A stretch of DNA of 51,937 bases from Acidobacteriota bacterium. GTDB lineage: Bacteria > Acidobacteriota > Terriglobia > Acidiferrales > UBA7541. The stretch is from positions 1 through 51,937 of the forward strand of contig QHYM01000102.1 in the NCBI GenBank assembly GCA_003223295.1, written 5' to 3'. A model generated the notes under the pieces. It ran no database searches, was not told where the DNA came from, and worked only from the letters and a program-made list of their open reading frames with translations. A program made the translations under genes and the position numbers. Positions 1-51,937 of the stretch are shown here, piece after piece. Within the stretch, counting starts at the first letter, position 1. Each line of letters opens with the position of its first letter.

Positions 1-1062
1 CGGAGGATCCTGCCGATAGAAGTCCGCTGGAGCACTTCTTGCACTTAGGATCGAAGTCGTCCCTTTCTTTAGAGGAATGTTCTTTATTGGAATGGGGCCG
101 GAGAAGATTCCTGCAGCCGGGTAGCTCGGCTTGGCCACGGTCGGTGCCGTGACCGGTGGTTGGCTTGGTGCATTGTCTTTGAAAGTAGACGTTTCGGCAG
201 GCGCCGGCTTGATCGTTTCGGCATGCGCGCGGTAACTCCAGAACTTGACCACAAACAGGGTGACTGCGGCAGAAAGGAATATGCCAAGAAGAACTCCGCA
301 AAGAAGCTGCCGCTTCTTCGCGGAGAGATACCGTTGCAGGGGAACCAGTTCCACCAATGACTCGATTCCCTTGAAAGAAACCGACTGAAACTTCGAATCT
401 CCAGGTTCAGCAGCCTTGGCAGGCGCGATGTCCATGGAAAACATAGACCGGTACGGACGGCTTTTCGGCGGCTCGATTCCCAGCGCCGGTGGCAGGGTAA
501 CCTTCGAGTTCTCCGCAGTCCTTCCTTCGAACGAAAAAATCGGCCGGTAGGCGCGAGCCTTCGACACGAACCTTGCCACGCGGTCCGGCTCACCGGCCTT
601 CGCCGGACTCGTCCTTATTTGGACTGGCTCCTTCGTTCGAATTGGCACGGGCCCGCCCGCCGCTACAAGCTGCGGGACAAACTCTTCGACTTGTTGTTCC
701 GGAATCTCGTCTTCCAAAACAACCTCAATCTCCTCCGGTTCCGGAACCTCTTCCGTGCGTAGCCGCGACATCCATTTCCGGATTTGCTCACGGCTCGCTT
801 GAGAAAGCTGCGTAAACCTCAAGCCCCCGACCGTCCTCGAGAGGTCCGTCCACGCTACTTCGCCCATCGCTTCGATTCGGTCCTTGAGGTTGAAGGAAAA
901 CCAGAAATAAACCGGCAGGTTTCGAGGAACGGGTGTGACGGAGCTGAAACTCAGTCCGCCCTCGGAGATATTCAGGACTTTCCCAACTTCATCTCGCTCA
1001 ATCTGGATAAAGGCGAGATCGTCCGGCACTTTCCGTAAAAAACGGCGGTGATTTTGATCCAT
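1..1062 (-). CDS. PilZ-domain membrane protein, C-terminus cut by window edge
   Basis: The frame is open from the ATG at 1062 to the left edge (354 codons, no stop), so the C-terminus is missing. Residues 1 to about 110 read as a PilZ domain, the c-di-GMP-binding module: R6-x3-R10 in RRFLR and N31-x-S-x2-G36 in NISEGGLSF match the two ligand-binding motifs of the family. A Pro/Glu-rich acidic linker follows, then one hydrophobic segment around residues 250-275 (GVLLGIFLSAAVTLFVV) and a proline-rich tail that may be extracytoplasmic. This suggests a cytoplasmic c-di-GMP sensor tethered to the inner membrane by one helix. The Shine-Dalgarno is weak (AAGGA about 13 bases upstream). The gene is divergent from the helicase gene. 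The PilZ call is firm from the motifs; the output role is unknown. Confidence 0.82.
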   Translation of the reverse strand, partial: MDQNHRRFLRKVPDDLAFIQIERDEVGKVLNISEGGLSFSSVTPVPRNLPVYFWFSFNLKDRIEAMGEVAWTDLSRTVGGLRFTQLSQASREQIRKWMSRLRTEEVPEPEEIEVVLEDEIPEQQVEEFVPQLVAAGGPVPIRTKEPVQIRTSPAKAGEPDRVARFVSKARAYRPIFSFEGRTAENSKVTLPPALGIEPPKSRPYRSMFSMDIAPAKAAEPGDSKFQSVSFKGIESLVELVPLQRYLSAKKRQLLCGVLLGIFLSAAVTLFVVKFWSYRAHAETIKPAPAETSTFKDNAPSQPPVTAPTVAKPSYPAAGIFSGPIPIKNIPLKKGTTSILSARSAPADFYRQDPP

Positions 1063-1478
1063 AGGTTTCGAGGAATCCTTCAAATTTTTTCGGAGCTGTC
1101 CTTAAGGCTGGGCGAAGTTAAAGAAGTTCCGAAACTAGCGGGGCCTGGGCGGGAGAGAGAGGCTCAGCTAGCAGCCCCGTATTGTCACCCTTGATTAGAC
1201 ATTCCGCAATCGAAAAGGGTTTGACGGGGAGTAAGAAGATTCCTACATTTCATGACACTTTTTGTTACCAAAGGTCAGTGAAGTCTCGCTCTGACTTTCT
1301 CCTTTTTTTCGTACCCGCACCGGTTGTCCTGTTCTCTTCTTCTTTTTTGTTTCTGTCCGCAACTAAATCCTGTTTTCCGGGTTCATGTTCTGGAAACTTG
1401 AGAATGTCTGCTGGTCGTTTGTTATCCTGGGGCCCTCCTAGCCCATCCCAGCCGCGACACTCCCGGGGTGGAGAATTT
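1063..1478. other. Divergent intergenic region between PilZ and helicase genes
   Basis: About 416 bases without a supported gene. It holds the 5' leaders of two divergent genes. The helicase frame stays open back to 1182, but that stretch encodes Ser/Phe-rich, low-complexity sequence unlike the conserved protein and has no ribosome-binding site. I read it as untranslated leader. T-rich tracts around 1305-1350 could hold promoter elements, but no convincing -35/-10 pair was identified. Confidence 0.5.
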
Positions 1479-4400
1479 ATGGACGCCGAGAAACTTCGTT
1501 TTGCTCGCGAGAAAATTACTCGTGTCTTTCGCTATCTCGAAGCGCTGAACCAGCACCGGAATCCGCCCAAGCGCCAGATTCGAGAGCAGCCCTGGCATCT
1601 CTGGCTGCACGACTTGCCCAACCATCCTGCCATCCGCCAGAGCGCCGCCAAGTCCAGTGCAAGCTCGTCCAAAACGAAAAGCTCCGACGCACCGAACGAA
1701 GCCGCTCCCGCAAACGCAACTTTTTCATTGAGGGTCCAGCGCCCGCAGTTGACCCGTCCTCCAGAGCCTCCCAATGAGATTGCCTCCTGGCTCGAACCCG
1801 GCTGGGATGATCCCTTCAATCTGGTTTCTGTTGTCGAGTCCCGAGAGGAGCCACAGGGCAACGGTGCAATCTTAACAATACAGTTCGCCGGCGACGCGGC
1901 GCGCCCGGCCGCGCATCGCCATTGGGCGACGCTACGTGATGACTGGGCCCGCACCGAAAAGCCCGCGCGCCAAGCCATGCGCATCTTCGAAACTTTTTAT
2001 TCTCTTTACGGCCGCATCGATCGGGAGGCCGAGCGCGTTGAACTCGTCCTCGGAGACGGTATCCTGAGTTGGCAACGCGCTGAGGGCGGCATCTTTCATC
2101 CGATTGTCTTGCAGCGCCTCCAACTTCAGTTTGACGCCTCGGTCCCCGAATTCACGCTTTCCGAAGCCGAGTATCCCGTCGAACTGTATTCTGCGCTCTT
2201 CCAATCCATGGCCGATGTGGATGGCCGCGCCATCGGCCGTTGCCGCGAAGAGCTGGAACAGGGCGGCTTTCATCCTTTATTTAATGGCACAACCTCCAAT
2301 TTTCTAAGGCGCATGGTCGTGCAGCTTTCTCCCCGCGGCGAATTCATCGAAGAATCCGCACCACATGGCGAACACCCTGATCCCCGCATCGGTCGCGACC
2401 CGGTCATCTTCCTGCGCGCCCGCACTTTGGGCTTTGCTGCCGCCATTGAAGGCATCCTTGCCGACGTTCGAACGCGCGAGGATCTGCCGTGGTCGCTCCT
2501 TAATATTGTTGGCGAAGAGTCCCCCATTCCAGAGGCCGACCCACCCGAGTCTGAATCCGCCGAAAACGGTGTGTCACAAAACGGCGTTGAAGTCTTGCTT
2601 AGTAAGCCCGCCAACCCCGAACAGATTCGCATCGCCCGCCAGCTCGAAGAGCACGGAGGTGTCCTCGTTCAAGGTCCTCCCGGCACGGGCAAGACCCACA
2701 CCATCGGAAACCTGATTGGCCACTTGCTGGCGCAAGGAAAAAGCGTTTTGGTCACCAGCCACACGACCAAAGCGTTGCGCATGGTTCGCCATCACATTGT
2801 CCCCGAGCTTCGCCCGCTGTGCGTCAGCGTCCTCGAAAGCGACTTGGACAGCCGCAAACAATTGGAAAGCGCCGTCGGCTCTATCGCGGAACGGCTCTCC
2901 CGCGCCGACGCGCGTGCTTTGGAGCTGGAAGCGAAAAAGTTCGAAGCCCAGCGCCACGATCTGATGAAAAAACTCGAAGAGCTGCGCAATCAGCTCTCCG
3001 AAGCCCGCGCCGATGAATATCGCGATATTTCTCTTGCCGGGAAACATTGGTCTCCCGCCGACGCCGCGCGCAAAGTCGCTCAGGAAAAGGAATTTTACGG
3101 CTGGGTTCCCGGGCCTGTTGCGGCGGTCGCTCCCTTGCCGCTTTCCTCCGCGGAACTCACCGACCTCTATCGCACCAATGTTTCCTTGTCTCCGGAAGAC
3201 GAAGCCGCGCTCTCCGGTCCTCTTCCGGAAATGCACGACCTTCCGCGGCCTGAAGATTTCGATTCTTCCGTCAGCGAACGCAACCGTCTTGGCATGGAAG
3301 ACTTGGACTTTCGCTCCGATCTTTGGCAATCCGGCGCTCCGCAAGGCACCACGGAAGAGTTCGAAGCGCTCATCGCGAATTTGACGCAAGCCGTCGACCC
3401 GCTTTCCGGCAACGACAAATGGAAGCTCGCCGCCGTCTATGCCGGAAAATACGCCGGCGCGCATCGCCAGCCGTGGGAGCAGTTGGTCAGCCTCATCCGT
3501 AAGGTTCATCAGGAAGCCGCCAACGCGCAAGAAATGCTCGTGAAGTATGGTCCGCAGCTTCCCGATGCCACCGATATTGAAGACCACCTACGCATCGCCA
3601 CGGAAATTCTTGGCCACATCGAGCAGGGCGGCAAACTTGGTTCGTTCGTTCTCCTTACGCACAAATCCTGGAGCCAGTTCGTTGACTCCGCAAAAGTGAG
3701 TCGCGCTCGCCCGCGCCTGCTCGAACATTTCCGCGCCTTGCACACACTGGCGCGCCTGGAAAATCACCGTCGCGAACTTTCCGCGCGTTGGGACCGCCAG
3801 ATGGCCCCGCTCGGTGCCCCTCCATCCACGCAAATGGGCGAGGAAGTGGAAAAAACGCTCCTGCAATTCTGCGATTCCATCGAGGACTGCCTGAGCTGGC
3901 ACGAATGCACCTGGCTCCCGCTCCAGCAGCAGCTTGCGGACCTCGGCTTTCGCTGGGAAAAGTTTCTTGCCGAGCAGCCCGCGGTCATCGGCCCCGAGGG
4001 TGAATTGCTCCGGTTGGGCAAAGCCGTATCAAACGCCCTCCTGCCTATTCTCAACGCACGCTACCAAAAATTGCGTCTGCTCCATCTCGAAGAGGAATTC
4101 CGCGACCTGAAAGCTCGCCACAAGATCGCCTCGCGCAATTCCAGAGCTTCCAAAGTTCTGGTCCATTTGCAGAAAGCCATCCACGAAGAGGATTGCGGCG
4201 CTTATCGTGAGGCCTACGATCTTCTTCTCGAACTGAAGAGCCGCCAGGCTGACCTCGATCTCCGCCGCGCGCTGCTCAGCAAATTGGAAAGCGCTGCCCC
4301 CGCCTGGGCTGCCGCCATTCGAAACCGCACCGGCGTCCACGGCCGCGGCGAGCCGCCTCGCGATCCTGCCGCCGCTTGGATTTGGCGCCAGCTCAACGAC

Positions 4401-6134
4401 GAACTCGAGCGCCGCGCCGAGGCTTCACTCGAAGCTCTACAATCGAAAATCGAGAAACTCCGTGAGCACCTTCGCCGCGTAACTGTCGACCTCATCGACC
4501 GCCGCGCGTGGTCCTGGCAAGCTCGCCGAACTTCTCCCCGCCAGCGTCAAGCGCTCGTTGGCTGGCTCGACACCATCCGCAGGATCGGCAAGGGTCACGG
4601 TATTCGCGTTTCGCTCCTGCGCGCGGAAGCCGCCAGAAAAATGACCGAGTGCCGCAGCGCTGTTCCTGTTTGGGTTATGCCGCTGTCGCGTGTCGTCGAG
4701 AATTTCGATCCGCGTCTCACACGTTTCGATGTCGTCGTCATCGACGAGGCCAGTCAGAGCGACGTCATGGCGCTCGTAGCGCTCTACCTTGGCAAAACCG
4801 TTCTCGTCGTCGGCGACCACGAACAGGTCAGCCCCTCCGCCGTCGGCCAGGATCTTGGCATCATTCAAAACCTCATCTTCCAGTACCTACCGGGCATCCC
4901 GAACTCCGACCTCTACGACGGTCAAATCTCCATCTACGACCTCGCGCGGCAATCCTTCGGCGGCGCAACTTGTCTCGTCGAGCATTTCCGCTGCGTTCCG
5001 GAAATCATTCAGTTCAGCAACATGATTTCTTACGATTGGCGCATTAAGCCTCTGCGCGACGCCAGCCGCGTGCATCTGCTCCCCCACACGGTTGCTTATC
5101 GCGTTTCGGGATCCAGCCGCGACGGCAAGGTCAATCGCCAGGAAGCCTTGTCCACCGCCGCGCTCATTGCTTCCGCGATGGAGCAGCCCGAATACCAGCA
5201 CAACGGCGCAGGTCAGCCGCTCAGCTTCGGCGTCGTTTCTCTTGTCGGCGACGAGCAGGCCCTCGAAATCGATAATCTGTTGCGCGCTCACATCTCGCCG
5301 GATCGCTACGAGTTTCATCGCCTGCTCTGCGGCAACGCCGCACAATTCCAGGGTGACGAACGCGACGTTATCTTTATTTCTCTCGTGGATACCGCGCAGC
5401 GCGGCCCGCTTTCCATGCGCGACCAGGAACTCTTCAAGCAACGCTTCAACGTCGCCGCCAGCCGCGCCCGCGATCAGATGTGGGTGGTTCATTCGCTCAG
5501 TCCCAACCACGACCTCAAGGCCGAGGACCTTCGCCGCCTGCTCATCGAGCACGCCCAGGATCCCAGCCGCCTGATGCGCGCCCTCGATGAAAAAGAAAAG
5601 CGCTCGCAGTCTTCGTTTGAACGCGAAGTGATGAAGTATCTGGAAGTCGCCGGCTTCAACGTAGCGCCACAATGGAAAGTGGGGTCCTTCCGCATCGATC
5701 TCGTAGTCGAAGGAAACGGCAAGCGTCTCGCCATCGAGTGCGACGGCGACCGCTATCATCCGCTCGAACGTCTTCATGAAGACATGGACCGCCAGTCCAT
5801 TCTTGAGCGCATGGGCTGGATTTTCACGCGTGTCCGCAGCACCGAATTTTTCCGCAATCCCGATCGCACAATGAAGCCGGTCATCGAGAAACTTCAGTCG
5901 CTGGATATTTTCCCCGTCAACTTGAAACCTCGTCCAACCCGCAAGAGCACGCAGGCGGCCCCACCCCCTGCGCTAGCACAAGGCCCATCACAGGGCCCCT
6001 CACAAGGGTTAATCGATCGCGTCATCACGCGCGCCGAAGAGCTTTTAGCTTCCTGGTCTGGCCCACAGGAATCCACAGGCGTCCGCCGCCGCGAGTCGCG
6101 TCAAGCCGTACAGAAAGACTATGCAACAAATTGA
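1479..6134 (+). CDS. UPF1-like SF1 helicase with C-terminal Vsr/DUF559-type nuclease domain
   Basis: Large protein (1551 aa). The ATG at 1479 is chosen because GGGGTGGAG lies just upstream. The N-terminal ~390 residues are not recognised. Walker A GPPGTGKT is at residues 399-406. A long, charged, probably coiled-coil insertion (about 430-1050) follows. Motif II is VVIDEAS (about 1086-1092) and motif III GDHEQ (1112-1116); FQGDERDVIF and NVAASRAR near 1290-1332 match SF1 motifs V/VI. The C-terminal ~150 residues form a restriction-endonuclease-like fold of the Vsr/DUF559 (MTES_1575) kind with D1407, E1420 and D1422 in place, then a repetitive Gln/Pro/Ser tail. ATP-dependent translocation on DNA or RNA with cleavage is the expected activity. 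Similar helicase-Vsr single-gene architectures (Hhe type) are reported as anti-phage systems; the defence role here is inference. It appears to stand alone. Confidence 0.85.
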   Translation: MDAEKLRFAREKITRVFRYLEALNQHRNPPKRQIREQPWHLWLHDLPNHPAIRQSAAKSSASSSKTKSSDAPNEAAPANATFSLRVQRPQLTRPPEPPNEIASWLEPGWDDPFNLVSVVESREEPQGNGAILTIQFAGDAARPAAHRHWATLRDDWARTEKPARQAMRIFETFYSLYGRIDREAERVELVLGDGILSWQRAEGGIFHPIVLQRLQLQFDASVPEFTLSEAEYPVELYSALFQSMADVDGRAIGRCREELEQGGFHPLFNGTTSNFLRRMVVQLSPRGEFIEESAPHGEHPDPRIGRDPVIFLRARTLGFAAAIEGILADVRTREDLPWSLLNIVGEESPIPEADPPESESAENGVSQNGVEVLLSKPANPEQIRIARQLEEHGGVLVQGPPGTGKTHTIGNLIGHLLAQGKSVLVTSHTTKALRMVRHHIVPELRPLCVSVLESDLDSRKQLESAVGSIAERLSRADARALELEAKKFEAQRHDLMKKLEELRNQLSEARADEYRDISLAGKHWSPADAARKVAQEKEFYGWVPGPVAAVAPLPLSSAELTDLYRTNVSLSPEDEAALSGPLPEMHDLPRPEDFDSSVSERNRLGMEDLDFRSDLWQSGAPQGTTEEFEALIANLTQAVDPLSGNDKWKLAAVYAGKYAGAHRQPWEQLVSLIRKVHQEAANAQEMLVKYGPQLPDATDIEDHLRIATEILGHIEQGGKLGSFVLLTHKSWSQFVDSAKVSRARPRLLEHFRALHTLARLENHRRELSARWDRQMAPLGAPPSTQMGEEVEKTLLQFCDSIEDCLSWHECTWLPLQQQLADLGFRWEKFLAEQPAVIGPEGELLRLGKAVSNALLPILNARYQKLRLLHLEEEFRDLKARHKIASRNSRASKVLVHLQKAIHEEDCGAYREAYDLLLELKSRQADLDLRRALLSKLESAAPAWAAAIRNRTGVHGRGEPPRDPAAAWIWRQLNDELERRAEASLEALQSKIEKLREHLRRVTVDLIDRRAWSWQARRTSPRQRQALVGWLDTIRRIGKGHGIRVSLLRAEAARKMTECRSAVPVWVMPLSRVVENFDPRLTRFDVVVIDEASQSDVMALVALYLGKTVLVVGDHEQVSPSAVGQDLGIIQNLIFQYLPGIPNSDLYDGQISIYDLARQSFGGATCLVEHFRCVPEIIQFSNMISYDWRIKPLRDASRVHLLPHTVAYRVSGSSRDGKVNRQEALSTAALIASAMEQPEYQHNGAGQPLSFGVVSLVGDEQALEIDNLLRAHISPDRYEFHRLLCGNAAQFQGDERDVIFISLVDTAQRGPLSMRDQELFKQRFNVAASRARDQMWVVHSLSPNHDLKAEDLRRLLIEHAQDPSRLMRALDEKEKRSQSSFEREVMKYLEVAGFNVAPQWKVGSFRIDLVVEGNGKRLAIECDGDRYHPLERLHEDMDRQSILERMGWIFTRVRSTEFFRNPDRTMKPVIEKLQSLDIFPVNLKPRPTRKSTQAAPPPALAQGPSQGPSQGLIDRVITRAEELLASWSGPQESTGVRRRESRQAVQKDYATN

Positions 6135-6243
6135 ACGTCCTTAATCGATGGACAAAAGTTCAATAACGCCTCTGATTTTCCACTTTGTTTTTCTCTGAGT
6201 GTAGGTTACATTCGGCACTGCCCGGGCCCGCCTCGAGGTGCCC

Positions 6244-7545
6244 ATGAAACTTCTGCTCGGTGTTCCCGCGCTGGCGGTTGCTGTCTATGTGTTCGCCGCA
6301 ACTCTTCCTGAAGCGCCCACTGGCTTTGATAACAAGACCAACGGCATGGTCGACGATGCCACCCACGCGGCTGATCAGGAGAGGTTCGACGAAGTGGAGG
6401 GCGTTACGGAGGGTTTGGGGCCTCTCTATAACGCTCAATCCTGCCGTGAGTGCCATCAAAACCCCACGTCGGGCGGTGCGAGCCAGATCTCCGAATTGCG
6501 CGTTGGCCATCGCGGTCCCGGCGGCAAATTTCAAAATCCGGAAATCTCCATTGCTCGCGGCACAGAGATCATCAAAGCCCGTTCTCTTGTAAATGACCGG
6601 GCCATTTGCCCCAATTCCGCTTTCCCCTCCGCGGAAATCCAGGAGCGCGTCCCCGATTCCGAGAAAATTCGCACGTTCCGCGTTTCCGTGAGCCTCTTGG
6701 GCGATGGATTTGTGGAAGCTGTACCCGACCAGACGTTTGTAGACCTCGCCAGGGAGCAATGCCAAAACAGCCATCACAAGATTTGCGGGCAGGTCCTTTA
6801 TGTTCCCATCGTCGAGGCGCCGGGCCAGACCGGCGTCGGCCGCTTCGGCTGGAAGGATCAGCATGCCAGCCTGTTGTCATTTTCCGCAGATGCCTATCTC
6901 AACGAGATGGGAGTCACAAGCCGCCTCCAGCCGGATGAAGTTACCGCGCTGTGCAACACCGCCCCGGAACCTAACGACAAAACCGATGCCGACGGCCTTT
7001 CCGACGTCGACCGCTTCGCGCGCTTCATGCGGGCCACGGAAGCTCCTCCTCGCGATGCGCAGCTTGCCGTCACTCCCAAGGCCCGCCAGGGTGCCGAACT
7101 CTTCAACAAAGTGGGCTGCGATCAATGCCACGTCCAGACGCTGACCACGGCTCCGGCGGGCACACAAGTCAACGGGGGCACCGTCACCATTTCCGCTGCT
7201 TTGGCGGAAAAGCAGTTTCATCCCTACGGGGATTTTCTGCTGCACGACGTCGGTACGGGCGACGGTGTTGTTCAGTCCATGACCGAACATTACGGCAAGA
7301 GGATGTACCAGATTTCGTGGAAGAATCTCTCTATTCGCGATTATGAGAGCACGGCCAACAAGATGCGGACTGCCCCGCTGTGGGGCGTGCGTATGCGTTC
7401 ACGACTGATGCACGACGGAGCCTCCGTCACGCTCCTCGAGGCCATTCTTCGTCATCGCGGCGAAGCCGCACGCGTCACAAGGAAGTTTGAAAGACTCAAA
7501 TCCAGCGAAAAGGAAGCGCTCCTCGAATTCCTGCGATCCCTGTGA
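6244..7545 (+). CDS. Di-haem c-type oxidoreductase (DUF1111/DHOR family)
   Basis: A 433-residue secreted protein with an N-terminal signal sequence (hydrophobic residues 2-20) and two haem c attachment sites, CRECH (residues 67-71) and CDQCH (292-296). The layout, with the second CxxCH in the C-terminal half and a conserved MRTAPLWGVRMR/LMHDG region, matches the DUF1111 di-haem oxidoreductase (COG3488) family, distantly related to MauG/bacterial cytochrome c peroxidases. It probably acts in the periplasm; the substrate is unknown. The start is the ATG at 6244 with GAGG five bases upstream; a GTG two codons earlier is possible but lies inside that ribosome-binding site. It follows the helicase gene by about 110 bases without an obvious terminator, but a functional link is not implied. 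Confidence 0.85.
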   Translation: MKLLLGVPALAVAVYVFAATLPEAPTGFDNKTNGMVDDATHAADQERFDEVEGVTEGLGPLYNAQSCRECHQNPTSGGASQISELRVGHRGPGGKFQNPEISIARGTEIIKARSLVNDRAICPNSAFPSAEIQERVPDSEKIRTFRVSVSLLGDGFVEAVPDQTFVDLAREQCQNSHHKICGQVLYVPIVEAPGQTGVGRFGWKDQHASLLSFSADAYLNEMGVTSRLQPDEVTALCNTAPEPNDKTDADGLSDVDRFARFMRATEAPPRDAQLAVTPKARQGAELFNKVGCDQCHVQTLTTAPAGTQVNGGTVTISAALAEKQFHPYGDFLLHDVGTGDGVVQSMTEHYGKRMYQISWKNLSIRDYESTANKMRTAPLWGVRMRSRLMHDGASVTLLEAILRHRGEAARVTRKFERLKSSEKEALLEFLRSL

Positions 7546-7855
7546 ATTGCGCAATTTTAACGCTAACTGGCTTATTCCCCTGTGATTAGCCTCGCCCACC
7601 CAGGCTGACTTATCGCCCTCGGCAGCTTGCCCTTTGGGCCAGTATGATTGTTTGCGCAAGAGCCCTTGCGCAACTCCTTCTACCCGGTCTCTTCTTTGCT
7701 AGCCTATAGATACGAAACGACATATCTCGCACCGGGAAATACCAAAGGTTTTCCACAGCGCGGCATGTCGCCAACCTTATCGCGGCTCAGCCACCTGCTC
7801 GCAACAAAGGAGGCTCGCTGCCAAGGATTCGCCCAGTGGGCGAAAGGGGAGTACC
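7546..7855. other. Intergenic leader with 9-bp palindromic hairpin
   Basis: About 310 bases between the di-haem gene and the OmpA gene. The octamer TTGCGCAA occurs twice (7652-7659 and 7666-7673). It is itself a palindrome, and together the copies form a 9-bp stem with an AGCC loop. No U-run follows, so it is not a standard terminator; it could be an operator or mRNA structure. The OmpA gene's ribosome-binding site (AAGGGGAG) sits at the end of this region. Confidence 0.5.
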
Positions 7856-9538
7856 GTGAAAATCGCACCAGCCATTCTCACCATTACTGGAATTCTTGGC
7901 GCGCTCGCCGCGCCCGCGCTCGGCCAGCCGCAATCGGCCTATCCGGCCGCCGGCCCCGCCAAAAGTGTTTCCCGGACCACCAAGGCTGTGAACTACCGCC
8001 GCACTGGCGGCGCTGGCAAGATCGATTTTCAGGGCACGGAGCTGATGTCCTCGGCTAACGGCGAAGCCAAAGTCCAGAACAAGGGGAACCGCGTCGAGAT
8101 CGAAGCGAAATTCCTGGGCCTGGACGAAGCCACCAAATTCGGCCTCGAATATCTCACCTACGTTTTGTGGGCCGTTTCACCCGAAGGGCGGGCCGTGAAC
8201 TTGGGCGAAGTCGTGCTCAAAAATGGCGCCGGCGAAGTCAAAGCTATCACCGACATGCAGACCTTCGGCATGATCGTCACGGCCGAGCCGTATTTTGCCG
8301 TCAACCAGCCCGGCAATACCGTGGTCCTCGAAAACATCATTAACACGACTATGAGCAAGGTCGAGAACATCAATGCCAACTACGAACTGGTTGGCCGCGG
8401 CAGCTACTCCTCTTCGAACACCAAGATCGAAAACGCTATCTTCGGCATTGACCGTAAGACGCCGCTCGCCCTTTTTGAAGCCCGCAATTCCGTGCGGATC
8501 GCTCGCAATGCTTTTGCCGATAGGTACGCTGCTGCCACATTCTCCAAAGCCGAGCAGCAGCTTCGCACCGCGGAAGAGGTTTATGGGCGGAAGAGCGACC
8601 GCAAAGCCGTCGAGGCTGCTGCCCGCGAGGTCGTCATCACCGCCGAAGAAGCCCGCGTCATGGCCGTGAAGCGAAAGACCGAAGAAGACGCTCAGGCTAG
8701 GATTGCTGCCGAAAAGAAAGCTGCTGAAGATCGCGAGGCCAAGGCTCGGGCCGATGCCGCTGCAGAAGGGCAGCGCCGCGTCGAAGCCGAACAGGCTCGC
8801 AAACAAGCCGAAGCCGCCCAAGCCGAAGCTGTGCGCATGAAGCAGGAAGCTGAGAAAGCCGCCGCCGAAGCCGCGCGTCAGAAACAAGAAGCGGACCAGG
8901 CTCGCGCTGCCGCGTTAGCCCAACAGCAGGCGGCCGAGGCCGAGGCGCAAAAAGCGGCTAGCGAAAGGGCTGCCGCGCAAGCCGCTGCCGAGCAAGCTGC
9001 TCGCGACCGAGCCGCTGCCCAGGCCGACGCGGAAAAAGCGCGCCAGGCCGCTGCGCAAGCCGAATCGGAAAAAGCCCAGCTTCGCGCCCAGCTTCTCTCG
9101 CAACTGAACTCTATTTTGCAGACGCGCGATTCCGCCCGCGGCCTCATCGTGAACATGTCCGATGTTCTCTTTGACACCGGCAGCTACACGCTAAAGCCCG
9201 GTGCCCGCGAAAAATTGGCAAAAATCTCCGGCATCGTTCTTGCCCATCCGGGCCTCGTGCTCCAGATCGAGGGTCACACCGACAGCGTCGGTGGCGATGA
9301 CTTCAATCAACAGCTCTCCGAACGCCGCGCCGATTCCGTACGTGATTTTCTGGCGCAGCAGGGCGTGCCCGGTTCTTCCATCACCGCACGCGGCTTAGGC
9401 AAAACACAGCCGGTCGCTTCGAACGACACTGCTGAGGGCCGCCAGCGCAATCGCCGTGTGGAACTCGTGGTCAACGGCGACGCCATTGGCAACACCGCGA
9501 CCGCATCCGCTTCCGCGGCTCCGGGTTCGCAACGATAA
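7856..9538 (+). CDS. OmpA-family peptidoglycan-associated protein with long coiled coil
   Basis: A 560-residue exported protein. The start is GTG at 7856 with AAGGGGAG upstream. Residues 1-23 are a signal peptide ending ALG-Q. A beta-rich region of unknown type spans about 30-210. Residues 225-410 are an Ala/Glu/Lys/Gln-rich heptad-like coiled coil that could cross the periplasm. The C-terminal domain (about 425-540) is a canonical OmpA/Pal domain: LFDTGSYTLKPGA, then IEGHTDSVG with the conserved Asp that contacts diaminopimelate, LSERRADSV and the terminal NRRVELVV. It should anchor the outer envelope to peptidoglycan. The gene closes with a strong terminator, so it is probably transcribed on its own or with the di-haem gene. 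Repetitive codons in the coiled coil generate long spurious antisense frames. Confidence 0.88.
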   Translation: MKIAPAILTITGILGALAAPALGQPQSAYPAAGPAKSVSRTTKAVNYRRTGGAGKIDFQGTELMSSANGEAKVQNKGNRVEIEAKFLGLDEATKFGLEYLTYVLWAVSPEGRAVNLGEVVLKNGAGEVKAITDMQTFGMIVTAEPYFAVNQPGNTVVLENIINTTMSKVENINANYELVGRGSYSSSNTKIENAIFGIDRKTPLALFEARNSVRIARNAFADRYAAATFSKAEQQLRTAEEVYGRKSDRKAVEAAAREVVITAEEARVMAVKRKTEEDAQARIAAEKKAAEDREAKARADAAAEGQRRVEAEQARKQAEAAQAEAVRMKQEAEKAAAEAARQKQEADQARAAALAQQQAAEAEAQKAASERAAAQAAAEQAARDRAAAQADAEKARQAAAQAESEKAQLRAQLLSQLNSILQTRDSARGLIVNMSDVLFDTGSYTLKPGAREKLAKISGIVLAHPGLVLQIEGHTDSVGGDDFNQQLSERRADSVRDFLAQQGVPGSSITARGLGKTQPVASNDTAEGRQRNRRVELVVNGDAIGNTATASASAAPGSQR

Positions 9539-9567
9539 TCCAAGCTCGTTCTCGACTTCTCGCCTGG

Positions 9568-9599
9568 AAGGGCACTCGCCACAGCAAGTGCCCTTTTTC
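9568..9599 (+). terminator. Intrinsic terminator after the OmpA gene
   Basis: A 9-bp perfect stem (AAGGGCACT pairing with AGTGCCCTT) with a 10-base loop, followed directly by a T-rich run. It starts about 30 bases after the OmpA stop codon. Confidence 0.9.
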
Positions 9600-9699
9600 T
9601 TTGGTGCGCCGAGCAGGGTCGCAAGACGCGTTCCCCGTGCTGAAAACAAAGCAGTTACAGACACGACTTTCATAAGGTTTCGCGGGCGCGCGGCAAGGC

Positions 9700-10137
9700 T
9701 AGAAGTCAATTGAATGGGGGAGAGTCCCATCGACAGAGCCATCCAGTGACTGTCGTAGTTATATCCAGCGCCGAGAAGGGTGACCGACTCGACGGAAGCC
9801 TGGAAGTAAAAGTCCCGATGGCGGGGAAGTTCCCGGTCAGATCCGCACAGGGGGCGAGCAACTTGACAGGCCGCAGCAGAAGCGAACCAGGAAGCCCCGT
9901 AAAACCTCACCTGCGGGAAGCGGATCGCAGGTTACTTGGGAGAGCCGAGCCTCTGTCCGCGTAGGCAAAGGCCATGTTGGGCCGCGAGACTGGAACACCG
10001 CGGACGGAACATTCTCTGAACACAGCTATGGGTTTCGGCCCAGACGATCGGCACATCAGGCGGTGGAGCAGAAATCCCGATCCTCCTGATCGGCTCCGAT
10101 CTGGGCGGCAAGATTTTTTCTGAGTCCACAAAAACGG
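9700..10137. ncRNA. Hairpin-rich noncoding stretch, possible group II intron-like relic
   Basis: No coding frame here resembles a protein. The plus strand holds dense local base pairing: GACAG/CTGTC at 9732-9754, a perfect 7-bp ACCTGCG/CGCAGGT stem at 9909-9932 with a 10-base purine-rich loop, CCGCG/CGCGG around 9980-10002, and a long three-segment stem at 10038-10106 (GCCCAG/CTGGGC, GATCGG/CCGATC, ATCAGG/CCTGAT with small internal loops). Parts of 9715-9960 recall domain I-type sequence of bacterial group II introns, but there is no reverse transcriptase frame and I could not find a domain V. It might equally be an unrelated structured RNA or a decayed repeat. Strand is uncertain. The structure is seen; the intron idea is weak inference. 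Confidence 0.35.
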
Positions 10138-10281
10138 TACTGCTCAGCCTTCACGGCGCCGGCGTGATTTCCCGACACAAGCTATCTCCCGAACAAGAGC
10201 TCGTTCTTCGCTGGCCTGAACGCAATAAAGAAACGGAGATCCGCGTGGGCCAGGTCGGCGTGGACTCCGGCGGCTATACGG

Positions 10282-10503
10282 ATGGTGTTGCGTTCTATGA
10301 CCACGTTGAAAATTTCCGGGAAATGGAGTTTCCCCCACGGTCTTCAAGGGAACAGGAGTTTGGCGTTGTTGATCTCGTCTGTAGTGGCGCTGCTGGCACT
10401 TCTGGTTCGCTCGTCACTCAGCCAGGGATTTCCGCCGCGTCAGCTTATCTTTCGCTACGGCGTGCAATACCTCAACAGTGTGAAACCGCGCGGCGCCCTC
10501 TAG
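10282..10503 (+). CDS. Doubtful small membrane ORF
   Basis: A 73-residue frame with one hydrophobic segment (LALLISSVVALLALLVRSS) after a basic N-terminal part, which could be a signal anchor. There is no clear ribosome-binding site and the protein is not recognised. It may be the remnant of a longer exported protein or chance. The rest of 10138-10512 shows nothing else I can support. Confidence 0.2.
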   Translation: MVLRSMTTLKISGKWSFPHGLQGNRSLALLISSVVALLALLVRSSLSQGFPPRQLIFRYGVQYLNSVKPRGAL

Positions 10504-10512
10504 GCCGACAAC

Positions 10513-12198
10513 TCAGACCAGGTCGTCGACGGTCGGTCGCGCGGCGCCTTTCCAGTTGGCGTCAAACTGTTTGCGCACAAAACCCGCGTCGTAGTTTCGA
10601 TCCTGGGCCTTCAGCGCTTGCTCGAGTCCAAAGAGCGAGCGCGGGTTGCGCGGATTGCGCTCGAGGTCTGCGCGGAAAACTTCCTCGGCTCCCGCGTAAT
10701 CGCCGATCTTCAACAGTACCGCGCCAAGCGATTCGCGCACGGGGTAAAACCAATCCTGCGGCTCGTCATATTTCAAACCATCCTGCACCGCGACGGCGGC
10801 ACGAAGCTGATTCACCGTGGCGTCCATATCGTTTTTCGTCAACGAAATTTTCGCGCCCAGTACATTCTCCGCGATTTTCAGAATGTCCTTGGTCTTGTTG
10901 TTGATGGGCATCTGGAAAATCGCATCCGGCGAAGTGTTCTCTTGCGCATCGCCAACAATTTTATGTTCGGCTTCCGCTTCGTCCAGTTTTCCGGTGCCCG
11001 CCAGCGCCAATCCGCGCGCGAAGTGCCAGAACACGGTAGCTGTTTTCATCGCCGCGTCGGGCTGCGGCGCTTTCAGGATTTCGCTCCACTTATGAAAACG
11101 CACTTCCACGGCCAGCGGCACGGTCATGAAGCCTTCGAGCGGCGGCACCTCTTTCACGTGCGAACCCACGTTTGCCGCCAGCAACAGCGCGCCGCGGCGC
11201 GACTCGAGATAATTCCCGTTCATCGCCGCGGCCATGGCAATGAAATGCAGATTGTGGCTGTAATACATCATGGGATACATGCCTTCGGCGGTGCCGCCCT
11301 TGATGTACGCCTGATCCGCGAGCGCGGCCTTCTGGTTGGTTTTCAGCGCGGCTTCGTAATCGCCGGTGCGGATGTAAATGTGCGCGGGCATGTGCACGAT
11401 GTGTCCCGCAGCGGGCGCAAGCTCCGCCAGGCGATTCGCGCCGGCCAATGCGCGCTCCGGCGAATTCGAAGCCTCGACGCAGTGAATGTAGTAGTGAATC
11501 GCGCCCAGATGATTGGGCTCGCGGCGAATCACGGACTCCAGCGTCGCGACAATTTCCTCCGTGCCTTCTTCCGGCGCGCCCTCCGGGCGCCACAGTCCCC
11601 AGGGATGCAGATTCATTCCCGCCTCGGCAAAGAGCGTGGCCGCATCGAGATCGTCGGGGAAGCGCTTCACCAGGTTGCGCATGGCGTCGCGATATTGTTC
11701 CGCGGCGTCGCGCAAATCCGATTTGGGATCGGCAGGGAAGCGCTTGGCCAGCGCTTCGATGTACGCCTTGTCGCTCTCGGAAGCATCGGCGGCGAGCGCC
11801 TGCGCTTTCTCGATGGCGGCGTGCGCCTGCGCGAAGCGGTCTTCGCTGGCGGGATCGTTGTAATTCGGCCCCACCGCTTCCGCGATGCCCCAAAACGCCA
11901 TCGCCATTTTGGGATCGAGCTCGCCCGCGCGCTGGAAGGAGCGCATGGCTTCCGCGTGATTGAAGGCGTAAATCTGGCGCAGCCCCTGGTCGAAGAACGC
12001 CTGCGCTTGCGCGTTCTTCGTCGAGACCGGGTGATGCCAATTGCCGTAGCCGGTCATCAGCGCGGCGGTGGGCTTGGCCTTTGCCGCCATCGCGGCATGA
12101 TCGGAATGCTCCTGCGCGAAAGCGGGCCCGGATAAGACGAGCGTAGCGGCGCACAGCGGCAGGATGACGCACAACAGGGTAAGGACGCGGCGATGCAT
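10513..12198 (-). CDS. Secreted tetratricopeptide-repeat protein
   Basis: A 561-residue protein with a clear signal peptide (hydrophobic residues 6-22, cleavage near AFAQ). The start at 12198 is set by GGAGG seven bases upstream; the longer frame reaching back past it is not supported. The mature protein is built of helical pairs typical of TPR units: the FDQGLRQIYAFNHAEAMRSF region near the N-terminus, a stretch with HYYIHCVEAS, HMPAHIYIRTGDYEAAL and MYYSHNLHF in the middle, and a final TPR (IGDYAGAEEVFRADLERNPR). The His-rich motifs (HYYIH, HMPAH, SHNLH) recur in this family of exported TPR proteins and may bind metal, but that is inference. The likely role is a periplasmic scaffold. It lies downstream of the VOC gene on the same strand with a 200-base gap holding an antitoxin remnant. 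Confidence 0.75.
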   Translation of the reverse strand: MHRRVLTLLCVILPLCAATLVLSGPAFAQEHSDHAAMAAKAKPTAALMTGYGNWHHPVSTKNAQAQAFFDQGLRQIYAFNHAEAMRSFQRAGELDPKMAMAFWGIAEAVGPNYNDPASEDRFAQAHAAIEKAQALAADASESDKAYIEALAKRFPADPKSDLRDAAEQYRDAMRNLVKRFPDDLDAATLFAEAGMNLHPWGLWRPEGAPEEGTEEIVATLESVIRREPNHLGAIHYYIHCVEASNSPERALAGANRLAELAPAAGHIVHMPAHIYIRTGDYEAALKTNQKAALADQAYIKGGTAEGMYPMMYYSHNLHFIAMAAAMNGNYLESRRGALLLAANVGSHVKEVPPLEGFMTVPLAVEVRFHKWSEILKAPQPDAAMKTATVFWHFARGLALAGTGKLDEAEAEHKIVGDAQENTSPDAIFQMPINNKTKDILKIAENVLGAKISLTKNDMDATVNQLRAAVAVQDGLKYDEPQDWFYPVRESLGAVLLKIGDYAGAEEVFRADLERNPRNPRSLFGLEQALKAQDRNYDAGFVRKQFDANWKGAARPTVDDLV

Positions 12199-12260
12199 TC
12201 GTAGCCTCCGATGAAGTTTGTGAATGAGTGAATCCGGTGAGGCAGATTGTAGCATTCTGA

Positions 12261-12398
12261 AAGGCAGGAAGTAAGGAAGCTGGAAAGATCTCGCCCAGCA
12301 TCGCGTCGGAAGTGTTGAACGGGAAGAGGGAGTTGCATAAGGAACAGATTGCGCGGTTGAGCGCGCGATTTCACGTCTCGCCGGAACTGTTTTTCTGA
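12261..12398 (+). pseudogene. C-terminal remnant of a HigA/Xre-type antitoxin
   Basis: A plus-strand frame of 45 codons ending at TGA 12396-12398 has no start codon. Its product, with SIASEVLNGKRELHKEQIAR followed by LSARFHVSPELFF, matches the recognition helix and C-terminal tail of HigA-family helix-turn-helix antitoxins. Just upstream, the shifted frame reads KDLAQ, which is expected before this segment in the family, so a frameshift probably separates them. There is no toxin gene next to it. The remnant ends one base before the VOC stop codon. I read it as a decayed type II toxin-antitoxin locus. Confidence 0.6.
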
Positions 12399-13202
12399 CT
12401 ACGAGGCGCCGGCGCGCTGAGCGGCGGCCTTGAAAATCGCAAAGGCGGCGCCCTGCGGATCGGCCATGATGGAAATTCGCCCAACGTCTTCGAAATCGGT
12501 GGGCGGCATGTACAGGGTGGCGCCGAGATTTTTGGCCTCGGCGGCGGTGGCGTCGCAATCGGAAACGGTGAAGTAGGCCAGCCAGTGCGCGGGAACGCCG
12601 GGCTTGTGGTGGGATGACGGAGGAATGCCGCCAATGAACTCCTCGCCATTCTTGATGTGCCAGTAATTGTGGGCGGGATCTTCATCTTCCTTCATGATTT
12701 GCCAGCCAAAAAGATCGGAATAGAACTGTCCTGCGCGGGCCTGATCGGGAGTACTCAAGTCCGCCCAGCAGAGTGTGCCGTGGGAGGCAGAGATTCCCGT
12801 ACCAAGATGGTGAATCGCTTGCCAGATTGAAATAGCCGCGCCCGTGGGGTCCTGAATCACGGCCATACGACCGGCATCGAAAACATCAAAGGGCGAAGCC
12901 AAAACCCTGGCGCCAAGGTGCTCCGCGCGGGCAGCCGTGGCGTCCGCGCTTTCCACGGCAACGTAGAGGTTCCAGTGTGGGGGAACGCCGCGAGCGGCCT
13001 GGTCGGGACGAAGCGCGCAGGCAGCGGCAGTGTCGCGTCCATCGAGCTGGAAAACCGTGTAGACCTGGCCGGGGCCGATGGGATAATCGTTAAAGGTCCA
13101 GCCAAAGATTTTGGAATAGAAGGCGGTTGCTGCGGCTTGGTCGGTGGTGGCCAGTTCAATCCAGCAAAAGTCGCCGGGCGCGTGTTTTTCAATGTTGGGC
13201 AT
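12399..13202 (-). CDS. Tandem VOC (glyoxalase/bleomycin-resistance fold) protein
   Basis: A 267-residue protein made of two vicinal-oxygen-chelate domains in tandem. Each opens with the characteristic pattern: GDFCWIELATTDQAAATAFY then SKIFGW in the first half, and GTLCWADLSTPDQARAGQFY then SDLFGW in the second. Each ends with a DP-x-GAA strand (IQDPTGAAISIW, MADPQGAAFAIF). This matches the Glo_EDI-like family widely present in soil bacteria, usually annotated only as VOC family. The substrate is unknown, and the metal-ligand set looks incomplete, so it may not be a true glyoxalase. The ATG at 13202 starts the conserved MPNIEKHAPGDF segment; upstream in-frame sequence is low complexity. The ribosome-binding site is weak. 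Confidence 0.82.
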   Translation of the reverse strand: MPNIEKHAPGDFCWIELATTDQAAATAFYSKIFGWTFNDYPIGPGQVYTVFQLDGRDTAAACALRPDQAARGVPPHWNLYVAVESADATAARAEHLGARVLASPFDVFDAGRMAVIQDPTGAAISIWQAIHHLGTGISASHGTLCWADLSTPDQARAGQFYSDLFGWQIMKEDEDPAHNYWHIKNGEEFIGGIPPSSHHKPGVPAHWLAYFTVSDCDATAAEAKNLGATLYMPPTDFEDVGRISIMADPQGAAFAIFKAAAQRAGAS

Positions 13203-13784
13203 AGTGGGCAGAGCGTACTCCTGGTGTAGTAGTGGGGCAATGGAGAAAATAGCGCTTGGAAGGATGATGACCGTGGGCGGAAAAGAAAGCCGCCCCCCGG
13301 TACGTACCCCCTTCGTAAGTGCGCATTCTAAAGGAGTTACGGGACGAAATCGCGGAACTGATTTTAAAGGACGTAGGGCCCGGGATTTGGCGGCGTGGCA
13401 GAGCAGAGAAGGCCGGGATGGCGTCGGCCCCTGCGGGACTCGCGGCAAGAAATCATACGAAATCGTAGCACGATATTTACTGCTATTATATATTATATAT
13501 GTCTCTGTGTTAGTAAGTAGAAGGAAAAGGGATAGGGCGATTGAAGAAGTGAGCCGGCCGCGGATTTCCGCGGATGGCTTTGGGTGAAAAGGAACCTCGG
13601 ATAAGGCACTCAAGGCAGAAGGCAGAAAGAGAAGTCGACAGTTGAAAGTTCAAGAGGAAGAGAGGAAACCGCCCCTGGCAGCGAAATTGAGATGCCAGGC
13701 CTTGGAAGCTCAGGCTAAAGCGGCTAGCACTTCGCTTCGGCACGACGGCGAACTCAACGGCAAGCCAAGTGGCCTTTAGAGTTG
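13203..13784. other. Gene-free region with AT-rich tract
   Basis: About 580 bases with no gene I can support. There is a short AT-rich tract at 13470-13500 (TATATATTATATA type) and nearby an imperfect dyad, CATACGAAATCGTAG (13454-13468), whose TACGA/TCGTA arms could be an operator. The 13600-13680 part has the simple, purine-rich character of noncoding spacer. The promoter for the VOC gene should lie here. Confidence 0.4.
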
Positions 13785-15863
13785 TTAGTTCCTAGGGCGC
13801 TCGTGCGCACGGCAGATATGAATGCAGGCCTGTGAACCTAGCTTGACATTCGGTGCTCTGAAGCCGTCGTCACAGACGCAAGGTTCCGGCGGAGGGGGAA
13901 TGGACTTGCACACCGCAGCGGGTCGCCCGAATAGAACGCGGTGGATATCGGCCTTCCCGCCGGTGATTCCATAGCCGAAAGCGTTGAAGAGATTGCCCGG
14001 ATTTGAGATGGTGGGCTGCGCCTGGCGAAGCGTCACGTAGTCTCCAAATCGACCTGTGCCGGTGTCGCTGGCAGTGGTGATGTACACCATGAAATCGCCC
14101 CAGAATCCAACGACATGGTTCTCGTAGTTTCCATTTCCTCCATACTCGAGAGAGAGTCCCACTTCCGCAGTACAGCGGTTCGTGGTGAGCGCGGGATAGC
14201 CAAAGGCGTAATCGTTATTCCAGATCTGCACCTGCTGTGCAACCTGGAAATTGTTACTGCGATCCAAATCTACCATGTTCACGTGAGCTTGCTTGAAATT
14301 ATTGTCCAGGCCAGCGGTCCACGCGAACCAGACGTGGTTTCCAGAGCGTGTGCCGCCAGCCATCCAGGTGCCGACAGCGCTTACCATGCCCAGCCAGTTC
14401 TGATTGTCGGGCGTAAGGGAGGTAAAGCCGCCATTGGTCCAGCTTGCGACTGTGACATCGCGCCAGAAGTACGTGTTCGAGTTTTCCGCGAGGGAGAAGA
14501 CGCGCATGCTGCTGGTGTTGTTGTGACCGGCCCAGAAGATCTCGTTCCCGGCGTTTTGCACCAGGTGAGCGAACCAGGCCATGACGCTGTCCGCCGGGTT
14601 GGTGAAACCCAAAGTGATAGTTCCTCCAGCCTGGAGTCCGGCGAGCGAAGTTCGCATCACCACATGGCCCCGGCCGGTGACATTCCAGCTCATGTAGAGG
14701 AATTGGTTGCCGATGGAGAGATCGGGATAGTCAAAACCGGAGCCGGTAAAGCCAAAAAGAGCGGGAGTAAGGTTCCAATAGGTCCACGCGGTGCCGCCGC
14801 TGCTCTGGACCTGCGCGGGGCTGGCGACAGCTAGGCGCACGCCATTTCCCTGTAGCAACCAGATAAAGCGGTCAATGCTGGGCGCGTATTGCACAATCTG
14901 GTCGCAACAGAAACCCACGGCATCATTCGGGAAAATGGCCGTTGGGTTCAATTGAGTGAAGCTTGCTCCATTATTCGTTGAATAAGCCGCCAGCGAATTG
15001 GCCGAAGAGAAGATGATGCCGCCAGCATTGGCGCTGCCGCTCGGCTCGGCAATAGTGTTAGCGCCAGTGACATTCAGGCTTTGATTCGCGACAAAGTTTA
15101 TAGCCGGTGGATCCCCAAGGTGAGCCTTTTCCACGCCCGTATGAGTCGGTGTAGGCTTTCCCGCGACGAAGGGCCCCTTGGGAACGGTCCATTCCGACTG
15201 GTTGACGTCAGAGTCAAACTTAGGCGGCCGCAGTGGATACTTTCCGCCTTTCACTCTTCCGGGCTTTATCGTCACGGTTTTCAGACGGCCTGAACCGGGG
15301 GCAGCCGGCGGTGCCGGCAAGATAACCCTAAACCGAAAGTGGCAATCTCTTTTCCGCTCTTCCCCAGTGGAGTACTTCCCTTCCAGAAAGAGGCTGCGGG
15401 CAACTCCAGGGCGGAACGATCCTCCAGAGAAGTTCGCGTCAAGAAAAGCCGAACCATCGGTCGCAATCGTCCCGAGGGATGCAGGCAATGAAGTTATGAG
15501 GGTAGCGCCGGCCATCCGGATGGAGGTTACTTCGACGTTGATCGCCGCGGAGTTGCCGCGGTTAACGATGGCGACGGCAGAAAGAAGGGTCTTGGCATCC
15601 GGCACGCTGACTCCCGGAGCTCGCGCAACAAGCTGGGCCGCGCGCTCTTTCTCTTTGTCGTCCTGGTCGTTACATCCTTGCTCATCTCCGCCGTAGGCTT
15701 GCTCTTGGGCCATCCTAGCTTCTTTGGAGGCGTTCATTTTGGCGCCATTTACGAGTCGGGCTTCCCGCGGCTGGGGGGCCACGGCGCCGTTTTCGAAGTT
15801 GCTGGCCGAATTGAGTACCAAGTAAATCGATGCCAAGACGAGGAGTCCTCCCAGATGTCGCAT
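13785..15863 (-). CDS. Large secreted protein, probable beta-propeller/sialidase-like fold
   Basis: A 692-residue exported protein of unrecognised family. The ATG at 15863 has GGAGG upstream. Residues 1-22 look like a signal peptide. Residues 40-80 are charged. The segment from about 240 on has repeated features of exo-sialidase/BNR propellers: NSLAAYSTNNGASFTQLNP (S-x-D/N-x-G-x-x-F type Asp-box), then blade-like strands rich in W, N, G and T (FDYPDLSIGNQFLYMSWNV, YFWRDVTVASWTNGG, DFMVYITTASDTGTGRFGD). The last 50 residues are Cys-rich (VCKSI, PCVCDDGF, ACIHIC) and follow a proline run. The paired FCCDQ cysteines may form a disulfide. A catalytic set is not evident, so I call only an extracellular propeller-like protein. 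Confidence 0.6.
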   Translation of the reverse strand: MRHLGGLLVLASIYLVLNSASNFENGAVAPQPREARLVNGAKMNASKEARMAQEQAYGGDEQGCNDQDDKEKERAAQLVARAPGVSVPDAKTLLSAVAIVNRGNSAAINVEVTSIRMAGATLITSLPASLGTIATDGSAFLDANFSGGSFRPGVARSLFLEGKYSTGEERKRDCHFRFRVILPAPPAAPGSGRLKTVTIKPGRVKGGKYPLRPPKFDSDVNQSEWTVPKGPFVAGKPTPTHTGVEKAHLGDPPAINFVANQSLNVTGANTIAEPSGSANAGGIIFSSANSLAAYSTNNGASFTQLNPTAIFPNDAVGFCCDQIVQYAPSIDRFIWLLQGNGVRLAVASPAQVQSSGGTAWTYWNLTPALFGFTGSGFDYPDLSIGNQFLYMSWNVTGRGHVVMRTSLAGLQAGGTITLGFTNPADSVMAWFAHLVQNAGNEIFWAGHNNTSSMRVFSLAENSNTYFWRDVTVASWTNGGFTSLTPDNQNWLGMVSAVGTWMAGGTRSGNHVWFAWTAGLDNNFKQAHVNMVDLDRSNNFQVAQQVQIWNNDYAFGYPALTTNRCTAEVGLSLEYGGNGNYENHVVGFWGDFMVYITTASDTGTGRFGDYVTLRQAQPTISNPGNLFNAFGYGITGGKADIHRVLFGRPAAVCKSIPPPPEPCVCDDGFRAPNVKLGSQACIHICRAHERPRN

Positions 15864-15942
15864 GGTTGTTCCTCCCTTTCCGAACGGTGAGTAGTTGTTT
15901 GCAGGTAGTGCGTTTCGCTCGAGAAACGTTGCAGGGAGCGCC

Positions 15943-16308
15943 TTATGTGGCAGGACGGGATTTGTCGCGGAGCGATGTCTCCTTCAGGCATTGGACTACG
16001 GGGAAGGTAGCCCACAGAGTCGACGTCCACGCTGCGCCATGGGTATAGCCTTCCGGTGTATGCACCATGCTCTCGAAGGTCGAATAACCCAGGATTCTGC
16101 CGTCCGCCACCATCTTTTCCGCGACAGGTACGAGCGTTTTCTCCGTGTTCTCGGAATACTGCGCCCAATTTGCCCGCGGAACCTGAAACCGGCTGACAAA
16201 CGTATAAACCACCGGCTGCCCCTTCCCCATCTGCGAGAAGGCAATCGGCACCGCAACAATGGCCGCCAGCGCGAGCAATACAACCACGCCTGCCATTCGT
16301 TTCCTCAT
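15943..16308 (-). CDS. Small exported protein of unknown function
   Basis: A 121-residue protein starting at the ATG at 16308 (AGAGAG just upstream), with a hydrophobic signal sequence (VVVLLALAAIVAVPIAFS) followed by about 95 mature residues. The mature part (QPVVYTFVSRFQVPRANWAQ then a helix and GRILGYSTFES) has the strand-helix-strand look of dimeric alpha-beta barrel proteins such as the NIPSNAP/EthD group, but I cannot assign it. It lies 79 bases upstream of the large secreted protein gene on the same strand, so the two may be co-transcribed. No metal or catalytic motif stands out. Confidence 0.6.
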   Translation of the reverse strand: MRKRMAGVVVLLALAAIVAVPIAFSQMGKGQPVVYTFVSRFQVPRANWAQYSENTEKTLVPVAEKMVADGRILGYSTFESMVHTPEGYTHGAAWTSTLWATFPVVQCLKETSLRDKSRPAT

Positions 16309-16682
16309 TACTCTCTCTTTCACCTGTTTGGCCGCGCATACCTCCGGATCGCAACACACTAGTTCTTGCCGTCACCTGGACGCGGAACTCCGCGCGAAGG
16401 TGCGGACCAGCGATTCCCTTTGTGGCTAACTACGATCCTTTGTGGCTAACTGAAAAAGATGGGTTGCGTCCTGGGGCCCGACCGACGTGAGACGACAGTA
16501 TGCTTCAGGCAAGAGAATGTCAAAGGAGATCGTCCGCGCGCGGCTCACGATGCGTTGAGAAAACAGCGGGCGGCTCGGAGCATTCGCTCCGATGCACGCC
16601 CACTGTTGCGTTGTTATTTGGGTTGTATGGTCGGGCTAACCGCTGGAATCCCTCGCCAGGGGCGAAAGATTAGCGCAGCGGG
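16309..16682. other. Intergenic region with short tandem repeat and terminator
   Basis: About 370 bases without a gene. A 15-base unit CCTTTGTGGCTAACT is repeated at 16417-16431 and 16437-16451, period 20. The terminator of the glycine-zipper gene, listed separately, is also in this stretch. Confidence 0.6.
16557..16605 (-). terminator. Intrinsic terminator of the glycine-zipper gene
   Basis: Read on the minus strand, a 9-bp outer stem (CAGTGGGCG with CGCCCGCTG, one G-U) and a 6-bp inner stem (CGGAGC/GCTCCG, GAAT loop) are followed by TTTTCTC. It lies about 80 bases beyond the stop at 16683. Confidence 0.75.
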
Positions 16683-17366
16683 TCAGCTTTTCACGTTGAT
16701 CGTCGCCGGCTTGGCCAGCCGGAACGTGAGTGGAGTCTCCGGACGAAGCTTGATGTCGCGCTTCGCGGTGACCAGCGCTACGGTAGTTCCGGCGGCTGCG
16801 CCGACGGGTCCGCCGATCGCTGCGCCCATTCCGCCGCCGGCCAAGGCGCCGATCAAGACGCCTCCTCCGGCCCCGCCGCCAATCCACAGCAGGTGGTGCT
16901 TCATGTGGCCATGGCCAGCTTCGCGGGAAGAGAAGGTGTGAACGGGATAATTCTGCCCGTCCACGTCCACGGATTGCAGCGCAAGCAGCAATCGCGGACG
17001 ACCCTTGATGCGTCCTGCTTCTTTGGCCTCAACCACAACTCCCTCGGCGCGAGCGCCTTTGGGGATGACCGTTTTTCCCTCGATCACCACGGGCTTCGAG
17101 ATGGTGGCCCGAAAGTGGTGCCCCGGTCTCGTGCTGGTGGACACGGCCTGGTCCAGAACCACGTGGATTCTGGTGTGCCCCGGAACCGTGACGGGATCAG
17201 TGCCGTGGCCCCACATGGCAACGGCGCTACCTGCCAACGCCGCTGCCAGGAGAACCGCGGTACCCGCAATCAAGTAGTGCCGCTTGCTCAAGTGCAGTTT
17301 CTTAAGTGCATTGAAATGCAGCTTGTTCAAGCGCTGTTTGGTCAAGCCCAGTTTGGTCCAAACCAT
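16683..17366 (-). CDS. Exported glycine-zipper protein
   Basis: A 227-residue protein with a very good ribosome-binding site (GGAGGG, six bases before the ATG at 17366). The first 30 residues are basic with repeated K-L-x-L units; a hydrophobic segment (YLIAGTAVLLAAALAGSAVA) follows and should act as signal anchor. The mature part has a beta-rich domain (about 60-150: TRIHVVLDQAVSTSTRPGHH, IPKGARAEGVVVEAKEAGR) that resembles the substitute-strand region of TrbI/VirB10-like or DUF-type acidobacterial proteins. It is followed by a glycine-zipper (GGGAGGGVLIGALAGGGMGA) typical of membrane-inserting YMGG-like segments. The function is unknown; an envelope role is likely. It is transcribed alone and ends at its own terminator. 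Confidence 0.7.
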   Translation of the reverse strand: MVWTKLGLTKQRLNKLHFNALKKLHLSKRHYLIAGTAVLLAAALAGSAVAMWGHGTDPVTVPGHTRIHVVLDQAVSTSTRPGHHFRATISKPVVIEGKTVIPKGARAEGVVVEAKEAGRIKGRPRLLLALQSVDVDGQNYPVHTFSSREAGHGHMKHHLLWIGGGAGGGVLIGALAGGGMGAAIGGPVGAAAGTTVALVTAKRDIKLRPETPLTFRLAKPATINVKS

Positions 17367-17642
17367 AAGTTACCCTCCCATCGTAAATTAGAGGCATCAA
17401 GTTGGCCTATGGCTGTGCTCGTAAGCGCATGAAAATAAATTGGATGTGGTTGCGAGGGGTAGAATTAGGGGGCAATAGTTTCAGGCGGGGTGAAAAATTT
17501 GAGTACTGAATGTACTAGTAGCAAACGGCGGTCGCATTATTCCGTTTTCGACGCCCAGAGTGAAACAGGATGCAGTCGCAGAATGCTGGGGCCCGTCTCA
17601 CTTGGTTTCCGCTGCTCGTTGTGTTTTCCTAGAGAGGACGCC

Positions 17643-18506
17643 ATGGGCCAACAGAAACGTTACCTCGTCGCCTTGTTGCTTTTTTGTTTCCTCGCGGCTT
17701 GCGCGCTTGCGCAGCAGCCCACGATCCGGTTTGTGCGCAATCCTGACGTAGCTCCGAACTTCAAGCTGGATACGCTGGAAGGAAAACCTCTTAGCCTGAC
17801 GGATTACAAGAGCAAAGTGGTCCTGCTGAATTTCTGGGCAACCTGGTGCGGACCTTGCCGGGCTGAAATTCCCGATCTGGTTGAGCTGCAAAATAAATAT
17901 AAGGATCGGCTGCAAATCATCGGCTTAGTGGTTGATGATGAGGATGAGGGCGCGATTAAGAAATTTGTGGATGAATTCGGAATCAATTATCCAGTGGCGA
18001 TTGCTACTGACGCGCTGCGAACGGAGTACGGCGGAATCCCCGCGCTGCCCACTTCCTTCGTGCTGGACGCGGAAGGGCGCGTGGTGCAAAAGCACGAAGG
18101 ATTGCGCGACCCCGTTTTGTACGAAGTGGAAATTCGTTCCTTGTTGGGCATGCCCATCGGCAACGTGAAAGTGGAAACGTTCGAGGACACTGGGCAGATT
18201 TTCTTGAAGCACGCGGACCGGGCTACGCAACTTCCTGGAGTGGATCTTTCGAAACTCACGCCAGAGCAAAAAACCGTAGCGCTGCACAAGGTCAATGCGG
18301 AGTCCTGCACGTGCGGTTGCAAGTATACTTTGGCGCAGTGCCGCATCTGGGACCGAGATTGCGGCGTTAGCAAAGCCGCCATTGGGAAAATCATTGACGG
18401 GCTTGCCGGTGCTTCCCATCCGCCGTCGAAGGCACCGGCTACTGCGCAACCCGCGTCTGCCGCTCCTGCTCCAGCAAAAACCCCGCCGGAAAAACCCCAT
18501 CAATAG
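17643..18506 (+). CDS. TlpA/ResA-type periplasmic thioredoxin with extra C-terminal cysteine domain
   Basis: A 287-residue exported thiol-disulfide protein. The ATG at 17643 begins a clear signal peptide (LVALLLFCFLAACALAQ); upstream in-frame sequence is not conserved in character. The redoxin domain covers about residues 30-170, with active site WCGPC at 68-72 and the cis-proline region near IPALPTSFVLD. It is expected to reduce or oxidise periplasmic cysteines, for example in cytochrome c maturation. A second part (about 190-265) carries a cysteine cluster, CTCGCKYTLAQC followed by DRDC. This CxCxC pattern is not part of TlpA and could bind metal or be a redox partner. The tail is Pro/Ala-rich. 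An AGTAC/GTACT dyad at 17502-17516 upstream may be an operator. Confidence 0.85.
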   Translation: MGQQKRYLVALLLFCFLAACALAQQPTIRFVRNPDVAPNFKLDTLEGKPLSLTDYKSKVVLLNFWATWCGPCRAEIPDLVELQNKYKDRLQIIGLVVDDEDEGAIKKFVDEFGINYPVAIATDALRTEYGGIPALPTSFVLDAEGRVVQKHEGLRDPVLYEVEIRSLLGMPIGNVKVETFEDTGQIFLKHADRATQLPGVDLSKLTPEQKTVALHKVNAESCTCGCKYTLAQCRIWDRDCGVSKAAIGKIIDGLAGASHPPSKAPATAQPASAAPAPAKTPPEKPHQ

Positions 18507-18559
18507 AAAGCTTCCCGCTGGCCCTTTGTGTGTCTGGCTTGATACTCTTCTTCCACTTC

Positions 18560-19489
18560 ATGCGAGTGCTCCCGAAAGTTCTGTTTGCCCTGGGCCTGCT
18601 TATTTCTTTCACTGGATATGTTTCACCCCCCGTCGCGCTCAGCGCAGGAATTCTATTTGGCCTTAGTTTCACGCATCCCTATATCAGCGAGAGCCGCGGC
18701 ATCGCCCGCATTCTTTTGCAGAGTTCCGTCGTGGCGCTGGGCTTTGGGATGAATCTGCACGAGGTGCTGCGGGCGGGGCGCAGCGGCTTTCTCTACACCG
18801 CGCTGGGAATTTCTTTCGCGCTGATTTTGGGTCTGGCGCTCGGCAGACTGTTCGAAGTTCGGGGCAATTCGTCGTTCCTGATTACCGCGGGCACGGCCAT
18901 CTGCGGGGGCAGTGCGATTGCGGCGATTGCGCCGATTCTGGAAGCGGACGAGCACGAGCTGGCGGTGTCGCTTGGCACGGTCTTTGTGTTGAATTCCATC
19001 GCGCTGCTGATTTTTCCGCCGATTGGAAACGTCCTCCACTTATCGCAATCGCAATTTGGGCTATGGGCCGCACTCGCAATTCACGACACAAGTTCGGTGG
19101 TGGGAGCGGCCACAAAATACGGGGCGGAGGCGCTGGTGGTGGGAACGACAGTGAAACTGGCACGCGCCTTGTGGATTGTGCCTATGGCGCTCGCCACCGC
19201 GGGGATCAAACATCACCGCTCGCGGTTGCAGTTTCCATGGTTCATTCTGTTTTTCGTTCTTGCGACGGTGCTGAACACGTACGTTCGAACGCTGACGCAC
19301 TTCAGTCCATCATTTTTCACACTGGGGCGGCTCGGGCTCACGGCGACACTTTTTCTGATTGGAAGCGGGATCTCTCTAGCGACACTGAAAGAGGTGGGGT
19401 GGCGGCCGCTGCTGCAGGGGGTGCTGCTTTGGCTGGGTGTGGGGCTGACTTCGTTGTGGGTCATTCGCGCGGGACTGATTTCATTTTGA
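18560..19489 (+). CDS. YeiH-family (UPF0324) putative sulfate exporter
   Basis: An integral membrane protein of 309 residues with about 9-10 hydrophobic helices across its length. It matches the YeiH/UPF0324 (Cons_hypoth698) family: the conserved SSVVALGFGMNL segment, ITAGTAICGGSAIAAIAPIL in the central re-entrant region, AIHDTSSVVGAA, and TVKLARALWIVPMALA. Members are annotated as putative sulfate exporters; direct evidence is sparse. The start is uncertain: the ATG at 18560 and a GTG at 18530 are in frame and neither has a good ribosome-binding site. I chose the ATG. It begins 54 bases after the TlpA gene, so both are likely in one transcript, hinting at sulfur or thiol metabolism. Confidence 0.82.
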   Translation: MRVLPKVLFALGLLISFTGYVSPPVALSAGILFGLSFTHPYISESRGIARILLQSSVVALGFGMNLHEVLRAGRSGFLYTALGISFALILGLALGRLFEVRGNSSFLITAGTAICGGSAIAAIAPILEADEHELAVSLGTVFVLNSIALLIFPPIGNVLHLSQSQFGLWAALAIHDTSSVVGAATKYGAEALVVGTTVKLARALWIVPMALATAGIKHHRSRLQFPWFILFFVLATVLNTYVRTLTHFSPSFFTLGRLGLTATLFLIGSGISLATLKEVGWRPLLQGVLLWLGVGLTSLWVIRAGLISF

Positions 19490-19652
19490 TGCAAATCGAA
19501 CTTGAATCCAACTGCTATTCGGCATTGTCAATCTCTTGAAGCGAGCGTGGGAAGTGGAAAAGTAGCGCAGCCAGGATAGGCTTGCTGAAAGCGAGGATGG
19601 GGTATTACACTCGCGCGACCAGGCAAATTGAGGCTGAATAGAGGAGGAAGAA

Positions 19653-20123
19653 ATGAATCGTCGAATGGGGTTTGCGGCAATCGTGCTGGTGGTGGGCGGG
19701 ATTTTGACGGCGAGCGGAATGTTTTCGCAGGTGACGATACAGCCTACGAGAAAGGTGATCAAATTAGCGGGTGGACCAATAACGGCGCCGTTTAGTGACG
19801 CGATTCTTTCGGGGAATACGCTGTACCTGGCGGGACGCATCGGCATCGATCCGAAGACGGGGAAGGTGCCGGAGAAGATTGAAGACGAGATCAAAGTGCT
19901 GCTCGATGGAGAGAAGGAAGTGCTGGCGCAAGCAGGCATGACCATGGATGACCTGGTGTACGTGCAGATTGCGTGCACGGACTTGTCGCTTTTTCAGAAG
20001 TTCAATCCCATTTACGCGAGCTACTTCAGCACCAAGGATTATCCAGCGAGAGAGTTCATTGGAGCCGGATCGTTGCTGGCAGGCGGACACTTCGAATTGC
20101 AAGCCATCGCCGTGAAGCGATAG
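19653..20123 (+). CDS. Exported RidA (YjgF/UK114) family protein
   Basis: A 156-residue protein with GAGGAGGAAG just before the ATG at 19653. Residues 1-26 form a signal peptide (AAIVLVVGGILTASGMFSQ). The rest is a complete RidA domain: GPFSDAI-like opening (APFSDAILSGNTLYLAGRIG), QAGMTMDDLVYVQIACTD, and the C-terminal PAREFIGAG segment with the conserved arginine that binds the carboxylate in enamine/imine deaminases. The family usually works in the cytoplasm, removing 2-aminoacrylate from PLP enzymes. Here the leader places it in the periplasm, so its substrate may differ. It stands alone, 160 bases after the YeiH-type gene and 250 bases before the efflux operon. Confidence 0.85.
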   Translation: MNRRMGFAAIVLVVGGILTASGMFSQVTIQPTRKVIKLAGGPITAPFSDAILSGNTLYLAGRIGIDPKTGKVPEKIEDEIKVLLDGEKEVLAQAGMTMDDLVYVQIACTDLSLFQKFNPIYASYFSTKDYPAREFIGAGSLLAGGHFELQAIAVKR

Positions 20124-20183
20124 GGTTTGGCCGGTTGTGAGCTTGTAGTGAGTGCCGGTATTGTGAGCGGCAGTAGCGTGGTC

Positions 20184-20235
20184 TGCCCAAATCTGAGCAT
20201 TATTTAAATGGCACTAATTGGCCTATTGCCCAAAT
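20184..20235. repeat. Direct repeats upstream of efflux operon, possible regulator sites
   Basis: TGCCCAAAT occurs at 20184-20192 and 20227-20235, 43 bases apart (about four helical turns), in an AT-rich stretch some 140-190 bases upstream of the STAS-TolC gene. Possible operator or activator sites; no factor is identified. Confidence 0.3.
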
Positions 20236-20371
20236 ATGGTCCTACATGTAGTTCAGCGACATTGATAACCCACATCTAAGCACTTAATTTACAAGCACTT
20301 ACTCTTCAACGAGAATTTACATCCGATGGCGAGCCTCATGCATCTATTGAGGTCACGCAGGAAGAGAATCG

Positions 20372-22048
20372 ATGCTAAGAATCACAACACAAAAGAAGCG
20401 CGGGAAGACCGTCCTAAACATAGAAGGCCGGCTGGCAGGGCCGTTAGTCGGGACGCTGGAGCAGTGCTGGCGGGAACTCCGGGCAGCGTCACCGAACGAG
20501 AAGGTGCACCTGGATCTGTGCGCAGTGAGCTTCATTGATGCCACAGGAAAGATGCTGCTCAAGGAGATTCACCGGCAGGGCGGAGAATTGGTGGCAGAAG
20601 GGTGCCTGAACCAGGCGATCGTGCAAGACATCGTCAAAAGCGAGAAGGAAACGAAGGGTCACGGCCGCAAAGAACGCACGAAGGGATCTCACATTGTTTT
20701 TTATGTTGCGTTGTTCAGCCTGCTGCTCAACGCTGCGACGGCGCGGGCGCAGTCCACGGCCAAAACACAGACACTTCCCGCAGCCGCGCCAACTGAGGCG
20801 CTGCGGCTGACGCTGGATCAGGCGGTGGCGCGAGCGCTCAAGCAGAACCCGACGGCGCAGATTGCGATTTTGACAGCGGCGCAGGCCGAGCAAGACAAGA
20901 ACATTGCGCGAGCGGAATTGCTGCCGCAAGCGAACGCCCGGATCTCCGACGAAGCGCAAAAGGTGAACTTGCGGGCGCAGTTTGGGGGAGTGCCGGCGTT
21001 TCCGGGACTCCCGAAGTCGCTGGGGCCTTACCAATTATTTTCGGCTGGGCCGAGCGTAAGCGCGCCGGTGTTTGATTTGACGTTGTGGCAGAGGTATCAG
21101 GCCGCCCGGAACACGGCGGACGCGAGCAAGGCAAATAGCTTGTCGACGCGCGAGCAAGTGATTCTCCTGGCGGTTTCGCAATACATCGGAACGCTGCGCG
21201 CCGTGGCGAACGTACAAGCGTCGCAGTCAAGAGTGGATCTGGCGCAAGCGCTTTATAACCAGGCAGCGGATTTACAGAAAGAAGGAGTGGGCACGGGAAT
21301 CGACACGCTGCGAGCCAATGTGGAGCTGCAAAACGAGAAACAGAGGCTGCTCGAGGCGGAAAACGAGAGGGAGACATCGCTCTACGGATTGAGCCGGCTG
21401 CTCAACCTGGATCCCCGGCAGAAGATTGAGCTGGCCGACTCACTGAGTTTTTTTGACACACCGCAACCGGAAGTCGAGGCCAGCATCGAGGCGGCGCTCG
21501 GCAACAGGCAAGAGTGGCAGGCGTTGGCTTCGCAAATCAAAGCGGCGGAAAGCCAGAAGAAGGCAGCGCAAGACTCGCGGCTGCCGAACGTGCGGTTTGA
21601 CGGAACGTTCGCCTACGTGGGGACGTCCGGAAACTCAACGCTGCCGACATACACCTATCAAGGCAGCGTGAATCTGCCGCTCTTCACGGGAGGAAGGATT
21701 CGAGCCGAAGTTGTTCGTGCAGACCTGGAGATTCGCAAGCTCGATGAACAGCGCGCGGATTTGCGCAACCAGATCGCACTGGATGTGAAGACGGCGCTTC
21801 TGAATCTGGATTCGGCGCGCAATGAGGTGCAGGTGGCGAATTTGGGTGTGCAGCTTTCGAAGGAAGAGGTCGATCAGGCGCGTGACCGCTTCAAAGCGGG
21901 CGTTGCGAACAACATCGAGGTTATCCAGGCACAGGATTCCTTATCACGCGCGAACGACAATCAGATTGCCGCGCTTTACAGGTTCAATCAGGCGCGCGCC
22001 GATCTTGCACGGTCCATCGGGCAGATGGAAAAAGTTTACGCCAAGTGA
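20372..22048 (+). CDS. TolC-family outer membrane efflux protein with N-terminal STAS domain
   Basis: One uninterrupted 558-residue frame joins two unrelated parts. Residues 1-88 look like a STAS domain (KTVLNIEGRLAGPLVGTLEQ, then DLCAVSFIDATGKMLLKEI); the usual DSSG phosphorylation motif is DATG. A basic linker follows, then a signal-peptide-like segment (about 107-127, FYVALFSLLLNAATARAQ) and a full TolC-type domain with two repeats (LRLTLDQAVARALKQNP to QMEKVYAK). The AGGAAGAG before the ATG at 20372 supports the long form. A GTG at 20621 (residue 84) could give a separate TolC with a normal leader, in which case STAS and TolC would be made from overlapping starts. It is the first gene of a tripartite pump operon with the two genes that follow. 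The TolC call is firm; how STAS is used is open. Confidence 0.85.
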   Translation: MLRITTQKKRGKTVLNIEGRLAGPLVGTLEQCWRELRAASPNEKVHLDLCAVSFIDATGKMLLKEIHRQGGELVAEGCLNQAIVQDIVKSEKETKGHGRKERTKGSHIVFYVALFSLLLNAATARAQSTAKTQTLPAAAPTEALRLTLDQAVARALKQNPTAQIAILTAAQAEQDKNIARAELLPQANARISDEAQKVNLRAQFGGVPAFPGLPKSLGPYQLFSAGPSVSAPVFDLTLWQRYQAARNTADASKANSLSTREQVILLAVSQYIGTLRAVANVQASQSRVDLAQALYNQAADLQKEGVGTGIDTLRANVELQNEKQRLLEAENERETSLYGLSRLLNLDPRQKIELADSLSFFDTPQPEVEASIEAALGNRQEWQALASQIKAAESQKKAAQDSRLPNVRFDGTFAYVGTSGNSTLPTYTYQGSVNLPLFTGGRIRAEVVRADLEIRKLDEQRADLRNQIALDVKTALLNLDSARNEVQVANLGVQLSKEEVDQARDRFKAGVANNIEVIQAQDSLSRANDNQIAALYRFNQARADLARSIGQMEKVYAK

Positions 22049-22061
22049 AGGTGGGGGGACG

Positions 22062-23360
22062 ATGAGCGTTGAAATAGAAGTTGGACTGGAAAATGCATCG
22101 AGGGCGCCGCAGGTCACCGAAGAGCTGCTTTTGGAAGAAGCTCCGAAGGGCCTGGCGAATCCGAAAACAAAACGGATGCTTCTTGGCGCGGGAGGGGTCC
22201 TGCTGGTTGCGGTAACGGGATTGTTTTTCTATTACCACAACCGCGAAACGACCGACGACGCGCAAGTGGACGGGCACATTACGCCCATTGCTTCGAAGGT
22301 GTATGGGCGCGTCGGCGAAGTGTTGGTGGACGACAACCAGCCCGTGAAAGCCGGCGAGGTGCTGGTGAAGATCGATGCGCGCGACTATCAAGCGGCGCTA
22401 GACCAGGCCAAGGCGGCTTTGTTGCTTGCCGAAAGTGAAGCGAGATCAGCCGGGGTGGACGTGCCGCGGACGCGGGAAAACGTGCTGAGCGGAACAACAA
22501 GCGCGGATGCGCAACTCATGGAAGCGAAAGCGGACCTGATGCGTGCGCAGACAACCTACGAGCAGTCACAGACCGCGGATTTGGCGTGGGCCGAGGCCAA
22601 CGTGGAGAAGAGCCTGGCCAACGCGGAGCTGGCAAAGGCGGATCTGGCGCGGTATCGGCCGCTGATGGAAAAGGGCGAAATCTCGAAGCAGCAATATGAC
22701 GCGGCAAAGGCCAACGCCGATGCCACCGCGAGCGCGCTGAGGGCGGATCAGGAAAAACTAGCGCAAGCGAAGCGCAGTGTGGACGTGGCCAGAGCGCAAC
22801 TGGAAGCGGCCAGGGCGCGGGTGGAACACGCGAAGGCGGAAGTCGTTTCGGCGCACGCAAACGTGAAGCAAGTGAGCATGAAGGCTGCGGATGCGCAAGC
22901 AAAGATTGCGAAGGTGGAGCAAGCCCGGGCAGCGCTAGAAGCGGCACAACTGAACCTGAGCTACACGGAAATCACCGCGCCGGTAAACGGTGTGGCCACG
23001 CACAAACAAGTGGAACCGGGACAAATCGTGCAAGCTGGGCAAGGGCTGCTCGTCGTGGTTCCGTTGCAGAACGTGTGGGTGACAGCGAATTTTAGAGAGA
23101 CGCAATTGAAAAACATGAAGCCGGGACAAAAGGCAGAAGTGCAGGTGGACACCTACGGCAAGACGTTCAGCGGGCACGTGGACTCGATTGCAGGCGCCAC
23201 TGGATCGGTGTTGAGCTTGCTGCCACCGGAAAATGCCACGGGAAATTTCGTGAAAGTGGTGCAGCGCATTCCGGTGAAGATTGTGCTGGATCCGATTCCT
23301 TCGGAGAAAGCTGTGTTGCGCCCGGGGATGAACGTGGACGCGACGGTGCTCACGGACTAA
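22062..23360 (+). CDS. EmrA/HlyD-type membrane fusion protein
   Basis: A 432-residue periplasmic adaptor of a tripartite drug pump. The ATG at 22062 follows a purine-rich GGTGGGGGG site 13 bases after the TolC stop. A single transmembrane helix (LLGAGGVLLVAVTGLFFYY, about 40-58) is followed by the first half of a biotinyl-lipoyl-like domain (DDAQVDGHITPIASKVYGRV), a long Ala/Lys/Glu-rich alpha hairpin (about 110-300), the second lipoyl half (LNLSYTEITAPVNGVA) and a beta-barrel ending with PGMNVDATVLTD. This domain order is that of EmrA, which couples an inner-membrane MFS pump to TolC. The hairpin is longer than in common EmrA proteins. The MFS partner follows 64 bases downstream. Confidence 0.92.
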   Translation: MSVEIEVGLENASRAPQVTEELLLEEAPKGLANPKTKRMLLGAGGVLLVAVTGLFFYYHNRETTDDAQVDGHITPIASKVYGRVGEVLVDDNQPVKAGEVLVKIDARDYQAALDQAKAALLLAESEARSAGVDVPRTRENVLSGTTSADAQLMEAKADLMRAQTTYEQSQTADLAWAEANVEKSLANAELAKADLARYRPLMEKGEISKQQYDAAKANADATASALRADQEKLAQAKRSVDVARAQLEAARARVEHAKAEVVSAHANVKQVSMKAADAQAKIAKVEQARAALEAAQLNLSYTEITAPVNGVATHKQVEPGQIVQAGQGLLVVVPLQNVWVTANFRETQLKNMKPGQKAEVQVDTYGKTFSGHVDSIAGATGSVLSLLPPENATGNFVKVVQRIPVKIVLDPIPSEKAVLRPGMNVDATVLTD

Positions 23361-23424
23361 GCGGGAATAAAGAAAGGGAGCAAAGGGGCCGTACCTAGAA
23401 AGAATGTAGCGGGAAAAGCGAGCG

Positions 23425-25014
23425 ATGAGAAACAGGATTCTAGCCAAGCTGAGGATGCCGGACGGGACGATCAACCCTTGGGTGATCGCCCTGACGGTAA
23501 CGCTCGCGACGTTCATGGAGGTGCTGGATACCTCCATTGCGAACGTGGCGCTACCGCATATCGCCGGCAATCTTTCGGTCGCGACCGACGAATCGACGTG
23601 GGTGCTGACTTCTTACCTGGTTTCGAACGCCATCATCTTGCCGCTGTCGGGCTGGTTTTCGGGGCTGCTCGGACGGAAGCGGTTTTACATGTTGTGCGTG
23701 GCGCTGTTCACGCTGAGTTCGTTCTTGTGCGGGCTGGCGCCGAGCCTGGGCGTGCTGGTGCTGTTCCGGATTCTGCAAGGCGCGGGCGGGGGCGGCTTGC
23801 AGCCGAGCGAGCAGGCAATTTTGAACGACACTTTCTCGCTGGAAAAGCGCGGCATGGCGTTTGCCGTGTACGGGTTGGCCGTTGTCGTTGCGCCCACCAT
23901 CGGGCCGTGGCTGGGCGGTTGGATTACCGATAACTTCTCGTGGAGATGGATTTTTTACATCAACGTGCCGGTGGGGATTCTTTCGCTGGTGCTCACTAAC
24001 TTGTTGGTCAGCGATCCGCCGTACATGAAGAAGGCGAATCTGAAAGCGGGATTCCGGATCGACTACATCGGGATGGGATTGATTAGCCTGGGGCTGGGCA
24101 GCATGCAAATCATCCTGGATAAAGGACAGCGGGAAGACTGGTTTGCGTCGAACTTCATTCGCGGATTTTTTGTGCTGATGCTGGTCGGCATTGTCGCGGG
24201 AATTGTCTGGGAGCTGCGAGAAAAAGAACCGGTCGTGGATTTGAAGATGCTGAAAGATCGCAACTTCGCGATCGCCACGATTGCCATGTTTTTCCTGGGC
24301 TTCGTGCTGTATGCAAGCACGGTGCTGATCCCGCAGCTTCTGCAACAGTTGCTGGGTTACACGGCGCAACTGGCGGGCATGGCCCTATCTCCCGGCGGAG
24401 CGGTAATCATGTGCATGATGCCGGTTGTGGGGTTTCTCGTGTCCAAGCTGGACACGCGGATTCTGATCACGTTTGGCTGTGTTGTGTCGGCGTCGGCGTT
24501 GTTTGTGATGGCGGGCTGGGACCTGGGCTTGGATTACCGGCATGCGGTTGAAGCGCGCATGTTGCAAAGTTTCGGGCTGGCGTTTCTGTTTATTCCGATT
24601 AACGTGGCGGCGTTCGCGTACGTGCCGAAGGAAAAGACCAACATGGGCACGGGGATTATCAACCTGGCGCGCAATGTTGGTGCCAGCGTGGGAATTGCGA
24701 CCGTGACGACGATGCTGGACCGCCGGGCGCAGTTTCACATGACGCGCCTGACGGAACGCGCCAATGAATTGAGCGCGGCGTATCACAACATGCTGAACGG
24801 AATTCAGTTGAAGCTGGTTTCATCGGGCTCGACGGCGGCGCATGCCGGCGCGCAGGCGCACGCGATGGTTTACGGCACGATCCAGCGGCAGGCGGTGATG
24901 CTGGCGTTTCTCGACGATTTCAAAATGCTGGGCATCGTTTTCTTCGCGGTGATCCCGGTTTTGCTGCTCATGCGGAAGCCCAAAATGCGTGGGGGCGGAG
25001 TGCCGGTGCACTGA
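23425..25014 (+). CDS. EmrB/QacA-type MFS multidrug transporter (DHA2)
   Basis: A 529-residue inner-membrane transporter with about 14 hydrophobic helices, the length and number expected for the DHA2 (EmrB) subfamily. Typical motifs are visible: TFMEVLDTSIANVALP in helix 1 (motif D1), GWFSGLLGRKRFYML in the loop 2-3 region (motif A), and a motif C region (GLAVVVAPTIGPWLGGWITD, then WRWIFYINVPVG). It should export drugs or toxic lipophiles by proton antiport, working with the adjacent EmrA-like adaptor and STAS-TolC channel as one pump. The start at 23425 has a purine-rich GCGGGAAAAGCGAG upstream. An inverted repeat lies just after the stop, before the sigma factor gene. Confidence 0.93.
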   Translation: MRNRILAKLRMPDGTINPWVIALTVTLATFMEVLDTSIANVALPHIAGNLSVATDESTWVLTSYLVSNAIILPLSGWFSGLLGRKRFYMLCVALFTLSSFLCGLAPSLGVLVLFRILQGAGGGGLQPSEQAILNDTFSLEKRGMAFAVYGLAVVVAPTIGPWLGGWITDNFSWRWIFYINVPVGILSLVLTNLLVSDPPYMKKANLKAGFRIDYIGMGLISLGLGSMQIILDKGQREDWFASNFIRGFFVLMLVGIVAGIVWELREKEPVVDLKMLKDRNFAIATIAMFFLGFVLYASTVLIPQLLQQLLGYTAQLAGMALSPGGAVIMCMMPVVGFLVSKLDTRILITFGCVVSASALFVMAGWDLGLDYRHAVEARMLQSFGLAFLFIPINVAAFAYVPKEKTNMGTGIINLARNVGASVGIATVTTMLDRRAQFHMTRLTERANELSAAYHNMLNGIQLKLVSSGSTAAHAGAQAHAMVYGTIQRQAVMLAFLDDFKMLGIVFFAVIPVLLLMRKPKMRGGGVPVH

Positions 25015-25032
25015 CAAAAGAGTTTTTGCGCT

Positions 25033-25055
25033 GTGAAACGTCAAACTGGTTTCAC
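25033..25055. promoter_or_regulatory. Perfect 7-bp inverted repeat between MFS and sigma factor genes
   Basis: GTGAAAC and GTTTCAC are separated by 9 bases, between the transporter stop (25014) and the sigma factor start (25074). It is too short and lacks a U-run to be a terminator. An operator for a dimeric regulator is the likely reading. A GGAAC pentamer (25057-25061) right after it resembles the -35 of ECF promoters, but it is too close to the start to be certain. Confidence 0.4.
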
Positions 25056-25073
25056 GGGAACTGGGGGATGATA

Positions 25074-25727
25074 ATGGCGACACAAGCAGTAGTGGGGATA
25101 CAAGGCAGTGAGGAGAAGCTGATTCGCGCGGGACAGCGCGGCGACCATCAAGCGGTGGAAACGCTCTTCCGCCGTTACCAGCGTCCGCTGTTCCAGACGG
25201 CGCTGCGCGTGTTGGGCAACACCGAAGACGCGGAAGATGCGTTGCAGGATGGACTGCTTTCGGCCTATCGCAATCTGAAGCGCTTCGAAGGCCGTTCCCA
25301 GTTTTCGACGTGGCTGACGCGCATCGTGATCAACGCGGCGCTCATGCGGAGACGCAGCGCGAAGGCGCGCCCGGCGGTCTCTTTGGACGAACCGCCGCGC
25401 GAGGATGAGTTGCCGGCCGCGGAGCGCTTCGCGGACGACGGGCTAACTCCCGAGCAGGTTTTCGAGAACACGGAGATTCGCGAGATGCTGAGCGAGAACC
25501 TCGACCAGCTTTCACCGCTCTTGCGCACGGCGTTTGTGCTGCGCGAGGTGCAGGGCTACTCGACGGGCGAAGCCGCGAAGAAGCTGGGCGTGACGGAGAA
25601 TACGCTGAAGGCGCGGCTGTGGCGTGCGCGGCACCAGCTTGCCGAACGGCTTGGGCGGCGCCTGCGTCGAATGCGCGACGACATCACCGGTGGCGGGATG
25701 GGCGATGCGGAGTGCAGCTACTGCTGA
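25074..25727 (+). CDS. ECF-type RNA polymerase sigma factor (sigma-70 family)
   Basis: A 217-residue sigma factor. The ATG at 25074 is preferred because GGGGG is spaced six bases before it; an in-frame ATG at 25068 would abut that site. Region 2 covers about 20-95 (LFRRYQRPLFQTALRVLGNT, EDALQDGLLSAYRNLKRFEG) and region 4 about 135-195, with a helix-turn-helix in GYSTGEAAKKLGVTENTLKA. It lacks region 3, as expected for ECF factors. The C-terminus is unusual: a Gly-rich stretch ending ECSYC, two cysteines that could respond to redox or metal. No anti-sigma gene is adjacent. It is downstream of the drug pump operon and may respond to the same stress; that link is only positional. Confidence 0.9.
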   Translation: MATQAVVGIQGSEEKLIRAGQRGDHQAVETLFRRYQRPLFQTALRVLGNTEDAEDALQDGLLSAYRNLKRFEGRSQFSTWLTRIVINAALMRRRSAKARPAVSLDEPPREDELPAAERFADDGLTPEQVFENTEIREMLSENLDQLSPLLRTAFVLREVQGYSTGEAAKKLGVTENTLKARLWRARHQLAERLGRRLRRMRDDITGGGMGDAECSYC

Positions 25728-25756
25728 ACAAAGAAAAGAGACACAATGAAGTAAAG

Positions 25757-25787
25757 AGAGGGCCGGTGAAACAGCCGGCCCTCTTTC
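25757..25787. terminator. Bidirectional terminator between sigma factor and pheA
   Basis: A perfect 10-bp stem (AGAGGGCCGG with CCGGCCCTCT), loop of 8 bases, TTT after it on the plus strand and AAA before it, so it can end both the sigma factor transcript and the convergent pheA transcript. Confidence 0.85.
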
Positions 25788-25808
25788 ATTATCAGGACCG
25801 TTCAGAGC

Positions 25809-26666
25809 CTAGCGCGACGCGGCTTGGTAGCGGCCGAGAACGCGGAGCTCGCTAGTGGCTTTGCGGACCTCGGTCAGGGCATGGTCCAGGTTGGCGGCAT
25901 CCTCAGCTTCCACGTCGATGAAAAATTGATATTCCCAGGGATGGCCGTGGATGGGCCGGCTTTCGATCTTGAGCAGGTTCACATCGTGTTTTGCAAAAGG
26001 CTCGAGAGAAGCAAGCAGCGCACCAGGACGATGCGCGAGGCGCATCGCGAGAGACGTTTTACGGGCTTCGTTCGTGAGCCAGGCGGGAGCTTCTTTTCCC
26101 GGCACAAGAAGAACAAAGCGCGTGAAGTTTTCGGCATTGTCCTGGATGCTTTCAGCAAGAATAACGCCGTGATAATGCTCGGCGGCACGGCGCCCGGCGA
26201 TGGCGGCGCGCGACGTATCTTTGGCAGTCATGACTTCACGAACGCTGCCGGCAGTGTCCTCGGCGGGCACGCGTTTCCAATGGGGATGCGCGGCGAAGAA
26301 GCGCTCGCACTGCGCCAGCGCCATCGGGTGTGAGGCCACCGACCGGATGTCGTTCAGCGAAGCTCCAGGAAGAGCGATGAGTTGCATCTCGATGGGCAAA
26401 ATGGTTTCAGCAACAATGGCGAGCCGGCTCTCGAGGAGAAGATCAAACACGCGCACGACCGATCCTGCGAGTGAGTTTTCTACCGGGGCGAGAATGGCGT
26501 TGGCGGCGCCTTCTTCAATAGAGCGAAAAACGGTTTCAAACGTCGCGCGAGGCACCGTGGTTATGGATTCGCTCAGAAGCTGAATCGCAGCGGCTTCGCT
26601 GAAGGCGCCGGGTTCTCCCTGGAAGGCAACGCGCAGAGTCTTACGATCTGTTGTTGTCATGCTCAT
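25809..26666 (-). CDS. pheA: Prephenate dehydratase
   Basis: A 285-residue monofunctional enzyme converting prephenate to phenylpyruvate in phenylalanine synthesis. The dehydratase domain spans about residues 10-190: VAFQGEPGAFSEAAA at the start, PVENSLAGSVVRVFDLLLES (the substrate-binding loop) and DNAENFTRFVLL with the catalytic TRF motif. The ACT regulatory domain follows (about 205-280), with ESRP in KIESRPIHGHPWEYQFFIDV, the site of phenylalanine binding. Both domains are intact, so allosteric inhibition by Phe is expected. No chorismate mutase domain is fused. The ATG at 26666 lacks a strong ribosome-binding site. I looked upstream for a Phe-rich leader peptide and found none. Confidence 0.95.
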   Translation of the reverse strand: MSMTTTDRKTLRVAFQGEPGAFSEAAAIQLLSESITTVPRATFETVFRSIEEGAANAILAPVENSLAGSVVRVFDLLLESRLAIVAETILPIEMQLIALPGASLNDIRSVASHPMALAQCERFFAAHPHWKRVPAEDTAGSVREVMTAKDTSRAAIAGRRAAEHYHGVILAESIQDNAENFTRFVLLVPGKEAPAWLTNEARKTSLAMRLAHRPGALLASLEPFAKHDVNLLKIESRPIHGHPWEYQFFIDVEAEDAANLDHALTEVRKATSELRVLGRYQAASR

Positions 26667-26839
26667 GGGCTATCTTGCAATAAGCTGGGGAAAACTGAAA
26701 GGTTGGGTAAGGTCCCAAGCGCCAAGGGAGTCTGCAAACTGCTTCACTCTCCTCTTCCTCGCGCACAGGCCCCGCCAATTTGGAGGCGTCGCCAGGAATT
26801 AGATCGGGAAGGCAATGCCCATGAAAGCCTGCTCAAAGC

Positions 26840-26845
26840 TATAAT
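26840..26845 (+). promoter_or_regulatory. Candidate -10 box of the DinB gene
   Basis: A perfect TATAAT, 27 bases before the ATG of the DinB-family gene. No good -35 hexamer is seen at the usual distance. Confidence 0.45.
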
Positions 26846-26871
26846 TGCACGATGCGGAGAGGGGTGTTCCC

Positions 26872-27399
26872 ATGAAAAGGCCCGAAGCCGGCGAATACGC
26901 GGAGTATTACGCGAACTACATTTCGAAAGTCCCAGGCACGGACGTACTGGGCATTCTCGAAGCCCAGCGACTGCACATGTCGCAATTATTCGCCGGACGC
27001 ACGGAGCGCGACGGAAATTTCCGCTACGCGCCCGGTAAATGGACGGTGAAGGAAGTCCTCGGGCACATCACGGATGCCGAGCGTATTTTCACGTACCGGG
27101 CACTGCGGATCGCCAGGGGCGATCAGACGCCGCTGCCAAGTTTCGAGCAGGACGACTATGTGAAAAACGGGGGGTTTGCGGCCCGAACGCTGGGGGATCT
27201 TGTGGAAGAGTTCGGGGCCGTGCGCAGCGCCAGCATCGCGCTGTGCCGTTCTTTCAATGAGGAGGCATGGTCAAGACGCGGAGTGGCCAGCCAGAAGCAG
27301 GTGACGGTGCGCGCGCTGGGGTTCATCACCGCAGGACATCAAATTCACCACCGCATGGTTTTGGAAGAGCAATATTTCCCTGCGATTCCGCGCGCCTGA
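26872..27399 (+). CDS. DinB-family putative metal-dependent hydrolase
   Basis: A 175-residue four-helix-bundle protein of the DinB/YfiT type. The ATG at 26872 has AGGGG seven bases upstream; a longer frame from 26845 is less likely. Seen in the sequence: YAPGKWTVKEVLGHITDAER with the first conserved His in the LGHI motif, and the C-terminal ITAGHQIHHRMVLEEQYFP with the other two His residues (GHxxHH), giving the three-His metal site. Family members are often thiol transferases or unidentified hydrolases. The 3' end overlaps by 74 bases the antisense end of a small membrane-protein gene, so the two transcripts are convergent. Confidence 0.88.
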   Translation: MKRPEAGEYAEYYANYISKVPGTDVLGILEAQRLHMSQLFAGRTERDGNFRYAPGKWTVKEVLGHITDAERIFTYRALRIARGDQTPLPSFEQDDYVKNGGFAARTLGDLVEEFGAVRSASIALCRSFNEEAWSRRGVASQKQVTVRALGFITAGHQIHHRMVLEEQYFPAIPRA

Positions 27400-27604
27400 A
27401 CCTGTGGAAAAACAGCAGTACCGCAAGAGCGATGGAAAAGGCCGCAACGATCAAACCCGCGGCCTGCGCGTCGACGGGGTGCGCGAAGACATCAGCAAGT
27501 AGATAGATTCCCAGGGCAAGAAGGGCCAGAGCGGCGAAGCCGGCGAGGCTGCCAAACGTCCGGCTAAGCCCGGCACGCACGATCAGAGGTTTGGACGGGC
27601 GCAT
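27326..27604 (-). CDS. Small two-helix membrane protein
   Basis: A 92-residue protein with two hydrophobic helices (LAGFAALALLALGIYLLADV and AAGLIVAAFSIALAVLLFFH). Family not recognised. It is supported by an excellent GGAGG eight bases before its ATG at 27604 and by its position three bases after the stop of the zinc-ribbon gene; the ribosome-binding site lies inside that gene's last codons. This indicates translational coupling. Its last 74 bases overlap the DinB gene on the other strand; the tail there is less conserved-looking and the protein may end with little structure. Confidence 0.6.
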   Translation of the reverse strand: MRPSKPLIVRAGLSRTFGSLAGFAALALLALGIYLLADVFAHPVDAQAAGLIVAAFSIALAVLLFFHRFRRAESQGNIALPKPCGGEFDVLR

Positions 27605-27607
27605 GGT

Positions 27608-27820
27608 TCAATCCTCCGGAGAGTCTTGGCGTGTGGGCAGCGGTTCCGGAAAACGAAGAAAGTCGAGGTACTGGAAAACGGGCGGTGCATACTGCTTCTT
27701 CATGACGCTGCCGCACGCACACAGCGGATTTTTCCCTTCGGTTTCGCCCGTGGCCTCGACAAGGATGGAACACCGGCATGCCGCATTCGTGCAGTGCCAG
27801 CGCTCTCCGGTTTTCATCAC
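27608..27820 (-). CDS. Small zinc-ribbon protein
   Basis: A 70-residue protein with a four-cysteine or more zinc-ribbon pattern: WHCTNAACRCSILVEA, then NPLCACGSVMKK. The spacing C-x4-C-x-C ... C-x-C suits a small rubredoxin-like zinc site. The rest (FQYLDFLRFPE) is likely an interaction tail. The GTG at 27820 is taken as start, 12 bases after a perfect AAAGGAGG; the in-frame ATG at 27817 is an equal choice. It forms a two-gene unit with the small membrane protein that follows. The function is not known. Confidence 0.6.
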   Translation of the reverse strand: MMKTGERWHCTNAACRCSILVEATGETEGKNPLCACGSVMKKQYAPPVFQYLDFLRFPEPLPTRQDSPED

Positions 27821-28190
27821 CCTTGCCGTGAACCTCCTTTAGCACGAGTGAGTGGAGGACGCCGCAAACGTGGTTTCTGATTGGATTATTTTCTATTGAT
27901 AGGGTACGGTACAAAAGAGTAAATACAAAGGCAAGCAAAATCGAATTGCAGCGGAGGGTCGCACGGTTGGTTGCGGGGAGAGCGGGTGACTGTTAAAATT
28001 TGGTGTTCATCAGGACGCAGCCGTCTGCGCTGTGCGCGTAGGCGGCTTTTTGTGCGTCTTGGACGGCGTCCGCAAAAGCGGACAACTAGCGACGGTCTTA
28101 TCGGCCTGATTCCCTCGAGATTTTCGAGCGTGACTTCGGTGAGAGCGTACTCCCCTCACCGGTTCTGGCCCCACGGAAGGGAGAATACGA
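27821..28190. other. Intergenic region upstream of the pyruvate dehydrogenase operon
   Basis: About 370 bases between the divergent zinc-ribbon and lpd genes. It contains the promoter listed next, a weak AGCCG/CGGCT stem followed by TTTTT (about 28020-28052), and a perfect 6-bp GTCCGC/GCGGAC hairpin with an AAAA loop at 28068-28083. The hairpins sit in the 5' leader of lpd and could affect expression. Confidence 0.5.
27971..27999 (+). promoter_or_regulatory. Candidate sigma-70 promoter of the lpd-lipB-pdhABC operon
   Basis: TTGCGG (27971-27976), 17 bases, TAAAAT (27994-27999). It would give a leader of about 185 bases before lpd. Confidence 0.5.
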
Positions 28191-29588
28191 GTGGCTAAGT
28201 ACGATGTGGCGATTATCGGGAGCGGTCCGGGAGGTTACGTCGCCGCGATTCGCGCCGGCGAGCTCGGCCTGAAGACCATTGTTGTAGAAAAGGATCCATT
28301 CCTCGGCGGTACATGCCTGCATGTCGGTTGCATTCCCACCAAGGTGTTGCTGCATCATGCCGATATTTACGACCACATCAAAAATGGCGCGGAACTGGGC
28401 TTCGAAATCAGCGGGCTGAAGATTAATTGGGCCAACGTTTTGGCGCGCAAAGACAAAATCGTCAAGAAGCACGCGAAAGGCATCGAATTCCTTTTCAAGA
28501 AGAACAAAGTCGAGTGGGTCCAGGGTTGGGGCCGCTACGAGGGGCCGGGGAAGATCAGCGTCGAGAAAGATGGCAAGAAAACCGCGGTTGAAGCTGCAAA
28601 CGTCCTTATGGTGAGTGGCTCGGAAGCGAAGGCCCTGCCGGGAATCGAGCCCGACCACAAGACCATCCTCACCAACCGCTCGATTCTGGAGCTTCCAGAA
28701 ATCCCAAAGACGCTTATCGTGGTCGGCGCGGGCGCTGTGGGGGTGGAGTTCGCGTCGGTTTACAATTCGTTTGGGACGCAAGTCACCATCCTGGAGGCGC
28801 TGCTGCGCACGGTGCCGCTCGAAGACGAAGAGATTTCCGCGGAGCTGACCAAGGCTTTCCAGAAGAAGGCCATTCAGATTTTCACGGGATGCAGCGTGGA
28901 GTCGGCCAAGAGGGACGGCAAGGGCGTGAGCGTCGCCTTCAAGGACAAAGACGGGAAGTCGCAAACGCTGCAGGCGGAAAAGCTGCTGCTGGCCGTGGGC
29001 CGCAAACCGATGACCGATGGCTGCGGGCTGGAGAAGTCGAAAGCCAAACTCGAGCGCGGGTTCGTGCACGTCGGCGATTACATGGAAACGGCGGAAAAGG
29101 GGCTGTACGCCATCGGCGACATCGTCGCGGGCCTGCCGCAACTGGCGCACGCGGCGATGATGGAGGGGATCGTCGCGGTAACGCATATCGCGGGCAAGCC
29201 CGCGCATCAAATTGTGAAGACGCGGATTCCCAACGCGACCTACTGCGAGCCGCAGATCGGCTCGATTGGGCTGACGGAAAAACAGGCGCGCGACGCGGGC
29301 TATGCGGTGAAGACGGGAAAGTTTCCGTTTGTGGGGAACAGCAAAGCCACGATTCTCGGAAATCACAACGGGTTCATCAAGGTGGTTTCCGAAGAGTCTT
29401 ACGGCGAGGTGCTGGGGATTCATATTATTGGTCCACTCGCGACGGAGATTCTGGCGGAAGCGGCAGCGGTGCTGAATCTCGAAGGCACCATCGACGACAT
29501 GATGAACATGATTCACGCGCACCCCACGGTGTGGGAAGGCATGGGAGACGCGTTTGCGTCCGTGCGCGGACTGCAGATTAATGTCTAA
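28191..29588 (+). CDS. lpdA: Dihydrolipoyl dehydrogenase (E3)
   Basis: A 465-residue FAD enzyme that reoxidises dihydrolipoamide with NAD+. The start is GTG at 28191 after GGGAGAATAC. FAD binding is seen in IIGSGPGGYVAAIRAGELGL (residues 8-27); the redox disulfide is in GGTCLHVGCIPTK (C-x4-C). The NAD site is VVGAGAVGVEFASVYNSFG, the second FAD motif YAIGDIV, and the C-terminal dimer interface carries the active-site HAHPTVWE with the His-Glu pair. All catalytic residues are present. It is the first gene of the pyruvate dehydrogenase cluster, followed by lipB, E1 alpha, E1 beta and E2, so it is most probably the E3 of that complex. Confidence 0.96.
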   Translation: MAKYDVAIIGSGPGGYVAAIRAGELGLKTIVVEKDPFLGGTCLHVGCIPTKVLLHHADIYDHIKNGAELGFEISGLKINWANVLARKDKIVKKHAKGIEFLFKKNKVEWVQGWGRYEGPGKISVEKDGKKTAVEAANVLMVSGSEAKALPGIEPDHKTILTNRSILELPEIPKTLIVVGAGAVGVEFASVYNSFGTQVTILEALLRTVPLEDEEISAELTKAFQKKAIQIFTGCSVESAKRDGKGVSVAFKDKDGKSQTLQAEKLLLAVGRKPMTDGCGLEKSKAKLERGFVHVGDYMETAEKGLYAIGDIVAGLPQLAHAAMMEGIVAVTHIAGKPAHQIVKTRIPNATYCEPQIGSIGLTEKQARDAGYAVKTGKFPFVGNSKATILGNHNGFIKVVSEESYGEVLGIHIIGPLATEILAEAAAVLNLEGTIDDMMNMIHAHPTVWEGMGDAFASVRGLQINV

Positions 29589-29591
29589 GGA

Positions 29592-29669
29592 GTGACTCGT
29601 GTCGTGACTTGTGACTCGTGAATAGGAGCGTCGAAACGTCCACGAGTCACGAATCACCAATCACGAGTC
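29592..29669. repeat. Nested palindromic GTGACTCGTG repeats between lpd and lipB
   Basis: GTGACTCGTG at 29592-29601 and 29611-29620, and the reverse complement CACGAGTCAC at 29641-29650, with a further partial copy ending at 29669. A 10-bp perfect stem can form with a 20-base loop. It looks like a small REP-type palindromic cluster within the operon and could stabilise or attenuate the transcript. Confidence 0.65.
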
Positions 29670-29680
29670 CGTGGTATCGA

Positions 29681-30403
29681 ATGGCGAATTGCTTGACCGT
29701 CGATCTGGGGCTTGTGGGCTACGCCGAAGCGTACGCGCTGCAGAAGCGAATTGTTGCGGCGCGGAAGGCAGACGCTATTGTGGACGTCTTGCTGCTTTGC
29801 GAGCATCCCCACGTCATCACGCAAGGACGAAATGGGAAACGGGAGCACTTGCTGGCAAGCGAACACGTCCTGCAGCAGAAGAGCGTGGAGTTCTATGAGA
29901 CCAGCCGCGGCGGTGACATCACCTATCACGGCCCGGGCCAAATTGTGGGGTATCCCATCCTGAACCTGGGCGCGATCCGGCGGGACGTGGTCTGGTACGT
30001 GCGCATGCTGGAAGAAGCCATGATTCGCGCGACCGGGGAGTTTGGAATCAGGGCAAAGCGCGTCGTGGGGAAAACCGGGATCTGGGTGGAGAACGAAAAC
30101 ACCGAGGAAAAGCTGGGCGCGATTGGCGTGCACATCAGCCGTTGGGTCACATCGCACGGATTCGCGTATAACGTCTCGACGGATTTGCGTTTTTTCGATT
30201 TGATCGTGCCGTGCGGAATCCCGGATCGCAAGGCCACCTCACTGGAGAAATTGTTGGGACGCACCGTGCCAGAATCGGAAGTCGGGCCGCGGATCGCAAA
30301 GCATCTCGGTGAATTGTTCTCACTCGAGATGAAGGGAACCTCCAAGAAAGATTTGCTTCAGAAGCTCGAGCACACCGAAGAGTCGGTAACGGTTTCCGCG
30401 TAG
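29681..30403 (+). CDS. lipB: Lipoyl(octanoyl) transferase
   Basis: A 240-residue enzyme that moves the octanoyl group from acyl carrier protein to the lipoyl domains. Family signatures: CEHPHVITQGRNGKREHLL, the SRGGDITYHGPGQIVGYPI block (RGGxxTYHGPGQ), VGKTGIWVE with the catalytic lysine, GVHISRWVTSHGFAYNV, and IVPCGIPDRKATSLE with the catalytic cysteine. The ATG at 29681 begins the conserved domain; an in-frame ATG at 29618 lies in the palindromic repeats. Its place inside the pyruvate dehydrogenase operon links cofactor attachment to synthesis of the E2 substrate. No lipA was seen in the window. Confidence 0.94.
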   Translation: MANCLTVDLGLVGYAEAYALQKRIVAARKADAIVDVLLLCEHPHVITQGRNGKREHLLASEHVLQQKSVEFYETSRGGDITYHGPGQIVGYPILNLGAIRRDVVWYVRMLEEAMIRATGEFGIRAKRVVGKTGIWVENENTEEKLGAIGVHISRWVTSHGFAYNVSTDLRFFDLIVPCGIPDRKATSLEKLLGRTVPESEVGPRIAKHLGELFSLEMKGTSKKDLLQKLEHTEESVTVSA

Positions 30404-30417
30404 GAATGGGAGCAGGG

Positions 30418-31680
30418 ATGACCAAGCAGATGTCCAGGGAATTGACGCGGCAGCAGTACCTGGACTTGTATTACTACATGCGGTTGAACCGCGCCGTCGA
30501 AGACACCATGGTGAAGCTCTTCCGGCAGAACAAAATTGTCGGAGGACTTTACTCCAGCCTGGGACAGGAAGCGATTTCCGTAGGCACCGCGTATACCCTA
30601 CAGAAGAAAGACTGGATCGCGCCGATGATTCGCAATATCGGGGCGCTTTTAGTGAAGGGCGTGCCACCGCGCGACATTTTCATGCAGCACATGGCGAAAT
30701 ACGATTCGCCGACAAAGGGCAAAGACGGCACCAGCCACTTCGGCGACCTGGACAATCTGCACATTGTTTCGCCGATTTCGATGCTCGGCGATTTGATTCC
30801 CGTGATGACCGGCGTGGCCATTGGGGGTCGCTACCTGGGGCAAAAGGTCGTGGCCATGACCTGGATCGGGGACGGCGGCAGTTCGACGGGCGTGTTTCAC
30901 GAGGGACTGAATTTCGCCGCCACGCAAAAAGCGCCATTCGTCCTGATCCTCGAAAACAATCTTTGGGCCTACTCGACGCCCGTGCGAAGGCAGGTGCCGC
31001 TCGAGAATCTGGCGGATCGCGCCAAGGCTTATGGAATCGAGAGTTACATCGTCGACGGCAACAACGTGGTGGCGGTATACACGACGGCTATAGAGGCCGT
31101 CGAGCGGGCGCGTGCCGGCGAGGGCCCTATTTTGATCGAGGCAAAGACCTTTCGCCGCCTTGGCCACGCGCAACACGATCCCGCGGAATACGTGCCGAAG
31201 GAAATGCGCGCGTACTGGGAAGCGCGCGACCCCATTGCTCTCTATGAAAAATTCTTGACCAGGGAAAAGCTCCTCGACGCCGCTGGGAAGAAAGAGATTG
31301 ACGAGAAGCTGGATGTCCTGCTCACTGCGGAGCGCGAGTTTGCCGAAAACTCACCCATGCCTCCCGCCGAATTTGCGCAAGGAGGCGTTTATTGCACCGG
31401 CGACGATTGCCACAAAATCCGTGCCAAGTGGGAACGGTCAATCGGGGAAGTGACGCCGCCGAAATCCAGCGTCAAGCCCGTGTGGACGGTTCCGGGTTTT
31501 GGCTCAGGCAGGGGTTCGGGCGGCGCGGATGCCCCGATCCATTTCGGCGACACGCCCGCAGTTATGGAAAAGCCGGCAAATAACAGCCGGCCCGCCAAAG
31601 TAGCAGCGAAGCCAGTGGCCAAGGGAGCGAAGAAAGCGAGAGCTGCGGCGGCGAGCGCTTCGCGAAAGGCGCGGAGGTAG
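30418..31680 (+). CDS. pdhA: Pyruvate dehydrogenase E1 component, alpha subunit, with lysine-rich tail
   Basis: A 420-residue thiamine-diphosphate enzyme subunit. The ATG at 30418 follows GGAG by five bases; another ATG is at 30406. The TPP-binding block reads TWIGDGGSSTGVFHEGLNFA and ends in ENNLWAYSTP; upstream is GLYSSLGQEAISVG and the PMIRNIGALL segment. It makes the alpha2beta2 E1 with the next gene and decarboxylates pyruvate (or a branched 2-oxoacid). From about residue 340 there is an extra Pro/Gly region and then a highly basic Ala/Lys tail (KVAAKPVAKGAKKARAAAA and SRKARR), which is not part of E1 alpha and looks like a histone H1-type or linker extension. It may bind other complex subunits or nucleic acid. 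Confidence 0.92.
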   Translation: MTKQMSRELTRQQYLDLYYYMRLNRAVEDTMVKLFRQNKIVGGLYSSLGQEAISVGTAYTLQKKDWIAPMIRNIGALLVKGVPPRDIFMQHMAKYDSPTKGKDGTSHFGDLDNLHIVSPISMLGDLIPVMTGVAIGGRYLGQKVVAMTWIGDGGSSTGVFHEGLNFAATQKAPFVLILENNLWAYSTPVRRQVPLENLADRAKAYGIESYIVDGNNVVAVYTTAIEAVERARAGEGPILIEAKTFRRLGHAQHDPAEYVPKEMRAYWEARDPIALYEKFLTREKLLDAAGKKEIDEKLDVLLTAEREFAENSPMPPAEFAQGGVYCTGDDCHKIRAKWERSIGEVTPPKSSVKPVWTVPGFGSGRGSGGADAPIHFGDTPAVMEKPANNSRPAKVAAKPVAKGAKKARAAAASASRKARR

Positions 31681-31683
31681 TCG

Positions 31684-32703
31684 ATGGCTCGCGCGAACGG
31701 GGCTCCCACAAATGGATCCGCAAAGGGTGGAGCGGAAATCACTTTCCTCGAAGCAATACGGCAAGCCATGTTTGAGGAGATGGAGCGCGACCCGGCAGTT
31801 CTGCTAATGGGCGAGGACGTGGGCGTCTACGGCGGAGCGTTCAAGACCAGCGAAGGATTGCTCGAGCGGTTCGGCTGGGAGCGCGTGATTGACACGCCCA
31901 TCAGCGAGAGCGCCATCATCGGCGCGGCTTGCGGGATGAGCTACCTCGGCTTGCGTCCGATTTGTGAGATGCAGTTCATCGATTTCATCGTTTGCGCGTT
32001 CAACCAAATCACGAATTTCGTGGCTAAGGGACATTACCTGTGGAACGCGCCCGCGCCCATGGTGATTCGCGGGCCGTCCGGGGGCGGTGTGCACGGCGGG
32101 CCGTTCCATTCGGCGAACCCGGAGATGTATTTCATACACACGCCGGGGCTGAAGGTGATTTATCCGTCGACGCCGTACGACGCCAAGGGACTGCTGAAGG
32201 CCGCGGTGCGTGATAATAATCCGGTGCTGTTTTTCGAGCACAAGTTTCTGTACCGCCGGATCAAGGGAGATGTCCCGTCGGAGGACTATACGGTTCCCAT
32301 CGGCAAGGCCGTGGTCCGCCGCGAGGGCAAGCACCTGACCATTCTTTCTTACGCGGCGATGATGCACACGTCGCTCGAGACTGCGGACGCCCTGGCCAAG
32401 GAAGGGATCGAAGCGGAAGTGATTGATTTGCGGACGCTGCTGCCGCTCGATGAAGAGACAATCCTGACTTCTGTGAAGAAGACGAATAAATGTCTGGTCG
32501 TGCATGAAGACACGAAGACCGGTGGAATCGCCGGAGAAATCGCGGCGATTCTTTTCGAAAAAGCCTTCCACGATCTCGACGGGCCGCTCGTGCGGGTGAC
32601 CTCTCTGGATACGCCGGTACCGTACGCGCCGACGCTGGAAGAGCATTTTTTGCCCAATGCGAAAAAGGTTTTTTCTGCCGCCAAGGAGTTGGCGCGGTAT
32701 TAG
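31684..32703 (+). CDS. pdhB: Pyruvate dehydrogenase E1 component, beta subunit
   Basis: A 339-residue transketolase-fold subunit that completes the E1 active site. The ATG at 31684 lies three bases after the alpha stop, with GGAGG inside the alpha gene's last codons, indicating coupled translation. Features: ITFLEAIRQAMFEEMERDP at the start, GEDVGVYGGAF, the DTPISESAIIGAACGMSYLG block, QFIDFIVCAFNQITN, and the C-terminal domain with HEDTKTGGIAGEIAA and VTSLDTPVPYAP. Length is normal for the family. The ~20 N-terminal residues before ITFLEA are a flexible Ala/Asn/Gly extension. Substrate is pyruvate or another 2-oxoacid; gene order with lipB and lpd favours pyruvate. Confidence 0.95.
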   Translation: MARANGAPTNGSAKGGAEITFLEAIRQAMFEEMERDPAVLLMGEDVGVYGGAFKTSEGLLERFGWERVIDTPISESAIIGAACGMSYLGLRPICEMQFIDFIVCAFNQITNFVAKGHYLWNAPAPMVIRGPSGGGVHGGPFHSANPEMYFIHTPGLKVIYPSTPYDAKGLLKAAVRDNNPVLFFEHKFLYRRIKGDVPSEDYTVPIGKAVVRREGKHLTILSYAAMMHTSLETADALAKEGIEAEVIDLRTLLPLDEETILTSVKKTNKCLVVHEDTKTGGIAGEIAAILFEKAFHDLDGPLVRVTSLDTPVPYAPTLEEHFLPNAKKVFSAAKELARY

Positions 32704-32730
32704 GATGGTAAGGAGAAGAGGAGAACGATC

Positions 32731-34128
32731 ATGGCAGTTGACATCGTAATGCCCCAGATGGGCGAGAGTATTTTTGAAGGAACCATCACCAAGTGGCTCA
32801 AGAAGCCCGGCGACAAAGTTGAGCGCGACGAGCCGCTGTTTGAGATTTCGACCGACAAGGTGGACGCGGAAATTCCTTCACCTTCGGCGGGTGTGCTCAA
32901 GGAAATCAAGGTCGGGGAAGGCCAGACCGTGCCGATCCAAACCGTGGTCGGCGTGATTGACGCCGCCGGCTCAGCGGCGGCAGCCCCGGCTCCGGCGAAA
33001 TCCCAGGTGCCTGCCCCGGCGAAAGCTTCGGTTGCGGCTGCGCCCGCTCCTGCACCAACGCCGGTCCCACGGCCTGCCGCGCCAGCGCCAGTGGCGACTG
33101 CGGCGGTTCCGGCTCCGGCCGCGCCGAACTCTTCGGGCGAACGCATTCACAGCTCGCCGCTGGTGCGCCGCTTGGCAAAGGAGCATGGCATCGATCTTTC
33201 GACGGTTGCTGGCACCGGCGCGGGCGGCCGCATCAGCAAGCAGGATATCGAAGCGGTCATTGCCATGGGGGCCGCAGGAGGTGCACCTGCCGCCTCGCCA
33301 TCGGTCGTTTCGATTCCGGCCGGGCGGCCCGTTCTCGTGCCGCCGACTCCGGCGCCAGCTGCCGCGCCCGGGGCTCCCGGTGCGCAAGCCCACGTCGCGC
33401 TCGAAACCGCGGTGCCGCGGGAAAAGATTTACTTCGGCAATTACGAAGTCCAGCCGATGAGCGCCATGCGGCAGAGAATCGCCGAGCACATGGTGGCGTC
33501 GAAGCGCGTTTCCGCGCACGTCTATTCGGTCGACGAAATCGACATGACTAAGGTGGCCATCCTGCGCGCTAAGTCGAAGGATGAATTTGAAAAGCGCTAC
33601 GAGACCAAGCTGACGTTCATGCCCTTTTTCGTCAAGGCTGCGGTGGCCGGATTGCGCGCGTTTCCCACGCTGAACGGTTCACTCGACGGCACAAACGTGG
33701 TCATCCATAAGGACATCAATATCGGCATCGCCGTGGCTCTCGACTGGGGCCTAATTGTCCCGGTGGTCAAGAACGCCGACGAAAAGAATCTTCTGGGCAT
33801 CCAGCGAACCATGAACGACCTCGCCGAGCGTGCCCGCTCGAAGAAGCTGAAGCCCGAGGAGGTCCAGGAAAGCACCTTCTCCATCACCAACCCGGGCGTC
33901 TTTGGTGGGCTTTTTGGGCTGCCGGTGATCAACCAGCCCAACGTGGGCATCCTGGGTCTTGGCGCCATCGAGAAGCGCCCGGTAGTGGTCGATGACGCCA
34001 TCGCCATCCGCTCGATGTGCTATGTCACGCTAAGCTACGACCACCGCGTGGTGGATGGCGCCGTCGCACATCAGTTCCTGCACAAGGTGAAAGAGACGCT
34101 CGAGAATTGGTCGGAGGTGTTGCTGTAA
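32731..34128 (+). CDS. pdhC: Dihydrolipoamide acyltransferase (E2)
   Basis: A 465-residue core subunit. The ATG at 32731 has GGAGAAGAGGAG upstream. One lipoyl domain occupies residues 1-76, with the lipoylated Lys43 in STDKVDAE. A long Ala/Pro linker follows (about 80-130), then a peripheral-subunit-binding domain (SSPLVRRLAKEHGIDLSTVA, GRISKQDIEAV) for E1/E3, a second Ala/Pro linker, and the catalytic domain from about 240. This carries the EIDMTKVAILR strand, SITNPGVFGGLFGLPVINQP and the active-site DHRVVDGAV near the C-terminus with catalytic His. All domains are intact. It receives acetyl from E1 and passes it to CoA; the lipoyl group is loaded by the neighbouring LipB, and E3 is the lpd product. 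Confidence 0.95.
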   Translation: MAVDIVMPQMGESIFEGTITKWLKKPGDKVERDEPLFEISTDKVDAEIPSPSAGVLKEIKVGEGQTVPIQTVVGVIDAAGSAAAAPAPAKSQVPAPAKASVAAAPAPAPTPVPRPAAPAPVATAAVPAPAAPNSSGERIHSSPLVRRLAKEHGIDLSTVAGTGAGGRISKQDIEAVIAMGAAGGAPAASPSVVSIPAGRPVLVPPTPAPAAAPGAPGAQAHVALETAVPREKIYFGNYEVQPMSAMRQRIAEHMVASKRVSAHVYSVDEIDMTKVAILRAKSKDEFEKRYETKLTFMPFFVKAAVAGLRAFPTLNGSLDGTNVVIHKDINIGIAVALDWGLIVPVVKNADEKNLLGIQRTMNDLAERARSKKLKPEEVQESTFSITNPGVFGGLFGLPVINQPNVGILGLGAIEKRPVVVDDAIAIRSMCYVTLSYDHRVVDGAVAHQFLHKVKETLENWSEVLL

Positions 34129-34378
34129 AACTCGCTTCCCGGAGCAGTTGACCCGACGGACTTAATCCTATCCTTAATGTCCGATAACGGTCGGTGTCCG
34201 AAAGTGGGACGAACGGTTCCCGCAAATGGCCAGACATAGCTTCTTCCGGAAGCCAGTGCTCCAGGCAAGTGGTTGAAAATGAATGGACTACTGCGACTCC
34301 CTCCCTGGCAACCTGCCTGCCTCTCCCACTTCTAAGGTGTGCCACTGACATGTTGGCGGCCCTTGCGGAGTATGAGTG

Positions 34379-35599
34379 ATGACCGCAGCGAACCTCGAGA
34401 CAGCCACCGATTGCGAGACGATGTCCCAGCGAATTCTCATTGCCGATGATCAGAAGGACGTGCTGGACGCCTTGCAGTTGCTCCTCAAGGGGTACGGCTA
34501 CGTCCTCGAAACAGTTAGCACCCCTGCCGATTTGCTCGCGGCCCTGGCGCAGCGCGAATTCGACCTCCTGCTCATGGACTTGAATTACGCGCGGGATACC
34601 ACGTCTGGGCGGGAGGGCCTGGATGTGCTGGGGCGCCTGCAGGAGATGCCCGACGCCCCGCCCGTGGTGGCCATGACGGGTTGGGCCACCGTGGGTTTGG
34701 CCGTCGCGGCCATGCAGCATGGCGTGAGCGATTTCGTGGAAAAACCCTGGAGTAACGCGCAGCTGCTGGAAATCCTGGAAAAACAGATTTCCCTTGGCCG
34801 CGAGCGCCGCGCCTCACGCCGGAAGGCCAACGAGGAAAAGCAGGCCCGGGAAGAGGCCATCCATCATCTTCAGGAGCAGGAACACGAGATCGCCGAGGCC
34901 AAGGCGATTCAGGAAAACCTTCTTCCGCGCGAGATTCTTCAAATGGCGGGCTATGGAATTGTCAGTTCCTGGCAGTCGGCTGGCGCGGTGGGCGGAGATT
35001 ACTTCGATGTTCTCCCGCTTGGCGAGGAAGCGCTGGGCCTGTGCATCGCCGACGTGGCCGGAAAAGGGATCCCGGCGGCGCTGCTGATGTCTAACTTGCA
35101 GGCGGCTGTCCGCGGACTTTCTTCCCCGTCGTTGGGGCCGGACGTCCTGTGCAACAGTCTGAATTCCCTCGTTTGGAGGAACACGCACACCGACCGTTTT
35201 ATCACTCTTTTCTATGCACAACTGGATGGCCCCGCTCGGCGCCTGCGCTATGCCAACGCCGGCCACAATGCGCCATTCATCGTGCATGCGGACGGCTCAC
35301 ATGAGCGGCTGCGCGAAGGCGGCGGAGTCCTCGGTGTCTTCGCGGAGCAGAGTTACGCGCTGGGGACCGTGCAACTCGCAGCTGGAGATCGTCTGGTGCT
35401 CTTTACCGACGGTGTGACGGAAGCCTGCAACCCAGAGGGCGAGGAGTTTGGAGAGCTGCGCTTATTGTCTTTGCTCGAAGAGCACCGCACGCTTCCTGCC
35501 GGCGCCCTACAAGAACAAATTCTCGCGGCAATCTCCGAGTTCACTGGCGGCCATCGGACCGACGATGCGACTCTCTTGGTTGTCGCGGTTGGCGCCTAG
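34379..35599 (+). CDS. Response regulator with PP2C-type (SpoIIE/RsbU-like) phosphatase output
   Basis: A 406-residue two-domain signalling protein. The receiver domain (about 17-140) has the acidic pair D23-D24 (ILIADDQ), phosphoacceptor D67 in LLLMDLNYA, the switch threonine in VVAMTGWAT and the lysine in DFVEKPW, so phosphorylation should work. A coiled-coil linker (145-185) leads to a SpoIIE/RsbU-like PP2C domain: NLLPREILQ, SAGAVGGDYFDVLPLGEE, CIADVAGKGIPAALLMS, YANAGHNAPF, LVLFTDGVTEA and GHRTDDATLLVV, with the metal-binding Asp residues in place. Such proteins dephosphorylate anti-sigma antagonists, often STAS proteins. The STAS-TolC gene lies 12 kb away, so a link is not supported. 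The ATG at 34379 has GGAG upstream. Confidence 0.93.
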   Translation: MTAANLETATDCETMSQRILIADDQKDVLDALQLLLKGYGYVLETVSTPADLLAALAQREFDLLLMDLNYARDTTSGREGLDVLGRLQEMPDAPPVVAMTGWATVGLAVAAMQHGVSDFVEKPWSNAQLLEILEKQISLGRERRASRRKANEEKQAREEAIHHLQEQEHEIAEAKAIQENLLPREILQMAGYGIVSSWQSAGAVGGDYFDVLPLGEEALGLCIADVAGKGIPAALLMSNLQAAVRGLSSPSLGPDVLCNSLNSLVWRNTHTDRFITLFYAQLDGPARRLRYANAGHNAPFIVHADGSHERLREGGGVLGVFAEQSYALGTVQLAAGDRLVLFTDGVTEACNPEGEEFGELRLLSLLEEHRTLPAGALQEQILAAISEFTGGHRTDDATLLVVAVGA

Positions 35600-35931
35600 G
35601 CTCTGCGCAAGGAACTCCTGTCGCTCGCTTGTCAAACATCATTGAATCATCGGCTTGAGCCTGGCCAGATGAGACTAGCCGCCGCCCCGCATCCGGCGTA
35701 TCTGCTCCAGCGCCCGCACCATGCCGGGGTTATGTTAGCGGTACGTATCGATTCCGGTAAGCCATTGAAGCATTAAGAAGATGAATTCCCAAATGAGAAA
35801 ACGCCGAGTCCAAGATGGGAAGGAGAAACCCCGCTGGTCAATCTCAATCTGGAAAACTCGATGCCGCAAAATGAGAGAGCCGGGACCACTCCCGGCTCTC
35901 TCGAAAACACTCCCTATGGCGTCAGAAGCGC
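35600..35931. other. Intergenic region with terminator
   Basis: About 330 bases. Only the 12-bp terminator listed next is clear. A minus-strand frame at 35675-35734 reads PGMVRALEQIRRMRGGG before a stop and may be a decayed coding remnant, but has no recognised homologue. Confidence 0.5.
35873..35902 (-). terminator. Terminator of the acidic/basic small protein gene
   Basis: A perfect 12-bp stem (GAGAGAGCCGGG with CCCGGCTCTCTC), 6-base loop, followed on the minus strand by CATTTTG. It lies about 30 bases past the stop at 35932. Confidence 0.8.
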
Positions 35932-36231
35932 CTAGCGCCTCTTTTTCTTCTTCGCCGCCTTCCGGGCCGGCTTTTTGGCTGCTTTCTTCTTGGGTTTTGC
36001 CTTCTTGACTTTTTTCTTTGGCGCCGCTTTCTTTTTGGCCGCTTTCTTCTTCGGGGCTGGCCTGGGTGCGGGCCTTGGTGCGGGAGCCTCCTCTTCCGGC
36101 TCCTCGCCTACGATTGCGAGTTCCTCTTCCTCAGTCTCCACGATCTCTTGCGTCTCGCCGCCCAGCTCCTCGTCGTCTTCCAGCCGCGACAGCTCGTTGT
36201 CGTCTTCGAAGCTTTCTTTCTCGAAATCCAT
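35932..36231 (-). CDS. Bipolar acidic/lysine-rich small protein (histone H1-like tail)
   Basis: A 99-residue protein of extreme composition. Residues 1-48 are acidic (many Glu/Asp, few bulky residues), a short PAPRPAPRPAP hinge follows, and residues 60-99 are almost all Lys, Ala, Pro and Arg (KKKAAKKKAAPKKK and similar), the composition of histone H1 or bacterial H1-like C-terminal tails. It has a strong GGAGG five bases before the ATG, a near-consensus promoter and its own terminator, so it should be expressed. The basic half should bind DNA or RNA; the acidic half may hold it in check or bind partners. The gene is very GC-rich and repetitive. No homologous folded domain is seen. Confidence 0.78.
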   Translation of the reverse strand: MDFEKESFEDDNELSRLEDDEELGGETQEIVETEEEELAIVGEEPEEEAPAPRPAPRPAPKKKAAKKKAAPKKKVKKAKPKKKAAKKPARKAAKKKKRR

Positions 36232-36335
36232 GCCGTCCTCCCCTGGGGGAATCTCATAGCCCCGTCTCTACATGGGCCTGTAATTTGCTGTTTTGGCCGG
36301 AGTTCTTGAAGGACACCCCGTCCTCGCGCCGTTGT

Positions 36336-36364
36336 TTGTTATCGTACTCGCTGTAAGTTGTCAA
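36336..36364 (-). promoter_or_regulatory. Candidate sigma-70 promoter of the acidic/basic protein gene
   Basis: On the minus strand, perfect TTGACA (36364-36359), 17 bases, TAACAA (36341-36336). It lies about 105 bases upstream of the ATG at 36231. Confidence 0.55.
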
Positions 36365-36484
36365 GTAGTCTGCACAGTCGTGAGGAAAAGCGGCTCCAAA
36401 GACAGACGAAGAAAGTATCGGCACGCCGGACGGGGGGCACTGCCTCTTCGTTGCGGATTCTATAACTGTATGAAAGTAAAATGT

Positions 36485-38299
36485 TTAGCTTGAATTCCCG
36501 CCAGCTGGGGCACTGCTGGCTTTCGCGGGAGTTGAAACGGACGCTTTCTTTTTGGAGCGAGAGCGCGCACGGCTCCGAGATTTTTCCGGCGCGCCGCCAA
36601 TCGTATAAATGCGCAGTACCATACCGCGGCTCACTCGGTTGGACTTCAAACGGTTCCACTTGCGCACGTCCTCGGCATTCACGCTGAAGCGGTCCGCAAT
36701 CCCCGCTAGCGTGTCGCCTCGCCGCACGCGGTAGCTTACCAAGAGCCGTTTGGTCTCCGATGCTGGCTGCGTTGCGGGAATGATCAGCTTGCTTCCCGCC
36801 TCCAGAGCCGCGGTGCGCTCGATTTTGTTGGCTTCAGCGATGGCCACCGGCGTCACGCGGTATTTTTTAGCAATGGAAGCCAGCGTCTCGCCGGGTTCCA
36901 CACGGTGGCGCCGCCAGCTGACCCACTTGTCGGGGGGAATCGCCGCGATTTCCGCAGTGAATTTTTCGCCGGTGCCTTGAGGAAGGCCCAATTCGAACGA
37001 AGGATCGTCCGGTGTGGCCGTGCGCAGCAGGGAAGGGTTCAGCGCGCGCAGCGTTTCCACGTCCACGTCGATAGTCTCCGCCACCAGCCGCAGGTCGATC
37101 GGGCGGCCTGGTTTCACGACGTCCGTTGGAACCGGCGTCTCCGGGTCAGTCTGGATGTTGTAATGCGCCGCGTCCTTGGCAATCAGCGTCAATGCGATGA
37201 TGATAGGCACGTAATTTTTTGTTTCGCGCGGCAATACGTTGCGCTTGTATAGCTCCCAGAAATCCGCGTATCCCGTGCGCTCGATGCCTTTCTGCACGTT
37301 GCCGGGCCCGCAGTTGTACGCCGCCATGGCCAGATACCAGTCGCCAAAAAGTCCGTAGAGATCGCGCAAATGCTGCGCCGCCGCGCGCGTGGCCTTCTCC
37401 GGATCCTGCCGCTCGTCAATCCACCAGGTATGGCGCAACCCATACTGCTGCCCGCGATAGGCCACGAATTGCCAGATCCCCCGCGCGCCGGCCCGCGAAA
37501 GTGCCAGCGGCTGGAACGCGCTCTCGGCTTGCGCCAGATAAATCAGATCCTGGGGAAGGCCTTCCTCTCGAAGAACCCGTGAAATCATGTCCCGGTAACG
37601 GCCGCTGCGCCGCAAACCGGTTTCCACGATGTCGCGCCCCTTGGGCGTCTGAAAAAAATTGAGGAACGAGAGCACTTCGCTGTTTACGGTCAACGGCAGG
37701 TCGTGGGAAACGTTCTTGGCCGCTTCCTCGGCGCGTTCCTTCAAACGAGGATCGGCGGGAATCGCTACCGCCGCCACTTCATCGATGGGCGCGGGAATAG
37801 CGGCGGCTTCGGCGAAACCTTCCCCTCCGCGGAACGCTTGGAGTTCATAGGCGTACACTGTGTCCACCACATGGTGAAACAACGCGCTCAACGTAGGATT
37901 GCTGTCCGGGTCGTAGCCGCTTTCCAGCATCCAATCCACCGCGTCGTCAAAGTCCTTGCGCGCCGCTTCCAGGTGGCCGGCCTTGAAATTCTTCTCCCCG
38001 GAGGCGAACTTCTCCTGAACTTTTTGGACTAGATAAGTCTTTCCGTCAGGAAACGGTGGCAGTAGAGATTTCGGCCCTGGCCGCTTAGGATCCGTCAGCG
38101 GCAGCGGCGCAAGCGCTACTGGTGGTTGAGCCTGTTGCGCCGCCTCGGATTTGGCAGCCGACGTCGCGGTAACGTGGGCTGTGGTTGTCTGAGTCCCGGG
38201 AACATGAGCCTGCACCGGCTTCCTGGTTGCATCCTCGCAACCCAGGCCGACCGCCGCCATCACGATTGTGCTTGCCGCCAGGAGCACCCGTCGTTTCAT
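36485..38299 (-). CDS. mltD: Membrane-bound lytic murein transglycosylase D-like lipoprotein with LysM domains
   Basis: A 604-residue periplasmic lipoprotein that cleaves peptidoglycan. The N-terminus has a signal peptide with lipobox VGLGC; the Pro/Thr-rich linker follows. The SLT domain (about 235-350) has catalytic Glu in AQAESAF, the SRAGARGIWQF block and MAAYNCGPGNV. A LysM-like segment (about 395-440, weak) and two full LysM domains follow (HRVEPGETLASIAKKYRVTP and YRVRRGDTLAGIADRFSVNA), which bind glycan. The C-terminal tail is Ser/Lys/Arg-rich. The ATG at 38299 is used; a GTG two codons earlier is equal. No strong ribosome-binding site is seen. It is divergent from the serine hydrolase gene. 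Confidence 0.92.
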   Translation of the reverse strand: MKRRVLLAASTIVMAAVGLGCEDATRKPVQAHVPGTQTTTAHVTATSAAKSEAAQQAQPPVALAPLPLTDPKRPGPKSLLPPFPDGKTYLVQKVQEKFASGEKNFKAGHLEAARKDFDDAVDWMLESGYDPDSNPTLSALFHHVVDTVYAYELQAFRGGEGFAEAAAIPAPIDEVAAVAIPADPRLKERAEEAAKNVSHDLPLTVNSEVLSFLNFFQTPKGRDIVETGLRRSGRYRDMISRVLREEGLPQDLIYLAQAESAFQPLALSRAGARGIWQFVAYRGQQYGLRHTWWIDERQDPEKATRAAAQHLRDLYGLFGDWYLAMAAYNCGPGNVQKGIERTGYADFWELYKRNVLPRETKNYVPIIIALTLIAKDAAHYNIQTDPETPVPTDVVKPGRPIDLRLVAETIDVDVETLRALNPSLLRTATPDDPSFELGLPQGTGEKFTAEIAAIPPDKWVSWRRHRVEPGETLASIAKKYRVTPVAIAEANKIERTAALEAGSKLIIPATQPASETKRLLVSYRVRRGDTLAGIADRFSVNAEDVRKWNRLKSNRVSRGMVLRIYTIGGAPEKSRSRARSRSKKKASVSTPAKASSAPAGGNSS

Positions 38300-38443
38300 C
38301 TCCACTATGGTAAAGAGCCGGTCGCACCCAGGTCAACGCTTCTTGGCTGGCCTGGTGCTGACGGTCTTACTACCGCGAGACCTTCCAATCCTGCGTTCCG
38401 CGCCTGCCCTTCGTTGCGATAGACTCCAATCCGAGGTGATTTC

Positions 38444-39592
38444 ATGCAGACTCGTAGTCCGTTTGCCGGGAAGAGCATGCGGTGGAAGCGGGCAATCCTT
38501 TTTTCCCTCTCAGTTCTTCTTTGCATCTCGCCTCTTTCTGCGCAGCAAAAGAGCCTTCCTCTCGAGAAGCGCGCGGCCATCGAAAAAGCCGTCGCCAGCT
38601 TTATGTCCGCGAACAGCATCCCCGGGCTTTCTGCTGCTGTCGTCCTCGAAGGCGAACCTCGCTGGTCGCAGGGTTTTGGCATGGCCGATCTCGAAAATTC
38701 TTCCCCCGCCACCTCTTCAACGCTCTTCCGCTTGGGCTCCGTCTCCAAACCTATCTCCGCCACCGCTGTTTTGCAGCTCTGGGAGCGCGGCAAACTGGAC
38801 CTCGATGCCCCGGTGCAAAAATACTGCCCGGAATTCCCGCAAAAAGAATGGCCCATCACCACCCGAGAACTCCTCGGCCACCTCGGCGGAATCCGCCATT
38901 ACCATCCTGACGGCAAAGGTGACGTTCCCGAGGACAGCGCCCGGCATTTCGCCAGCATGCAGGAATCGTTGCAGATTTTTGCCAGCGATCCTCTGGTCGC
39001 CAAACCAGGCACAAAATTCAACTATTCCACGTACGGCTACACCGTTGTCGGGTGCGTTATGGAGGGTGCGGCTTCCGAGAAATTCACCGACTACGTGCGC
39101 AAAAACATTTTCCAGCCCGCGGGGATGGAGCAGACCCGCGACGACGATTTTTTCACCGTGATCCCCCACCGAACGCGCTGGTATCACAAAGACAAATCCG
39201 GCATTGTCCGCAACGCCGGAGTCCTCGACTCCAGCTATAAGATTCCCGGAGGCGGAATCATCTCTTCTGCGGACGACATGGGGCGGTTCGAAGCGGCGAT
39301 CCTAGGCGACAAGCTGCTGCAGCACGCTACCAGGGACCTCATGTGGACTTCTCTCAAGACCGCGGAGGGAAAGCAGACGGGATACGGTCTGGGTTGGGGC
39401 ATCCTGGATAAGTTTGGCCTGCACATTCTGGCGCACACGGGCGGCCAGCAAGGCACCAGCACGGCCTTCGCCGTCGTTCCCGACCGACGCGCCGGCGTTG
39501 TGCTGCTGGCAAACATGGACAGCGTGGACGTCGACCAACTTGCCATGCAAATCCTGCGCATCGCACTGGACGTGCCGGCCAGTGCGCCTTAG
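38444..39592 (+). CDS. Exported serine beta-lactamase-like hydrolase (class C/LACTB type)
   Basis: A 382-residue secreted protein of the serine beta-lactamase/DD-peptidase superfamily. The ATG at 38444 has GAGGTG five bases before it. A signal peptide is at about 12-33 (LFSLSVLLCISPLSAQ). The SxxK nucleophile is in GSVSKPI, the second motif is YSTYGY (YSN in most relatives), and the third is HTGGQQG in place of KTG. A Gly-rich IPGGGIISSADDMGRFE segment is typical of this family. It may be an esterase or peptidase of the LACTB kind rather than an antibiotic-hydrolysing enzyme; Asn to Thr in the second motif is unusual. It is transcribed divergently from mltD. Confidence 0.88.
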   Translation: MQTRSPFAGKSMRWKRAILFSLSVLLCISPLSAQQKSLPLEKRAAIEKAVASFMSANSIPGLSAAVVLEGEPRWSQGFGMADLENSSPATSSTLFRLGSVSKPISATAVLQLWERGKLDLDAPVQKYCPEFPQKEWPITTRELLGHLGGIRHYHPDGKGDVPEDSARHFASMQESLQIFASDPLVAKPGTKFNYSTYGYTVVGCVMEGAASEKFTDYVRKNIFQPAGMEQTRDDDFFTVIPHRTRWYHKDKSGIVRNAGVLDSSYKIPGGGIISSADDMGRFEAAILGDKLLQHATRDLMWTSLKTAEGKQTGYGLGWGILDKFGLHILAHTGGQQGTSTAFAVVPDRRAGVVLLANMDSVDVDQLAMQILRIALDVPASAP

Positions 39593-39678
39593 TTGAGTAG
39601 CGCCTCGAACCGTCCGGTACGAGCACACTATCCCCTCTAAACAGCGAACCACTCTGCCAGACTAAGACCTTCCGACCA

Positions 39679-40707
39679 TTAGTCTGGCGGCCACTCGCCG
39701 AAGACGCGGTCGATTACGTCGTCGAACCAGTATTTGTAAAAGCCGTCATCGCATGAAATCACTTTGAAGCCGTAGGCCTTTTCGAAGTGGCGTCCGAAGT
39801 GCGGACGCCGGCCGTCCGCATCGCAGAAGGGGTATTCCTCGGAAAGGCCCCAGGAGCTGAAGACGCGCCCCGATTTCTTCATCAGGTGGGGATCCGCTGC
39901 GAGGCAGGCAACGGCTCGTCCGGCATACAGCGGAGTTTCCGATTCCGCGTAGTCCGGCACCTTCTTTACCGCGTCACGCCAATTGGCTTCGGTGACGCCG
40001 AAGCGCTCGAGCATCACCTCAGAACGCAGGAAGCCAGGCGTGAGCGCCACGGCGGCGATATTCTTTTTTCTCAGCTCGCGCGCCATGGCGAACGCCAAGC
40101 GGATGACGCTCGTCTTGATCAAATCAAAGATGAGATGTCCTCGGTAGGTGTAGGAATCGCCGTCGCCGATCTCGACGATGAGGCTGGTTCGCGACTTGTC
40201 TTTTGCCGTCTCGATCAGGAGTGGGGCGGCAAAATGGCTGGTAATGATATGTGTATGCACGGCGTTCCGAAACATTGCGAATCCCTTTTCCACGTCGAGC
40301 TGCCAGAATGTCTTGCCAAACTCATGTTCCGCACTCTCGGAGATATCGTTCACCAGCACGTGCAGCTTTCCCTGCTCGTTGCGAATTCGCGTGATGAGCT
40401 CTTCAACTTGCTTCGCTTCCAGATGATCCATCACCACGGCAATGCCTTGGCCGCCCCGAGCGGTCACCATCTCCGCAGTCTCTTCGATGGTTTCCGGTCG
40501 GCCGAGATAGTATTCGGAAGGCAGGCGCCGCGTCGGACTTTTTCCGGTGGGTTTTGTCCGCGTGCTTCGCCCGGTGCAGTACACCGTCGCGCCCGCTTCG
40601 CCAAGTGCCAGCGCTATGCCGCGCCCAACGCCGCGTGTGGCTCCTGCCACGAGCGCGATGCAACCCTTCAGGTCCGGCGGTTGGTAGGAAGAGTCGGAAG
40701 AAGTCAT
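39679..40707 (-). CDS. Short-chain dehydrogenase/reductase with atypical active site
   Basis: A 342-residue SDR-family protein. The ATG at 40707 follows GAGGTG by three bases. The NAD(P)-binding glycine motif is VAGATRGVGRGIALALG, with CTGRSTRTK suggesting NADP. The catalytic region departs from the family: the NNAG position reads VNDIS and the YxxxK motif reads FDLIK, so Tyr is replaced by Phe. SDRs without Tyr are usually inactive or bind another partner. After residue 250 there is a longer C-terminal extension with CDADGRRPHFGRHFEKAYGF. It is divergent from a TetR-family regulator, which probably controls it. Confidence 0.88.
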   Translation of the reverse strand: MTSSDSSYQPPDLKGCIALVAGATRGVGRGIALALGEAGATVYCTGRSTRTKPTGKSPTRRLPSEYYLGRPETIEETAEMVTARGGQGIAVVMDHLEAKQVEELITRIRNEQGKLHVLVNDISESAEHEFGKTFWQLDVEKGFAMFRNAVHTHIITSHFAAPLLIETAKDKSRTSLIVEIGDGDSYTYRGHLIFDLIKTSVIRLAFAMARELRKKNIAAVALTPGFLRSEVMLERFGVTEANWRDAVKKVPDYAESETPLYAGRAVACLAADPHLMKKSGRVFSSWGLSEEYPFCDADGRRPHFGRHFEKAYGFKVISCDDGFYKYWFDDVIDRVFGEWPPD

Positions 40708-40746
40708 GGTCACCTCGGGGAAGGACGCTGTCCAATAATAAACAGG

Positions 40747-40786
40747 CATTCAGTAATGTCAAGTGGAAAATGAACCGCCATTCAGT
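40747..40786. promoter_or_regulatory. Candidate TetR-family operator repeats
   Basis: CATTCAGT occurs at 40747-40754 and 40779-40786, 32 bases apart (three helical turns), in the intergenic region of the divergent SDR and TetR genes. The flanks are also alike (GGCATTCAGTAAT and GCCATTCAGTTAT). This fits a two-site operator of the neighbouring regulator. Confidence 0.5.
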
Positions 40787-40849
40787 TATTCTTGCTGCGG
40801 CCGCCTGTCTAGGGGAATTTGTCGCAACTACGGCAGGCATTTCGAAAAA

Positions 40850-41491
40850 ATGTCGCCCCGTCCTCGCGAAACCTCCGACGCCGAAATCCTGGAGGCCACT
40901 GCGCGCGCCATGCAACAGTACAGTCCCACGCGGCTCACGCTCGCCCATGTGGCCAAAGAAGCCGGGGTCGTACCTGCCACGCTTATCCAACGCTTTGGCA
41001 CCAAGCGAGGGCTGTTGCTGGCGGCGTGCAGCACTGCTCCTGCAAGCGTCCCTGAACAATTCGCCGCCGCGCGGGCAAAATACAAATCCCCGCTCAAAAC
41101 CCTTGTTGAGCTCTATGTCGCGTGCAGTGCCTTTGCTTCCACTCCGGAGGCCATGGCCAACGGTCTGGCTTACCTCCAGAATGACCTCATCGATCCCGAG
41201 TTCCGTGCCATCACCCTCGCGCAATTCAAAGCCCTCCTTGGGGAAACGCGTAAGCTCCTCGACGAAGCCGTGACCGCCCGCGAATTGGTGAAGTGCGACA
41301 CCGCCGAGCTCGCACGCCTTATCCAGCACGTCAACGGTGGCTCAATGCTGGACTGGGCTGTCTTCCGCGAAGGCTCGCTCGCGGCGTGGCTCCGCCGCGA
41401 TCTCGAAGCCCTCCTCCGTCCTTATCACCCAGGACCCAAGAATTCAGGGCGCGCGCGGAGTTCAAAGCGGGGATCAAAACGTCGTGAATGA
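40850..41491 (+). CDS. TetR-family transcriptional regulator
   Basis: A 213-residue regulator. The ATG at 40850 starts MSPRPRETSDAEI; the longer frame upstream has no support. The TetR_N helix-turn-helix is at about 10-58 (LTLAHVAKEAGVVPATLIQR, FGTKRGLLL), followed by an all-helical ligand domain. The Ser/Arg-rich C-terminal tail (about 197-213) is a basic extension. It should repress the divergent SDR gene and itself, binding the two CATTCAGT sites between them. The inducer is unknown. Confidence 0.9.
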   Translation: MSPRPRETSDAEILEATARAMQQYSPTRLTLAHVAKEAGVVPATLIQRFGTKRGLLLAACSTAPASVPEQFAAARAKYKSPLKTLVELYVACSAFASTPEAMANGLAYLQNDLIDPEFRAITLAQFKALLGETRKLLDEAVTARELVKCDTAELARLIQHVNGGSMLDWAVFREGSLAAWLRRDLEALLRPYHPGPKNSGRARSSKRGSKRRE

Positions 41492-41839
41492 ATTCTCTGC
41501 GACTTAGGGAGTATGGTAGCGGCGGACATCTCCAAAAGCCCTAAGTCACGGATCCCTCTTGCAGATGACCCAACCGTCATGGCCAAAAAGAAACTATTGG
41601 TAAGTCACCCTATCCGTGGTAGCATGGTTTTGCGTTTGTTGCTCTTGTATCGCCTTTGGGTAAGAAAGCGGTCGCAAGGTCACACTTGCGGCCATTTTTT
41701 TGCGCGGTTGACCGCTTTGCAGCCAGCCGAGCGAAGCTTGAAGACGGCCGCGGCTCTGTTGAGGGGCTCGGAACTTGAGGCATCAGATAGCTTATAGAAG
41801 TGCTCAGCCTTCCATGGCTGACAGAAACGAGTAAATGCA
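41492..41839 (+). promoter_or_regulatory. Long region upstream of cold-shock gene with hairpins
   Basis: About 350 bases between the TetR stop and the cold-shock gene. A perfect 9-bp inverted repeat is at 41501-41509/41539-41547 (GACTTAGGG / CCCTAAGTC). A terminator-like hairpin is at 41670-41701. After it about 138 bases lead to the GTG of the cold-shock gene. Long leaders are common for cold-shock mRNAs, but I could not fix the promoter. A frame from 41513 to 41797 has no recognised product. Confidence 0.5.
41670..41701 (+). terminator. Intrinsic terminator or leader attenuator upstream of cspA
   Basis: A 9-bp stem (GGTCGCAAG with CTTGCGGCC, one G-U), 6-base loop, then ATTTTTTT. It may end the tetR transcript or act as an attenuator in the cold-shock leader. 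Confidence 0.75.
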
Positions 41840-42046
41840 GTGAATAAAGAACAGGGTACCGTGAAGTGGTTCAATGCCAGCAAGGGCTTTGGGTTCATCC
41901 AGCGCCAGAGTGGCGAGGACGTTTTCGTCCATTTCTCCGCCATTGTGGCTGATGGCTACAAGACTCTCAACGATGGCCAGGCGGTTGAATTCGAAGTAAC
42001 CAAGGGTCCAAAGGGCCTGCAGGCTACGAACGTACAGCCCCTCTAA
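41840..42046 (+). CDS. cspA: Cold-shock protein (CspA family)
   Basis: A 68-residue single OB-fold protein, normal length for the family, that binds single-stranded RNA and DNA. RNP1 is KGFGFIQ and RNP2 is DVFVHFSAI; the start [15 protein letters not shown] is canonical. The start is GTG at 41840, with only a weak upstream site, which may help temperature-dependent translation. It has a long leader and ends at a very stable terminator, so it is probably monocistronic and highly expressed. Confidence 0.96.
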
Positions 42047-42071
42047 TTTCGCTTCACAAGTAACAACAATT

Positions 42072-42102
42072 GGGCGGCGCGCTTCGGTGCGCCGCCCTTT
42101 TT
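42072..42102 (+). terminator. Strong intrinsic terminator of cspA, UUCG tetraloop
   Basis: A GGGCGGCGC/GCGCCGCCC stem extended by a wobble and a C-G pair closing a UUCG tetraloop (11 bp in all), followed by TTTTT. It lies about 25 bases after the stop. Confidence 0.95.
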
Positions 42103-42171
42103 GCGTTTTACCATCCAATTTGAAGGCCCGGCTAGCGCCATTGCTTGCTATGCCGCACCGCTAATGCGGCC

Positions 42172-43347
42172 CTACCGCACCGCTGGCTCTGCTACTTCCG
42201 TGGCACTTTTTGCCGAGCGATCTTTCAAGAATCCGCGCGCCGCAAGCAATTCCGCATTCAACAGCGCTGCTCCCGCAGCTCCACGCACCAGATTGTGCGA
42301 GAGCAGCGTGAGCTTTACGTCATGGAGCGGACACTCCCGGATTCTACCGACCACCGCGGCCATTCCTTCTCCCGCCTCGACGTCGCGCCGCGGCTGCGGG
42401 CGGTCCTCTTCGTCCACCACAACCACCGGATGGCGAAGCGCCGTCGGCAAGGAAGCGAGCTCCTCGTCCACTTCAAACGTGCGCAGCGCTTCGCGCACTT
42501 CGTCTAGCGATGCGATCTTCTTCAAGCCCAAAGACACGCACTCGAGATGGCCATGCAGCACAGCCACGCGATTGCAGTGCGCGCTGATGCCCACTCCCGC
42601 CTCAACAAACCTCGCGCCGTCCCACTTGCCCAGCAGCTTCTGCGGCTCCGCCTCCATCTTTTCTTCTTCGCCGCTGATGAACGGCACCACGTTGCTCTGA
42701 ATATCCATGGACGCCACGCCGGGATACCCCGCCCCGGAAATAGCCTGCAGAGTAACCACGAAGATCCTTTCCAGCCCAAACGCCTCCGCCAGCGGCTTCA
42801 GCACCAGCACCAGCCCGGCCGTCGAGCAGTTGGGGTTCGTCACGATAAATCCCGTGTCATAGCCGCGGTTCTTCTGCTGCACGGGAATTGCGTCCAGATG
42901 CGAAGCGTTTACTTCCGGAATCAGCAGCGGCACGTCCGCATCCATCCGGTGATTCTTCGAATTGCTGACCACGGGATAGCCCGCGCGCGCGAAGTCTACC
43001 TCCACCGGGCCCGCAACAGACGAATCCAGCGCCGAGAAAACAAAGTCGCATTCGAGCACCGGCTCCACGCCTTTTACCACCAGGTCCCGCGCCACCTCCG
43101 GAATCGGCGTCTCCAGATGCCAGCGAACCGCTTCGGCATACGTCATTCCCGACGATCGTTCTGAAGCTGCAACTTCCGTCAGCTCAAACCACGGATGCCC
43201 CGCGAGCAGCTTGACCAGTCGTTGCCCGACAATGCCCGTCGCGCCGAGGACCCCGGCCCGCCACTTCTTTTTGACGCTCTTCACGCGCTTTTTCTGCTCG
43301 CTCGGCTCCATTTCACCATTCCTCCCATCTTGAATCTGTAAGCTCAT
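42172..43347 (-). CDS. asd: Aspartate-semialdehyde dehydrogenase (archaeal/fungal-type)
   Basis: A 391-residue enzyme reducing aspartyl phosphate to aspartate semialdehyde, precursor of lysine, threonine, methionine and diaminopimelate. The NADP motif is GVLGATGIVGQRLVKLL. The catalytic Cys is in TNPNCSTAGL and the catalytic His in ISAHCNRVAVLHGH. The lengths and motifs fit the archaeal/yeast-type subgroup rather than E. coli Asd. The start at 43347 overlaps the lysC stop as ATGA, implying coupled translation; an ATG at 43311 with GGAGG is an alternative giving a shorter protein without the SLQIQDG leader. The C-terminal ~15 residues are an odd extension. The operon is lysC-asd, preceded by the threonine leader. 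Confidence 0.93.
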   Translation of the reverse strand: MSLQIQDGRNGEMEPSEQKKRVKSVKKKWRAGVLGATGIVGQRLVKLLAGHPWFELTEVAASERSSGMTYAEAVRWHLETPIPEVARDLVVKGVEPVLECDFVFSALDSSVAGPVEVDFARAGYPVVSNSKNHRMDADVPLLIPEVNASHLDAIPVQQKNRGYDTGFIVTNPNCSTAGLVLVLKPLAEAFGLERIFVVTLQAISGAGYPGVASMDIQSNVVPFISGEEEKMEAEPQKLLGKWDGARFVEAGVGISAHCNRVAVLHGHLECVSLGLKKIASLDEVREALRTFEVDEELASLPTALRHPVVVVDEEDRPQPRRDVEAGEGMAAVVGRIRECPLHDVKLTLLSHNLVRGAAGAALLNAELLAARGFLKDRSAKSATEVAEPAVR

Positions 43348-44387
43348 GCCGCACCTTCCGGAGAAGGCGCGCCGGAAAATTCGCCCGCAGGTCCAATCCG
43401 CGTCCCGCGTGCTTGCGGATTGAAGGTATTGCGTACCCACACCACCATTTCACTTTCCGCGGCCAACGGCAGCACCTTGGGATGCAGCACCTTCGCGCCG
43501 CTCGCCGCCAGCGCACGCGCTTCGTCGTAGCTCAGCTCATGCAGCAGCCGCGCTTCCGCCGTTTCCTGAGGATTTGCCGTATAAATCCCGTCCACATCCG
43601 TCCAGATCACCAGCTCATCGGCGTCCACGACGTGCGCCACGATCGCTCCGGAGAAATCCGAACTGTTGCGCCCGAGTGTGGTAATCCGCCCGTCGGGGGT
43701 CGCTCCGATGAACCCGGTCACTACCGGCACGATTCCTTCCTTTAGTAGCGGAAGAAGAATTTTGCGGCCGCGCTGTTTGCTTTGTTCCAGCAGTGGCTGC
43801 GCGTCGCGAAACGTATCACACGTCAACACGAATTCCGATGAAGTTACGGGCACGGACCTAACGTCCAGCTTCTTCAGCGCCGCCGCGAAAAGCCGGGCGC
43901 TGAACCGCTCGCCGAAAGAAGCCAGCCGGTCAGAAAATTCCGCGGTCGCCGTGCCTTGTTCGCGGCGCACAACTTCGTGCAACAGGTCGCGTCCGAGCAA
44001 TTGCAGCTCGCCGTGCACGCGGCGATTCGTCTCTTCATCCAGCCGCAAATCCTGCAGCACTTCCAGATGCATTTCCAGGATAACTTCTGCTTCTCTCCCC
44101 GCTTGAGGCAGCTTGCCGGCCGCCAGCGCCTTCTCGATCAACAGCAGATGGTCCGTTACGCCCTTCATGGCCGAAACCACTACCGCCACCGTCGATACCG
44201 CGGTCGCCTTTCGCACCAGCCTCGCCGCGTGCAGCATGCGCTCCGCTCCCAGGAGTGAGCTCCCGCCAAACTTAAACGCTACTACTTTTGCGTGGCTCTC
44301 ACCGACCCCGCCGCGCCAAAGTGCCTCCCTTTGTCTCGCGGCAGGGTTTCGTTCCGCTGCTTCTTCCTGCACATTTTCCCGGTTCAT
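43344..44387 (-). CDS. lysC: Aspartokinase without ACT regulatory domains
   Basis: A 347-residue kinase making aspartyl phosphate, the first step of the aspartate family pathway. The ATG at 44387 has AGGAG eight bases before it. The amino-acid kinase domain is complete: VVAFKFGGSSLLG at the N-terminus, VVVSAMKGVTD, FSDRLASFGERFSARL, GFIGATPDGRITTLGRNSSD (nucleotide/aspartate region), WTDVDGIYTANP and LSYDEARALAASGAKVLHPK. The protein stops about 30 residues after this at RNTFNPQARGTRIGP and lacks the two ACT domains (about 120-150 residues) that bind lysine or threonine in most aspartokinases. Allosteric feedback is therefore unlikely. A threonine-rich leader and attenuator lie upstream. Confidence 0.93.
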   Translation of the reverse strand: MNRENVQEEAAERNPAARQREALWRGGVGESHAKVVAFKFGGSSLLGAERMLHAARLVRKATAVSTVAVVVSAMKGVTDHLLLIEKALAAGKLPQAGREAEVILEMHLEVLQDLRLDEETNRRVHGELQLLGRDLLHEVVRREQGTATAEFSDRLASFGERFSARLFAAALKKLDVRSVPVTSSEFVLTCDTFRDAQPLLEQSKQRGRKILLPLLKEGIVPVVTGFIGATPDGRITTLGRNSSDFSGAIVAHVVDADELVIWTDVDGIYTANPQETAEARLLHELSYDEARALAASGAKVLHPKVLPLAAESEMVVWVRNTFNPQARGTRIGPAGEFSGAPSPEGAA

Positions 44388-44439
44388 GACTTGCGCTCCT
44401 GGTCTCCATTCTCAAGTCCGGCTGGAGCGTCTCTGGAGG

Positions 44440-44487
44440 GGCTTAAAAGAAGAAACCCACCGCCAGGTTCGCTTCTGGCGGTGGGTT
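44440..44487 (-). terminator. Transcription attenuator hairpin in the lysC-asd leader
   Basis: Read on the minus strand, a perfect 13-bp stem (AACCCACCGCCAG with CTGGCGGTGGGTT), 8-base loop, followed by TCTTCTTTT. It lies 19 bases after the stop of the threonine-rich leader peptide and about 50 bases before lysC. The 5' arm contains CCACCGCC, which can instead pair with GGCGCGTGG in the leader coding region (44519-44527), an antiterminator of 8 bp with one bulged C. The stem and U-run are seen; the switching is inferred from the thr and trp type attenuation model. Confidence 0.82.
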
Positions 44488-44506
44488 GGAAACTTTTTCT
44501 ATCCTG

Positions 44507-44566
44507 CTAGCTGTTTCTCCACGCGCCCGAAGCGGTAATAGTCTTCGTAGTCGAGGTAGTCGACAT
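44507..44566 (-). CDS. Threonine-rich leader peptide of the lysC-asd operon
   Basis: A 19-codon ORF from the ATG at 44566 to TAG at 44507-44509 on the minus strand. The product is MSTTSTTKTITASGAWRNS: 6 of 19 residues are threonine, with one isoleucine. Its composition resembles ThrL of the E. coli thr operon. The codons ACU, ACC and ACG are all used. A CGAAG/CTTCG pair flanks the last Thr codons and could form a pause hairpin. It is followed at 19 bases by the terminator hairpin and then lysC. The ribosome-binding site is weak (GAAGCG, about 12 bases upstream). When threonyl-tRNA is scarce, ribosome stalling would free the antiterminator segment; when Thr is plentiful, translation to the stop would let the terminator form. 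This mechanism is inferred; the ORF and hairpin are seen. Confidence 0.8.
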   Translation of the reverse strand: MSTTSTTKTITASGAWRNS

Positions 44567-44729
44567 GGACTTAATTCGCTTCGTGGCGATGGACATCATT
44601 ACGTACTCAGCCTACCACGCCCCTTCCTGGAAAAAAAGCACCATTTTTCGCGGCCCCTTTACTGATAAGCGGTCCTGCCTTCAACTCGCCATTCGCATCG
44701 ATGGGGCTTGCATTCAGAATGAGTACGCT

Positions 44730-44954
44730 ATGGCGAAAACGGTTAGGTGTGATATCTGTGGGGGACTGTACAATCAACGTCACCTCAGTTCGCACAAGCG
44801 TCTCTCCCACGGCAAGCGTGAAAAGCCTGCTGGCTTTTCCAAGCAGGAACCGCCGAGCATAGAGATGATTGTTTCCCTGTACAAGCAATTGCCGGAGAAG
44901 CAGAAAAAGGAAGTGCTCGACCGCCTTGCATCCGGGGACCAAACAGAGCTCTAG
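44730..44954 (+). CDS. Small C2H2 zinc-finger-like protein
   Basis: A 74-residue protein starting at the ATG at 44730. The N-terminal half carries CDICGGLYNQRHLSSHKRLS then H, a C-x2-C-x11-H-x4-H pattern very close to the classic C2H2 finger. The C-terminal half is a helical, Lys/Glu-rich segment (PPSIEMIVSLYKQLPEKQKK). Such fingers occur in bacteria in the Ros/MucR family and in small unknown proteins; this one lacks the longer Ros fold. It is likely a nucleic-acid- or protein-binding factor. The longer frame from 44565 overlaps the threonine leader on the other strand and is not preferred. The ribosome-binding site is weak. Confidence 0.7.
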   Translation: MAKTVRCDICGGLYNQRHLSSHKRLSHGKREKPAGFSKQEPPSIEMIVSLYKQLPEKQKKEVLDRLASGDQTEL

Positions 44955-45003
44955 CCGAAAGATGAGCGGCGTAGGACCGGCATTCTTGCCTGTCCTCTTC
45001 CTG

Positions 45004-46152
45004 TCAGCTGTGGGCCGCAGAGGACTTCAGAAGGATATTCAGATCATCCGGATGAATCGCGCAAAGCTGTGCGTCTTCTCGCTCAATGTTCCCGTTGCGT
45101 GTCAGCGTCACTAACGATTCCTCCAGAGTGAACGAGCCGCGTTTTTTCGTGAGTGGGATCTCCTGATGGAGATACTGCAGATTGTTTCTGCGGATATGAT
45201 GCCGCGCGCCATACCCAACCATCAGCAGTTCCGCTGCGGGAACGCGGCCGCCGTTCTTGGTCGGCAGCAGAATCTGCGTCAGCACTGCGGCAAGCGCCAT
45301 CGCCAGTTCTTGCCGAATAGCGTTCTGCCGCTCCACCGGGAACGAATCGGTGATTCGCGCTACGGTCGAAGCCACATCCGTCGTGTGCAGCGTCGAGAGA
45401 ACCAGGTGTCCTGTTTCCGCCGCCACTACCGCAATGCGCATAGTCTCCGCGTCGCGCATTTCGCCGACCACGATAACGTCTGGAGCTTGTCTTAGCGCGG
45501 CGCGCAATGCCGTCGGGAAATCCGGCGCATCCGTGCCGATCTCCACCTGCTCGATCACGCTGCGCAGGTTTTTGTGCTCATACTCGATGGGATCCTCGAT
45601 GGTTACGATGTGCCGTGGCTCCCGGGCATTGATCTCATGGATCAACGCGGAAAGCGTCGTGGACTTGCCCGAGCCCGCCGGGCCGCCGATCAGCACTAGT
45701 CCACGCGGCAAATGCGCCAGGTTTCCGACCGTCGGCGGCAAGTGGAGGTCCTGCAGAGCTGGCACGCTGGTGGGCAACGCGCGAATCGCCGCGGCCGCGC
45801 GCCCGCGTTCGCGATGTAGATTGATTCGGAATCGCCCCACGCCCTCAATGCGGTAGGACGAGTCGGCAATCATCGTTTCTCGGTAGAGCCGCAGCGCGTT
45901 CTGGGAAAGCGCCGGAAGAACGGCAGCCTCAATCTCGGGACCATCCAGAGCGGTTGGCTCCAATTTGCGTACCTCGCCTTGTACGCGCACGCAGGGCGGT
46001 GCATCTTCCACCAACAAAAGGTCGCTTCCGCCCCGGCTCACCAGCATGTTGAGCCATTGGTCCAACCGGCCCGTTGCCGCAGAGTCAGTGTTCTCGGAGC
46101 GGCCACCGCTGAGTTCCCGAGCCAGTTGATTCAGTTCTTCGGGATTGTCCAT
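45004..46152 (-). CDS. PilT-family type IV pilus retraction ATPase
   Basis: A 382-residue secretion ATPase of the PilT/PilU kind. An N-terminal PAS-like domain (about 25-115) is followed by the ATPase core: Walker A GPAGSGKSTT, the Asp box with IVTIEDPIEYEH, Walker B DVIVVGEMRD and the His box GHLVLSTLHTTD. The C-terminal part has AELLMVGYGARHHIRRNN, similar to the AIRNLIRE region of PilT but divergent, so it could be PilU or a paralogue. It would power pilus retraction at the inner-membrane base. GAGGCGGCG stands just before the ATG at 46152. No other pilus gene is next to it. Confidence 0.9.
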   Translation of the reverse strand: MDNPEELNQLARELSGGRSENTDSAATGRLDQWLNMLVSRGGSDLLLVEDAPPCVRVQGEVRKLEPTALDGPEIEAAVLPALSQNALRLYRETMIADSSYRIEGVGRFRINLHRERGRAAAAIRALPTSVPALQDLHLPPTVGNLAHLPRGLVLIGGPAGSGKSTTLSALIHEINAREPRHIVTIEDPIEYEHKNLRSVIEQVEIGTDAPDFPTALRAALRQAPDVIVVGEMRDAETMRIAVVAAETGHLVLSTLHTTDVASTVARITDSFPVERQNAIRQELAMALAAVLTQILLPTKNGGRVPAAELLMVGYGARHHIRRNNLQYLHQEIPLTKKRGSFTLEESLVTLTRNGNIEREDAQLCAIHPDDLNILLKSSAAHS

Positions 46153-46316
46153 CGCCGCCTCATCTTAGACGCGCTAGAGGGAAGTCTGGCCCACGGCTCG
46201 CGCAATGTCCAGCCAGTTCTAGGAAATGCACTAAAAAGGATTGCGGCAAGCAGCCCCTATGGGCTAACTTGCCTGCCCTCAAGACCTATCGAAACTCGAG
46301 CTGAGGAGTCACGAGC

Positions 46317-46808
46317 ATGGTACACAAAACTGCAATGCGATTGGCGATCGGCGGATTATTCGTCGCAGGCATGTTGGCAAGCACGCTTGCGCAGATGCCC
46401 AACCCTTACGGCGCGCCGATTAGCCTCGAGAATGCCAAGAAAGCTGCCGCGCCTGCGCTGGCCGAGGCGGAGAAGAATCACTGGAACATGGCAGTGGCCA
46501 TCGTGGATGCCTCCGGCAACCTCGTTTATTACGAAAAGATGGACAACACGCAACTCGGCAGCGCCAACGTCGCGATTGACAAGGCGCGTTCCGCCGCCCT
46601 GTTTAAGCGGCCGACCAAAGCTCTCCAGGATGCCCTGGCGGCGGGCGGAGATGGATGGCGGATTCTTCGCGTGCAAGGCGCCGTCCCTGTCGAGGGCGGC
46701 ATTCCGCTGGTGATGGATGGAAGAATTGTGGGAGCGATTGGCGTTTCTGGCGCCACCAGTGCACAGGATGCGCAGTGCGCCAAAGCCGGCGCCGACGCCA
46801 TCAAGTAG
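46317..46808 (+). CDS. Exported HbpS/GlcG-family haem-binding-like protein
   Basis: A 163-residue protein with a signal peptide (IGGLFVAGMLASTLAQ) and a HbpS/GlcG (DUF336) domain. Typical segments are seen: ISLENAKKAAAPALAEAEKN, MAVAIVDASGNLVYYEKMDN, GSANVAIDKARSAALFKRPT, GIPLVMDGRIVGAIGVSGAT and AQDAQCAKAGADAI. HbpS binds haem and modulates redox signalling outside the membrane; GlcG is linked to glycolate metabolism. The location outside the membrane fits the HbpS type. GAGGAG lies eight bases before the ATG. It is followed closely by the M20 gene and could be co-transcribed. Confidence 0.88.
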   Translation: MVHKTAMRLAIGGLFVAGMLASTLAQMPNPYGAPISLENAKKAAAPALAEAEKNHWNMAVAIVDASGNLVYYEKMDNTQLGSANVAIDKARSAALFKRPTKALQDALAAGGDGWRILRVQGAVPVEGGIPLVMDGRIVGAIGVSGATSAQDAQCAKAGADAIK

Positions 46809-46879
46809 CGTGGCGGCTGCTGCACTGACACTTTGCTGCGATTTATGCCGCTGATCTTCACGAGCCTGGAGGTGCGTTC

Positions 46880-48313
46880 ATGAAGAAGACGTTTGCGAGC
46901 GTGTTGCTTGCTTTGGTGTTTGTTACTCCTTCTTTCGCGCAGGAAACTCCGACGGAACGAGAAGCCGCGCGCGACGTGGTCAAGCAAATCAATGCCCTAA
47001 GCCAATCCCTCGGAGTCCAGGCGATGGTGGCGAAGCTTTCCGCGCCCGACAAAGGGCGTGACGAAGTCATCGCGCGCGTGAAGCAATTGATGCAGTCCGA
47101 GCTTCTGCCCATGAGCGACTGGATCACGCAGCATCCCGAAATCGGCTTTCAAGAAACGCAGGCAGTGGCAAAACTTACTGCGTATCTCCAAGCGCACGAT
47201 TTTGAAGTGACCATGCCGGTGGCTGGCCTGGCCACTGCCTTCATTGCGAAATACAAGCGCGGCGCACCCGGCCCCAATCTCGGCGTCATTCTCGAATACG
47301 ACGCGCTCCGCGGCACCAAGGGCGCGTTTCATGGTGACCAGCACAGCGCGCAAGGTCCAGTGGGCATGGCTGCCGCCGTCGCCATCGCGGAGTTCCTCAC
47401 GCGCACGCACACTCCCGGCACGGTCACCGTTTATGGTTGTCCCGGCGAAGAAATGATGCCGCCCGAAGCGAAAACAGTGATGATGGAAGCGGGTGTGTTC
47501 AAGGGCGCGGACATTATCGTGCGGAGCCATTCCTTCGCCACAACTTCAAGGTCGGCCGCTGGCTTTGGCACCTGCTGCATGAATATTGACGGCGTGAAGT
47601 ACACCTTCTACGGCGCGCCAGCGCATCAACTGACCGCCTGGAATGGGCGCAACGCCCTGGAGGCGGTGATCAAGCTCTTCAATAACATTGATAGCGTCCG
47701 CAGCAATATAAGGCCGGAAGCGCGGATCCAGGGTGTGATCACCGAAGGCGGCGCTGCGCCGAATGTGGTGCCGGACAAGACCTCGGCGGATTTTTATATT
47801 CGCTACCCGGACGGCGTCTATCTCGAGCAGGTTGCCCAATGGGTGGATGACGCAGCACGCGCCGCCGCCTTGGCTACTGGCACCAAAGTGAAAATCGACC
47901 ATTATGGAAAGGACGCGGATGGCATTTCGCTCGCCACCCTCGAGGAACTGGCTTTCGCTTACATGAAGCAATTTGGCGCGACCGGCGTGGAGCCGGAGCC
48001 CGGCAAGCCCAAAGGCTTCGAAGAGACCGGCAGCGTTTCGAGCCAGATTCCCGGCATTGGCGTGTCGGCAAAGTCTTCGAACTTCTCAAATCATACTTAC
48101 GGGATGGAAGCGGACGCGCTCAAGGAAATCGGGCAGGAAGGTTTCTTGATTGATGCGGAAACAATGGCCGCGATCCTGTATGACTATGCTTTGCATCCTG
48201 AGCTGCGCGATGCCGTAAAGACCGAATTCACGCGCATCCAGGGGCTCTTTGGCGAATATCAGTCGGCGCTGCAGAAGGCCTACCCAAAACCCGAAATCGC
48301 CGAGCCGAAGTAG
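46880..48313 (+). CDS. Exported M20-family amidohydrolase (AbgB-like)
   Basis: A 477-residue secreted peptidase/amidohydrolase. The ATG at 46880 has CTGGAGGTG six bases before it. Residues 1-20 are a signal peptide. The M20D fold is seen: HPEIGFQETQAVAKLTAYL, LGVILEYDALRG, CPGEEMMPPEAK with the catalytic glutamates, IIVRSHSFA, a dimerisation lid (YTFYGAPAHQLTAWNGRNAL) and NFSNHTYGMEAD with the last metal His. The usual GHACGHN motif reads FHGDQHSAQ: Cys is replaced by Asp in the metal site, which can still bind zinc, as in M20A. It may hydrolyse N-acylated amino acids or aminobenzoyl-glutamate in the periplasm. Confidence 0.9.
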   Translation: MKKTFASVLLALVFVTPSFAQETPTEREAARDVVKQINALSQSLGVQAMVAKLSAPDKGRDEVIARVKQLMQSELLPMSDWITQHPEIGFQETQAVAKLTAYLQAHDFEVTMPVAGLATAFIAKYKRGAPGPNLGVILEYDALRGTKGAFHGDQHSAQGPVGMAAAVAIAEFLTRTHTPGTVTVYGCPGEEMMPPEAKTVMMEAGVFKGADIIVRSHSFATTSRSAAGFGTCCMNIDGVKYTFYGAPAHQLTAWNGRNALEAVIKLFNNIDSVRSNIRPEARIQGVITEGGAAPNVVPDKTSADFYIRYPDGVYLEQVAQWVDDAARAAALATGTKVKIDHYGKDADGISLATLEELAFAYMKQFGATGVEPEPGKPKGFEETGSVSSQIPGIGVSAKSSNFSNHTYGMEADALKEIGQEGFLIDAETMAAILYDYALHPELRDAVKTEFTRIQGLFGEYQSALQKAYPKPEIAEPK

Positions 48314-48395
48314 CGGAGAAAGAGACGCTCCGGCTTGACGTAAGTGCGACCGCAACCTTTAGATTAGCGTCGAGAAAGTTTCCAAACGGTGAGAA

Positions 48396-48893
48396 GTGGC
48401 GGGAAAGACGATTTACTTGTCGCTGGGTTCGAACATCGGAGACCGCGATAAAAGTCTGCGCACCGCGATTTCCAAACTCGGTGAGGCGAAGGTGCGCGTG
48501 ACACGCGTCTCCTCGTTCTACGAGACCGAGCCGGTGGATTTGCGCGAGCAGCCGTGGTTTCTGAATTGCGTCGTGCAAGGCGAGACAGAGATTCCGGCCT
48601 TAGATTTGTTGCGGGCACTGCGTGAAATCGAATCGCGCATGGGCAGCAAGAAACTCGTGCCCAAAGGCCCGCGGCTGATCGACGTTGACATTTTGCTTTA
48701 CGGAAACGAGATCATCGACACGCCAGAATTGCAGGTTCCGCATCCGCGCATGCTCCAGCGCAGATTCGTGCTCGTGCCACTGGCTGAAATCGCCCCGAGC
48801 TTGAAGCATCCTTCGTGGAAAGCAACAGCCGGGGAGTTGCTAGCTAATCTGAGCGATGCCAGTGTGGCGCGCAAATTTGAAGCTTCCAAATAG
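48396..48893 (+). CDS. folK: 2-amino-4-hydroxy-6-hydroxymethyldihydropteridine diphosphokinase
   Basis: A 165-residue enzyme of folate synthesis that transfers pyrophosphate to the pterin. The start is GTG at 48396. Family motifs: YLSLGSNIGDRDKSLRTAI, SSFYETEPVDLREQPWFLNC, IESRMGSKKLVPKGPRLIDV followed by DILLYGNEII (the RxIDVDIL motif) and VPHPRMLQRRFVLVPLAEIA. All pterin- and ATP-binding blocks are present and the length is normal. It follows the M20 gene by 82 bases. No folB or folP is near. Confidence 0.96.
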   Translation: MAGKTIYLSLGSNIGDRDKSLRTAISKLGEAKVRVTRVSSFYETEPVDLREQPWFLNCVVQGETEIPALDLLRALREIESRMGSKKLVPKGPRLIDVDILLYGNEIIDTPELQVPHPRMLQRRFVLVPLAEIAPSLKHPSWKATAGELLANLSDASVARKFEASK

Positions 48894-48958
48894 AGGACGC
48901 GCCCTTCGTTCCTCTGGGTAAACTGAAGCGCGCCACTAAATGAATCGCCACGGATTCC

Positions 48959-50131
48959 TCAGCTCGTGCGGTGCAGCAGGAGCCGGTGAAGTTTCATTGG
49001 TTTCGGCTGCAGCGCTTCGAGCTCGATTTCCGCGAGACGGCCTTCGGTGATCTCGCTCCAGCGGTAGACGCCCGGCTCGGTCTCCATCGTTTCGCGGCCA
49101 TTCAATCGCCGCAGGAATTCGCTGGCGCCTTCGCGCGAAGCCACGGTGCGTACCGTGGGGCGAGCGAGCGCTTCCACCGCATAGCTGCGCAAGAGTTTGT
49201 GCCAATAGTGATCAAAGAGGTCGCCGGAAGCAAAAATATCGCTCCAGGCGACTTCACCGCCGTAGGCGACGACCACGCCGACAACGCGCTCGCCCTTTAG
49301 CCCGTAAGTCGCGCTGGCAAAGCGGCGCTGCACTTCGGCAACGAAATCGTCAATGGAGACGCCGACTGCGCTCGACTGATAAATTTTCTCGTAGGCTTCC
49401 GTGTGCGCGTTGCCGGCGATAGCGGATTGCAGTCGGCTTTCGGAAATCTGTGCCGGAGGAGCTGCAGCCGGTTTTGCGGCGGTCGAGCCGCTGCGAACCG
49501 CTGCCCACACATCGGTTTGTTTCTGGTCTACCGCAGCTTTCTCGCGCACGCTGGGATGAACGATCGTCAATGCCGCGGCAAACTGCGAGCTGCCGGTCCA
49601 CCGTCCGTGCTCGACGCAAAACACGTCCAACGGAAGTGGTGGCGCGCCCACCGGCACAATGCGATCTTTGCCGATCACGCGGTCCTGTTTGCCGCCGCTG
49701 ACCAGTTCGCCCGCGAGCAGCAGGAGCGGGTGCTTGCTGCGATTGAGCAGCACAAGTTGATTCACCGAAGCTCCGGTGGTCTGTGGAATGTAAACCGGAC
49801 GGCCGTCGCGCCCGCGCACCATTTCTTCGGAGCCGCGTTCGCGAACCACGACTTCTCCCGTGGCCAGGCCTTCTTCCAAAGTTAAAAAGGCGCTGGTGTC
49901 CTGCCCGTAAGAGGCGACTACGGGAAAGATGGAAATGTTTTCGTAGGTAACGGGATCCAGAATCCGCCAATCTCCCTCTGGTTTTGGCTGCGGCGCGGGT
50001 GGTGAAGCAGGCGTAGCGGCCGGTTGCGTATTCGAATCGAAGTCTGACCCGGGGCGAACAGAAGCCAGACCGCCGAGTGTGATGAATCCCAGGAATCCGC
50101 CGATAATGGCGGCAAAGATCGAGCGCTCCAT
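48959..50131 (-). CDS. Membrane-anchored DUF6569/ARPP-1-like protein
   Basis: A 390-residue protein with an N-terminal hydrophobic segment (FAAIIGGFLGFITLGGLA) serving as signal anchor, then a Pro/Ala-rich linker. The body resembles the ARPP-1/DUF6569 domain: ILDPVTYENISIFPVVAS, then LTLEEGLATGEVVVRE, LLLAGELVSGGKQDRVIGKD and RIVPVG. A second part (about 260-330) has DDFVAEVQRRFASATYGLKG and HKLLRSYAVEAL. The function of the family is unknown. The ATG at 50131 has AGGAG six bases before it. It is convergent with folK. Confidence 0.72.
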   Translation of the reverse strand: MERSIFAAIIGGFLGFITLGGLASVRPGSDFDSNTQPAATPASPPAPQPKPEGDWRILDPVTYENISIFPVVASYGQDTSAFLTLEEGLATGEVVVRERGSEEMVRGRDGRPVYIPQTTGASVNQLVLLNRSKHPLLLLAGELVSGGKQDRVIGKDRIVPVGAPPLPLDVFCVEHGRWTGSSQFAAALTIVHPSVREKAAVDQKQTDVWAAVRSGSTAAKPAAAPPAQISESRLQSAIAGNAHTEAYEKIYQSSAVGVSIDDFVAEVQRRFASATYGLKGERVVGVVVAYGGEVAWSDIFASGDLFDHYWHKLLRSYAVEALARPTVRTVASREGASEFLRRLNGRETMETEPGVYRWSEITEGRLAEIELEALQPKPMKLHRLLLHRTS

Positions 50132-50296
50132 AAATCACTCCTATGCGTGAACTAGCACCCTCTCGCGGTGAGCGGCCGAGATGGCGGCTCAGGGTTAGAA
50201 CGACGAGCGCAGGATTTCTTGCAGAGGTTTTTGACAAGAAAGCCGCACGGTTAGAGGAAATCGGCTAAGGGCTATGCGATTTCGTAGGGATGTAGG

Positions 50297-50917
50297 TTAA
50301 CTGTAGGGATCGCCGAGATTGATGCGGGTTTTGCGTTTGGTTTTGGAGGCTTCGGCTTCTTCGCGCTCGTATTCGGCGATTTCTTCCTCGGTGTAAGAAA
50401 ACGTTTCGCGCGAGGCGAACATGGAATTCGCACGGGCAGCCTGCTTCTTCTTCTTACGAAGTGCCCCGAATTCGCGGCGAACCAGGCGGATGGGCGCCTC
50501 AATCACCTTGATCTCGACGAGAAGATCGCTGACTTTTTCAAGGAAGTCGTGAAGGTGATATGGCCGAACCACATAGGGCAGGCGTGCCGATTCGATTTGC
50601 GCCGTGAATTGCCGCTCCGCGGTTTCCGGAATGATAAAGAGAGCGCGAATCCGGCCTCCAGCCTCCTGCGGAACCGTGGCAATTTCTTTGAGCGTGAAGA
50701 AAGCGGGGCTTTCAAGGTCGATTGCGGCGGCGTTGGCGACGACCAACGACCAATCCGCGCTTTTCAGTTCGGCAAGAAGCATTTTCGCCTCAGGAACGAT
50801 GCGCACGCGCCAGCCTTCGGAGTCCAAGACCTGCTTCACGGCGCTGGCACCGTGAGCATCATTGTCGAGCACAAGAATCCCCACCTGACGGGGAGCGACC
50901 GTAGGACTAGTACCCAT
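50297..50917 (-). CDS. Degenerate response-regulator receiver protein
   Basis: A 206-residue protein. The first 125 residues have the alternating pattern of a CheY-like receiver (GILVLDNDAHGASAVKQVLD, then ELKSADWSLVVANA and LPYVVRPYHLHDFLEKVSDL). The phosphoacceptor position reads Asn/Ala (VVANAAAI) and the conserved lysine is Arg (VVRPYH), so it is probably not phosphorylated. The C-terminal 80 residues are charged with a KKKK patch and an acidic EEEIAEYEREEAEASK helix. Such pseudo-receivers can act by protein binding. A TATACT box ends seven bases before the ATG at 50917 and there is no Shine-Dalgarno, so the mRNA may be leaderless. Confidence 0.65.
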   Translation of the reverse strand: MGTSPTVAPRQVGILVLDNDAHGASAVKQVLDSEGWRVRIVPEAKMLLAELKSADWSLVVANAAAIDLESPAFFTLKEIATVPQEAGGRIRALFIIPETAERQFTAQIESARLPYVVRPYHLHDFLEKVSDLLVEIKVIEAPIRLVRREFGALRKKKKQAARANSMFASRETFSYTEEEIAEYEREEAEASKTKRKTRINLGDPYS

Positions 50918-50923
50918 AAGCTT

Positions 50924-50929
50924 TAGTAT
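50924..50929 (-). promoter_or_regulatory. Candidate -10 box (TATACT) for a leaderless transcript
   Basis: TATACT on the minus strand is separated by seven bases from the ATG at 50917. Transcription would start at or near the start codon. No good -35 was found. Confidence 0.4.
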
Positions 50930-51033
50930 AGGGCGGAAGCCACTGCGGAGACCTGGCCGTCAAGCTCCTGAAGCTTATGCGGTAATACTGACCGGCGGGA
51001 CAGGTGCTCGGAAAACTCTCGCGCCCGCGCGGG

Positions 51034-51937
51034 CTACAGCCCAACTACCAGAGAAGTCGCGGAAAGGTATTTCTGCAAGCCGATGCCATCCCAAAAAACG
51101 CGGTACGTGGCCTTGCGCTTTGAGGAATCCGTGCCCGTGAAGAGGATTTGAAAGCCGTCGCGGGACCATTCCGCCTCGCTCGCGGACAAGTTCGCAATGG
51201 GTAACAGTGTACGGCGCTTCGAACGAAACTCGTAAAAGAACAATCCTCCCGCTTGGCCTTCCTTTTCTGCCGTGGGTACGCCTGCCGGTGGATGAACGAA
51301 CAACGCGGAAACGAGCGCAAGGTCGGGGTTGGTGGGATGTAGCCGCACTGTGAGCTTGGTGCCAGGAACAAAGTCGGGCCCGCACAAATCCTTGATAGGA
51401 AGCGTTTGCGTTGGCTTGCCGTCTTCACCGATCCAGGCTAAGTCGGCCTGATTGAGAGTGGTTACCAAGACAGTGTGCGGGTCGACCCACCCCTGGGTCC
51501 TTTCGAAAGCGTCTGGACTAAGAACCACTGCCTTGGTTGGATCGTTCGAAGGGAAGGTCCAGAGCTGCCATTTTCCGTCTTGATGATTGAGATAGGCAAC
51601 GCGGGAATCGTCGGGAGACCAAACTGGGCTTCGAACGTCGCCGCGAAGTAATTCCTTCAGATTGTTCAAATCGTAATCGTATTCGTCGATGATGCGGACT
51701 GCGCCCTCTTCGCGCGTAAAGAGCAACTTCTTGCCGTCGTGGGAGGGTGACAAATCAGATCCGGCTGCCCCGGGGATGATGCGAACAATGGAGCCGCGCT
51801 TGAAAACGAGCTGCTGGCTGGCATCCCGATACGCGACAGCAACGGGAGATTGGAACTTGGTGACGCTGGAAACAGGAACGGGGGGCTTTTTCTTGGCGTC
51901 ATTGTCTTCCTGGTCGGGCTGGTTATTGATTTTCGGG
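51034..51937 (-). CDS. TolB/PD40-like beta-propeller protein, N-terminus cut by window edge
   Basis: The minus-strand frame is open from the right edge to the stop at 51034 (301 codons), so the N-terminus is missing. A Lys/Pro-rich stretch (DAKKKPPVPVSSVTK) near the edge is followed by propeller-like repeats: LSPSHDGKKLLFTREEGAVR, VRSPVWSPDDSRVAYLNHQD, GWVDPHTVLVTTLNQADLAW and AEWSRDGFQILFTGT. The W/S-P-D-G-x-x-I/L pattern is that of PD40/TolB-type blades. It may be a peptidase S9-like or TolB-like periplasmic protein; the missing part prevents a firmer call. Confidence 0.72.
   Translation of the reverse strand, partial: PKINNQPDQEDNDAKKKPPVPVSSVTKFQSPVAVAYRDASQQLVFKRGSIVRIIPGAAGSDLSPSHDGKKLLFTREEGAVRIIDEYDYDLNNLKELLRGDVRSPVWSPDDSRVAYLNHQDGKWQLWTFPSNDPTKAVVLSPDAFERTQGWVDPHTVLVTTLNQADLAWIGEDGKPTQTLPIKDLCGPDFVPGTKLTVRLHPTNPDLALVSALFVHPPAGVPTAEKEGQAGGLFFYEFRSKRRTLLPIANLSASEAEWSRDGFQILFTGTDSSKRKATYRVFWDGIGLQKYLSATSLVVGL

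Follow-up and report, generated by a model that had tools for sequence, protein, structure and literature searches.

The genes lysC and asd, whose products catalyze the first two steps towards threonine, are located side by side on the minus strand of the stretch of DNA analysed here. This stretch, referred to as the window, is 51,937 nucleotides long (contig QHYM01000102.1, positions 1 to 51,937, forward strand) and comes from an Acidobacteriota bacterium (assembly GCA_003223295.1); coordinates refer to the window unless another contig is named. The likely ATG of asd overlaps the lysC stop codon by 4 nt, and the open frame of asd reaches 43440. A short threonine-rich open reading frame (ORF) with a predicted promoter element in front of it is found upstream of lysC. 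The genes and the elements of the leader ORF are:

42172..43347, minus strand: asd, aspartate-semialdehyde dehydrogenase (Pfam Semialdhyde_dh and Semialdhyde_dhC)
43344..44387, minus strand: lysC, 347-aa aspartokinase without ACT domains (Pfam AA_kinase only)
44507..44599, minus strand: leader ORF of 30 codons plus stop, MMSIATKRIKSMSTTSTTKTITASGAWRNS, with 7 Thr, conserved in frame in 30/30
44534..44560, minus strand: putative regulatory Thr codon run T14-T22, TTSTTKTIT (4-6 Thr per 8-codon window in 30/30 leaders)
44609..44614, minus strand: predicted -10 element of the extended type, TAGGCT with GTGG in front (a GTGN-TANNCT-like element occurs in relatives)

Two other parts of the window matched Rfam families. 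A match to the cspA thermoregulator (41762-42100, plus strand; 82.5 bits against a threshold of 78) lies over a cold-shock protein gene and may mostly reflect coding sequence. A group II intron D1-D4 match above threshold is located at 9712-9881 (plus strand).

The nearest named relatives of the source organism are subdivision-2 (gp2) MAGs and 'Candidatus Acidiferrum typicum', in agreement with the acidobacterial host proposed in an earlier interpretation made without database searches (the sequence-only reading). The comparison set consisted of 30 distinct genomes with a readable lysC leader, including the source genome itself (G000). The arrangement of the lysC locus is alike in all 30, with an in-frame Thr-rich ORF, a stop codon about 25 nt 5' of a hairpin, and a terminator. 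A covariance model built from the 30 leaders (R1) gave strong matches in 34 of the 36 genomes of the genus, and the two genomes missed are 63% and 77% complete. In G002 and G020 the leader is located directly 5' of asd. The sequence-only reading had suggested folding the leader region and aligning related lysC leaders. Region 44390-44600 (211 nt) proved far more stable than its shuffles (z = -4.2; 0/200 shuffles as stable), and the Thr codons and the hairpin are both present in 30/30 of the aligned leaders.

The leader ORF ends with a UAG stop codon (44509-44507, minus strand). A 19-codon ORF (44566-44507; MSTTSTTKTITASGAWRNS) had been proposed earlier; its 6 Thr codons and 1 Ile codon were counted correctly, but its start was placed too late, the conserved ATG being that at 44599. 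As a complete leader this 19-codon ORF was rejected, since conservation and promoter position favour the start at 44599. Among the 30 relatives, the leader ORFs are 30-42 codons long, all in frame, and contain 6-14 Thr each. Of the ORFs of 20-60 aa that begin with ATG in the window (235), only two, one of them the leader, reach this Thr fraction. Both ends of the peptide are conserved, with a K-R-I-like block close to the N terminus and ASG-x-x-R-N close to the C terminus, and the Thr-rich middle varies in length. The spacing between two conserved flanking RNA segments takes 10 values in the 30 leaders, every one a multiple of 3, and the spacer from the stop codon to the hairpin (measured to the stem CCACC) is 17, 22, 24, 25, 26, 27 or 28 nt. 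Inter-segment distances that are all multiples of 3, next to a stop-to-terminator spacer that is not constrained in this way, are the signature of a translated reading frame. A feature of classical attenuators, a small upstream ORF with clustered codons for the amino acid presumed to be sensed, is found in 30/30.

In 21/30 genomes, 9-10 nt separate the end of the -10 hexamer from the leader start codon. Although the hexamer has its T, A and last T in 30/30, the scan was biased towards these letters; the TG located three and two bases 5' of the hexamer (28/30 and 29/30, respectively) was not among the letters scanned for. No Shine-Dalgarno (SD)-like GGAG, AGGA or GAGG was found upstream of the leader start in any of the 30 relatives. 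Because the -10-like element lies 9-10 nt upstream, we infer that transcription starts near the AUG; the leader ORF is probably leaderless or near-leaderless, with the transcript beginning at, or a few bases before, AUG 44599. The predicted start (about 44600) is upstream of 44487, as the sequence-only reading needed it to be.

The RNA elements between the leader start and lysC are:

44577..44593, minus strand: segment 1, UCCAUCGCCACGAAGCG, a mimic of segment 3 and pairing partner of segment 2 (minimum-energy fold; 81.7% of cells paired in 30 leaders)
44519..44534, minus strand: segment 2, CGCUUCGGGCG-C-GUGG, the switch arm common to 1:2 and 2:3 (pairing counts and masking folds)
44513..44517, minus strand: GAAAC, 5' strand of the inner stem of the antiterminator (96.6% of cells paired with GUUUC, and double-sided changes in three pairs)
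44489..44493, minus strand: GUUUC, 3' strand of the inner stem of the antiterminator, paired with GAAAC
44470..44484, minus strand: segment 3, CCAC-CGCCAGAAGCG, terminator 5' arm plus loop and partner of segment 2 (covariation with segment 2 across paralogues)
44454..44487, minus strand: intrinsic terminator hairpin of 13 bp, segments 3:4 (98.2% of cells paired in 30 leaders)
44445..44453, minus strand: terminator U-rich tract TCTTCTTTT, directly 3' of the hairpin
44424..44429, minus strand: CGCUCC, possible anti-Shine-Dalgarno arm (6 or more Watson-Crick pairs to the SD arm in most relatives)
44394..44399, minus strand: GGAGCG, lysC Shine-Dalgarno, which pairs with CGCUCC

The terminator hairpin consists of the arms AACCCACCGCCAG (44487-44475) and CTGGCGGTGGGTT (44466-44454, segment 4) with a loop at 44474-44467 on the minus strand. 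The perfect 13-bp stem and the U-rich run described in the sequence-only reading were both recovered, and the gap between stop codon and hairpin is exactly 19 nt. Across 38 leaders, 97.0% of cells are paired and 4 pairs show double changes, a result reached by 0/500 shuffles; here and below, the shuffle controls for pair counts leave the relatedness of the sequences in place. As in classical attenuators, an intrinsic terminator thus lies between the leader ORF and the first structural gene, and its U-tract is present in 29/30 leaders. The most divergent Thr leader (L029:2635-2808, minus strand) has no U-tract 3' of the hairpin and carries a compensatory inner stem, GAAG:CUUC; its read-out may be different from that of the other Thr leaders.

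In the alternative structure, CGCUUCGGGCG pairs with CGCCAGAAGCG, terminator loop included, to form the antiterminator. The main 2:3 helix is formed by CGCUUCnGGCG with CGCCnGAAGCG and continues via GUGG:CCAC and GAAAC:GUUUC. The terminator loop GAAGC is invariant in 30/30 leaders because this helix uses it. In the 30 leaders, 90.1% of the 2:3 cells pair and 5 pairs show changes on both sides (0/500 shuffles), with 28-45% pairing in slid controls; in the set of 38 leaders, 16 double-change cells were counted versus 6.7 in shuffles, and 0/500 shuffles reached this count. Segment 1 (GCCACGAAGCGAA) is a near-copy of segment 3 (GCCAGAAGCGAA), so both compete for segment 2. Pairing of GGCGCGTGG (44527-44519) with the 5' arm of the hairpin had been proposed earlier; the sequence is present and is part of the antiterminator, but the helix is longer than claimed. 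This pairing was rejected as the main antiterminator, since it shows no double changes in 38 leaders, whereas CGCUUCnGGCG:CGCCnGAAGCG has them.

The effect of ribosome position was simulated by masking the ribosome footprint and folding the nascent RNA to the end of segment 3; full leaders were folded too. When a stall was placed on the first Thr codon in the run, 30/30 nascent leaders folded into 2:3 with 7 bp or more. With the ribosome at the stop codon, 2:3 was cut from about 14 to 9 bp or lost in nearly all nascent leaders, and the terminator (3:4) formed in 27/30 full leaders. The window's own nascent leader folded as 1:2 when free, as 2:3 during the Thr stall and as 1:2 with the ribosome at the stop. 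An exclusive antiterminator set by ribosome position, another feature of classical attenuators, was thus found computationally, from the covarying 2:3 and 3:4 pairings and the masking folds. Ribosome-free nascent RNA preferred 2:3 in 24/30 relatives, so default termination without translation is not general. In full-length equilibrium folds during the Thr stall, the terminator still won in 21/30, the window's own leader included; the switch therefore depends on kinetics, with 2:3 forming before segment 4, a dependence that known attenuators share.

The element is very probably a ribosome-mediated transcription attenuator that raises lysC-asd transcription when charged Thr-tRNA is scarce. Where the ORF, the codon run, the terminator and the alternative pairings can be read directly from the DNA, the transcript start, the ribosome positions and the Thr-tRNA response would follow from them in this way. 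The ribosome would load at the 5' end of the transcript, without a Shine-Dalgarno sequence, at AUG 44599. A ribosome moving freely to the stop codon (44509-44507) would cover segment 2 on its GUGGAGAAAC side, and formation of the 3:4 terminator (44487-44454) would then end transcription before lysC. A ribosome stalled in the Thr run (44560-44534) would leave segment 1 under or behind it and segment 2 free, and the free segment 2 would pair with segment 3 and the terminator loop before segment 4 is made, which would allow read-through into lysC-asd. If no ribosome is loaded, 1:2 could form, and termination would be the default in the window's own leader.

The leader might instead act mainly on translation, through a hairpin between 44429-44424 and the lysC Shine-Dalgarno sequence (44399-44394) to which leader translation or read-through would set access, the terminator being of minor importance. 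Anti-SD pairing of at least 6 Watson-Crick bp occurs in 23/30 relatives versus 2.7% in shuffles, a control that ignores relatedness. This explanation is nevertheless unlikely, as a strong terminator with a U-tract, kept in 29/30, lies between the leader and the SD, and no alternative partner freeing the SD was found. The SD hairpin could be a second, translational layer of the transcription attenuator rather than a rival to it.

The enzymes of the pathway also bear on the attenuator. Three other aspartokinases examined in the genus contain ACT domains. No convincing Thr leader with a terminator was found in 29 regions upstream of ACT-containing aspartokinases, although a few Thr-containing ORFs were present there. 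The ACT-less lysC is preceded by a Thr leader in another genus too (L305, L352). As the controlled aspartokinase lacks ACT domains, attenuation plausibly replaces end-product feedback inhibition, and the association of ACT absence with the Thr leader points to attenuation as the substitute for what is elsewhere allosteric control. The gene thrC is present in the source genome and in all close relatives compared. Against the attenuator reading, homoserine dehydrogenase, which is needed for threonine, was not found by HMM and protein comparison in the source genome and its close relatives (93-98% complete), possibly because of incomplete assemblies or the presence of an unrelated enzyme.

R1 also gave moderate matches outside lysC, and most of those inspected are more than plain terminators, since they carry an ORF with a codon run that fits the downstream gene. 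The R1 matches L133, L134, L137, L139 and L141, which lie in Asp-rich coding repeats, were discarded as GACGAC composition. The proposed shared scaffold is defined by a segment 2 (CTTCnGGCG) complementary to the terminator arm and loop (CGCCnGAAG), a terminator, and an amino-acid-rich ORF that ends just after segment 2. A second covariance model (R2) covers segment 2 to the U-tract alone; the window leader fits it with 92.4 bits, by construction, since the window is part of the model. The R2 scaffold is present in 23 of the 41 genomes of the family, with up to five copies per genome. In the phylum as a whole, 11 of 347 genomes have it, most of them members of one other family. Three further copies in the source genome carry Cys-rich leaders:

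C140:3540-3637 (L315): MQIRSRKNASLCICCRCCTCVSSGARRLSI, before a rhodanese-type sulfurtransferase gene
C80:19302-19402 (L331): ...NNCCMCCATGFSGAGGLAV, before cysD
C236:28197-28292 (L332): MMNCGQMMCCPCACNAACCMSPISGQRSFRT, before a sulfite/nitrite reductase family gene

Copies elsewhere precede genes encoding siroheme synthase (cysG), sulfate adenylyltransferase, a TauE exporter, a YeeE-type sulfur transporter and an ABC solute-binding protein. Cys-rich leaders on the scaffold are also found in sister genera (L272-L289, L295-L352) before sulfur-assimilation and transport genes, and mixed Thr/Met/Ile/Cys leaders precede asd in genus g199 (L309, L310, L312). In Terriglobales-like genomes (L322, L325, L329), genes for family 2A encapsulin shells have the scaffold and Cys-containing short ORFs in front of them. 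Outer-membrane and other genes without an obvious sulfur role follow some of the copies. Segments 2 and 3 co-change across the paralogues (UCUUCUGGCG:CGCCAGAAGA, UUCUCUGGCG:CGCCAGAGAA and CUCUCUGGCG:CGCCAGAGAG), and sequence similarity beyond the pairing favours shared descent of the Thr and Cys sets. On balance, the comparison leans towards a codon-programmable scaffold that has spread by duplication through this acidobacterial family, with Thr codons before lysC/asd and Cys codons before genes for sulfurtransferase, cysD, siroheme synthase, sulfite reductase, sulfur transport and, in Terriglobales-like genomes, family 2A encapsulin, to give amino-acid-specific regulons without a protein regulator.

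Leaders for other amino acids were also detected. An aromatic leader (YSYWFRF-like, with Tyr/Trp/Phe codons) and a terminator precede the DAHP synthase gene at the majority of 30 scanned loci of the genus (L150/L151, G000:C319:2882-3021; L152-L180); this leader is related to the scaffold and more divergent, and a similar one occurs in a distant family (L327). An Ile/Leu/Val-rich leader with a terminator before ilvD is convincing in L132/L326 (another family) and suggestive in the source genome (L205), and beyond these no such branched-chain leader before ilvD was found in the class.

The paralogues bear on what the lysC leader would sense. Thr, Ser and Ile account for 25.5%, 20.8% and 9.9% of residues in the 30 leaders, respectively, and the shares of Ser and Ile would fit a leader that senses slow translation in general, or Ile, Ser or Lys, and not Thr specifically. 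Such a response is very unlikely: Thr is the only aspartate-family amino acid with a dense codon run, Lys and Ile reach a maximum of 3 per 8-codon window in the 30 leaders, Ser is usually less dense than Thr, and the sulfur-gene paralogues have Cys runs instead, as expected were codon identity the signal. A trans-acting role of the conserved leader as small protein or regulatory RNA, with a terminator that simply ends a small RNA, recalls peTrpL of Sinorhizobium, a leader peptide reported to act in trans (PMC7298713), and would fit the highly conserved N-terminal IATKRI and C-terminal ASGAWRNS and the rnTrpL-like leaderless architecture, but it is less likely still, given that both conserved peptide blocks fall on segments 1 and 2 and match what these need for pairing, that the middle of the peptide keeps its Thr content and not its sequence, and that the codon run of paralogous leaders changes with the downstream pathway.

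The putative Thr-sensing attenuator before lysC-asd is a specific and testable case in an abundant soil phylum. An aspartokinase without an allosteric domain under such an attenuator suggests that feedback inhibition was traded for attenuation. If the Thr and Cys scaffolds are truly homologous, an attenuator has been copied and re-aimed by codon change, and cysteine-directed transcription attenuation could be tested on several genes of one genome.

The sequence-only reading knew of no such case in this kind of organism, and a literature search, thin on subscription journals, found no description of these elements. Up to 2010, leader-peptide systems had been shown only in Proteobacteria and Actinobacteria and in the Bacillus case of PMC2965389, according to which hardly any of the attenuators predicted in Acidobacteria had a function assigned. 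The comparative survey of Lopatovskaya et al. 2010 (cited in PMC4833913) may contain an earlier prediction in Acidobacteria. The Bacillus case comprises His leader attenuators before hisS*/hisZ (PMC2965389); it resembles the present one in having a leader peptide outside Proteobacteria and Actinobacteria and related leaders at two genes, and differs in belonging to Firmicutes and in using the same amino acid at both loci. In Actinobacteria, attenuators were predicted for trp, cys and branched-chain genes, and no conserved element was found before threonine operons (PMC1262725). Cys-rich mycobacterial uORFs were proposed as the first cysteine-directed attenuation (PMC4633059), although PMC1262725 lists candidates for cysteine genes. 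These actinobacterial and mycobacterial elements, as described in the parts consulted, share with the acidobacterial leaders amino-acid-rich short ORFs before biosynthesis genes and Cys-rich uORFs before sulfur genes; the mycobacterial uORFs are described there without a terminator scaffold, unlike the acidobacterial leaders, and a shared scaffold with swapped codon runs was not seen in those parts of PMC1262725 or PMC4633059. In Sinorhizobium meliloti, the trpL leader ORF is leaderless, with the transcript starting at the AUG (PMC7298713), as predicted here; trpL differs in its Trp codons, its alphaproteobacterial host, its sequence and its genes.

The leader did not match any riboswitch (lysine riboswitch) or T-box family in Rfam, and these classes were discarded. 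It also has no match to Rfam Thr_leader (RF00506) at the gathering score or at E<=10. The working layout is nevertheless the one to which the sequence-only reading had likened it, that of E. coli thrL-thrABC, with a Thr-codon leader peptide, segments 1-4 and a terminator before an aspartokinase operon. In contrast to thrL, which has Thr and Ile runs, the acidobacterial leader has mainly Thr runs, controls an ACT-less lysC and asd, is probably leaderless and uses the terminator loop in the antiterminator. The acidobacterial Thr leader is thus a probable variant of classical attenuation and the entry point to a probable family of codon-swapped attenuators.
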